Below are positions 1-41,755 of a stretch of DNA of 41,755 nucleotides, one piece after another; within the stretch, counting starts at the first letter, position 1; every line of letters starts with the position of its first letter. Source of the DNA: Campylobacterales bacterium (GTDB lineage: Bacteria; Campylobacterota; Campylobacteria; Campylobacterales; Sulfurimonadaceae); contig JAFGUJ010000134.1 of assembly GCA_016938595.1 (NCBI GenBank), positions 1 through 41,755 on the forward strand, written 5' to 3'. A program made the translations under genes and the position numbers. Under the pieces are notes generated by a model. That model did not search any database and was not told where the DNA came from. It saw only the letters and a list, made by a program, of their open reading frames with translations.

Positions 1-729
1 CTGACCACCCGGATGGACAATATCAGCGGCTCCTTGGAGCACAAACTTCCCGAAGCGGTTGACAAATTCGTCGGTATCGAAGACAATGTAACCGCCATAC
101 TGGCGGAAAACCGCAGTTCGCTTAAAACGGCCCTCGAATCGGCGGGCGATTTTTTCAAAAGCGGAGAAGAGGCCTTCGGAAAAGTCGATTCGATGCTCTC
201 CAACTTCACGACGAGCGAATTGCAGGTGGCGATGCACACCGATTACATGATGCGTGACGGGTACGGCAAAGTCTATCTGGGAGTCAACTACCTTCCCAAT
301 CCGGAAACGTATTATATGTTCGACCTGATCAGTACCGATGACTATTCTCAGAGCCCAACCGGCCCGGAGAAACACGCCGAAAGCGATCTGCTCTATTCGC
401 TTCAGTACGGGAAACGGTTCGACAACCTCCTGCTCCGTTTCGGGGCGATCGAATCGACCGGTGGGGTCGGATTTGATTATTTCATGAACCACGACCGCCT
501 CAAATTCAGCGGCGAAGCGTTCGATTTCAACGCCGTCAACGATATCCGCTCCGAGCGAGTCCACCTCAAAGCGCAGGTCCGCTACCAGATGCTCAAGCAT
601 CTCGAGCTGTACGGGGGATGGGACAATTTCCTCAACCCGCGATCCCAGAACCTGTTCTTTGGGCTTGGGCTCCGGTTTATCGACAACGACATCAAATATA
701 CCCTCGGCACTGCGTCGATGGCTCGCTGA
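1..729 (+). CDS. MCE/MlaD-family protein, C-terminal part (5' end outside window)
   Basis: Frame is open from base 1; the C-terminal sequence (VYLGVNYLPNPETYYMFDLISTDDYS, LLRFGAIESTGGVGFDYF) resembles the outer-membrane-like tail of MlaD/MCE proteins. Confidence 0.7.
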   Translation: MTTRMDNISGSLEHKLPEAVDKFVGIEDNVTAILAENRSSLKTALESAGDFFKSGEEAFGKVDSMLSNFTTSELQVAMHTDYMMRDGYGKVYLGVNYLPNPETYYMFDLISTDDYSQSPTGPEKHAESDLLYSLQYGKRFDNLLLRFGAIESTGGVGFDYFMNHDRLKFSGEAFDFNAVNDIRSERVHLKAQVRYQMLKHLELYGGWDNFLNPRSQNLFFGLGLRFIDNDIKYTLGTASMAR

Positions 730-732
730 TCC

Positions 733-1389
733 ATGCAGGCGATTATGTTTAAAAACCGCGCCGATGCCGCGATACAGCTCAAGGATCTCCTTCCGCTGGA
801 CCGGATGAAAAGTGAGGCGTGGAATCTGATCGCGGTTTCGTCGGGGGGACTTGTCATTGCCGATGCGATCAATGCACGGCTGAAACTGCCGATCAATTTT
901 ATTTTTTCCGGAGCCATTACCGCACCGCAAAATCCTGAATGCGAACTGGCGCGCGTCAGCGAAACCGAAGAGATCGTCATCCATCAGGCTCTGGTCGATG
1001 CCTTCGAGATACAGGTGGATTACATCTACGGTGAAGCGACCCGGAAACATGAGGAGAAGATCCTCAGCGCCATCTATCAATACCGCAAGGGGGAACATTT
1101 TAAATCGATGAAGGGGAAGAATATTCTTCTGATCGATGAGGGGAGCGAAACGGGGCTGAAGCTCATGTGCGCTATCAAAACCGCTTTCGCTCAGAAAGCC
1201 AAAGCGGTCTACGTTGCCGCTCCGATAATGCCAAGCAGTGTTGTGGAAGCATTGGACCCGATCGTGGACGGCGTTTTTTGCCTGCACGAGATCGACGACT
1301 ACATCGATACGGGGTTTTATTACCAGGAATTCGAACCGGTACAAGAAGAAACGATAGAGACTATTTTGGAGAAAAGACATGAATTATAA
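733..1389 (+). CDS. phosphoribosyltransferase-like protein
   Basis: 218-aa ORF with a PRPP-loop-like segment (KNILLIDEGSETGLKLMCAI) and a PRTase-like layout; overlaps pnp start. Confidence 0.7.
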   Translation: MQAIMFKNRADAAIQLKDLLPLDRMKSEAWNLIAVSSGGLVIADAINARLKLPINFIFSGAITAPQNPECELARVSETEEIVIHQALVDAFEIQVDYIYGEATRKHEEKILSAIYQYRKGEHFKSMKGKNILLIDEGSETGLKLMCAIKTAFAQKAKAVYVAAPIMPSSVVEALDPIVDGVFCLHEIDDYIDTGFYYQEFEPVQEETIETILEKRHEL

Positions 1390-3556
1390 CGTTGAGCTCG
1401 AGTTGACCAACAAACACGAAGCGTACGCCTTCGGCCAGGTTGCCAGGCAGGCCAATGGCGCCGCATGGCTCAAATGCGGGAATACCGTCATTCTGGCGAC
1501 AGTCGTCATAGATGAGACAGACTTTGTGGATGAGGATTTTTTGCCTCTGACGGTACAGTACATCGAAAAAAGCTACGCTGCCGGCAAATTTCCGGGTGGC
1601 TTTATCAAACGGGAGACCAAACCGAGCGATTTCGAGACACTGACGTCGCGGATTGTCGACCGCTCGTTGCGTCCCCTGTTCCCCAAAGGGTTTGCCAATC
1701 CCGTGCAGATTACCGTCATGGTTCTGAGCGCTGACCGCGAGGCCGATCTGCAGGTGTTGGCGCTCAATGCCGCGTCCGCGGCGCTGTATGTCTCGGATAT
1801 CGATATTTTCACCTCGGTGAGCGCGGTCCGGGCGGCCAAAGTCGGCGGAGAGATCGTTTTCAATCCGACCCGAGAACAGATGGAGAACAGCACATTCGAC
1901 CTTTACCTCGCCGGCAGCAAAGACGACATGCTGATGATTGAGATGCAAAGCATCGGCAGCGATGAGACGGAGATCATCGAGATGGGAATCATCGATCCGA
2001 TCATCGATTCGGCAGGACTTTCGCAGACTCTTCCGATCCGCCGCTCCAATGCGATGGGCGAAGATGAACTGATCGAGATCCTCACGGCGGCCCAGACTGA
2101 GCTCAAAGCGGCGAATACACGCTACGAAGCGGCATTCAAGCCTTACGCCTCCGATCCGTTCGAGCTGCAATACGTCATCAGCGAAGTGAACGGCGAGATG
2201 GCCGAATACGTCCGCGCCAACCACACAGACGATTTGAAAAAAGGGATCAATCAGATGGCGAAAACGGAGCGCAGTACGGCACTGCGGACAATCCGTAAAG
2301 CGATTATGAAAGAGAAACCGCAATGGGACGAGCATGAGCTGAAAAAAGCGATCGAATCGGTCAAGCGGAGTATGGTTCGTGCCCAGATCCTCGATGAAAA
2401 AGTACGTGCCGACGGGCGGGGGCTGCGTGAAGTCCGTCCGATCAGTATCGAAACCAATGTCCTGCCGGGGGCACACGCTTCGGCACTCTTTACCCGCGGG
2501 CAGACGCAGGCGCTGGTCGTTTTGACCCTCGGCGGCTCCAAAGATGCCCAAATGTACGAAAACCTGACCGACAGCGGCACCCAGAACGAATCGTTCATGG
2601 TCCATTACAACTTTCCCGGATTCAGTGTTGGTGAACCTTCCCCGATCGGAGCACCAAGACGGCGTGAGCTCGGACATGGCAATCTGGCAAAACGGGCCCT
2701 TGAATGCGGCTGTTCGCAAAACGGCCAGACGATCCGGCTGGTCTCCGAGATCCTTGAATCGAACGGTTCGTCGTCTATGGCAACCGTATGCGGCGGCTAT
2801 ATGGCGCTGCGGGCCGGAGACATCGACATGGCCGATCCGATTGCCGGGGTTGCGATGGGGATGGTTTCCGAGGGGGAACGCTACGCGATTCTGACCGACA
2901 TTATGGGGCTTGAGGACCATGACGGGGATCTTGATTTCAAAGTTGCCGGTTCCAAAGAGGGGATTACGGCGATGCAGATGGACATCAAGCTCGGCGGTAT
3001 CCGTCTTGAAGTGCTCAAAGAAGCTCTGTATCAGGCCAAAGAAGCGCGGGCCCATATCATCGACATCATGATGGCAAGCGAAGAGAAAATCGAACTCAAC
3101 GAAGGGACATTGCCGAGCACCGATCTGTTCCACATCGATCCGGGCGTTATCGGCGACATCATCGGGCAGGCGGGCAAAACGATTCGGGAAATCATCGAGC
3201 GTTTTGACGTGACGATCGACATCGACAAGAAAAAAGGAGCCGTGAAGCTCACGGGCAAAAGCCGTGACGGTCTACGCGGAGCGCGTGACCACATCGAAGG
3301 GATCGCCAGCAGTGCGACTCCTGTTGAAAAAGTGGAATACAAAGTCGGCGATGTCGTCAAAGGAAAAGTCAAAAAGATCGTCGATTTCGGTGCCTTTATC
3401 GAACTTCCCGGCGGCGTAGACGGATTGATCCATATCTCTAAAATCTCGGACAGCCATGTAAGCCGCGTTAGCGATGTTCTTTCAGAAGGGGATGAGATTA
3501 TGGTAGAGATCGTCGAGTTCAAAGGAAATAAAATCGGTCTGGGACGGGCTAAGTAA
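1379..3556 (+). CDS. pnp: polyribonucleotide nucleotidyltransferase (PNPase)
   Basis: 725 aa; RNase PH repeats, KH motif (IIGQAGKTIREI) and C-terminal S1 domain (GKVKKIVDFGAFIELPGGVDGLIHIS). Confidence 0.97.
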   Translation: MNYNVELELTNKHEAYAFGQVARQANGAAWLKCGNTVILATVVIDETDFVDEDFLPLTVQYIEKSYAAGKFPGGFIKRETKPSDFETLTSRIVDRSLRPLFPKGFANPVQITVMVLSADREADLQVLALNAASAALYVSDIDIFTSVSAVRAAKVGGEIVFNPTREQMENSTFDLYLAGSKDDMLMIEMQSIGSDETEIIEMGIIDPIIDSAGLSQTLPIRRSNAMGEDELIEILTAAQTELKAANTRYEAAFKPYASDPFELQYVISEVNGEMAEYVRANHTDDLKKGINQMAKTERSTALRTIRKAIMKEKPQWDEHELKKAIESVKRSMVRAQILDEKVRADGRGLREVRPISIETNVLPGAHASALFTRGQTQALVVLTLGGSKDAQMYENLTDSGTQNESFMVHYNFPGFSVGEPSPIGAPRRRELGHGNLAKRALECGCSQNGQTIRLVSEILESNGSSSMATVCGGYMALRAGDIDMADPIAGVAMGMVSEGERYAILTDIMGLEDHDGDLDFKVAGSKEGITAMQMDIKLGGIRLEVLKEALYQAKEARAHIIDIMMASEEKIELNEGTLPSTDLFHIDPGVIGDIIGQAGKTIREIIERFDVTIDIDKKKGAVKLTGKSRDGLRGARDHIEGIASSATPVEKVEYKVGDVVKGKVKKIVDFGAFIELPGGVDGLIHISKISDSHVSRVSDVLSEGDEIMVEIVEFKGNKIGLGRAK

Positions 3557-3575
3557 TTTTTTAGCTCCGTGTGAT

Positions 3576-3581
3576 TATAAT
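3576..3581 (+). promoter_or_regulatory. -10 box (TATAAT) upstream of atpE
   Basis: gattataattcc in the pnp-atpE intergenic region. Confidence 0.5.
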
Positions 3582-3649
3582 TCCATCCACAAAGTGATAA
3601 GTAGGGACACATATCCGAACGGACTTTGATTAAATTATGGAGATCACTC

Positions 3650-3964
3650 ATGAAAAAAGTTCTTTTTCTTATGATCGCTCTTGCCGCTGCAGCATTCGGT
3701 GCTGAAGAAGCAGTAGTGAACGAAACGCTTAAAGCGTACTCAATGATCGCTGCAGGTGTTGGTCTTGGTTTGGCCGCACTTGGTGGTGCTATCGGTATGG
3801 GTAGCACAGCTGCTGCAACTATCGCTGGTACAGCTCGCAACCCGGGTCTTGGCGGTAAATTGATGACAACTATGTTCATCGCTCTTGCGATGATCGAAGC
3901 TCAGGTTATCTATACCCTGGTTATCGCTCTTATCGCTCTTTACGCGAACCCATACCTCGGGTAA
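3650..3964 (+). CDS. atpE: F0F1 ATP synthase subunit c
   Basis: Hydrophobic hairpin with GLGGAIGMG...ARNPG loop and MIEAQVIY carboxylate motif; ATG at 3650 follows an RBS-like tatggaga. Confidence 0.93.
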   Translation: MKKVLFLMIALAAAAFGAEEAVVNETLKAYSMIAAGVGLGLAALGGAIGMGSTAAATIAGTARNPGLGGKLMTTMFIALAMIEAQVIYTLVIALIALYANPYLG

Positions 3965-3981
3965 CTCCGGGTATAACCCTC

Positions 3982-4010
3982 GGTCAGCTTCGGCTGATCT
4001 TTTTTCTTTT
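3982..4010 (+). terminator. Rho-independent terminator after atpE
   Basis: GGTCAGC-TTCG-GCTGATC stem-loop followed by a T-rich tract. Confidence 0.85.
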
Positions 4011-4014
4011 AACT

Positions 4015-4099
4015 GCGATCGTGGTGGAATTGGTAGACACGCTATCTTGAGGGGGTAGTGCCAACAGGTGTGCGAGTTCGAGTCTCGCCGATCGCACCA
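4015..4099 (+). tRNA. tRNA-Leu (GAG)
   Basis: Acceptor stem GCGATCG/CGATCGC, encoded CCA, anticodon stem CTATC/GGTAG with loop TTGAGGG, long variable arm, T-loop GTTCGAGTC. Confidence 0.95.
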
Positions 4100-4192
4100 T
4101 TCCTTTTTTTCTTCTCTAAAACAAAATCATTTCCGTTTTATCATTTCATTTTCTCTCTTTTTATCTCTTGCTTTTTTGCGCTCATTTTGAAG

Positions 4193-4198
4193 TATAAT
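4193..4198 (+). promoter_or_regulatory. -10 box (TATAAT) for 4228 gene
   Basis: gaagtataatggc, 30 nt upstream of ATG. Confidence 0.5.
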
Positions 4199-4227
4199 GG
4201 CATTATTGAAACCACAAAGGATCGATT

Positions 4228-4584
4228 ATGGCCTATATTACCCAACTAAAACATTTGATACAAAACGAGCTGATTCCCGATGTCGAAGAGCATATCGATG
4301 ATATTTTCGAAGTCATTGCGTCCCAGAAAGACGCATCACCGCAGGAACGCGCGCAGCTTGAAGATTTGCAGGCACTTCGTGATGAATACAAAGAACTCCT
4401 TGGAGAAATCAACAACGGGCAGATCGACGAGGAAGAGGCCGAGCAGCTTTATACCGAACTCACTTCAATGCGCGAGGGAGACGATGAAGACGATGACGAC
4501 GATCTGTATTACGACGAAGACGATCTGGACGACGAAGACGATTACGACGAATTAGACATCGACGAAGACGACGACCAGTATTGA
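4228..4584 (+). CDS. hypothetical protein with extremely acidic C-terminal tail
   Basis: 118 aa with helical N-terminus; the last 36 residues contain 26 D/E; good -10 box; overlaps next gene by one base (TGATG). Confidence 0.8.
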   Translation: MAYITQLKHLIQNELIPDVEEHIDDIFEVIASQKDASPQERAQLEDLQALRDEYKELLGEINNGQIDEEEAEQLYTELTSMREGDDEDDDDDLYYDEDDLDDEDDYDELDIDEDDDQY

Positions 4585-5330
4585 TGGGAAAATACGTTTT
4601 ACTGGATACCGAGACAACGGGGGCAGGGGAAAACGACCGGATCATACAGCTCGGGTTTATGGTTCTCGAAGGCAAAAATGTGGAGGTCTTTAACGACCTG
4701 TGCTGGAGCGACGTCCCCATCGGTTACGGCGCGATGGAGGTGCACGGGATTACCCCCGAAATGATCGCAGGGCTTCCGCCGTGTATCGAGACTACGGCAT
4801 TTAAAACGCTGAACGCTCTCAATGGACCTGAGAATGTTTTGATCATCCACAACGCCCCTTTTGATCTGGGGATGCTTGCCAAAGAAAATTTCACTTCCCG
4901 GATGCGTCTGATCGATACCCTGCGATGCGCCAAGCATCTCTTTGACGACGAGGATGCCCACCGTCTGCAGTATTTTCGCTACCGGCTGGGGCTATACAAA
5001 ATCGAGGAAGCCGAAGCGGCGTCCCTGGGGATTGAGGTCAAAGCCCATGATGCGATCGGCGATGTCCTTGTACTGAAACTTTTTTTGAGCGAACTGCGCA
5101 AACGGCTCGCCGAACGCTTCGGCAGCGTCAACCCGATCGACAAGATGGTCGAGCTGACGCAGACGCCTGTTTTCTATACCAAAGCGCTCAAATTCGGAAA
5201 GTACAAAGGGAAAACACTCAGCGAGATTGCTGAAGCCGATCGGGGCTATCTGACGTGGATGCTCGGAAACATGGAGAGTCTGGATGAGGACATGCGCTAT
5301 TCGATCGCTACCGTTTTGGAAAGCGCATAG
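4584..5330 (+). CDS. DnaQ-like 3'-5' exonuclease (DEDDh)
   Basis: LDTETTG, HNAPFDLGML and HDAIGD motifs; extra C-terminal domain (LKFGKYKGKTLSEIAEADRGYLTWML). Confidence 0.88.
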   Translation: MGKYVLLDTETTGAGENDRIIQLGFMVLEGKNVEVFNDLCWSDVPIGYGAMEVHGITPEMIAGLPPCIETTAFKTLNALNGPENVLIIHNAPFDLGMLAKENFTSRMRLIDTLRCAKHLFDDEDAHRLQYFRYRLGLYKIEEAEAASLGIEVKAHDAIGDVLVLKLFLSELRKRLAERFGSVNPIDKMVELTQTPVFYTKALKFGKYKGKTLSEIAEADRGYLTWMLGNMESLDEDMRYSIATVLESA

Positions 5331-5344
5331 GAACGTGGGATGCT

Positions 5345-5785
5345 TCACATCCCTTTCATGACCTGGGATTCGTCCGTAATATGGTTGTCGAGCTTGTGAT
5401 CGACCGAATAGGCCAGAAGGTCAAAGAGTTTCGTGACCATCTGTGGAAGAGTCTGCTGGGCGTTTGACGTGACCACGGCGGCGTATACCGATTTTCCGAA
5501 ATGGGAAACCTGGAAATAGGTCAGAAGCTTGTTGGCCGCTTTTATCCCCTCTTGAACGTCGGTAAAATCGAAAATGACCGCATGGAAATGTTCGCTGAGA
5601 GGGACATTGCGGTCGCTTTTGCGGATACGGCTGCAGATATCGGAAATATCGAGAAGATCCGGAAGATAGGCAATGGCAATCGAGTAGCTGACTTCGTAGC
5701 GTTCAAAATTATACTCATACTCGCTGCTCTCTTCGAGAAGTTTGTCCTGAAACGCTTTACGCTCATTTCTCGAAAGCTCCAACAC
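5345..5785 (-). CDS. hypothetical protein, possibly degenerate GGDEF-like
   Basis: 146-aa ORF with a terminal pattern (VYAAVVTSNAQQTLPQMVTKLFDLLAYSVDHKLDNHI) vaguely like a GGDEF C-terminus. Confidence 0.6.
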   Translation of the reverse strand: MLELSRNERKAFQDKLLEESSEYEYNFERYEVSYSIAIAYLPDLLDISDICSRIRKSDRNVPLSEHFHAVIFDFTDVQEGIKAANKLLTYFQVSHFGKSVYAAVVTSNAQQTLPQMVTKLFDLLAYSVDHKLDNHITDESQVMKGM

Positions 5786-5851
5786 GATTCCCCCTTTTCG
5801 GCAATTTTTTTATTATAACACCTTCTGATGCAAATAGAGGGAGTTCTGGGA

Positions 5852-6112
5852 TCAGAACGTTGTTTTGGTCGATGTTTTGATTTCACTCAGCCGGTAAGCT
5901 GCATCCCGGTTCCCCTGTTTCATCGCTTTTTTCCACCATTCCATCGCTTTATCGACATCTTTATCAACCCCTTCGCCATAGAAATAGAGCATCCCCATAT
6001 AAAACTGCGCTTCGTCGTTGCGCTGGTACATGGCCAGCGGATAGAGGATCTCGTGCGCTTTGGCGAAATCCGAGGCGGTGTAGGCGTTTATCCCTTCGGT
6101 CAGTTCATCCAT
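5852..6112 (-). CDS. Sel1/TPR-like repeat protein
   Basis: AQFYMGMLYFYGEGVDKDVDKAMEWWKKAMKQGNRDAAYRL matches the Sel1 repeat pattern. Confidence 0.75.
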   Translation of the reverse strand: MDELTEGINAYTASDFAKAHEILYPLAMYQRNDEAQFYMGMLYFYGEGVDKDVDKAMEWWKKAMKQGNRDAAYRLSEIKTSTKTTF

Positions 6113-6176
6113 GATTAAAATCCTTTAAAAAAGTGGTGTTATTATAGCGATAGCCCCTATTTTTAGGCTGATGAAC

Positions 6177-6182
6177 TATAAT
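6177..6182 (+). promoter_or_regulatory. -10 box (TATAAT) immediately before 6189 gene
   Basis: gaacTATAATggcactATG; the box ends 6 nt before the ATG at 6189. Confidence 0.5.
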
Positions 6183-6188
6183 GGCACT

Positions 6189-7430
6189 ATGAATTACGAC
6201 GCGCTCTCAGGAAAATCGGTATTGCTGTTAGGGAAGTCCAGAGCGCTGAACGCTCAGGAGTTCGAAACCCTTCTGCAGTTGCATGGCATCAAATGTCTCA
6301 AACGCTACGAAGAGGGAGTCGCGCTGATTATCGAGGGGCGGATGATGAATCCGCTCGAACAAAACGAGAGCGAAAGGCTCTATGAAGCCAGAGTCGCACC
6401 GATCGTCCCGATCGAGGGGCTTGAAGCGTGGTTGTGCCGATCCATCGAGCCAAACCGCCTTTTGATGAGCCTCAAGCTCTCCCGCGATCAGGAACGGTTG
6501 GTCGATTTCCTGAAAAATCCCTACATTACCGAGGAGCTCTTTTTCAAGCTCCTTAGGCTGTATGACTGGCAAAACGAGGGGCTGTTTGACAACGACCGCA
6601 ACCGCGATGTGACGGCTTCGATCATCGGCCGTTTTTACAAGGATCTGGAGCGAAACCACAACGTCCAGTACGCGATGAGCGGCCTGGCACACCTGATAGA
6701 GGGCTACGGAACGCGTGATCTGATCGAAGCAGTTGCGGCGCTCTCTCCCGTGGCGCGCGAACTGAAAACACCGTATGATCCTTCTCTAAGAGGGGTGATA
6801 GACGTGATGGCGCTCCACCCGCAGACGCCGGAAACGATACTCCGGGCGCTGCTGCCGACGCATGGACACCTGCTTTCCCGCCGTGTTCCATTGATGCTCG
6901 AGGAGGAGCTTCTGGGCGATCCGCAGAACCACCCGATACTGGCGCAAAACGAGAGCCTTTCTGAAAAGGGGGGGGAAGCTTTGGCCGAAGGGCACGGACA
7001 AAGCCTGGCGCGCCATTGGCATCTTCACGAGGAGCGTTTTGGGCGATTTTTCCCCGCATCGGCCAAAGAACTCGCCTCCAACCCTTCTTTGACACCTGAG
7101 ATGCAGCAGCAACTGATGGAGCTGGAGGATGGGGAGGTATGGCGGGCTATGGCAGTGAATCCGGTGGCCGAGCGTTCATGGCTGCACCGCCTTTTCGAGC
7201 AGGGCGGGTTTGAAGCCGAACTTGCGGCGAACCCTTCGCTCGAAGCCGCTGACCTCGAAATCCTCTCCCGAAGGGACAATCCGAAGGTGTTGGAGGCTCT
7301 GGCCGCGAACCCCTCGACGCCGATCGAGATTTTGTATCAGCTCTCTCTGGACCGGCGGTTTGAACGGAGTGTTAAAACCAATCCCGCTTTTGGAACCCAC
7401 ATACAAACCCACAATATAGGATGGAACTGA
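6189..7430 (+). CDS. BRCT-like N-terminus plus LRV-like (variant leucine-rich) repeat protein
   Basis: N-terminal GKSVLLLGKSRALNAQEFETLLQLHGIKCLK...LIIEG; later repeats ELASNPSLTPEMQQQL, ELAANPSLEAADLEIL, ALAANPSTPIEILYQLS. Confidence 0.75.
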   Translation: MNYDALSGKSVLLLGKSRALNAQEFETLLQLHGIKCLKRYEEGVALIIEGRMMNPLEQNESERLYEARVAPIVPIEGLEAWLCRSIEPNRLLMSLKLSRDQERLVDFLKNPYITEELFFKLLRLYDWQNEGLFDNDRNRDVTASIIGRFYKDLERNHNVQYAMSGLAHLIEGYGTRDLIEAVAALSPVARELKTPYDPSLRGVIDVMALHPQTPETILRALLPTHGHLLSRRVPLMLEEELLGDPQNHPILAQNESLSEKGGEALAEGHGQSLARHWHLHEERFGRFFPASAKELASNPSLTPEMQQQLMELEDGEVWRAMAVNPVAERSWLHRLFEQGGFEAELAANPSLEAADLEILSRRDNPKVLEALAANPSTPIEILYQLSLDRRFERSVKTNPAFGTHIQTHNIGWN

Positions 7431-8422
7431 TGCGCAGCCGCGACGCGATAACCACTTTGCGATCTCTGATCGAATCGCAGATCCCCACATTTTTGTGGGG
7501 GGCTCCCGGGATCGGTAAATCCTCGATCGTCAAACAGATCGCACGTGACATGCAGATCGAATGCATCGACCTGCGTCTCTCGTTGTTCGACCCGACCGAT
7601 TTGAAAGGGATCCCGTTTTACGAGCGAGAGTCCCACAGCGCGTTGTGGGCACCGCCGTCGTTTCTCCCAAGGGAGGGGAGCGGGATACTGTTTCTCGACG
7701 AGCTCAATTCCGCGGCCCCCGCCGTTCAGGCCTCGGCGTATCAGCTGATTCTGGACCGGAAAGTGGGAGAGTATACGCTGCCGGAAGGGTGGGCGATTGT
7801 CGCCGCGGGGAACCGCGAAGGGGACCGGGGGGTCGTTTCCCGTCTCCCTTCGCCGTTGGCCAACCGGTTTGTCCATGTCGAGATGGAGGTGCATGTCGCC
7901 GACTGGCGCGACTGGGCGATACGCTCAGGGGTCGATGAGCGGGTCATCGCCTATATCGCTTTTCAAAACGATGCGCTGTTCGGATTCGACCCCCTCAAAA
8001 GCACCCGGAGTTTCGCGACCCCGCGCAGCTGGGAAGCGGTTCACCGCATTGTGGGAAGTTCGCTTCCCGAGTCTCTCTGGCTCGAGGCGATCGGCGGGGC
8101 CGTGGGCGAGGATGCGGCGGTCGACTTTTTGGGATTTTGCAAAGTGATGCGGTATCTGCCCGACGTCGACGCGATTCTTTCCGGAACCAGTAGGGAGGTT
8201 CCGGAAGACCTTTCGGCGATGTACGCCCTCTCCACCGTTCTGGTCTCCCGTGTCATGAGGGAACCCTCCGACGAGGCAATTTCCCATCTCCTGCGTTACA
8301 CACTGGGACTCAAAAACGAGTTTGCCGTTCTCATCGTGCAGGATCTTCAGCGCCAGGGGGTGAAGATGGAGCATCTGGACGCTTTCGGGGAGTGGGTAGA
8401 GGCGTTCGCGTATCTGCTATGA
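7421..8422 (+). CDS. MoxR-like AAA+ ATPase
   Basis: Walker A GAPGIGKSS, Walker B GILFLDELNSA, sensor segment WAIVAAGNREGD. Confidence 0.92.
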   Translation: MELMRSRDAITTLRSLIESQIPTFLWGAPGIGKSSIVKQIARDMQIECIDLRLSLFDPTDLKGIPFYERESHSALWAPPSFLPREGSGILFLDELNSAAPAVQASAYQLILDRKVGEYTLPEGWAIVAAGNREGDRGVVSRLPSPLANRFVHVEMEVHVADWRDWAIRSGVDERVIAYIAFQNDALFGFDPLKSTRSFATPRSWEAVHRIVGSSLPESLWLEAIGGAVGEDAAVDFLGFCKVMRYLPDVDAILSGTSREVPEDLSAMYALSTVLVSRVMREPSDEAISHLLRYTLGLKNEFAVLIVQDLQRQGVKMEHLDAFGEWVEAFAYLL

Positions 8423-9495
8423 TCGATTTTTCCCCTTTGAAAGCGAAGCTTCTCCTGGAATACCCCTTTTTCGGGACGATCGCTGCCGCGATGGAGAGTG
8501 TCCAAAACGACGATATCGAGAGTTTCACGACACGGGACAACCGGTTTGAATACCGGTTCGATTACATGGCGGCGCTGGATGATGAACAGCGTGTTTTCGC
8601 CCTGTGCAACGCTGCGCTGCATGAAGCCCTTTCCCATACCCGCAGACGGGGAAACCGAAGCCCGTGGCTGTGGGAGATGGCGTGCGACTATGCGATCAAT
8701 GCGCTGCTGATAGAGGGGGGATTTTCGCCGCCGCCCGCGATCACTTACGACAAACGTTTCGGGAATCTCAGCGCCGAGGAGATTTATGCCGAACTTGCGC
8801 TGGAATTTTTGGATCAGGAACAAAGCGACCGTGACAGCGATGACCGCCGCGACGAAGAGGGCGCGGACGAAAAGCTCTCCCGTGCCCAGCGCGAACGCCG
8901 CACGCGAGAAGCGCTGGCCAAAGACGATCCGCTCAGTGAGGGAATAGGGAGGCTTCTGGGAAACCGAGCGGTTGCAACGATCGACTGGAGGAGCGAACTG
9001 CGCGACGCGGTCGGGGGACACTATATCAGCGATTACGCTCTGATCCCCCCGAGCAAAAAACTGCTTTACGCCGGGGTCTATCTGCCGGGGGTCCATTCGC
9101 GCCACCTGGATCTAGCCATCGCCATCGACAGCTCCGGTTCAGTCGATGAAGCCCTGCTGGCACAGTTCATCGCCGAGATTGAATCGATCACCGAACTGTT
9201 TGGCTCCTATGCGATTGAGCTTTTTGTATGCGATGACCGGATCCGCGGCCGCAGCCGCTTCACCAACGGCGAAGCAATGCACTATGAACTTGTCGGCGGG
9301 GGAGGGACCGATTTCACCCCCATATTCGATGCCATCGAGAGACTGGAGAGAACGCCGAACATGCTACTGTATTTTACCGATCTGGAGGGGAAGTTTCCTC
9401 CGAGAGAATCCTCATGCGAAACACTGTGGATTGCCCCGCAACGCTGTGATGTCCCGTTCGGACGGGTGATTGTAATGGGGGATGAAGATGCTTGA
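8419..9495 (+). CDS. DUF2201-type metallopeptidase-like/VWA domain protein
   Basis: N-terminal HEALSH...WEMACDYAIN; C-terminal VWA with MIDAS-like DSSGS, GGGTDFTP, TDLEG; ATGA overlap with upstream MoxR gene. Confidence 0.85.
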   Translation: MIDFSPLKAKLLLEYPFFGTIAAAMESVQNDDIESFTTRDNRFEYRFDYMAALDDEQRVFALCNAALHEALSHTRRRGNRSPWLWEMACDYAINALLIEGGFSPPPAITYDKRFGNLSAEEIYAELALEFLDQEQSDRDSDDRRDEEGADEKLSRAQRERRTREALAKDDPLSEGIGRLLGNRAVATIDWRSELRDAVGGHYISDYALIPPSKKLLYAGVYLPGVHSRHLDLAIAIDSSGSVDEALLAQFIAEIESITELFGSYAIELFVCDDRIRGRSRFTNGEAMHYELVGGGGTDFTPIFDAIERLERTPNMLLYFTDLEGKFPPRESSCETLWIAPQRCDVPFGRVIVMGDEDA

Positions 9496-10726
9496 GAAAG
9501 CTCTGGGGATACTGGAATATGCCAATCTTTTTATCACCGGCGGCGCGGGATCGGGGAAGACGACCCTGACGCGCGCCATCATCGAACATGCCCAGAAAGA
9601 GGGAAAAGTTGTCGCCCGCCTCGCCTCGACGGGGATGGCGGCGACACTGATCGGCGGGCAGACGCTTCACAGTTTTTTCGATCTTGGGATCGCCAATTCC
9701 CAAGAAGAGCTGGAACGCAACGGCAAACTGGAACCTTCCAAAAAGGTCGTCAAACTGATTCGCTCGATGCAGATTATTGTGATCGATGAGATCTCGATGG
9801 TGAGCGCGCCGCTGCTCGATATGATCCGTCTGCGCCTGTTGCAGTCGGAATTTGCAGGGCGGTTGATTGCGGTAGGGGATTTTTTGCAGCTTCCTCCCGT
9901 AACGCGCGGGAATGAACCGATCTATTTTGCGTTCGAATCCCCAAGCTGGCAGCGGATGAGCTTTGAGACACTCTATCTGGAAGGCTCTTACCGCACCCAC
10001 GAAGCGGAGTTTCTGACCCTGCTGGAGAAAGTACGCCATGCCAAGCTCGACAATGAAGCGCATAATGCGCTCGAAACGCTGGTCAAGCCGCTGAGTGACG
10101 ATCTGAGTTCGATTACGCTGCTGTTCGGTAAAAACATCAGCGCTCAGAACCATAACCGTGCTCAGCTGGAGCATCTGAACGGGGAGAGCATCGACATTTC
10201 CACATACGTCACTCTGCATGACAAAAAGATGCAGGAACGTGATGTGGAACGGTTTATGGCCGAGAGCCGTATCGAGCCGGCATTGACCCTCAAAGTAGGG
10301 GCTCCCATCCTCTTTACCCGCAATGCGTGGAACTACTACAACGGAGAGCGGGGAAGGATCACTTCCATCGAGGAGGACGTAATCTGGGTTAAAAAAGAGG
10401 GGGGAATGAGCGTCAAAGTGGAACGGGTCGAGACGACGAAAACGCGCTGGATCGAGAAGGGGAAGACCACCAGCGAGGAAAAACTGATCACCCTGCACCA
10501 GTTTCCGATCACTCTCGCTTTCGCGATCACAATCCATAAATCCCAGGGGATGAGTCTGGCCGATTACGTCATTGAAACGAATGAAATCTTCGCCCCCTCA
10601 CAGTTTTACGTCGCCCTGTCGCGTTCGGTATCGGCGCACCGTGTGACGCTGACCAAACCCCATAGAAGCTGGGAGAAGCTCTGTTTCGTCCACCCAAAAG
10701 CAAAACATTTCAGCGAGAGGCTGTAA
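9482..10726 (+). CDS. PIF1-like SF1B helicase/AAA ATPase
   Basis: GGAGSGKTTL, ASTGMAATLIGGQTLHSFF, VIDEISMVSAPLLDMI, GDFLQLPPV, ITIHKSQGMSL, YVALSRS. Confidence 0.9.
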   Translation: MKMLEKALGILEYANLFITGGAGSGKTTLTRAIIEHAQKEGKVVARLASTGMAATLIGGQTLHSFFDLGIANSQEELERNGKLEPSKKVVKLIRSMQIIVIDEISMVSAPLLDMIRLRLLQSEFAGRLIAVGDFLQLPPVTRGNEPIYFAFESPSWQRMSFETLYLEGSYRTHEAEFLTLLEKVRHAKLDNEAHNALETLVKPLSDDLSSITLLFGKNISAQNHNRAQLEHLNGESIDISTYVTLHDKKMQERDVERFMAESRIEPALTLKVGAPILFTRNAWNYYNGERGRITSIEEDVIWVKKEGGMSVKVERVETTKTRWIEKGKTTSEEKLITLHQFPITLAFAITIHKSQGMSLADYVIETNEIFAPSQFYVALSRSVSAHRVTLTKPHRSWEKLCFVHPKAKHFSERL

Positions 10727-11453
10727 ACGCCGCACCGATGATGACGCGGTAGGAGAAGAGGATGCTGAAAAGGGCGGAGAGAAGGGCCACGGCAACCATC
10801 ATGTACATGACGGCCAGCTGATACGACACCGCCGTGAGGGGGTCGGCACCGGCGAGGAGCATCCCCGTCGTGATCCCCGGGATATGGATGATTCCCACCG
10901 TCTGGAGCGAGTTGAGCGTCGGGATCATCGAGGCCTTGACTGAGGCTTTTGAGGCAAAACTCAGCGCTTCTTTGAGCGGGGTCCCCAGCGCCACTATCCC
11001 CTCGATCGTCTCTATCGTGTTTTTCACCTCGGCACGGAACCGCTCGGTGCTCTGGGTGTAGACGTTGAGGGCATTGCCGATGATCATCCCTCCGATCGGG
11101 ATCATCTCGTGGGGGACCATATGGATGACGCCGAACGCCATCATCGAGACAAAGACGATTGCCGACGATGCCCCGATGGCCATGAAGGCGATGGTGAAAC
11201 TCTCCTCCCCCAGCGGGGTCCGTTTACGCGCCGTATAGGCTCCGAAGAGAAGCATCCCCAGCAGGACGAAAAACAGCAGCGAGGGGTGCTCGATCTGAAA
11301 GAGATAAACGAGGGCATACCCCAGCAGCCCCAGCTGTACCATCGCGAGGATCGAGTTGGTCAGGATCGTTTTTTCGAGGCCGAAATGTTCGCGGCGCGAA
11401 TACCACAGGGCAAAAATAATCAAGAGGTACGAGGCTAAAAAGGAGTATTGCAT
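10710..11453 (-). CDS. ABC transporter permease, FetB/UPF0014 family
   Basis: Multi-TM protein with GGMIIGNALNVY, HIPGITTGMLLAGADPLTAVSYQLAVMYM. Confidence 0.88.
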   Translation of the reverse strand: MQYSFLASYLLIIFALWYSRREHFGLEKTILTNSILAMVQLGLLGYALVYLFQIEHPSLLFFVLLGMLLFGAYTARKRTPLGEESFTIAFMAIGASSAIVFVSMMAFGVIHMVPHEMIPIGGMIIGNALNVYTQSTERFRAEVKNTIETIEGIVALGTPLKEALSFASKASVKASMIPTLNSLQTVGIIHIPGITTGMLLAGADPLTAVSYQLAVMYMMVAVALLSALFSILFSYRVIIGAAFTASR

Positions 11454-11503
11454 AGAGAAAGGATAAACGATTTTTGATTAAAGCAAAGAGGGAGGGATTA
11501 ATC

Positions 11504-11520
11504 TGCCCCCTCAGGGGGCA
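11504..11520. repeat. perfect inverted repeat TGCCCCC-TCA-GGGGGCA
   Basis: 7-bp perfect stem between the fetB-like and ahpC-like genes. Confidence 0.6.
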
Positions 11521-11580
11521 AGCTTCAGTGCCATAGCGGCAAGCGCAGCCGAAGGGATTTTATTCCTTCAGCGTTCAAAA

Positions 11581-12177
11581 TTAAAGTTCTTCGGCGTGGG
11601 CGGCAAGGTATTCTGCAACACCTTCGGTGCTGGCTTTCATCCCTTCATCACCTTTCGCCCATCCTGCAGGGCACACTTCGCCGTGTTCGTTGGTGAAAAG
11701 CATCGCATCGATCATGCGGAGCATTTCATCGATGTTGCGTCCAAGCGGAAGGTCGTTGATGACGGCATGGCGGATGGTTCCGTCTTTGTCGATGAGAAAC
11801 GATCCGCGAAGCGCGACAGAATCGCCGAACAGTACGTCGTAATCGCGTGAGATCTGTTTGTTCAGGTCAGCGACCAACGGATAACGGACCTGACCGATAC
11901 CGCCCTGGTTTACCGGAGTGTTTTTCCAGGCAAAGTGACTGAACTGTGAGTCAACGGATACGCCGATAACGTTGATGCCGCGGGCAGTGAACTCATCGAG
12001 GCGGTGGTCGAAAGCGATGATTTCAGACGGACATACGAAAGTAAAGTCCAACGGATAGAAGAACAAAACGGCACCTTTTTCGCCGATGTTTTCGTAAAGG
12101 TTGAAGTTGTCAACGATCTGGTTGTTTCCCAGAACGGTAGTGGCGGTAAAGTCGGGAGCTTTTTTGGTAACGAGCAT
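11581..12177 (-). CDS. peroxiredoxin (AhpC/Tsa family, 2-Cys)
   Basis: KKAPDFTATTV, FFYPLDFTFVCPSEI, HGEVCPAGW. Confidence 0.95.
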   Translation of the reverse strand: MLVTKKAPDFTATTVLGNNQIVDNFNLYENIGEKGAVLFFYPLDFTFVCPSEIIAFDHRLDEFTARGINVIGVSVDSQFSHFAWKNTPVNQGGIGQVRYPLVADLNKQISRDYDVLFGDSVALRGSFLIDKDGTIRHAVINDLPLGRNIDEMLRMIDAMLFTNEHGEVCPAGWAKGDEGMKASTEGVAEYLAAHAEEL

Positions 12178-12327
12178 GAGTTTTCCTTCTGTGATGTTTG
12201 GGTGATATGGGCAAATTGTAACATACAAAGATTAATTCCAATAAAAGCCGCTCAAGTTAATACGGTTTCATAAAGGAAAATTTTTATTATCTGTATCGTA
12301 TCGCTCACGTTTGTCTTCCGGAACTGC

Positions 12328-12333
12328 TATAAT
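12328..12333 (+). promoter_or_regulatory. -10 box (TATAAT) for ABC exporter
   Basis: actgctataatcgg, 31 nt upstream of ATG 12364. Confidence 0.5.
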
Positions 12334-12363
12334 CGGTCCCAATTACGAAAATCGGAAGGATGT

Positions 12364-14130
12364 ATGGTAACGTTTAAATCGCTCTTTTCGATGATGACAC
12401 GCTACAAGCGCCCGCTGGTGTGGGGGAATGCGATCGCCCTGGCCGCGACTGTCGTCTCGATCCCTGTCCCGCTGCTGATACCGTTGCTGGTCGATGAGGT
12501 GCTCTTGCAAAAAGGGGGATGGATCACCGATACGATCGACCGGATCGGAACCGTGGGGGAACCGCTTCTCTACATCGGGATCGTCCTGGCGGTAACCGTA
12601 GCCCTGCGGTTTTTGTTTTTCATCCTCAGCGTCGTGTCACAGCGCTTTTTCATCGCCCTCTCCCAAGAGCTCAGCTTTGAGATCCGCCGCCGTGCGCTGA
12701 CGCATCTTAAGCACGTCTCGATGAGCGCCTACGAGGCGCTTGGGAGTGGGAAAGTGGTCACCAATCTCGTTACCGATATCGAGACGATCGAGCAGTTTTT
12801 GGGGAGTGCACTGGCCAAGCTGATCGTATCGGTCGCGACGCTGGTAGGGGTCGGGATCGTCCTTATCTGGATCAATCCCCTTTTCGGAGTTCTGATTCTG
12901 ATCTTTCAGCCGCTCATCATGGTGGTCACCCGCAAGATTTCCGGTCGTGTCGGAAAACTCAAAAAAGAGCAGAACCGCACCATCGGAGAGCTTTCCGATA
13001 CGTTGACCCAGATGCTGGATCTTTTCGGTCAGATCCGCTCCAGCAACAAGGAAGAGCGTTTCATCGAGCGCTCCATCACGCAGGCCCATGCGCTCAAAGA
13101 GAGCGCGACGGCGTATGGGATCAGAGCCCTCGCCGGTGAGCGTTATTCGTATACCCTCTTTTTGAGCGGTTTTGAGGTATTCCGGGCCTTGGGCCTCGTG
13201 ATGGTTTTGTATTCGGACCTCTCGATCGGGATGATGTTCGGGGTGTTCGGGTACCTGTGGTTCATGATGACTCCGGTGCAGGAACTTCTTTCGCTTCAAT
13301 ACAGCTACGCCAACGCCAAAAATGCCCTTTCACGAGTCAACGAACTCCTTTCGCTACCCGTCGAGCCCGACTATCCGACCCGTTCCGATCCGTTTGGCGA
13401 TGAGGGCAGGGGGGTGTCGATCCGTACCGAGTCTCTCGTATTCGGATACGATCCCTCCCAGCCGGTTTTGAGGGGGATCGATCTGGATATTCCGCGGGGG
13501 GGTAAAGTGGCGATCATCGGCGCGAGCGGGAGTGGCAAAAGCACCCTGTCGCAGCTGCTTGTCGGGTTTTATCCGCCGACGTCGGGGGATATAGTGTATA
13601 ATGGGATCAGTGTACGGCAGATCGGATTTTCCCGGGTACGGGAGAATGTTTTTGTCGTTCTGCAGCAGCCACTGATGTTCAATGACACGCTCCGTTTCAA
13701 TCTCACGATGGGGGATGAGACGGACGATGAAGCCGTGTGGAAAGCGCTGGAGATCGCGCAGCTCGCCCCCTTTGTCCGGACGCTGCCGCAGGCTCTGGAG
13801 ACGCAGGTGGGGAAACTGGGGATCCGTCTTTCGGGAGGGCAGCGTCAGCGCCTCTCGATCGCACGGATGGTTCTTGCCGATCCCAAAGCGGTGATTTTCG
13901 ACGAATCGACTTCGGCGCTCGATGTTCACACCGAGAGCGCCCTGTTCGAAGCGTTGGAGGAGTTTTTGAAAGAGCGTACCGTCATCATCATCGCCCATCG
14001 TCTCAGCACGATCACGCAGGCCGATTATATTTACGTCCTCGAAAACGGCTCCATTCTGGAACAGGGGACACGTCAGGAACTTGAACGCCTTGATGGGAGT
14101 TTCAAGCATTTTGTCGACCGCCAACATTGA
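12364..14130 (+). CDS. ABC transporter, fused permease/ATP-binding protein (type I exporter)
   Basis: Walker A GASGSGKST, signature LSGGQRQRLSIARM, Walker B AVIFDESTSALD, N-terminal TM helices. Confidence 0.95.
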   Translation: MVTFKSLFSMMTRYKRPLVWGNAIALAATVVSIPVPLLIPLLVDEVLLQKGGWITDTIDRIGTVGEPLLYIGIVLAVTVALRFLFFILSVVSQRFFIALSQELSFEIRRRALTHLKHVSMSAYEALGSGKVVTNLVTDIETIEQFLGSALAKLIVSVATLVGVGIVLIWINPLFGVLILIFQPLIMVVTRKISGRVGKLKKEQNRTIGELSDTLTQMLDLFGQIRSSNKEERFIERSITQAHALKESATAYGIRALAGERYSYTLFLSGFEVFRALGLVMVLYSDLSIGMMFGVFGYLWFMMTPVQELLSLQYSYANAKNALSRVNELLSLPVEPDYPTRSDPFGDEGRGVSIRTESLVFGYDPSQPVLRGIDLDIPRGGKVAIIGASGSGKSTLSQLLVGFYPPTSGDIVYNGISVRQIGFSRVRENVFVVLQQPLMFNDTLRFNLTMGDETDDEAVWKALEIAQLAPFVRTLPQALETQVGKLGIRLSGGQRQRLSIARMVLADPKAVIFDESTSALDVHTESALFEALEEFLKERTVIIIAHRLSTITQADYIYVLENGSILEQGTRQELERLDGSFKHFVDRQH

Positions 14131-14140
14131 AAGGTAAAAG

Positions 14141-15208
14141 ATGCCGAACCCGTTATTCGTCCGCTATATGATTTTTTTGGCCATGGGACTTACCCTGTGG
14201 CTTTTTTTCCCTTTTCTGAAAAGTTTTTTTGTCGCGCTGCTCTTGGCGATTGTGATATTCCCCCTTCATTTGATTGTCGAGAAAAAAATCAGCCGCAATG
14301 CACGGCTGAATCCGTTCGCATCGCTTATTTCGGCTGCCATTGTGACGACCGTCCTTTCGCTGATACTGTTTTTGCCGATTACCCTTTTTTTATTCCAGCT
14401 TTTTGATCAGCCCGAAAAAAGCGTCGCTGTCGTCCGTACTCTGGGGGCGCGGATCGACACGATCAGCAGCTACCTCCCCGGTTTTCTTGCATGGCTGAAA
14501 GATCCGATCGATACGTTGATCGAGGTGGGGAAAGTGCACAAAGACACGATCATCACCACCATGGCCGGATGGTTCGGGAGCGGCTTGACGACGTTTGTCA
14601 TGATGATCGGAGAGATGGCCATGGTCGTCGTCTTTTTCTTCTTTTTGACGTGGTACGGACGGAGCATTTCCCTGTTTCTTCTCCCGATTATCCCCCTTAC
14701 GCGAGCCGTAAAACGGAAATTCATCGCCGACATGATGACGACGACGGCGATCGTTTTTTATACGTTCGGCGGGGTGATGCTGGCGCAGGGGCTGGCGTTT
14801 GGGATTTTTATCGCTTTTTTTGAGGGGTATAACCCGTTTCTTCTCGGATTCATGACCGGCGTTGCAGCCATTATCCCCATCGTCGGGACAGCGCTTGTCT
14901 GGATACCGGTGGCGCTAAACGAGTATTTTCAGGGAAATATCGTCAACGCGATCATTATTTCAATCTACTCGTGGGCGATGATGGCATTTTTCATCGACAA
15001 TATTGTGAAACTGGTCATTTTGAATTTTGTAAACCGTACTGTGAGTGAGAGTAAAAGCAGAATAAACGAATTTGTGATCTTTTTCGCGATCGTCGGCGGT
15101 CTGGCGACCTTCGGATTTTGGGGGTTTATCTTCGGACCGGCCATCATTGCGTTTACGGTCTCGACGCTGCGGCTGCTGCGTCAAACACACCGAAGCGTGC
15201 ACCGCTAG
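14141..15208 (+). CDS. AI-2E family transporter (UPF0118)
   Basis: Polytopic; GFMTGVAAIIPIVGTALVWIPVAL and GFWGFIFGPAIIAFTV motifs. Confidence 0.9.
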   Translation: MPNPLFVRYMIFLAMGLTLWLFFPFLKSFFVALLLAIVIFPLHLIVEKKISRNARLNPFASLISAAIVTTVLSLILFLPITLFLFQLFDQPEKSVAVVRTLGARIDTISSYLPGFLAWLKDPIDTLIEVGKVHKDTIITTMAGWFGSGLTTFVMMIGEMAMVVVFFFFLTWYGRSISLFLLPIIPLTRAVKRKFIADMMTTTAIVFYTFGGVMLAQGLAFGIFIAFFEGYNPFLLGFMTGVAAIIPIVGTALVWIPVALNEYFQGNIVNAIIISIYSWAMMAFFIDNIVKLVILNFVNRTVSESKSRINEFVIFFAIVGGLATFGFWGFIFGPAIIAFTVSTLRLLRQTHRSVHR

Positions 15209-15218
15209 CCCCGGAAGG

Positions 15219-15560
15219 CTACGCTTTGGCGCTCAGCGCTTTGACCTCTTCACGCAGCCGCGCGAGCTCTTCCATAATGGAGGCGATCTCTTCGTCGGGC
15301 GCCTTTTCCTCGCTCTTGGTGTAGCGTTGGAGTGTTGACTGGAGATTGCCTGCCAGAGCGTCGAGCTTGGTTTTCGCTTTATCGATCAGTGCATGGTGGT
15401 CGATGTGGAGGTTCTCTTCGAGACCGTGGATTTTGTCGATGAACTCATCGTGGATTTTTTCGACGATTTCATCCTGGTGCTTAACGAGGTAGTAGGCCGC
15501 AGCCCCTCCGATGGCTGCACCGAGGACGAAACTGAGCAGACTGTTGTTGTTTTCATTCAT
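15219..15560 (-). CDS. YtxH-like small membrane-associated protein
   Basis: N-terminal TM with glycine motif (FVLGAAIGGAAAYYLV) followed by coiled coil. Confidence 0.65.
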   Translation of the reverse strand: MNENNNSLLSFVLGAAIGGAAAYYLVKHQDEIVEKIHDEFIDKIHGLEENLHIDHHALIDKAKTKLDALAGNLQSTLQRYTKSEEKAPDEEIASIMEELARLREEVKALSAKA

Positions 15561-15573
15561 GGGATACTCCTTG

Positions 15574-15975
15574 TTATTTGGGTTTTTTCTTGAAGAATTG
15601 GGACATGGCGCCGATGGCGAGGGTGCCGATCGTCACTTTTGCAATGCCGTTCGAGGCTTTGAGGGCCAGCGTTTTGGTTTCTTCATGAATATAGGCGATC
15701 AGATCCCGTATCTCATGCAGGGCCAGAAGCGATTTTTCGCTGACGCTACGGCTTTCCCCTCTCAGATGGATCAGCAGCTCGCTGACGTCGTGGAGCGTAA
15801 CGGCGGCTTTTGTCGAGAGGAAACTGAGTTCACTCTGGACATGGGCGATGAATTCATGCATTTTTTGCATGGTCATGACCGTCTGTATGCCGATATAGAC
15901 GATAACAGCGGTAATAATGACCATGCAAACGGCAATGATCCCGACAAAAAGTAGGAGTAATTCCTGTTCAGTCAT
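15574..15975 (-). CDS. hypothetical membrane protein with coiled coil (DUF948-like)
   Basis: N-terminal TM then long amphipathic helices; co-oriented with 15219 gene. Confidence 0.65.
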   Translation of the reverse strand: MTEQELLLLFVGIIAVCMVIITAVIVYIGIQTVMTMQKMHEFIAHVQSELSFLSTKAAVTLHDVSELLIHLRGESRSVSEKSLLALHEIRDLIAYIHEETKTLALKASNGIAKVTIGTLAIGAMSQFFKKKPK

Positions 15976-16072
15976 GCGGACACCTTGAGCGATAATAAAC
16001 CATTATACCGCTCTTTTGGAAAAATTCGATAAGATTGATCCATATTACACCACACAATGGGATGATGAAGCG

Positions 16073-16909
16073 ATGGACTATTCCGCCGAAACGCTGCTGA
16101 TTGCTTTTTCGCTGACACTGCTGGCGGGGCTGTCGACCGGTATCGGTGCAGCCCTCGCCTTTTTTTCCAGAAGCGACAATGCGAAGCTCCTCTCGATCGG
16201 TCTGGGTTTTTCGGCAGGGGTGATGATCTATATCTCGTTTGCGGAGATACTGGTCAAATCCAAAGCCTCGTTCGCCCTCTATTTTCCCGACGCCGGTGCG
16301 GAAGCGCTGATGCTGCTCTGCTTTTTTTGCGGGGTGGGGCTGGCCTTTTTGATCGACCGCCTGATCCCCGAGGATGTCAATCCCCATGAACTCAAAAGCG
16401 ATCAGGAACTGGCCGGCCTCAAAAGCGACGAAGAGGGGAAGCGACGCCGCACGGCGCTGCACCGGACCGGTATTTTCACTGCACTGGCAATTTCCATTCA
16501 TAATTTTCCCGAAGGATTTGCCACATTTGTATCGGCACTGGATTCCGTGACACTGGGGATCGGCATCGCGGTCGCGGTCGCCATCCACAATATTCCCGAG
16601 GGGATGGCGGTATCGCTTCCGATCTATCATGCGACGGGAGATCGGAAAAAGGCATTCGTCTACGCATTCGGCTCAGGATTGGCCGAACCGGTCGGAGCGG
16701 CGCTGGGATTTTTTCTGCTGATGCCGCTGATGGGGGAGTTGACGCTGGGGATCACCTTCGGCGTGGTGGCGGGGATCATGGTCTATATTTCGCTCGACGA
16801 GCTGCTCCCCTCGGCGAGAGTTTACGGCAATGCCCATACGGCGATTGCCGGGATTGTGGCGGGGATGATGGTGATGGCTTCGAGCCTGCTGCTGTTTAAA
16901 ATCGTCTGA
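16073..16909 (+). CDS. zupT: ZIP family zinc transporter (ZupT-like)
   Basis: HNFPEGFATF and HNIPEGMAVSLPIYHATG motifs, 8-TM pattern. Confidence 0.92.
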   Translation: MDYSAETLLIAFSLTLLAGLSTGIGAALAFFSRSDNAKLLSIGLGFSAGVMIYISFAEILVKSKASFALYFPDAGAEALMLLCFFCGVGLAFLIDRLIPEDVNPHELKSDQELAGLKSDEEGKRRRTALHRTGIFTALAISIHNFPEGFATFVSALDSVTLGIGIAVAVAIHNIPEGMAVSLPIYHATGDRKKAFVYAFGSGLAEPVGAALGFFLLMPLMGELTLGITFGVVAGIMVYISLDELLPSARVYGNAHTAIAGIVAGMMVMASSLLLFKIV

Positions 16910-17684
16910 GATATTCCAGTGTTTGATAAATGGCGACGCCGTCTTTGCCCAGATGGCGGTAAATCGGTTTGAGCACCCTGTAGGTGAGGGAGTAGCGCCG
17001 TGCTTCACTCACGAGGTTGTCCCACAGGTCGGGGCGTAGCGTCCGGTGATAGGCGTCCAGCGCCGTTTCGACGAGTTCCGGGGTGCGGAGTTTGCGGTAG
17101 AGAGTGTGGACGTACAAAAAGCCGTCGCGGATGATCGCTTCTTCGGGAGTGAGGGTGTTTTCGAGGTTCTCTTCAAAATCCATGAAATAGATTTTCCCCT
17201 CTTTATAGGCAATGTCGCGCAGTGCGGGGCGGGAGTGATAAAAACCGCGGTTGTGCAGATCGGCCAGCGCCCGCGAGAGCTCTGAGGCGAGGCTCTTTTT
17301 TTCCTCCTCCTTCATCGCCGAACTCCCCAGCAGAACGCTCATCGGGACCCCCGCATCTTCGAGAACGAGGTATCCCTGCTTTTGTACCCTGACGCGAGGG
17401 ACATTGATCCCCGCCGCTTTGAGCTCATTGAGCCGTTTGGCCTCGTAGGCGAGCGAGGCGATCGGATCGGTGACGACGGTGGGACGGAAAAAATTGTTGT
17501 TCAGAAATTTGGAGAGGAGCGACATCAGCGAATGCCACAGATTGGCCTCGCCGTATTCTGGCTGTTTGATCCAGTATTTTTCGTCTTCGTAGACAAAACT
17601 GAAGGTCCGTTTGTGCCCGTTGCGCGACAAAACATCGACGGCGGCATTTTCCAGGGTGGGATGATCGGTTCGGATTTCTTTCAT
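16896..17684 (-). CDS. lipopolysaccharide-kinase/BUD32-like kinase
   Basis: RALADLHNRGFYHSRPALRDIAY, KIYFMDFEEN resemble kinase catalytic and metal-binding motifs. Confidence 0.75.
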   Translation of the reverse strand: MKEIRTDHPTLENAAVDVLSRNGHKRTFSFVYEDEKYWIKQPEYGEANLWHSLMSLLSKFLNNNFFRPTVVTDPIASLAYEAKRLNELKAAGINVPRVRVQKQGYLVLEDAGVPMSVLLGSSAMKEEEKKSLASELSRALADLHNRGFYHSRPALRDIAYKEGKIYFMDFEENLENTLTPEEAIIRDGFLYVHTLYRKLRTPELVETALDAYHRTLRPDLWDNLVSEARRYSLTYRVLKPIYRHLGKDGVAIYQTLEYLRRF

Positions 17685-17737
17685 GATTAAATTGTAACAT
17701 GTGAACGGTTGCACTCTTCTTTGTCTGTCAGAAGTCG

Positions 17738-17771
17738 TACTTTAAGTATCTAAAATATATACTTTACGTAT
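17738..17771. promoter_or_regulatory. operator/centromere-like repeats upstream of parA-like gene
   Basis: TACTTTAAGTAT (17738-17749) and TACTTTACGTAT (17760-17771), 11/12 identical, start-to-start 22 bp. Confidence 0.55.
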
Positions 17772-17795
17772 TCTATAAATATTCAAGGCATATTA

Positions 17796-18440
17796 ATGAT
17801 ACTTACCCTTTCGCATCAGAAAGGCGGGGTCGGCAAATCGACCGTCGCCTGGAATCTCGCCGTGAGCTTTTCGAAAATCATCCCGACACGGATCGTCGAT
17901 CTCGATACCCAGCGTTCCCTGACCGTCACCAATGCGCTGCGGATCGAACAGGGGATGGAACCGATCGAGATGCTCCATTTCAATACGGCCGAAGAACTGG
18001 CCCAGTACGCCGCGGAGGATTCAGATGATGTCTTGACGATCATCGACTCGGGAGGATTCGACAGCGCGTTCAACCGCGTGGCGATCATTGCGTCGGATCT
18101 GCTGATCACCCCCGTCAGTGACAAGCCTTTTGACCTAATGGGACTGCAAAAATACGAGGAGATTCTTAAAAGCCTCTCCGAGATACAGGGGGAGACGATC
18201 AAAACCCATGTCCTTTTCAATAACATCAACCCCTCGATGAAACGGTTCGGGGAACTGGTAGAGTTTATCTGCGGCTCGGAGCATTTTGAGTTGCTGGTTC
18301 CGGTTCTGCGCCAGCGGGTGGATATGGCCCATTCGGTCGGAGAAGGCAAGAGCATCAAAGAGTACCGCATTTTCAGCCGGGCCGATCAGGAGATGGACGA
18401 GCTGTTCGATGAGATCAAGGGTATTTTGAATATACAATAA
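17796..18440 (+). CDS. ParA/MinD-superfamily ATPase
   Basis: Deviant Walker A KGGVGKST at N-terminus, RIVDLDTQRS, LTIIDSGGFDSAFNR, 214 aa without N-terminal HTH. Confidence 0.92.
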   Translation: MILTLSHQKGGVGKSTVAWNLAVSFSKIIPTRIVDLDTQRSLTVTNALRIEQGMEPIEMLHFNTAEELAQYAAEDSDDVLTIIDSGGFDSAFNRVAIIASDLLITPVSDKPFDLMGLQKYEEILKSLSEIQGETIKTHVLFNNINPSMKRFGELVEFICGSEHFELLVPVLRQRVDMAHSVGEGKSIKEYRIFSRADQEMDELFDEIKGILNIQ

Positions 18441-18445
18441 ATATA

Positions 18446-18457
18446 TAAAATATATAC
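18446..18457. repeat. 12-bp repeat TAAAATATATAC, second copy of the 17751-17762 sequence
   Basis: Exact 12-mer present upstream of the ParA gene and again upstream of its partner gene. Confidence 0.6.
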
Positions 18458-18469
18458 AGAGGATATATT

Positions 18470-18691
18470 ATGGCGAAAAAAAGTTTTTTGCAGAACATCG
18501 AAAAAGTGAAAAGCTCCGCGGCCATGAGCGAGCGTGAAGAGAGCGTCAAACAAGACAGAGAGAAGAAGAAAAAACTGATTACGATCCCTATCGAATGGGA
18601 AAACAGAATCCGCGAATTCCACGGCGGTACGGTGAGCGCCTATATCCTCATCGCCCTGCAGGAGAGGATGCAGCGCGACGGATTACTGTAA
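18470..18691 (+). CDS. small RHH-like DNA-binding protein, putative ParG-like partner
   Basis: 73 aa; charged N-terminal tail then KKLITIPIEWENRIREFHGGTVSAYILIALQERMQRDGLL (strand-helix-helix pattern). Confidence 0.75.
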   Translation: MAKKSFLQNIEKVKSSAAMSEREESVKQDREKKKKLITIPIEWENRIREFHGGTVSAYILIALQERMQRDGLL

Positions 18692-18700
18692 CCTGTCTTT

Positions 18701-19129
18701 TTATTTGACTTTGATCTCTTTGGCCGATTTGTTTTTCTTCTCTTTTTTGGGGAGGGTGATCTCCAGGACGCCGTCCCTGTTCTCGGCGTGGACGTTTTCG
18801 GTGTCGACGTTGTCGGGGATCGTGAAGCTGCGGGTGAAACAGCCGAAGCTGCTCTCCATCTTGTAGTAGTTCTCCTCCTTGACCTCTTCCTTGCTTTTTC
18901 TCTCCCCTTTGAGGGTCAGGATGTTGTTGTCGATCTTGACGCTGATGTCCTCTTTTTTCACTCCGGGAAGGTCAACGTCGATGTGGTAGGCGAATTCCCC
19001 TTCGCGGGTATTGACCGAGGGGGTGAAACTGCTAAAGACATCCTTTTTCAGATCCATTGCGAACGCCTCGTTCATCCGGTCTTCCAGCGTGCGCAACTCT
19101 TTAAGCGGGTTGAATCGTGTCAGCAACAT
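18701..19129 (-). CDS. Hsp20/alpha-crystallin family small heat shock protein
   Basis: YHIDVDLPGVKKEDISVKIDNNILTLKGERK and FTRSFTIPDNVDTENVHAENRDGVLEITLPK. Confidence 0.95.
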   Translation of the reverse strand: MLLTRFNPLKELRTLEDRMNEAFAMDLKKDVFSSFTPSVNTREGEFAYHIDVDLPGVKKEDISVKIDNNILTLKGERKSKEEVKEENYYKMESSFGCFTRSFTIPDNVDTENVHAENRDGVLEITLPKKEKKNKSAKEIKVK

Positions 19130-19295
19130 GGTAATCCTTTCGCGAAAAATTACAGAAACATCCTCCCCCCTTTTTTTAAAGGAAAAGCGCGTCTGTACCC
19201 GATAAATCTAACATGCAAACCATTAATAATCCATAATAACAGACAATTACATACAAAAAGAAACAGATACGGGCTGTATACGGATTCTGCTGTGC

Positions 19296-19301
19296 TACAA
19301 T
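19296..19301 (+). promoter_or_regulatory. -10-like box (TACAAT) for lon-like gene
   Basis: gtgctacaatgatc, 35 nt upstream of ATG. Confidence 0.4.
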
Positions 19302-19336
19302 GATCGGATGCATATCCTGACGAGGAACAACATAGC

Positions 19337-21736
19337 ATGACGGAACCGTTATCTTTTTCAGCCCTTTACCGTACGTGTGATCCCAAAGGGCTCTCTTTTG
19401 AAACGACTCAGGAATTGGAACCGCTATCGGAGATCATCGGTCAGGACAGTGCCCTGGCTGCGGTGGATTTCGGGATCAATATTGCTCAGGAGGGATACAA
19501 TCTTTATGCTATGGGCCCCTCCGGCAGCGGAAAACACTCACTCATCACTGCGTTTTTGCGTGAAAAAGCCTCGGGGGAACCCCGACCGGATGACTGGTGC
19601 TATGTCAACAATTTCAAAGACCACCGTGTTCCGATAGCGATCAAGATGCCTCCGGGAGACTGCATCCGTTTCAAAGACGACGTTGCCGAATGCATCGAAC
19701 TCCTGAAAACGATTCTTCCCACGGTATTCGAAAGCAACGAATACCGTAATACGCGCGAAGCGATAAACCAAAAATACATCGGGATGCAGGCGGATATTTT
19801 CCAAAATCTCCAGAAAGAGGCCGAAAAACACGGGGTTGCGATGAACGCCGCAACCCCGAGCCGAATCACTTTCGTCCCTATTGTGGAGGGGAAAATCCTC
19901 TCCGCCGAAGAGTTCAAGGCGATCAGCGGAAAAGAGAAAGAGGAGCTGAACGCGAAACTGAATGCCTTTGAAGCCATCGTCAAAGATTCTCTTCGAAAAG
20001 TGAGCCAGCTTTCCAAATCGCTCCAGAAAGAGCTGATGGCGCTGGATCGGAAAACGACGGCCGATACCGTCGAGACGCTTCTGGAAGAGCTGCGCGAAAC
20101 GTACAGTGAAATCCCGAAAATCAGCGCTTATCTCGACGCGCTGCAATACGACATTATCAAAAACGTCCAGGATTTTCTCGTCAAACCCGACGAGATGGAG
20201 ATGCCGCCGTTTATGCGCGAATACGTCACCCCGTCGTTCCGACGCTATCAGGTCAACGTGCTGATGGCTCATGATGAGAACGGCGGGGCTCCCCTCGTCT
20301 ACGAAGACAATCCTACCTATCAGAATCTTGTCGGCAGGATCGAGCATGTTTCCCAGATGGGGACGCTACTGACCGATTTCACGATGATCAAACCCGGTGC
20401 GCTCCACAAGGCCAACGGCGGCTATCTGATCCTCGATGCCCGTAAGCTGCTGATCGAGCCGTTTGCGTGGGAAGCGCTGAAGCGGGTACTCCGCTCCAAA
20501 GAGATCCGGATCGAGTCGATCACCCAGCAGTATTCGCTGATCGATACGACGACGCTCGAACCCGAAGCCATCCCCGTCAGCGTCAAGGTGGTATTGATCG
20601 GGGAGCGGATTTTGTATTATTTCCTCTACCACTACGATCCCGATTTCAAAGAGCTGTTCAAGGTGAGCGCCGATTTCGAAGAGGATATGCCGGGCACCGG
20701 GGAAAACATCCGTCTCTACGCCCAGATGATCGGGACAATCGCCCAAAAAAGTTCCCTTTTCCCGCTGAGTGCCGAAGCGGTCGCCAGGGTGATTGAACAC
20801 AGTACGCGCGAAGCGCAGGACAATGAAAAAATCTCCACCCACATAGCAACACTGGCCGATCTTCTGAAAGAGGCCGATTACTGGACCCGAAAAGCGGGGC
20901 GTTCCGTGACCGAGAAAAGCGACATCGAAACGGCGCTTGGCGCCCAGCAGGAGCGGATGAACCGCATTCAGAAAAAGCTCTACGAACAGATCGCCGAAGG
21001 GGTGATCCTGATCAACACCGAGGGGCGCGCGATCGGGCAGATCAACGCACTGACCTATATTTCCATGGGGGGGCACCGGTTCGGGGTCCCTTCGCGGATC
21101 ACGGCCCGCACGCGCCTTGGGAAAGGGGAGGTCATCGACATCGAGCGCAAAGCCGAACTTGGCGGCCCCATCCATTCCAAGGGGGTGATGATTCTCAGTT
21201 CCTATCTGGGTTCCACCTATGCCAAAGAGGCCCCTTTCCACCTTTTCGCCTCGCTGGTGTTCGAGCAGTCCTACGCGAAGATCGAAGGGGACAGCGCCTC
21301 GTCCACCGAACTCTACGCGGTCCTCTCCTCCCTCTCAGAGCTTCCCGTGGCGCAGAACATCGCCGTCACGGGGTCGGTCAACCAGTTTGGGGAGATTCAG
21401 GCGATCGGCGGGGTCAACGAGAAGATCGAGGGGTTTTTCGATGTGTGCATGCACCGCAACCCGGGGGGGGAGTACGGCGTGATTATCCCCAGAGCCAACA
21501 TCCGCCATCTGATGCTCAAAAAAGAGGTTGTGGAGGCGGCGAAAGAGGGGAGATTTAAAATCTACGCCGTCGAGACGATTGGCGAGGGGATCGAAATTCT
21601 TACCGGTGTCGAAGCGGGAGTGGCCGACGGGGAAGGAAATTATCCAGCCGGATCGGTCAACGGCCGAGTCATGGCCCGGTTGAAAAGCTTTACGAAAACG
21701 ATGCAGGAATACGGCAAAAGCATGACGAAAGAGTAA
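19337..21736 (+). CDS. Lon-like ATP-dependent protease (AAA plus S16 peptidase)
   Basis: GPSGSGKHSLITAF P-loop; peptidase Ser in EGDSASSTELYAVLSSLSELPV and Lys in GGVNEKIEGFFDVC; 799 aa. Confidence 0.92.
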   Translation: MTEPLSFSALYRTCDPKGLSFETTQELEPLSEIIGQDSALAAVDFGINIAQEGYNLYAMGPSGSGKHSLITAFLREKASGEPRPDDWCYVNNFKDHRVPIAIKMPPGDCIRFKDDVAECIELLKTILPTVFESNEYRNTREAINQKYIGMQADIFQNLQKEAEKHGVAMNAATPSRITFVPIVEGKILSAEEFKAISGKEKEELNAKLNAFEAIVKDSLRKVSQLSKSLQKELMALDRKTTADTVETLLEELRETYSEIPKISAYLDALQYDIIKNVQDFLVKPDEMEMPPFMREYVTPSFRRYQVNVLMAHDENGGAPLVYEDNPTYQNLVGRIEHVSQMGTLLTDFTMIKPGALHKANGGYLILDARKLLIEPFAWEALKRVLRSKEIRIESITQQYSLIDTTTLEPEAIPVSVKVVLIGERILYYFLYHYDPDFKELFKVSADFEEDMPGTGENIRLYAQMIGTIAQKSSLFPLSAEAVARVIEHSTREAQDNEKISTHIATLADLLKEADYWTRKAGRSVTEKSDIETALGAQQERMNRIQKKLYEQIAEGVILINTEGRAIGQINALTYISMGGHRFGVPSRITARTRLGKGEVIDIERKAELGGPIHSKGVMILSSYLGSTYAKEAPFHLFASLVFEQSYAKIEGDSASSTELYAVLSSLSELPVAQNIAVTGSVNQFGEIQAIGGVNEKIEGFFDVCMHRNPGGEYGVIIPRANIRHLMLKKEVVEAAKEGRFKIYAVETIGEGIEILTGVEAGVADGEGNYPAGSVNGRVMARLKSFTKTMQEYGKSMTKE

Positions 21737-21755
21737 ATGCGAGCATCTAAAGTCA

Positions 21756-21772
21756 TGCATTAAACTAATGCA
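21756..21772. promoter_or_regulatory. dyad TGCATTA-AAC-TAATGCA
   Basis: Perfect 7-bp inverted repeat downstream of lon-like gene, upstream of 21816 gene. Confidence 0.5.
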
Positions 21773-21799
21773 ATATGGTAAACATTTTATAATAAAATT

Positions 21800-21817
21800 A
21801 TGCAATAATGATTGCAT
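21800..21817. promoter_or_regulatory. dyad ATGCAAT-AATG-ATTGCAT overlapping the start codon at 21816
   Basis: Perfect 7-bp inverted repeat whose last two bases are within the ATG. Confidence 0.55.
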
Positions 21818-22244
21818 GAAAATATTGATGATTGATCACGACGGCTTTCAGCTCAACACGCGCAAGGCATTGCTGGAAAACTCTCCCATGAAATGTGAAG
21901 TGGATGTTGCTAGCACGCTGGGAGACCTTTATATCGCCTTTCAAAAAGGGCTTTACAATGTCGTGATCATCGACAACACCATTGAGAACAACGAAAAATA
22001 CATCGAGCATCTTCTGCAGAATGATCCGCTGCAGCCTCTCCTGGTGGTCAGTGATGCCGTCCGCTGTGTTATCAACCGATGCGAGGATTGCGTCAACAAC
22101 CATAACGTGCGGCGTTTGAACAATCCCACCCCGATCAAAAATATCGTCCGCATGGTGAGCGGATTCAGCGGTTACTCCTGCGATCATTACGACCCGCAAA
22201 CCAATCTTATGCAGGGGAGTGCAGAGGAGAGACCGCAGCCATAA
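21816..22244 (+). CDS. degenerate response-regulator receiver-like protein
   Basis: MKILMIDHDGFQ, YNVVIIDNTIEN, LLVVSDA, NVRRLNNPTPIKNIVRMV follow the REC fold order; C-x4-C-x2-C insertion. Confidence 0.7.
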   Translation: MKILMIDHDGFQLNTRKALLENSPMKCEVDVASTLGDLYIAFQKGLYNVVIIDNTIENNEKYIEHLLQNDPLQPLLVVSDAVRCVINRCEDCVNNHNVRRLNNPTPIKNIVRMVSGFSGYSCDHYDPQTNLMQGSAEERPQP

Positions 22245-22267
22245 GAGTGATCTGAAGCCCCTTCGGG

Positions 22268-22273
22268 TACAAT
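22268..22273 (+). promoter_or_regulatory. -10-like box (TACAAT) for cls
   Basis: cgggtacaatgag, 36 nt upstream of ATG 22310. Confidence 0.4.
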
Positions 22274-22309
22274 GAGTGCAGAAGGTTATTTTGCGGACGG
22301 GGTTTGGGA

Positions 22310-23680
22310 ATGAGCTATGTCACTTTATACGTACTGTTCATCGTTGCCGCGCAGAGTGTCACGATGCTGCATATGCTCTATCTGCGGAGAAACCACAGCA
22401 CCATACTGGTCTGGCTGATGCTGATACTGCTGTTCCCGTTCCCCGCGTTTCTCCTCTATTTTATTTTCGGGAACCGTAAAATACGGCAAAAAAGCAAAAA
22501 AAGCACTCTCATTCTGCAGGATCAACGCCAGTCGTATCCTGCACCCCTCAATCCGATCGAAACGGTACTGGCCAGCCACGATATCGCCGGTACAACGGCG
22601 GGCAATGATGTCCATCTCTATTTTGACGGGATGGAGGCCTATGGCGTGTTGCTGCAGGAGATCCTGAACGCACAGGAATCGATCTACATCAGCACCTATA
22701 TTTTTAAAAACGATTCGATGACGCGAGTGATACTGGAGGCGTTGACGCAAAAAGCGGCGCAGGGGGTGGATGTCAGGCTTCTCATCGATGCCGTGGGATC
22801 GTACGGGTTGTACTTTTGGCAGAGACCGCTGCGTGCCTTTAGAAAAGCCGGGGGGAAGGCGGTCTTTTTTATGCCGATCCTGAAAGACCCGTTGAAAAAC
22901 TACATCAACCTGCGCAACCACCGGAAAATCTATCTCTTTGACGAACGGATCGCTTTCGCCGGGGGGATGAACCTCGGGAAAAAATATCTGGGTCCGAAAC
23001 GCGCCAAAAAGCGGTGGGTGGATATGATTTTTCGGATCGAAGGGGAAGCGGTTTTTTTCTACGCCGAAATTTTTATGGCCGATTATAGCTACGCTTCGGG
23101 AGAAAAGGGGGAAGTGAGTCAAAAAGCAGTCAAACCTGTCGGATCCGTTGCGGTCCAGGTCGTCCCCTCCGGTCCCGATATAAGCAGCGACGCCCTGTAC
23201 GAAACGCTCCTGAGCGCCATCCATTCGGCCGTACGGAGGGTTTGGATCGTCACCCCCTATTTTGTTCCGGATGAGAGCGTCCTGCGGGCCCTGATCATCG
23301 CCAAGCACAAAGGGGTCGATGTCAAACTGATCACACCGGCCGAATCGGACCACTGGATAGCCGATATAGGGCGCAGCAGCTACATGCGCGAATCCGAAGA
23401 GAACGGCATCGAAGTACTACTCTACAAGGGCAATATGCTCCACACGAAAGCGCTGCTGTTTGACGATTACGCCGTGATGCTCGGATCGGTCAACATCGAC
23501 AACCGGAGCCTTTTTCTAAACTACGAAGTCGTCAGTTTCGTGTACGCGAAGGCGCTTGTCGGCGAGATGGAGCAATGGATCGGAAATCTGATCGCGCATT
23601 CGACATTCGGTATGAAAAAGGGGTCGAAAAAAAGGGTGATCCTGGAGAATTTTATGAGAATCTTTTCTCCCCAGCTCTAG
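22310..23680 (+). CDS. cls: cardiolipin synthase (phospholipase D family)
   Basis: Two HKD motifs (NHRKIYLFDERIAFAGGMN; LHTKALLFDDYAVMLGSVNID) and N-terminal TM. Confidence 0.94.
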   Translation: MSYVTLYVLFIVAAQSVTMLHMLYLRRNHSTILVWLMLILLFPFPAFLLYFIFGNRKIRQKSKKSTLILQDQRQSYPAPLNPIETVLASHDIAGTTAGNDVHLYFDGMEAYGVLLQEILNAQESIYISTYIFKNDSMTRVILEALTQKAAQGVDVRLLIDAVGSYGLYFWQRPLRAFRKAGGKAVFFMPILKDPLKNYINLRNHRKIYLFDERIAFAGGMNLGKKYLGPKRAKKRWVDMIFRIEGEAVFFYAEIFMADYSYASGEKGEVSQKAVKPVGSVAVQVVPSGPDISSDALYETLLSAIHSAVRRVWIVTPYFVPDESVLRALIIAKHKGVDVKLITPAESDHWIADIGRSSYMRESEENGIEVLLYKGNMLHTKALLFDDYAVMLGSVNIDNRSLFLNYEVVSFVYAKALVGEMEQWIGNLIAHSTFGMKKGSKKRVILENFMRIFSPQL

Positions 23681-23693
23681 AGAGGCAAACGTC

Positions 23694-24437
23694 ATGTTGA
23701 AACCGCCAGAAGTGATCCGGAGTGCTTTATGTACGGAAAAAGAGGAAGCGCTGCCGCGTGAGTTCGGTTTGCTGAGCTGGAATGTCTACAAACAAAACCT
23801 GGGAGTCCGTTTCAATACCTATTTCGAAGAGCTGGTACGGCAGCACGACATTGACCTCGTCGCCCTCCAGGAGGTGAAGATCAACCCGAACAACCGGCAC
23901 TTTTTCGATAATTTCCACTTTTCGTTGGCCCCCAACATGCAATTCCTGAACCATATCTACGGTGTTCTCAACGGCTCGCGGATCCGGGAACAGGAGAGCT
24001 TTTCGCTCCTCTCGACCCATCGAGAAAGTCTGATCCGGACCCATAAAAGCTCGGTCTTCTCCTATTATCGCCTTCCCGAGGGAGGTAGCCTGCTGCTTGC
24101 CAACCTGCACGCGATCAACTTCAGGGCGACGAAGATCTACAACCGGGAGGTTGAAATGATTTTGGAACGGGTGCGCCACCATCAGGGGGCGATGATCGTT
24201 ACGGGGGATTTCAACAGCTGGAACCGCAACCGCATGGGCATTGTCCTGCGCCTGATGGAATCGCTGGGACTCCGATGCGTCGAGATGGACCGCGATTATC
24301 TGATCAAGTCGTTTATGAAACACAAACTGGACCATATCTTTTATCGGGGAGTAGAAGTGAAAGAGAGCTATGTCATCGACGTCGAACGGTTTTCGGACCA
24401 TAACGCATTGTATGCGCGGTTTGCGTATGAAAGTTAA
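23694..24437 (+). CDS. endonuclease/exonuclease/phosphatase family protein
   Basis: LLSWNVYKQN, DLVALQEVK, ANLHAINF, IVTGDFNSWN, LDHIFYRG, SDHNALYARF motifs. Confidence 0.9.
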   Translation: MLKPPEVIRSALCTEKEEALPREFGLLSWNVYKQNLGVRFNTYFEELVRQHDIDLVALQEVKINPNNRHFFDNFHFSLAPNMQFLNHIYGVLNGSRIREQESFSLLSTHRESLIRTHKSSVFSYYRLPEGGSLLLANLHAINFRATKIYNREVEMILERVRHHQGAMIVTGDFNSWNRNRMGIVLRLMESLGLRCVEMDRDYLIKSFMKHKLDHIFYRGVEVKESYVIDVERFSDHNALYARFAYES

Positions 24438-24473
24438 GTGTTTTAAAGGGTTTGGATTGTTTTGAAGTAAGGG

Positions 24474-24549
24474 TGGTGGCCAATCTCGGAATCGAACCAA
24501 GGACACGCAGATTTTCAATCTACTGCTCTACCGACTGAGCTAATTGGCC
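24474..24549 (-). tRNA. tRNA-Phe (GAA)
   Basis: Minus strand GGCCAATTAGCTCAGTCGGTAGAGCAGTAGATTGAAAATCTGCGTGTCCTTGGTTCGATTCCGAGATTGGCCACCA; anticodon loop TTGAAAA. Confidence 0.96.
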
Positions 24550-24612
24550 ACTTTTGTGAGGCCGAAATTATAGCCCGACAAGCTTAAAAGAAAGCTTAAA
24601 GGGCAAAAAGGG

Positions 24613-25821
24613 TTATTTGGCCGCTTTGGCCAGCTCGCGGAAAAGGTTTCCGCGCTCGGCGTAGGAGCTGAACTGATCGAGGCTGGCGGCGGCAGGGGAG
24701 AGCATGGCGACGCTGTGGCGGCTGTGCTTTTTGCTGATTTCGGCCACCGCTACGTCGAGGGTATGGCACGGCGTGCAGGGGATGGCATATTGGCGGCACA
24801 GGGCTTCGAGACGGTCTGCATTGGCACCGATGGCGTAGACGCTTACCTTGTAGTTTTTGAGCGGAGCGAAGAGCTCTTCGAGCTCGACTCCTTTGTCATC
24901 GCCCCCCAAAATCAGGTGGATCGGATGATCGCCGTAGGTGCGCAGTGCCGCGAGGGTAGCGTCGATGTTGGTCGCTTTGGAGTCGTTGATCCACAGCCGG
25001 TTGAGGGAGTCTCGGAACTCCTCCTGGCGGTGGGGGTCGAGGACGAAGGCGTTGATTTTGTCGTAATCGCACCGGTCATAGAGGATCTTGTCGATCCCCA
25101 TCGCGATCAGGGCATCCATCAAAAACGCCCCTTTGAATTTGATTTTGGACACATCGAACCCGAAATACTCTGCCAGATCGGTTTCGGTTTCGTAGAGGAT
25201 TTTGAACGCGTTCGTAGGGGCGTCGGCAAACATTTTGGGAAGGATGACCGCTTCGCCCTCTTTCATCATCGCGAGCGGTTTGAGCTTGGCTGCGATGTAC
25301 TCCTCCATGCTGCCGTGCCAGCTGACGTGGTCGGGGGTGACGGGAAGAAGGGCGTAGATGTTGGGACGGGCGACGCGGTTGTAGTGCATACTGAACGAGC
25401 TGGTTTCCAGTATCCAGATGGGGGCATCCTCGGACATATCGGCCAGAGGGGTGCCGATGTTGCCGCCGCTGATGGCGCCGCGGTCGGCGAGGAGATGTTC
25501 GACCATCTGGGTTGTCGTCGTTTTGCCGTTGGTGCCGCTGATCCAGATCGAAAAAGGCATTTTCGGGGCGAAAAAGTCGTATTCGCTGATGAGGTGCGAA
25601 GCGTTTTGGATCAGCGGATGGGAGGGGGGGATGCCGGGAGAGGGGATCTCGTGGGTGAAGAGGCGGGTGTCGAACTCTTGAATCGGCTTGAGAAAATTCC
25701 CCTCTTCGTCGGTGAACGGTTTGGTGACCTTGTCATCAAAAAAGGTGCAGGGGCCGAAATGTCTGGCGATGGCCCGGGTGGTTTTCCCGTAGCCGAAACA
25801 GGCGATGTTGTGTCGTTCCAT
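24613..25821 (-). CDS. murD: UDP-N-acetylmuramoyl-L-alanine--D-glutamate ligase
   Basis: ISGTNGKTTTTQMVEHLL, LETSSFSM, LWINDSKATNIDATLAAL, ILGGDDKGVE. Confidence 0.95.
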   Translation of the reverse strand: MERHNIACFGYGKTTRAIARHFGPCTFFDDKVTKPFTDEEGNFLKPIQEFDTRLFTHEIPSPGIPPSHPLIQNASHLISEYDFFAPKMPFSIWISGTNGKTTTTQMVEHLLADRGAISGGNIGTPLADMSEDAPIWILETSSFSMHYNRVARPNIYALLPVTPDHVSWHGSMEEYIAAKLKPLAMMKEGEAVILPKMFADAPTNAFKILYETETDLAEYFGFDVSKIKFKGAFLMDALIAMGIDKILYDRCDYDKINAFVLDPHRQEEFRDSLNRLWINDSKATNIDATLAALRTYGDHPIHLILGGDDKGVELEELFAPLKNYKVSVYAIGANADRLEALCRQYAIPCTPCHTLDVAVAEISKKHSRHSVAMLSPAAASLDQFSSYAERGNLFRELAKAAK

Positions 25822-25833
25822 AAAAAGTCTCTT

Positions 25834-26892
25834 TTAGCGGATTTTGAGGGTGATAAGGGCGAGGATGTTCGAGAGCAGCGAGATGATCCAGAACCGGACG
25901 ATGATTTTGTTTTCCGCCCACTGTTTCATTTCGAAGTGGTGGTGGATGGGGGCCATCAGAAAGACCCGTTTTTTGCGGAGCTTGTAGCTTCCCACCTGCA
26001 AAATGACCGAAACCGTTTCGATGACGAAGATCAGCCCGATCAGGATCAGGAGGATTTCGCTTTTGCCGATGATCGCCATGTAGGCGATGAAGGCCCCAAG
26101 GGTCAGGGAACCGCTGTCCCCCATGAATACCTGCGCGGGATGGCAGTTGAACCACAAAAATCCCAGTAGCGACCCCATCAGCGCCGCAGCGATGATGACG
26201 ACTTCCCCGGCGGGGATTTTGGGCATCAGGAGGTAATTGGCCAGTGAGACGTTCCCGACGATGTAGACGATGACGCTGAGCGAGAGGAGGGCAAAGATGG
26301 AAGGGACCGTCGCCAGCCCGTCGAGGCCGTCGGTGAGGTTGACGGCGTTGGATGTGGCGATGATGACGAGGACCCAGAACGCGATGCTGTACCACCCCAT
26401 GTCAAAGAGGCTCGATTTGATGAACGGGACGTAAAAACCGGTGTCGAGTTTGGCATAGTAGATCAAAAACGCACCGATCGCCAGACCGAATATGAGCTGC
26501 AGGGCCATTTTGGCACGGGCCGAGAGGCCGGCGAGGTTGTGGCCGCCGCGGATTTTGCCCCAGTCATCGGTAAAGCCGATGTAGGCGTAAAAAACAAGGG
26601 TGAGGAGGCCGCCGATGACGAAAGGGTTAAAAATATTGGCGCTCAGGAGCGAGGCGATGACCGTCGATGTGATGAAGACGATTCCCCCCATCGTCGGAGT
26701 TTTGGCTTTTCCCTGATGGGCGCTGACGTATTCGTTGATCGGCTGGACGCGGGAAGAGCGCTGTGCCCATGCGATGAAACGGGGCATCAAAAAGAGGGTG
26801 AGAAACAAACCGATGAAAAAAGCGAACCCTGCGCGGAGGGTAATGTACTGGAACAGATTGATCCCGAGGGTTTGATAAAACCAATATAACAT
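25834..26892 (-). CDS. mraY: phospho-N-acetylmuramoyl-pentapeptide-transferase
   Basis: [41 protein letters not shown]. Confidence 0.97.
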
Positions 26893-26946
26893 CCGATTGA
26901 CTCTTTGTGATTAAATTTCAAAAGCAATGCAAAAGTGACATTCTAA

Positions 26947-26952
26947 TATAAT
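26947..26952 (+). promoter_or_regulatory. -10 box (TATAAT) for gpmI
   Basis: ttctaatataatcccc. Confidence 0.45.
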
Positions 26953-26984
26953 CCCCCCAAAGTTTGATTAATCAAGGAGCCAAC

Positions 26985-28460
26985 TTGAGCAAAAAAACCG
27001 TTTTGGTCATCACCGACGGAATCGGCTATTCGCCCAAACGCGACTACAATGCGTTTCATGCGGCGAAAAAACCGACCTATGAGCGACTGTTTACCGAGGT
27101 TCCCCACTCGTTAATCGACACGTTCGGCCTCAGCGTGGGCTTGCCAGAGGGGCAGATGGGGAACTCCGAAGTAGGGCACATGTCTATCGGAAGCGGCCGT
27201 GTCCTGTACCAGGATCTCGTGAAAATCTCCCTTGCTTTGGAGGAGGGGAGCTTCGCTAAAAATCCTGTGTTCTCGGGACTTCTCAAAACAAGCAAACGTC
27301 TTCATCTGATCGGTTTGATGTCCGATGGGGGGGTCCACTCTCATATCGACCATATTATGGGGGTAGCCGAGATTGCCGCCGATGAGGGCAAAGAGGTGTG
27401 GCTGCATCTGATTACCGACGGGCGCGATGTCGCCCCCACCTCTGCGAAGCTTTTTCTGCACACGGTCAATACCCACAGCTACACCAACATCAAAATCGCC
27501 TCGATCGGGGGGCGTTTTTTCACAATGGACCGCGACAACCGGTGGGAGCGGGTCGTGAAAGGGTACAATGCCATCGTGTGCGCCACCCCTAAAAGCGACC
27601 AAAGCGTTGCCGACTACATCGAAAACGCCTACGCGGCCGGGGAGACCGACGAGTTTATTACCCCGACCGCTTTTGAAGGGTACGAAGGGTTCAAAAGCGG
27701 GGATGCCGTCCTGATGCTGAACTTCCGGAGCGACCGGATGCGCGAAATCACCGCAGCGATCGGGGAGCGTGATTTCAGCGGGTTCGAGCGGGAGTTCGTA
27801 CCGACCCATCTGGCTACGATGACGCAGTATGACAAAAATTTCCCTTTCCCGGTCCTCTTTCCCAAAGAGACCCCGGCGAATACCCTCGCCGAAGTGATAT
27901 CGCGTGCGGGGCTGCGTCAGCTTCATACGGCAGAAACGGAAAAATACGCCCACGTCACGTTTTTCTTCAACGGAGGACTCGAAGAACCCTACGAAAATGA
28001 AACGCGGGTGCTGATCCCCAGCCCGCAGGTCAAAACCTACGACATGCAGCCGCAGATGAGTGCGGCCGAAGTGGGAGACGTCGTCGTCAAAGCGATGGAT
28101 GAAGGGTACGATTTTGTTGTCGTCAATTTCGCCAACGGCGATATGGTCGGCCATACAGGCAACTTCGAAGCGGCGATCAAAGGGGTCGAGGCGGTCGATC
28201 ACGAACTCGGGCGGATCGTCGAAGCGGCGGAGCGCGACGGCTATGCGGTGGTGATCACCTCCGACCACGGCAACTGCGAAGAGATGCGTGATGACGCCGG
28301 CAACATGCTGACCAACCACACGGTCGGAAAAGTATGGTGTTTCGTGATGGCGGAAGGGGTATCCCATGTCCATCCCGGCGCGTTGAACAACGTCGCACCG
28401 ACGGTTTTAAAGCTGATGGGGGTTGAAATCCCCGCAGAGATGGATTCACCACTTATTTAA
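26985..28460 (+). CDS. gpmI: 2,3-bisphosphoglycerate-independent phosphoglycerate mutase
   Basis: VITDGIGYS, GNSEVGHMSIGSGR, VLMLNFRSDRMREI, ITSDHGNCEEM; TTG start at 26985 preceded by AAGGAG. Confidence 0.95.
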   Translation: MSKKTVLVITDGIGYSPKRDYNAFHAAKKPTYERLFTEVPHSLIDTFGLSVGLPEGQMGNSEVGHMSIGSGRVLYQDLVKISLALEEGSFAKNPVFSGLLKTSKRLHLIGLMSDGGVHSHIDHIMGVAEIAADEGKEVWLHLITDGRDVAPTSAKLFLHTVNTHSYTNIKIASIGGRFFTMDRDNRWERVVKGYNAIVCATPKSDQSVADYIENAYAAGETDEFITPTAFEGYEGFKSGDAVLMLNFRSDRMREITAAIGERDFSGFEREFVPTHLATMTQYDKNFPFPVLFPKETPANTLAEVISRAGLRQLHTAETEKYAHVTFFFNGGLEEPYENETRVLIPSPQVKTYDMQPQMSAAEVGDVVVKAMDEGYDFVVVNFANGDMVGHTGNFEAAIKGVEAVDHELGRIVEAAERDGYAVVITSDHGNCEEMRDDAGNMLTNHTVGKVWCFVMAEGVSHVHPGALNNVAPTVLKLMGVEIPAEMDSPLI

Positions 28461-28474
28461 CATAAAGGATAGCA

Positions 28475-29218
28475 ATGAAGTTTAGCGGTAAAAATGTATT
28501 GGTAACAGGTTCAAGCCGGGGAATCGGGGCGGAAGTGGCCAAAGTGCTGGCAGGATACGGTTTGAAAGTATGGATCAACTACCGCAGCGGCGCGGCGGCG
28601 GCCGATGCGATCAAGGCGCAGATCGAAGCGGCCGGCGGAACGGCGGCGGTGATCGGGTTTGACGTCGCCGACGAAGCGGCGTTTGTGGATGCCATCAAAA
28701 CGATCATCGATGCCGACGGCGAACTCTCCTACCTCGTCAACAACGCCGGGATCACGAACGACAAGCTGGCCCTGCGGATGAAAGTCGAAGAGTTCACGGG
28801 AGTCATCGACGCCAACCTCACCTCGGCGTTCATCGGGTGCCGCGAAGCGATGAAGGCAATGCGCAAACAAAAATTCGGCGCCGTCGTCAACATGGCTTCG
28901 ATCGTCGGAGAGAGCGGCAACGCCGGGCAGACCAACTACGCCGCCTCCAAGGGGGGGATGATCGCGATGACGAAGAGTTTCGCAATCGAAGCGGCGACCA
29001 GCGGGATCCGCTACAACTCGGTGACACCGGGGTTCATCGCGACCGACATGACCGACGAACTCAAAGAAGAGGTCAAAGCCTCTTTCACCGCCAAAATCCC
29101 GATGGCCCGTTTCGGGGATGCCAAAGAGGTGGCCGAAGCGACGGCGTTTTTGCTGAGCGACCATGCCAGCTACATCACCGGCGAAACCCTCAAAGTCAAC
29201 GGCGGGATGCTGATGTAG
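28475..29218 (+). CDS. fabG: 3-oxoacyl-ACP reductase
   Basis: SDR fold: VTGSSRGIGAEVA, NNAGIT, YAASKGG; in fab cluster. Confidence 0.95.
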   Translation: MKFSGKNVLVTGSSRGIGAEVAKVLAGYGLKVWINYRSGAAAADAIKAQIEAAGGTAAVIGFDVADEAAFVDAIKTIIDADGELSYLVNNAGITNDKLALRMKVEEFTGVIDANLTSAFIGCREAMKAMRKQKFGAVVNMASIVGESGNAGQTNYAASKGGMIAMTKSFAIEAATSGIRYNSVTPGFIATDMTDELKEEVKASFTAKIPMARFGDAKEVAEATAFLLSDHASYITGETLKVNGGMLM

Positions 29219-29249
29219 GGCAAAATTTCCCCTCTTAAGTTAAATATGT

Positions 29250-29255
29250 TATAAT
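29250..29255 (+). promoter_or_regulatory. -10 box (TATAAT) for acpP
   Basis: atgttataatttcgc, upstream of acpP ATG 29289. Confidence 0.55.
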
Positions 29256-29288
29256 TTCGCGATTTTATTCATTAGAACAGGAGCTATT

Positions 29289-29519
29289 ATGGCACTTTTG
29301 GACGATATTAAAGAAGTAGTGGTTGAGCAACTCAGCGTTAACCCGGACGAAGTAAAAGAGGATTCTAAATTCGTTGAAGACCTCGGCGCAGACAGCCTCG
29401 ACGTTGTTGAGCTGGTAATGGCTCTTGAAGAGAAATTCGATATCGAAATTCCTGACGACGAAGCGGAAAAAATCCAGACTGTCCAAGATGTAATCAACTA
29501 CATCGAAAGCAAAAACTAA
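29289..29519 (+). CDS. acpP: acyl carrier protein
   Basis: [36 protein letters not shown]. Confidence 0.98.
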
Positions 29520-29525
29520 AAACCA

Positions 29526-29549
29526 TTATCGAGGCATTTGCCTTGATAA
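29526..29549 (+). terminator. hairpin downstream of acpP (possible attenuator)
   Basis: TTATCGAGGC-ATTT-GCCTTGATAA, 10-bp stem with one G-T pair, no strong U-tract directly after. Confidence 0.5.
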
Positions 29550-29565
29550 GCCAACTATAATTTTT

Positions 29566-29609
29566 ATGGTCTAAGAGATTGGCTTAACGGAGCCAAGGTT
29601 TCAGACCAT
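29566..29609 (+). promoter_or_regulatory. nested stem-loop in fabF leader
   Basis: ATGGTCT(aagaga)TTGGCT(taacgg)AGCCAA(ggtttc)AGACCAT, preceded by TATAAT at 29556-29561. Confidence 0.6.
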
Positions 29610-29627
29610 CCACCATCAGGAGAGAAT

Positions 29628-30851
29628 GTGAGAAGAGTAGTAGTAACCGGAATGGGAATGATCAATGCGCTTGGTCATGACAAAGAGAGCTCCTTTAAAG
29701 CGATTTGTAACGGCGAATGCGGTATCGATACCATCACGATTTTCGATGCGTCGGCTCAGAGTGTCCAGATTGCCGGTGAGGTAAAAGGATTTGACCCCAC
29801 GACGGTTATGCCTCCCAAAGAGGTGAAAAAGGCGGACCGCTTTATCCATTTCGGCCTCAAAGCGGCACAGGAAGCGATGGCGGACGCCGCATTTGCGGAA
29901 AGCATCGACAAGGAGCGTTTCGGTATCAGCGCGGCAGCGGGAATCGGCGGTCTTGCAGCGATTGAAACCAACTCCATCGTCCTGGAAACCAAAGGGCCTC
30001 GCCGTATCTCTCCTTTTTTCATCCCATCGGCACTCGTCAACATGCTCGGCGGGTTCGTATCGATCGAGTATGGCCTCAAAGGGCCGAACCTCTCGAGCGT
30101 CACGGCATGTGCGGCGGGGACGCACGGGATCAGTGAAGCGGCCAAAACGATCATGCTCGGCGGTGCCGACCAGATGCTCGTTGTTGCCGCGGAATCGGCG
30201 ATCTGCGGCGTCGGTATCGGCGGGTTTGCGTCGATGAAAGCGCTGGCAACACGCAATGATGAGCCCAAGCGTGCTTCACGTCCGTTCGATGCGGACCGCG
30301 AAGGATTTGTTATGGGTGAAGGGGCTGCGGCACTGGTACTCGAAGAGTATGAAACCGCAGTGGCACGCGGTGCGCGTATCTATGCCGAACTGATCGGATT
30401 CGGTGAAAGCGGCGACGCCAACCACATCACGACACCGGCGCCAGGCGGCGAAGGTGCCGCGCGTGCGATGAAAGCGGCGATGAAAATGGCCGGCAATCCG
30501 AAAATCGATTACATCAACGCCCACGGCACAAGTACCAAGTACAACGACTGGTACGAAACCATGGCAACCAAAGAGACCTTCGGCGGAGCCGAAAACTGTC
30601 CTCCGATCAGCTCGACCAAAGGGCAGACAGGGCACTGCCTCGGTGCCGCCGGCGGAATCGAAGCGGTCATCAGCATCATGGCGATGCGCGATGGTATTAT
30701 CCCTCCGACCATCAACTACGAAACCCCGGATCCCGATTGTGATCTCGACATCGTTCCCAATACGGCACGAAAAGCGGAGCTCAATGTGGTTATGAGTAAC
30801 TCCTTCGGATTTGGCGGTACCAACGGTGTCGTCATCTTCAAAAAACACTAA
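29628..30851 (+). CDS. fabF: 3-oxoacyl-ACP synthase II
   Basis: GTG start; VTACAAGTHGISEA, NAHGTSTKYND, GHCLGAAGGIEAV. Confidence 0.97.
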   Translation: MRRVVVTGMGMINALGHDKESSFKAICNGECGIDTITIFDASAQSVQIAGEVKGFDPTTVMPPKEVKKADRFIHFGLKAAQEAMADAAFAESIDKERFGISAAAGIGGLAAIETNSIVLETKGPRRISPFFIPSALVNMLGGFVSIEYGLKGPNLSSVTACAAGTHGISEAAKTIMLGGADQMLVVAAESAICGVGIGGFASMKALATRNDEPKRASRPFDADREGFVMGEGAAALVLEEYETAVARGARIYAELIGFGESGDANHITTPAPGGEGAARAMKAAMKMAGNPKIDYINAHGTSTKYNDWYETMATKETFGGAENCPPISSTKGQTGHCLGAAGGIEAVISIMAMRDGIIPPTINYETPDPDCDLDIVPNTARKAELNVVMSNSFGFGGTNGVVIFKKH

Positions 30852-30863
30852 GAGGGCAAGCCG

Positions 30864-31799
30864 TTGGCTACCTATCTAGATTTTGAACAGAATATCCGCC
30901 AGATTCAAGAAGAGATTATTGCTGCGGAGGTCCGCTACGACCACCATGCGGTAGAGATTCTCAAGCAGGATTTGGACAAAGAGGTCGAAAAAACCTACTC
31001 GAACCTCTCCCCCTATCAGGAACTTCAGCTGGCACGCCATCAGGACCGTCCCTATGCGCTGGATTACATCAATCTGCTGCTCGATAAAAAATACGAGATC
31101 CACGGCGACCGCCATTTCCGGGACGACCTCTCCATCGTCTGCTATATCGGATATATCGGCGAAGAGCGTGTGATGGTGATCGGCGAGCAAAAAGGGCGCG
31201 GAACCAAAAACAAGCTCAAGCGCAATTTTGGTATGCCCCATCCCGAAGGGTACCGGAAAGCGCTTCGTGCGGCCAAAATGGCCGAGAAATTCAATATTCC
31301 CGTCCTGATGCTGATTGACACTCCGGGCGCCTATCCGGGTCTGGGGGCCGAAGAGCGCAACCAGAGCGAAGCGATCGCCCGGAACCTGCTTGAGCTTTCC
31401 AGCCTCAATACGATTACCGTCTCCGTCGTTATCGGAGAAGGGGGGAGCGGTGGAGCGCTCGCAATCGGCGTCGCCGACAAGCTTGCGATGATGCGTTATT
31501 CGGTCTTCAGCGTCATCTCCCCGGAAGGGTGTTCGGCGATTCTCTGGAACGACCCTTCCAAAGTCGAAGCGGCTACGAAAGCACTTAAAATCACCAGCGC
31601 CGACCTCAAAGAGCTCGATTTGATCGATGATATCGTCGATGAGCCGCTGATCGGTGCGCACCGTGATAAAGAAGGTGCCGCCAATGCTCTGAAAACCTAT
31701 TTCCTCAATCAGGTCTCCGAGCTCAAAGCGCTCAGCGACGATGAGCGTCTCGAGAAGCGTTACAACCGCCTTATCGGAATGGGGCGTTTCGCCGAATAA
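30864..31799 (+). CDS. accA: acetyl-CoA carboxylase carboxyltransferase subunit alpha
   Basis: TTG start; [26 protein letters not shown]-type carboxyltransferase motifs ([17 protein letters not shown]). Confidence 0.97.
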
Positions 31800-31805
31800 T
31801 TCTCC

Positions 31806-31841
31806 GACCCCTTTAAGAAGGGGTCATTCTTTCTCTTTTTT
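31806..31841 (+). terminator. Rho-independent terminator after accA
   Basis: GACCCCTT-TAAG-AAGGGGTC followed by attctttctctttttt. Confidence 0.85.
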
Positions 31842-32600
31842 ATCTTCTTTTTTTATTTTCGGACGTTTCAGCCGCTTGGCCTCTTTTGAAAAAGCGATCA
31901 GTTCTTCGGTATTTTGGATCGAGTTTGGCACAAGCGCGAGGGTTCGTTTGAGGAGTTTGGTTGTCGTTATCGCATCGGAAAGGGCACGGTGGTGGGTCGC
32001 TTCTTTGTAGAGGGAGAGCTGTTCGTTCAGGTAGGCAAGCCCGTAGCGTTCGCTTTCGATCGTCCGCTCGGCCAGATCGATCGTACAGAGGGAGCGGTTG
32101 AGGAGCTTTTGTAGCCCGACGCGCTCCATCATCGCGGAGACGAAATTGTAATCGAATTTGGCATCGTGCCCCACAAATACGGCATCTCCCAGAAAGAGAC
32201 GGAATTCCCGCATCACTTTGCCCAGCGCCGGAGCCTGAAGGGTGTGCTCGACCCGTATTCCGGTGATCTCCTGGATCTGTTCGGATATCTCGGTACAGTA
32301 GACAAGGCTTTCATAGGTATCGATGATACGGCCGTTTTGGAGTTTGACGGCTCCGATCTCGATGATCTGGTCTCTGGAAGGCTTGGAGCCGTTGGTTTCG
32401 ATGTCAACGATGCAAAAAAGGGTGTCGTCGACGGAGGTCAGAGCGGTTTGAAGCCGGTAAGTGTCATCGATGAGGAGCAGATTAAGCCCCTGGGCTTTGA
32501 ACAGTTCGATATTCAGATCGCCGCCGATGATGGCTTCAAACTCCTCTTTGGGGATTCCGTGGCGTGCTAGACGGTGCAGGTGTTTGGGATCGAGCATCAT
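31824..32600 (-). CDS. DnaQ-like 3'-5' exonuclease (DEDDh)
   Basis: CIVDIETNGSKP, GHDAKFDYNFV, HHRALSDA; Lys-rich C-terminus. Confidence 0.9.
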   Translation of the reverse strand: MMLDPKHLHRLARHGIPKEEFEAIIGGDLNIELFKAQGLNLLLIDDTYRLQTALTSVDDTLFCIVDIETNGSKPSRDQIIEIGAVKLQNGRIIDTYESLVYCTEISEQIQEITGIRVEHTLQAPALGKVMREFRLFLGDAVFVGHDAKFDYNFVSAMMERVGLQKLLNRSLCTIDLAERTIESERYGLAYLNEQLSLYKEATHHRALSDAITTTKLLKRTLALVPNSIQNTEELIAFSKEAKRLKRPKIKKEDKKEKE

Positions 32601-33184
32601 GATTTCGCCCGGGAGACAAATAGACGGACTTTGTCGGGATCTTTTATCCCATAAGAGGCTTCAACGCCGCTGCTGACATCGACGCCGTAGAAGCCGTAGG
32701 ATTTGAGGGAGGCGACGTTATCGGGATCAAGACCGCCCGCAAGGATGATTTTGGAGCAGTCAAGATGATCAAACCATTCGATATTGAGGCGCTTGCCGCT
32801 TCCGCCATACGTTTCGCAGTAGGCGTCGACGAGACGGTATTCATCGCTATGCCGGAGAATGTCTTCGCGGGACCGGGCGCGGATGACTTTGAGGGCGGGG
32901 AAGCCAAGGGCGCTGTAAAAATCGTCGCTGACGTCAAAATGGATTTGTGCGAGGGTGCATCCGCTCTCAAGGCAGACCGAACGGATCGTATCGGGTTCCT
33001 CATTGACGAAAAGGGCTACTTTCTCGACAAACGGCGGAAGTTGTGCAATGATTTCTCGGGCCGCGTCTGGAGCGATGTAGCGGGGCGATTCGGAATAGAA
33101 GACAAACCCCAGGGCGTCGGCTCCGGCGTCAATGGCAATTAACGCATCCTCAAGATTGGTGATTCCGCAAATTTTGACGCGCAT
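32597..33184 (-). CDS. trpF: phosphoribosylanthranilate isomerase
   Basis: VKICGITNLEDALIAIDAGADALGFVFY, LAGGLDPDNV, GVDVSSGVE. Confidence 0.96.
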   Translation of the reverse strand: MRVKICGITNLEDALIAIDAGADALGFVFYSESPRYIAPDAAREIIAQLPPFVEKVALFVNEEPDTIRSVCLESGCTLAQIHFDVSDDFYSALGFPALKVIRARSREDILRHSDEYRLVDAYCETYGGSGKRLNIEWFDHLDCSKIILAGGLDPDNVASLKSYGFYGVDVSSGVEASYGIKDPDKVRLFVSRAKS

Positions 33185-33826
33185 TTAGATTTTTAAGCTT
33201 TCGATGGCGGTTTTATAGTCCTCTGCGCCGAAGACGTAGCTTCCGGCGACGCAGATGTCGACCCCGGCCTCTTTAAGGAGGGCAATATTGGAACTTCCGA
33301 CTCCGCCGTCGATTTCGATCAGACACGCCGGATTGATCCGGTCACGGAGCGCTTTGAGACGGCGGATTTTTTCGACAACGGTCGGGATAAATTTCTGGCC
33401 GCCGAATCCGGGATTGACACTCATCACGAGGACCATGTCCAGATCGCCTAGAAGGTATTCGATCGATTCGGCCGGGGAGTGGGGATTGAGAACAATTGCC
33501 GGTTTGATTCCCAGGGAACGGATTTTCTGGATCAGGCGGTGGGGGTGCTTCTCCTCTTCGATATGAAACGAAATGTATTCGGGGTTCAAAGGGGCGAAGA
33601 GATCGACGAAAAAGGAGTTGTTCTGAACCATCAGGTGGATGTCGAGCGGTTTCGTCGCAGCTTTGGCGATGGCGTCGACAACGACGGGCCCGATCGTGAG
33701 GTTGGGGACGAAATGGCCGTCCATGACATCGACGTGAACCAAATCACACCCCGCGTCGCAGATCGCACGGACATCGCGGGCTAGATTGCCGAAATCGGCG
33801 GAGAGAACGCTGGGAGCGACGAGCAT
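33185..33826 (-). CDS. rpe: ribulose-phosphate 3-epimerase
   Basis: VAPSVLSADFGNLARD, VHVDVMDGHFVPNLTIG, VNPGFGGQKFIP, EIDGGV. Confidence 0.97.
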   Translation of the reverse strand: MLVAPSVLSADFGNLARDVRAICDAGCDLVHVDVMDGHFVPNLTIGPVVVDAIAKAATKPLDIHLMVQNNSFFVDLFAPLNPEYISFHIEEEKHPHRLIQKIRSLGIKPAIVLNPHSPAESIEYLLGDLDMVLVMSVNPGFGGQKFIPTVVEKIRRLKALRDRINPACLIEIDGGVGSSNIALLKEAGVDICVAGSYVFGAEDYKTAIESLKI

Positions 33827-33898
33827 GGGGAACACCTTGTTTTTTTTCGCTATTTTAGCGAAATAGGTTTGGAGAGAGCTTTGGCCAAGAGGATAGAA

Positions 33899-33921
33899 CC
33901 GTAGAAAATGTGCTTCTACGG
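33899..33921. repeat. inverted repeat CCGTAGAA-N7-TTCTACGG
   Basis: Perfect 8-bp stem between rpe and the CheX-like gene. Confidence 0.5.
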
Positions 33922-33938
33922 GTGATCCCTGATAGCCA

Positions 33939-35330
33939 CTAACGGGTCAGAAAGAAGACAAACTGGCTCCCCTCGAAATCGAGGTTGACCTGCACCCCTT
34001 TTTTGTTCTGGGCCATTTCCATCAGGGAATGGACATTGCCGTAGGTGCGGGGGAGCGTAATGTCGACGTGCTGTTTTTTCTCACCCAGCAGGGCTTTCGC
34101 CCGGCCGCCGATAATGTTGACAAATTCGGCCAGGGCATCGAGCATCGCCTCTTCATCGTCGGTATCTTCGCCGATGAGGAGTTCGCAGGTTTTTTTGGCG
34201 ATTTTTTTGGGGAAGATCAGGATGATCATTCCGTCCACATCGCCGTAAAATCCGATGGAACTGGCGTACTGGTTCCGTGCCGAGCCGATGTCCAGCGTCT
34301 GCATGTTCACCGAATTCTTGGTCGCTTTCGCGTTGGTCATCATACTGATCGTCGAGACGGTCGCGTCGATAAAATTGGGAAGTTCGCTGATCAGCGCTTT
34401 GGTGACCGAACGGGTCTGTTTGGACGCGGAAGAGCTGCCGCCGAGTTCCTGGAGAAGCTCTTTATTTTTCAGGATGTCGTCCATCTGGTCGAAGAAAAGG
34501 ATACCTGCATCCTCCAGATCATTTTTGAAACTTTCGGGGGTTTTTTCAAACGTCATCCCCGCAAAACAGATCGTCGCATTGTATTCGGCAGCCGATGAGG
34601 CGAGTTTGGTGAAAAAATTGAGGGCATGGACGTTCATCGAAACCACTTTGTACGCATCAAAGATGAAAAGGCGGAAGCCGACGTTGAGCGAATTGTTGTG
34701 GTAGGCGATGTTGAACGTGTTGCCGATTTCGGCGTCGAGGAAGTTGGCGATCGTATAGATGATGGCATTGCCGGTAACGCGGGTGGCGATTTTCTGTCCG
34801 AAGAGCCCCAGATAGGTGTCTTCGATGATGGCGTAGTAAAGGTCGGGGGTGTGCTTTTTTTCGTCGAACTCTTTTTGCGTCTGCGCGATGATCGGGTTAT
34901 GGCCGTAATCGAAGAGCTCGATCGCCATCGCGGAACGCTGGGAAGGGTCGTCATTATAGACGAGAACCGTTTTGGAATCGCTTTTGTTTGTCGGGGCAAA
35001 CAGCTCGGCGATTTTTTCGGTCCGGAAGAGAGAAAAGTTGAGATTCCCGCCGTAAAAGGCGTTGATCGTTTTGAATTTGGTATGGTCGTAATCGCACAAA
35101 CCGACTGTAATGTGTTTTTGGTTTCGGATTTCAAGCAACAGCCGGATAAAGACATCGAGGCCGTTTTTATTGAAAAAAATCACTTTTTTAAGCGACACCA
35201 GAAGCATATCGACGTTGAGCGCTTCGGTCGCTTTGATGTCGTCGATCGTCAGGAAAGAGGGGGCATTGTTCCCGTCCAGAAATCCCTGCGGGTGGAAGAC
35301 GGCGATACGTCCTTTAACGGTTGCTCTCAT
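33939..35330 (-). CDS. STAS-like/receiver-like/CheX-domain protein
   Basis: N-terminal STAS-like GRIAVFHPQGFLDGNNAPSFL, middle TVLVYNDDPSQRSAMAIEL, C-terminal CheX-like DALAEFVNIIGGRAKALL (ExxN). Confidence 0.75.
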   Translation of the reverse strand: MRATVKGRIAVFHPQGFLDGNNAPSFLTIDDIKATEALNVDMLLVSLKKVIFFNKNGLDVFIRLLLEIRNQKHITVGLCDYDHTKFKTINAFYGGNLNFSLFRTEKIAELFAPTNKSDSKTVLVYNDDPSQRSAMAIELFDYGHNPIIAQTQKEFDEKKHTPDLYYAIIEDTYLGLFGQKIATRVTGNAIIYTIANFLDAEIGNTFNIAYHNNSLNVGFRLFIFDAYKVVSMNVHALNFFTKLASSAAEYNATICFAGMTFEKTPESFKNDLEDAGILFFDQMDDILKNKELLQELGGSSSASKQTRSVTKALISELPNFIDATVSTISMMTNAKATKNSVNMQTLDIGSARNQYASSIGFYGDVDGMIILIFPKKIAKKTCELLIGEDTDDEEAMLDALAEFVNIIGGRAKALLGEKKQHVDITLPRTYGNVHSLMEMAQNKKGVQVNLDFEGSQFVFFLTR

Positions 35331-36123
35331 CGTACCCCACTACCTGTATAAAAGATTCATAAATGTCGTGAACGAAATCGATTTGAAAATCGAGAAATTC
35401 ATTCAGCCCCGCCGAAACGTAGGGCCCCTGGCTCAGCTCGTAAAACAACAGCAGATGCATCCACTGCGCCAGCAGTTTCTCGTTCCCCTCTAGGTGGGGA
35501 TCAAGTCCGGACGCGCCATGGACGATCCGAGCCGCCAGAGGGGGCATTTCCCATATGCGGGCAATATCGTCGCAGATGTCGAAGAGAGTCCGCTGGCTCA
35601 CACGGTAGAGGATGGTGTTGTAATCGAGCGCTTTGACGCTGCGGAGCTGTTCGACGTCCGCTTTATGCTCCCCGAAAAGGGCATCGCAGACAATGATGCC
35701 GGCGGGAAGAAGGCTGATGGCGCTTTGCGTGTCCTGATTCTGCAATCGCAGGTGGGCCAGAATGTGTTCCCATTTTTGGCTCAGCGAAGCCTGCAAATCG
35801 TAAAATGCGGTCGCCGAGAGGTCAAAAAGGGACCATTTTTTGGGCACCAGCAGGCTTAGCAGGTAGTTGTGCAGAATCTGATACGCTCCTGCGGTTCCCA
35901 AAATGCTGAAAATCTGGGACACATCGCTTACCTCGTTGCGAAACCCGAACGCGGGGCGGTTGACAAGGGTTTTGAGATAGAGCTTGAGGGCCGGGTCTTC
36001 CTCGGCGCATTTGGCTGCTTTGGTCAGTTCGCCGTTGCGGATGTGGGCGAGCGCTTCTTTGAGAATGGAAGGGACGGCCGGAATGGTTTGAATGTATAAA
36101 GTAATCTGTTCTGCTGTGACCAC
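35314..36123 (-). CDS. HDOD domain-containing protein
   Basis: IPAVPSILKEALAHI...AAKCAEEDPALKLYLKTLVN...ILGTAGAYQILHNYLLSLLVP is HDOD-like. Confidence 0.75.
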   Translation of the reverse strand: MVTAEQITLYIQTIPAVPSILKEALAHIRNGELTKAAKCAEEDPALKLYLKTLVNRPAFGFRNEVSDVSQIFSILGTAGAYQILHNYLLSLLVPKKWSLFDLSATAFYDLQASLSQKWEHILAHLRLQNQDTQSAISLLPAGIIVCDALFGEHKADVEQLRSVKALDYNTILYRVSQRTLFDICDDIARIWEMPPLAARIVHGASGLDPHLEGNEKLLAQWMHLLLFYELSQGPYVSAGLNEFLDFQIDFVHDIYESFIQVVGYDESNR

Positions 36124-36280
36124 GTCGTATATGCCCGTCTTTTTATTAAAGTGTCCTAATTGTAGTGAGTGTACGTTAAAAATACCTTTATGAGGGTCAT
36201 CCGGTTCTCTTGGGGATGCGTATGCGGCAATGAATGCACGCTTTTAAAAGTTTTTAAGGAACGCTTTGGGTTGAGTAGGC

Positions 36281-36286
36281 TACAAT
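36281..36286 (+). promoter_or_regulatory. -10-like box (TACAAT) for rpmB
   Basis: taggctacaattcgc. Confidence 0.45.
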
Positions 36287-36319
36287 TCGCAACTAAATTT
36301 TTACGCAAGGAGCCTCAAA

Positions 36320-36508
36320 ATGGCAAGAAGATGTGCTATTAGCGGTAAAGGCCCAATGAGCGGGAACAATGTTTCTCACGCGAAAAACAGAACTAAGCGT
36401 CGTTTTTTACCAAACCTTCGTACTGTTCGTGTAACGCTTGAAGACGGTACTACTAAAAAGCTGAAAATTTCTGCTTCCGAGCTTCGTACTCTGAAAAAAG
36501 ATTCGTAA
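36320..36508 (+). CDS. rpmB: 50S ribosomal protein L28
   Basis: [34 protein letters not shown]. Confidence 0.97.
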
Positions 36509-36529
36509 ACGTCCCCCGAAGGGTTTGCG

Positions 36530-37666
36530 TTGAATCTTCTTAGAAAGATACAGAAATTTTTTAACTGGGAGCCTGCTCCCAAACCCCACATTACCCTCAA
36601 TGACGAGCTCTACGCTCAGTTACTCCCTTTTAGAACCCCTCTGATTCTTATCCAGCTGAGCATGATTCTCGGTACGATCGGTTATATCGTAATTGAAGAT
36701 TATTCCCTTATTGACGGATTGTTTCAAACCGGCTATACGATTACGTCCGTTGGTTTCGGTGCGCTGAAAGAGGGGGAATTTTCGGCCATAGGGAAACTCT
36801 TCACCATAACGCTGATTATTTTCGGGTCTGCGATTTTCACCATTGTGATTCTGATTTCTGTTGATGTTGTCAATCAGGGAGAACTCAAACGAATTTTTAA
36901 GGAGCGGAAAATGTTGTACCGGATTGCCCGGCTGAAAAAGCATTTTGTCATCTGTCATCATAACGAGTACGCGATTCAGGTGACGAAGCAGCTGCGCGAG
37001 AGCCATATCCCTTTCGTCGTCGTCGATCCCCGGGACGATATTGAAGCGATCGCGAAGCAGCACAAATACCCCTATTACATCAAAGCCGATCCCCACACCG
37101 AGGAGGCGATGCTCAAAGCGCATCTCAGTTCGGCCAAAGGGCTGATCACCCTCTCCAGTTCGATTGCCGACAACATCGCGCTGATCGCTTCGGTCCGGCT
37201 GTTTGAAAAAGAGCACCGCATCCCTTCTCCCTATTACATCATCAGCGCGACCGAAGAGGTCGGCGATATCGACAAACTGAAAAAACTCGGGGCCGATACG
37301 GTCGTTTCGTCGACCAAACTGACGGCGCAGCGGATTACCGCCATGGCGGCCCGCCCCGATATGGAAAATCTGCTGGAGCAGTTTTTGTACAAAAGCGACA
37401 CGCCGCTCGACATGGAAGAGATTTTTGTCCCCAAAACGAGCTGGATGGTCCTCAAAAAACTCAAAGAGACCCATTTGCGCGACATCGCCAACGTTTCGGT
37501 CATCGGGATTACCAAAAAAGACGGCAAGTTCATGCCGATGCCCAAAGGGGACGTACTGGTGATGAGCGAAAGCAAGCTCCTGGTCATTGGAACCCAGAAA
37601 GGGATTTTGTATACCAAAGGGCTCATCAAAAAATACGAAAAGCCGGAGGAACTCAAATATGTATAA
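36530..37666 (+). CDS. two-TM potassium channel with TrkA-N/RCK domain
   Basis: Filter-like TITSVGFGAL between two TM segments, followed by HFVICHHNEYAIQVTKQL NAD-binding domain; TTG start at 36530. Confidence 0.88.
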   Translation: MNLLRKIQKFFNWEPAPKPHITLNDELYAQLLPFRTPLILIQLSMILGTIGYIVIEDYSLIDGLFQTGYTITSVGFGALKEGEFSAIGKLFTITLIIFGSAIFTIVILISVDVVNQGELKRIFKERKMLYRIARLKKHFVICHHNEYAIQVTKQLRESHIPFVVVDPRDDIEAIAKQHKYPYYIKADPHTEEAMLKAHLSSAKGLITLSSSIADNIALIASVRLFEKEHRIPSPYYIISATEEVGDIDKLKKLGADTVVSSTKLTAQRITAMAARPDMENLLEQFLYKSDTPLDMEEIFVPKTSWMVLKKLKETHLRDIANVSVIGITKKDGKFMPMPKGDVLVMSESKLLVIGTQKGILYTKGLIKKYEKPEELKYV

Positions 37667-38846
37667 ACTCAATTGTATCGAGGGGGGAGTCTGCGCGGCG
37701 GAAGGCTTTTACGCCGACGGCATCCATATCGGGCTTAAAAAAGAGGGGGCCAAAGATCTGGCATTCGTCTATTCCGATACCCCCTGCGCGATCGCTTCGG
37801 TCTTTACGACGAACAAAATGACGGCGGCCCCCATCCGCCATTTCCGCGCGAAAGGGGAGTTCGAGGGAAATTTCGTCCTGATCAACTCCAAAAACGCCAA
37901 CGCGATGACGGGCAAAGCGGGGATCGATGACATCGACGAGGTACTGGACGCCCTCCAGTCGGCCTTCCCTCAGATCCAGAATCCCGTCATGAGTTCGACC
38001 GGAGTGATCGGAGTGCGCCTCCCCAAAGCTAAAATCATCGAGGGGGCCAGACAGTTCGACCTCACCCGACGCGACGGGATCAGCGCTTCAGAGGCGATTA
38101 TGACGACCGATACGTTCGCCAAGCGGATCGCCTATGAGGTCGTGCTCGAAAACGGCCAGTCGTTTCGGATCGGAGCGATGGCCAAAGGGGCCGGGATGAT
38201 CAATCCGGCCATGGCGACGATGCTCTGCTTCATCACCACCGACGCTGCCGTGGACAAAGCGACGATGCAGGCTATTTTGGACGAATGCGTCCATACGACG
38301 TTCAACGCTGCGAGCGTGGACGGCGATACCTCGACCAACGATACGGTGCTGGTGATGGCCAACGCAAAGAGCGGAGCGTTCCATGCAGAAGCGTTCAAAG
38401 AGGCGCTGGAAGCGATGATGCTGTTTCTGGCCAAAGAGATGGTGCGCGACGGCGAAGGGGCGACGAAACTCGTCACCTATCACGTGAGCGGGGCGATCAA
38501 CGCCCATGAAGCGGAGATCGCGGCCAAGGCTCTCTCCAACTCGCTGCTCGTCAAAACGGCCCTTTTCGGTCAGGACCCCAACTGGGGACGGATAGCTTCG
38601 ACGATCGGTGCGAGCGGGATCATGTGCGACGAGGCGTTTTTGAGCATCTGGTTTGACGATGTGTGCGTCTACAAAAAAGGGGAGCTTCTTTTCAACGAAG
38701 AGCTTGAGCCGATTGCGGCGGCCGTCATGCAAAAAAGCGCCTTTACAATCCACTGTGACATCGGGCTCCAGGACGGAGCGTTTACCGCCTACGGATGCGA
38801 TCTGGGGCACGAATACGTCAAAATCAATGCGGACTACCGAACCTAA
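37659..38846 (+). CDS. argJ: bifunctional glutamate N-acetyltransferase/ornithine acetyltransferase
   Basis: INSKNANAMTGKAG, EAIMTTDTFAK (autocleavage Thr), GQDPNWGRI. Confidence 0.96.
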   Translation: MYKLNCIEGGVCAAEGFYADGIHIGLKKEGAKDLAFVYSDTPCAIASVFTTNKMTAAPIRHFRAKGEFEGNFVLINSKNANAMTGKAGIDDIDEVLDALQSAFPQIQNPVMSSTGVIGVRLPKAKIIEGARQFDLTRRDGISASEAIMTTDTFAKRIAYEVVLENGQSFRIGAMAKGAGMINPAMATMLCFITTDAAVDKATMQAILDECVHTTFNAASVDGDTSTNDTVLVMANAKSGAFHAEAFKEALEAMMLFLAKEMVRDGEGATKLVTYHVSGAINAHEAEIAAKALSNSLLVKTALFGQDPNWGRIASTIGASGIMCDEAFLSIWFDDVCVYKKGELLFNEELEPIAAAVMQKSAFTIHCDIGLQDGAFTAYGCDLGHEYVKINADYRT

Positions 38847-38859
38847 TACCCGTTTTTCC

Positions 38860-38889
38860 CGTTCGTGGCGAGGGCGTCAGCCACGAACG
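38860..38889. repeat. inverted repeat CGTTCGTGGC-N10-GCCACGAACG
   Basis: Perfect 10-bp stem, 10-nt loop, downstream of argJ, no T-tract. Confidence 0.65.
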
Positions 38890-38940
38890 AAATACGCCTC
38901 AAAACACTCTCTCATTATCTCTCACTAAGTCTCCTCCTGC

Positions 38941-38946
38941 TATAAT
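38941..38946 (+). promoter_or_regulatory. -10 box (TATAAT) for prs
   Basis: cctgctataatcgcg. Confidence 0.5.
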
Positions 38947-38976
38947 CGCGATAATTTATTGGCAACAGGAAAGACT

Positions 38977-39906
38977 ATGCGCGGATATAAAATTTTCAGC
39001 GGTTCAGCATGTACGGAATTTGCGGCAGAGGTGTGCAGAACCCTCGATGTTCCCCTCTCTAAAGCACAGGTCAAGCGTTTCAGCGACGGCGAGATCAATG
39101 TCCAAATCTCTGAAAGCGTCCGCGGACGTGACGTTTTTATCATCCAAAGCACGGGTGCCCCTTCCAATGACAATCTGATGGAACTGCTGATCATGACCGA
39201 CGCGCTTCGCCGCTCATCCGCGAGTTCGATTACGGCCGTTGTCCCCTATTTCGGGTATGCACGCCAGGACCGCAAAGCGGCTCCCCGTGTTCCCATCACC
39301 GCCAAGCTCGTTGCCGACATGTTCGTGACGGCGGGAATCGACCGGGTTGTGACGATCGATCTGCATGCCGGACAGATTCAGGGCTTTTTTAACATCCCGG
39401 TCGACAACCTCTACGGTTCGATCATTTTCCAGGAGCATATCCGCTCCAAAAATCTCCCCAACCCGGTCATCGCGTCGCCGGATATCGGTGGTGTCGCACG
39501 GGCCCGTTATTTCGCCGAAAAACTGGGGCTCGAGATGGTCATCGTCGATAAGCGCCGCGAAAAAGCGAACGAATCTGAAGTGATGAACATTATCGGCGAT
39601 GTGGCAGGCAAAGACGTCATCATGATCGATGACATGGTCGATACGGCCGGAACGATGGTCAAAGCGGCCGCTGCCCTGAAGAAAAAAGGGGCGACGTCGG
39701 TGATGGCGTGTGCGACCCATGGGGTTCTCAGCGGCAAAGCGTACGATAACATCAACAACGGCGAGCTCGACGAGCTGGTTGTCTCCAATACCCTTGAACT
39801 GCGCGGCCACAGCGACAAGATCAAAGTTCTCAGCGTTGCGCCTCTTTTCGCCGAAGTGATCCGCCGCGTCTACCACAACGAGAGCGTCAACTCTCTTTTC
39901 AGTTAA
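38977..39906 (+). CDS. prs: ribose-phosphate pyrophosphokinase
   Basis: VKRFSDGEINVQI, YFGYARQDRK, VTIDLHAGQIQGFF, IIDDMVDTAGT-like loop. Confidence 0.97.
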   Translation: MRGYKIFSGSACTEFAAEVCRTLDVPLSKAQVKRFSDGEINVQISESVRGRDVFIIQSTGAPSNDNLMELLIMTDALRRSSASSITAVVPYFGYARQDRKAAPRVPITAKLVADMFVTAGIDRVVTIDLHAGQIQGFFNIPVDNLYGSIIFQEHIRSKNLPNPVIASPDIGGVARARYFAEKLGLEMVIVDKRREKANESEVMNIIGDVAGKDVIMIDDMVDTAGTMVKAAAALKKKGATSVMACATHGVLSGKAYDNINNGELDELVVSNTLELRGHSDKIKVLSVAPLFAEVIRRVYHNESVNSLFS

Positions 39907-39953
39907 GCGCTTTCTTCCGGGCATCATGCCCACCTCCCAAAGCAGTGTTCTGC

Positions 39954-39959
39954 TATAAT
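39954..39959 (+). promoter_or_regulatory. -10 box (TATAAT) for lepA
   Basis: tctgctataatttcacc. Confidence 0.5.
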
Positions 39960-39992
39960 TTCACCAATTAAACTAAACGAGCAATCAACCCT

Positions 39993-41755
39993 ATGGACAA
40001 CATTCGCAACTTTTCAATCATCGCCCACATCGACCACGGTAAAAGTACGCTGGCCGACCGTATCATCCAGGAGTGCGGCGCCGTCTCCGAACGGGAGATG
40101 ACCAAGCAGATGATGGATACGATGGACATCGAACAGGAGCGGGGGATCACGATCAAGGCCCAGAGCGTCCGTCTCGATTACGTCAAAGAGGGAAAACATT
40201 ATGTCCTGAACCTGATCGACACTCCGGGCCATGTCGACTTCAGCTACGAAGTGAGCAAATCGCTCGCTTCCAGCGACGGCGCTCTCCTGATCGTCGATGC
40301 GGCGCAGGGGGTTGAAGCGCAGACGATCGCCAACGTCTATCTGGCGATGGAGAACGATCTGACCCTGATCCCCGTCATCAACAAGATCGACCTTCCTGCC
40401 GCCGAGCCCGAACGGGTGGCCGAAGAGATCGAAGCGACGATCGGTATCGATGCGACCGACGCGATCCTGATCTCGGCCAAAACGGGGGTAGGGATCCGGG
40501 GGCTGATTGATGCGATCGTCGACCGTATCCCCGCACCGGTAGGCGATCCGGACGCTACGACGAAGGCGATCATTTACGACTCATGGTTCGACTCCTATCT
40601 GGGGGCATTGGCCCTCGTGCGGGTGTTTGACGGCGAGATCAAGATGGGTCAGAACGTCAAGCTGATGCACAACAATGAAAACCATCAGGTGCTCGACCTG
40701 ATGTACCCCCATCCCCTCCGCCGTCAAAAAACGCAGGCGATCAAAGCCGGCGAGATCGGGATTGTCGTCCTGGGGCTCAAAGACGTCGGGTCCATCCGTG
40801 TCGGGGACACGATCACCGATGCACGCAACCCGGCCAAAGAGCCGGTCGCCGAATACGCCCCCGCCAAGCCGTTTGTTTTCGCCGGGCTTTACCCGATAGA
40901 TACGGACGAGTTTGAAGCGGTCCGTGATGCGCTGGACAAACTCAAACTCAATGACAGCAGCCTCAGCTACGAGCCGGAGACCTCCATCGCTCTTGGTTTC
41001 GGATTCCGCGTCGGATTTTTGGGGATGCTCCATATGGAGGTCGTCAAAGAGCGGCTGGAGAGGGAGTTCAACCTCGATCTGATCGCGACGGCCCCTTCAG
41101 TTGTCTACAAAGTCTACAAGACCGACGGAACGATGATCGAGGTTCAAAACCCCAGCGAACTCCCTGAGCCGCAGAACATCGAGCGGATCGAAGAGCCTTA
41201 TGTCAAAGCAACGGTGATCACCCCGGTCGACTATCTGGGCAATATCATTACGCTCCTGACCAAGAAACGGGGCATGCAGGATAAGATGGATTACCTGAAC
41301 GAAACACGGGTCATGCTGGAGTATTCGATACCGATGAACGAAATCGTCGTCGATTTTTACGACAAGCTAAAATCGATCTCCAAGGGATATGCGAGTTTCG
41401 ATTATGAACCGATCGGTTTCCGCGAAGGGGATCTGGTCAAACTCGATGTCCGCGTTGCGGGTGACGTCGTCGATGCGCTAAGCGTCATCGTCCCCCGCAC
41501 GTCAGCCGATTACCGCGGACGCGAACTGGTCAAGAACATGAAAGAGATTGTTCCCCGCCAGCTTTTTGAAGTGGCGATCCAGGCCTCCATCGGCAACAAG
41601 ATTATTGCCCGTGAGACGGTCAAATCAATGGGGAAAAACGTTACCGCCAAATGTTACGGCGGGGACATCTCCCGTAAACGCAAACTCCTCGACAAACAAA
41701 AAGAGGGGAAAAAGCGGATGAAGGCGATCGGGAAGGTTCAGCTTCCCCAGGAAGC
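39993..41755 (+). CDS. lepA: elongation factor 4 (LepA), 3' end outside window
   Basis: [38 protein letters not shown]-terminal [25 protein letters not shown]; not in the supplied ORF track because no stop codon is reached. Confidence 0.96.

Follow-up and report, generated by a model that had tools for sequence, protein, structure and literature searches.

A MoxR–VWA pair and a predicted BRCT–LRV protein form a conserved, repeatedly lost module in sulfur-oxidizing Campylobacterota

Four consecutive genes that overlap at every junction raise the question of whether they constitute one system and on what such a system would act. They lie in the window, by which we mean the whole 41,755-nucleotide stretch of DNA analysed here. 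Its source is a Sulfuricurvum-like genome, 89% complete, that comprises 1.82 Mb over 216 contigs and finds its nearest named homologues in Sulfuricurvum. An earlier note on this DNA had delineated the four open reading frames and their overlaps (7421–7430, 10 nt; 8419–8422, 4 nt, ATGA; 9482–9495, 14 nt), all of which proved exact, and had named the products of genes 2–4 as MoxR, VWA and PIF1 proteins, in agreement with Pfam (AAA/AAA_3, DUF2201_N with DUF2201, and PIF1, respectively; Table 1). The longest open reading frame of gene 1 begins at 6171 (419 aa). The Met at 6189 (M7, counted from 6171) is invariant in alignment A2 and present at a level of at least 90% in A3, and because this is the conserved one, 6189, the start given in the note, is preferable to 6171. 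The overlap between gene 1 and the MoxR gene (10 or 13 nt) is shared by all 10 of the further loci examined in Sulfuricurvum and by several in Sulfurimonas. Elsewhere in the window, positions 4228–4584 encode a small protein whose tail consists almost entirely of Asp, Glu and Tyr; in Sulfuricurvum its gene is kept directly 5′ of an ExoX-like exonuclease gene (4581–5330).

Table 1. Coordinates of the four genes and their principal features in the window
Feature	Position	Strand	Evidence
Gene 1, BRCT–LRV protein, 413 aa, proposed module adaptor	6189..7430	+	ORF, conserved start, model pLDDT 91.6, LRV matches in 17/26 homologues
Gene 1, predicted BRCT domain, residues 15-90 numbered from Met at 6171, β-α-β-β-α-β-α	6213..6440	+	isolated model, Foldseek (RFC1, LigA), hhalign with LigA BRCT, sub-threshold PF00533
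Gene 1, strongly conserved helical segment, residues 94-200	6450..6770	+	alignments A1, A3; helices in model
Gene 1, LRV repeats, residues ~251-415	6921..7415	+	Pfam LRV_2/LRV, alignment, Foldseek armadillo-like helical repeats
Gene 2, MoxR-family AAA+ ATPase, 333 aa	7421..8422	+	Pfam AAA, near-invariant motifs, Midasin AAA, phrog_1297
Gene 2, Walker A	7499-7525	+	
Gene 2, Walker B	7685-7702	+	
Gene 3, DUF2201_N + DUF2201 (VWA) protein, 358 aa	8419..9495	+	Pfam E=5.9e-24 and 1.1e-23
Gene 3, MIDAS DxSxS	9127-9141	+	invariant MIDAS residues
Gene 4, PIF1/Dda-like helicase, 414 aa; neighbour outside module	9482..10726	+	Pfam PIF1 E=2.7e-29, phrog_325, independent distribution, retention at empty sites

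The product of gene 1 had been described as carrying a BRCT-like N-terminus and LRV repeats. Profile searches, suggested in the note as a check, gave a divided answer: LRV repeats were matched by Pfam in most homologues, whereas the N-terminus obtained no significant library profile match. The curated Pfam BRCT profile matched none of 26 gene 1 homologues, and PF00533 run over 21 genomes yielded two sub-threshold matches, one in the window at 6198–6332 (E=0.08) and the other to the gene 1 homologue of genome G072. NCBIfam returned nothing for gene 1, and a PDB sequence search found no relative of it.

Structure prediction bore out the BRCT-like N-terminus, with profile–profile support from the LigA BRCT. 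The full-length AlphaFold model (pLDDT 91.6, from 54 sequences) places an N-terminal β-α-β-β-α-β-α domain ahead of helical repeats. When the N-terminal 86 residues were modelled in isolation (pLDDT 90.5), Foldseek matched them in the PDB almost exclusively to BRCT domains, among them those of RFC1 (7u1a, 2ebu), bacterial DNLJ/LigA (9a6z), XRCC1, Rev1 and Mcph1. The RFC1 and LigA matches reached a TM score to the query of 0.65–0.70 at an rmsd of 2.1–2.5 Å; those with E<=0.001 (probability 1.00, best E 9.6e-5) lay at 0.65–0.69. Using hhalign, the profile of the gene 1 domain aligned with a Campylobacterota LigA BRCT profile over 70 co-linear columns with a score of 26.0 (E=1.5e-4, probability 52%); permuted and reversed controls scored at most 15.7 (n=31). 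As modelled, the N-terminus of gene 1 is a true BRCT fold, of the RFC1/LigA type by fold. BRCT domains of that type bind phosphate through the Thr of a Thr-Gly motif and the Lys of a Gly-Ser-Lys motif. The gene 1 domain, which resembles them in fold and in its co-linear profile match, differs at these canonical positions: the Thr, after strand 1, is replaced by Leu, the lysine has no counterpart in an alignment with the LigA BRCT, and a basic GKxR loop after strand 1 is conserved in place of the canonical residues.

The helical segment that follows the BRCT domain contains four invariant residues (L103, Y131, R145 and R154) and may be the surface through which gene 1 contacts the motor. In the repeat region, the window protein matched LRV_2 (E=3.8e-5) and LRV (E=0.008), both under the Pfam cut-offs. 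Across the 26 homologues, LRV_2 was matched in 17 (best 6.7e-11) and LRV in nine (best 1e-12), which bears out the repeats claimed from the window alone. Conserved Asn residues recur at positions 304, 330, 354, 380 and 404, a spacing of 24–26, and Foldseek assigned the region to armadillo-like helical repeats. Both the BRCT fold and LRV repeats are typical protein-binding parts.

Genes 2 and 3 encode what appears by sequence to be an intact motor pair. The Walker A, Walker B and sensor residues of MoxR are all intact, and these motifs are near-invariant in its homologues. Its nearest solved relatives by sequence are the AAA domains of Midasin, and it matches the phage family phrog_1297 over its full length (1.3e-99). 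The DUF2201 protein has an invariant set of MIDAS residues (D237, S239, S241, T297 and D321) and matches the phage family phrog_1314, likewise over its full length (1.2e-64); a PDB sequence search found no relative of it. Homologues of this protein were found in 364 phage records and on 68 plasmids. Its DUF2201_N part carries an HExxH-like motif, which reads HEALSH in the window (residues 68-72) and in some Sulfuricurvum; the catalytic Glu is missing in most homologues. The motif suggests a degenerate peptidase-like (zincin-like) fold, and with the Glu so poorly conserved an active protease role is weakened and proteolysis is unlikely as the common function. MoxR–DUF2201 pairs of two other kinds occur in Campylobacterota, their genes close together and with no gene 1 homologue alongside (L207, L208, L209, L213 and L220). 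The neighbours of these paralogous pairs did not point consistently to any function.

Do these genes belong together? The earlier note had suggested checking whether all four co-occur; this held for gene 1, MoxR and VWA and failed for PIF1. Of 80 named loci, 79 have MoxR directly 3′ of gene 1 and one ends at a contig edge. Within the family, gene 1 was matched in 97 of 121 genomes, in a few of them weakly, and its place on the chromosome is conserved within each genus. From a sample of 298 Campylobacterota genomes, 44 matched gene 1, of which four weak partial matches (E 2e-5 to 3e-4) were dropped. MoxR at E<=1e-40 was present in all 40 remaining genomes vs 6 of the 258 without gene 1 (Fisher p = 1e-43, a nominal value that ignores shared ancestry), and the MoxR copies in those six look like paralogues. 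Viral contigs yielded no gene 1, and plasmids gave no full-length match, only one weak match in Deinococcus confined to the repeat region. The collection-wide scan for gene 1 used a Sulfurimonadaceae-only alignment, which distant relatives in other phyla may escape. The gene order of the trio is not strict, since gene 1 stands apart from MoxR in some distant loci (L118, L121 and L125) and the MoxR–VWA junction is interrupted by inserts of 0.3–8 kb in 19 of the 66 named loci that were long enough to be scored.

The trio is also lost together. In four Sulfuricurvum genomes that are 99–100% complete (G076, G084, G088 and G118), all three genes are missing at a clean site, at which the upstream genes and PIF1 are kept with only ~80-200 bp between them. 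On the PIF1 tree, the trio-less rows (these four Sulfuricurvum and one Sulfurimonas) require five separate changes, in agreement with bootstrap trees. According to this one gene tree, block loss of the trio, or exchange at the site, has therefore been repeated; the pattern could also have arisen through recombination there, or because genes that happen to be adjacent were deleted by chance. Gene 1, MoxR and VWA are one conserved module of sulfur-oxidizing Campylobacterota that has repeatedly been lost as a block. In one Sulfurimonas genome (G069), a VWA gene persists at the site (L263:9279-10367), and gene 1 and MoxR are gone.

How might such a module work? In NorQD, a MoxR–VWA couple made of a ring and a client-binding VWA protein, a VWA finger sits inside the ring pore, the MIDAS is placed on the client, and ATP drives a twisting motion (PMC9976466, PMC13036017). 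We consider it probable (about 0.68) that the trio is an ATP-driven protein-remodelling module in which a MoxR and a VWA (DUF2201) protein are the motor and the BRCT–LRV protein acts as adaptor. On the model of NorQD and Midasin, MoxR would build an AAA+ ring and the MIDAS metal site of the DUF2201 protein would grip the target, the DUF2201 protein setting its VWA domain onto the ring. The BRCT–LRV protein would serve as a dedicated adaptor or scaffold that binds the client complex through its BRCT and LRV surfaces and delivers the motor there, and it may thereby choose the client. It is solely the type of BRCT fold that hints at a client in the form of a DNA-associated protein complex. A more specific version, in which the BRCT adaptor aims the AAA+/MIDAS motor at DNA-bound complexes such as stalled replication or repair assemblies and the whole acts as a BRCT-targeted disassembly machine, is tentative. 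Action of the trio on DNA damage, the idea put forward in the note, is conceivable from the type of BRCT fold, although the domain lacks the phosphate-binding Thr and Lys described above.

A different kind of client is suggested by the function of the characterised pairs. Like NorQD, CoxDE and CbbQO, the trio might serve a single enzyme by inserting its metal or cofactor, with gene 1 as an enzyme-specific docking factor. We regard this as unlikely. NorQD, CoxDE and CbbQO are usually encoded beside their client, and no metalloenzyme partner was recognised among the scanned neighbouring proteins of the trio; a BRCT fold would also be unusual in such a role. Speaking for it, the hosts of the trio are metabolically rich chemolithotrophs, and metalloenzyme maturation is the best-understood task of MoxR–VWA pairs (PMC9976466, PMC13036017). 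With NorQ/NorD, and by analogy with CbbQ/CbbO and RavA/ViaA, the trio shares a MoxR AAA+ ring (in the trio, predicted by analogy) and a MIDAS-bearing VWA protein with a separate N-terminal domain. It departs from NorQ/NorD in having a DUF2201-type protein as VWA partner and a third, dedicated gene that contributes BRCT and LRV parts.

The repeated loss of the block at a fixed site is typical of accessory systems, and several loci have restriction or toxin–antitoxin genes between MoxR and VWA. These features would fit an anti-phage or other conflict system in which the trio recognises invading DNA–protein complexes or takes them apart, a reading that we judge improbable. Defence genes do occur among the inserts (L091, L092, L105, L110, L111, L112 and L115), namely restriction systems of types III and IIG, HepT/MNT, AbiV, and an EcoRI-type methylase accompanied by a GmrSD/HNH protein, but many other inserted genes are housekeeping genes, and ClpB-like, HSP70, DapF, MCP and GGDEF/EAL proteins are found among them. 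The idea that the junction is a dedicated bay for defence genes was dropped on this account. PADLOC matches of the trio proteins were only weak and none was convincing, no effector domain was found in the trio, and the distribution of gene 1 described above, with its presence in most family genomes at a place fixed within each genus and its absence from viral contigs and from full-length plasmid matches, argues in the same direction.

Conflict systems with a MoxR–vWA core are known, namely the ternary systems with a β-propeller (PMC7159879). The trio is similar to these in combining MoxR, VWA and a third component built of repeats. Unlike theirs, its third component is a BRCT–LRV protein; no β-propeller gene was found in the trio set, the window MoxR matched bpMoxR under the cut-off (19.5 vs 27 bits), and the paper describing the ternary systems mentions neither LRV nor BRCT (PMC7159879). 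A second relative is the MoxR–vWA pair of jumbo phages, which has the same architecture, a MoxR with a VWA protein that carries a metallopeptidase-like N-terminus, and is proposed to aid virion assembly (PMC7824862). The trio differs from it in that none of the viral contigs was found to carry a BRCT–LRV gene and in that most of its DUF2201 proteins have lost the catalytic Glu from the peptidase-like motif. Searching the open-licence literature, we found no paper that joins MoxR with DUF2201, LRV or BRCT, and none that joins BRCT with LRV in bacteria, in line with the note's view of an undescribed combination. What appears to be new, beside the known MoxR–VWA motor pair, is the BRCT–LRV component and its block inheritance with that pair.

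The helicase gene, which the earlier note had counted as part of the system, proved to be a neighbour with a history of its own. PIF1 was found in 175 of the 298 Campylobacterota genomes vs 40 for gene 1, about four times as many, is missing from three trio carriers (G188, G238 and G254) and lies more than 1 Mb from the trio in four others (G010, G016, G027 and G030). It is near the trio in many Sulfurimonas, where an opposite-strand GGDEF response-regulator gene usually parts it from VWA. The VWA/PIF1 overlap recurs only inside Sulfuricurvum, in the window and in most loci of the genus, and there the tight overlap suggests common transcription. A scan for a promoter that would separate the helicase, also proposed in the note, detected none on the coding strand between the two genes, so that the helicase may share the transcript, although evidence from scans of this kind is weak. 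PIF1 probably shares the trio transcript in Sulfuricurvum only, and the VWA–PIF1 linkage is local. The helicase (9482–10726) also gave a match to Dda-like helicases of phages (phrog_325, E=4.1e-63). Despite the overlap in Sulfuricurvum, the proximity in many Sulfurimonas and the BRCT fold of gene 1, a four-gene DNA-repair operon with PIF1 as one functional member, as read in the note, is highly improbable given the separate distribution of PIF1, its unlinked position in several genera and its retention where the trio was lost; an obligate four-part system is already largely refuted.

MoxR–VWA motors are widespread, few of their clients are known, and how clients are selected is poorly understood. 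A BRCT–LRV component that is kept and lost along with its motor offers a concrete handle on client selection, and the hosts of the trio, which are free-living and have natural trio-less relatives, allow comparison. If it is true that the BRCT part finds DNA ends or DNA-bound proteins, the trio would link this class of chaperones to genome maintenance.
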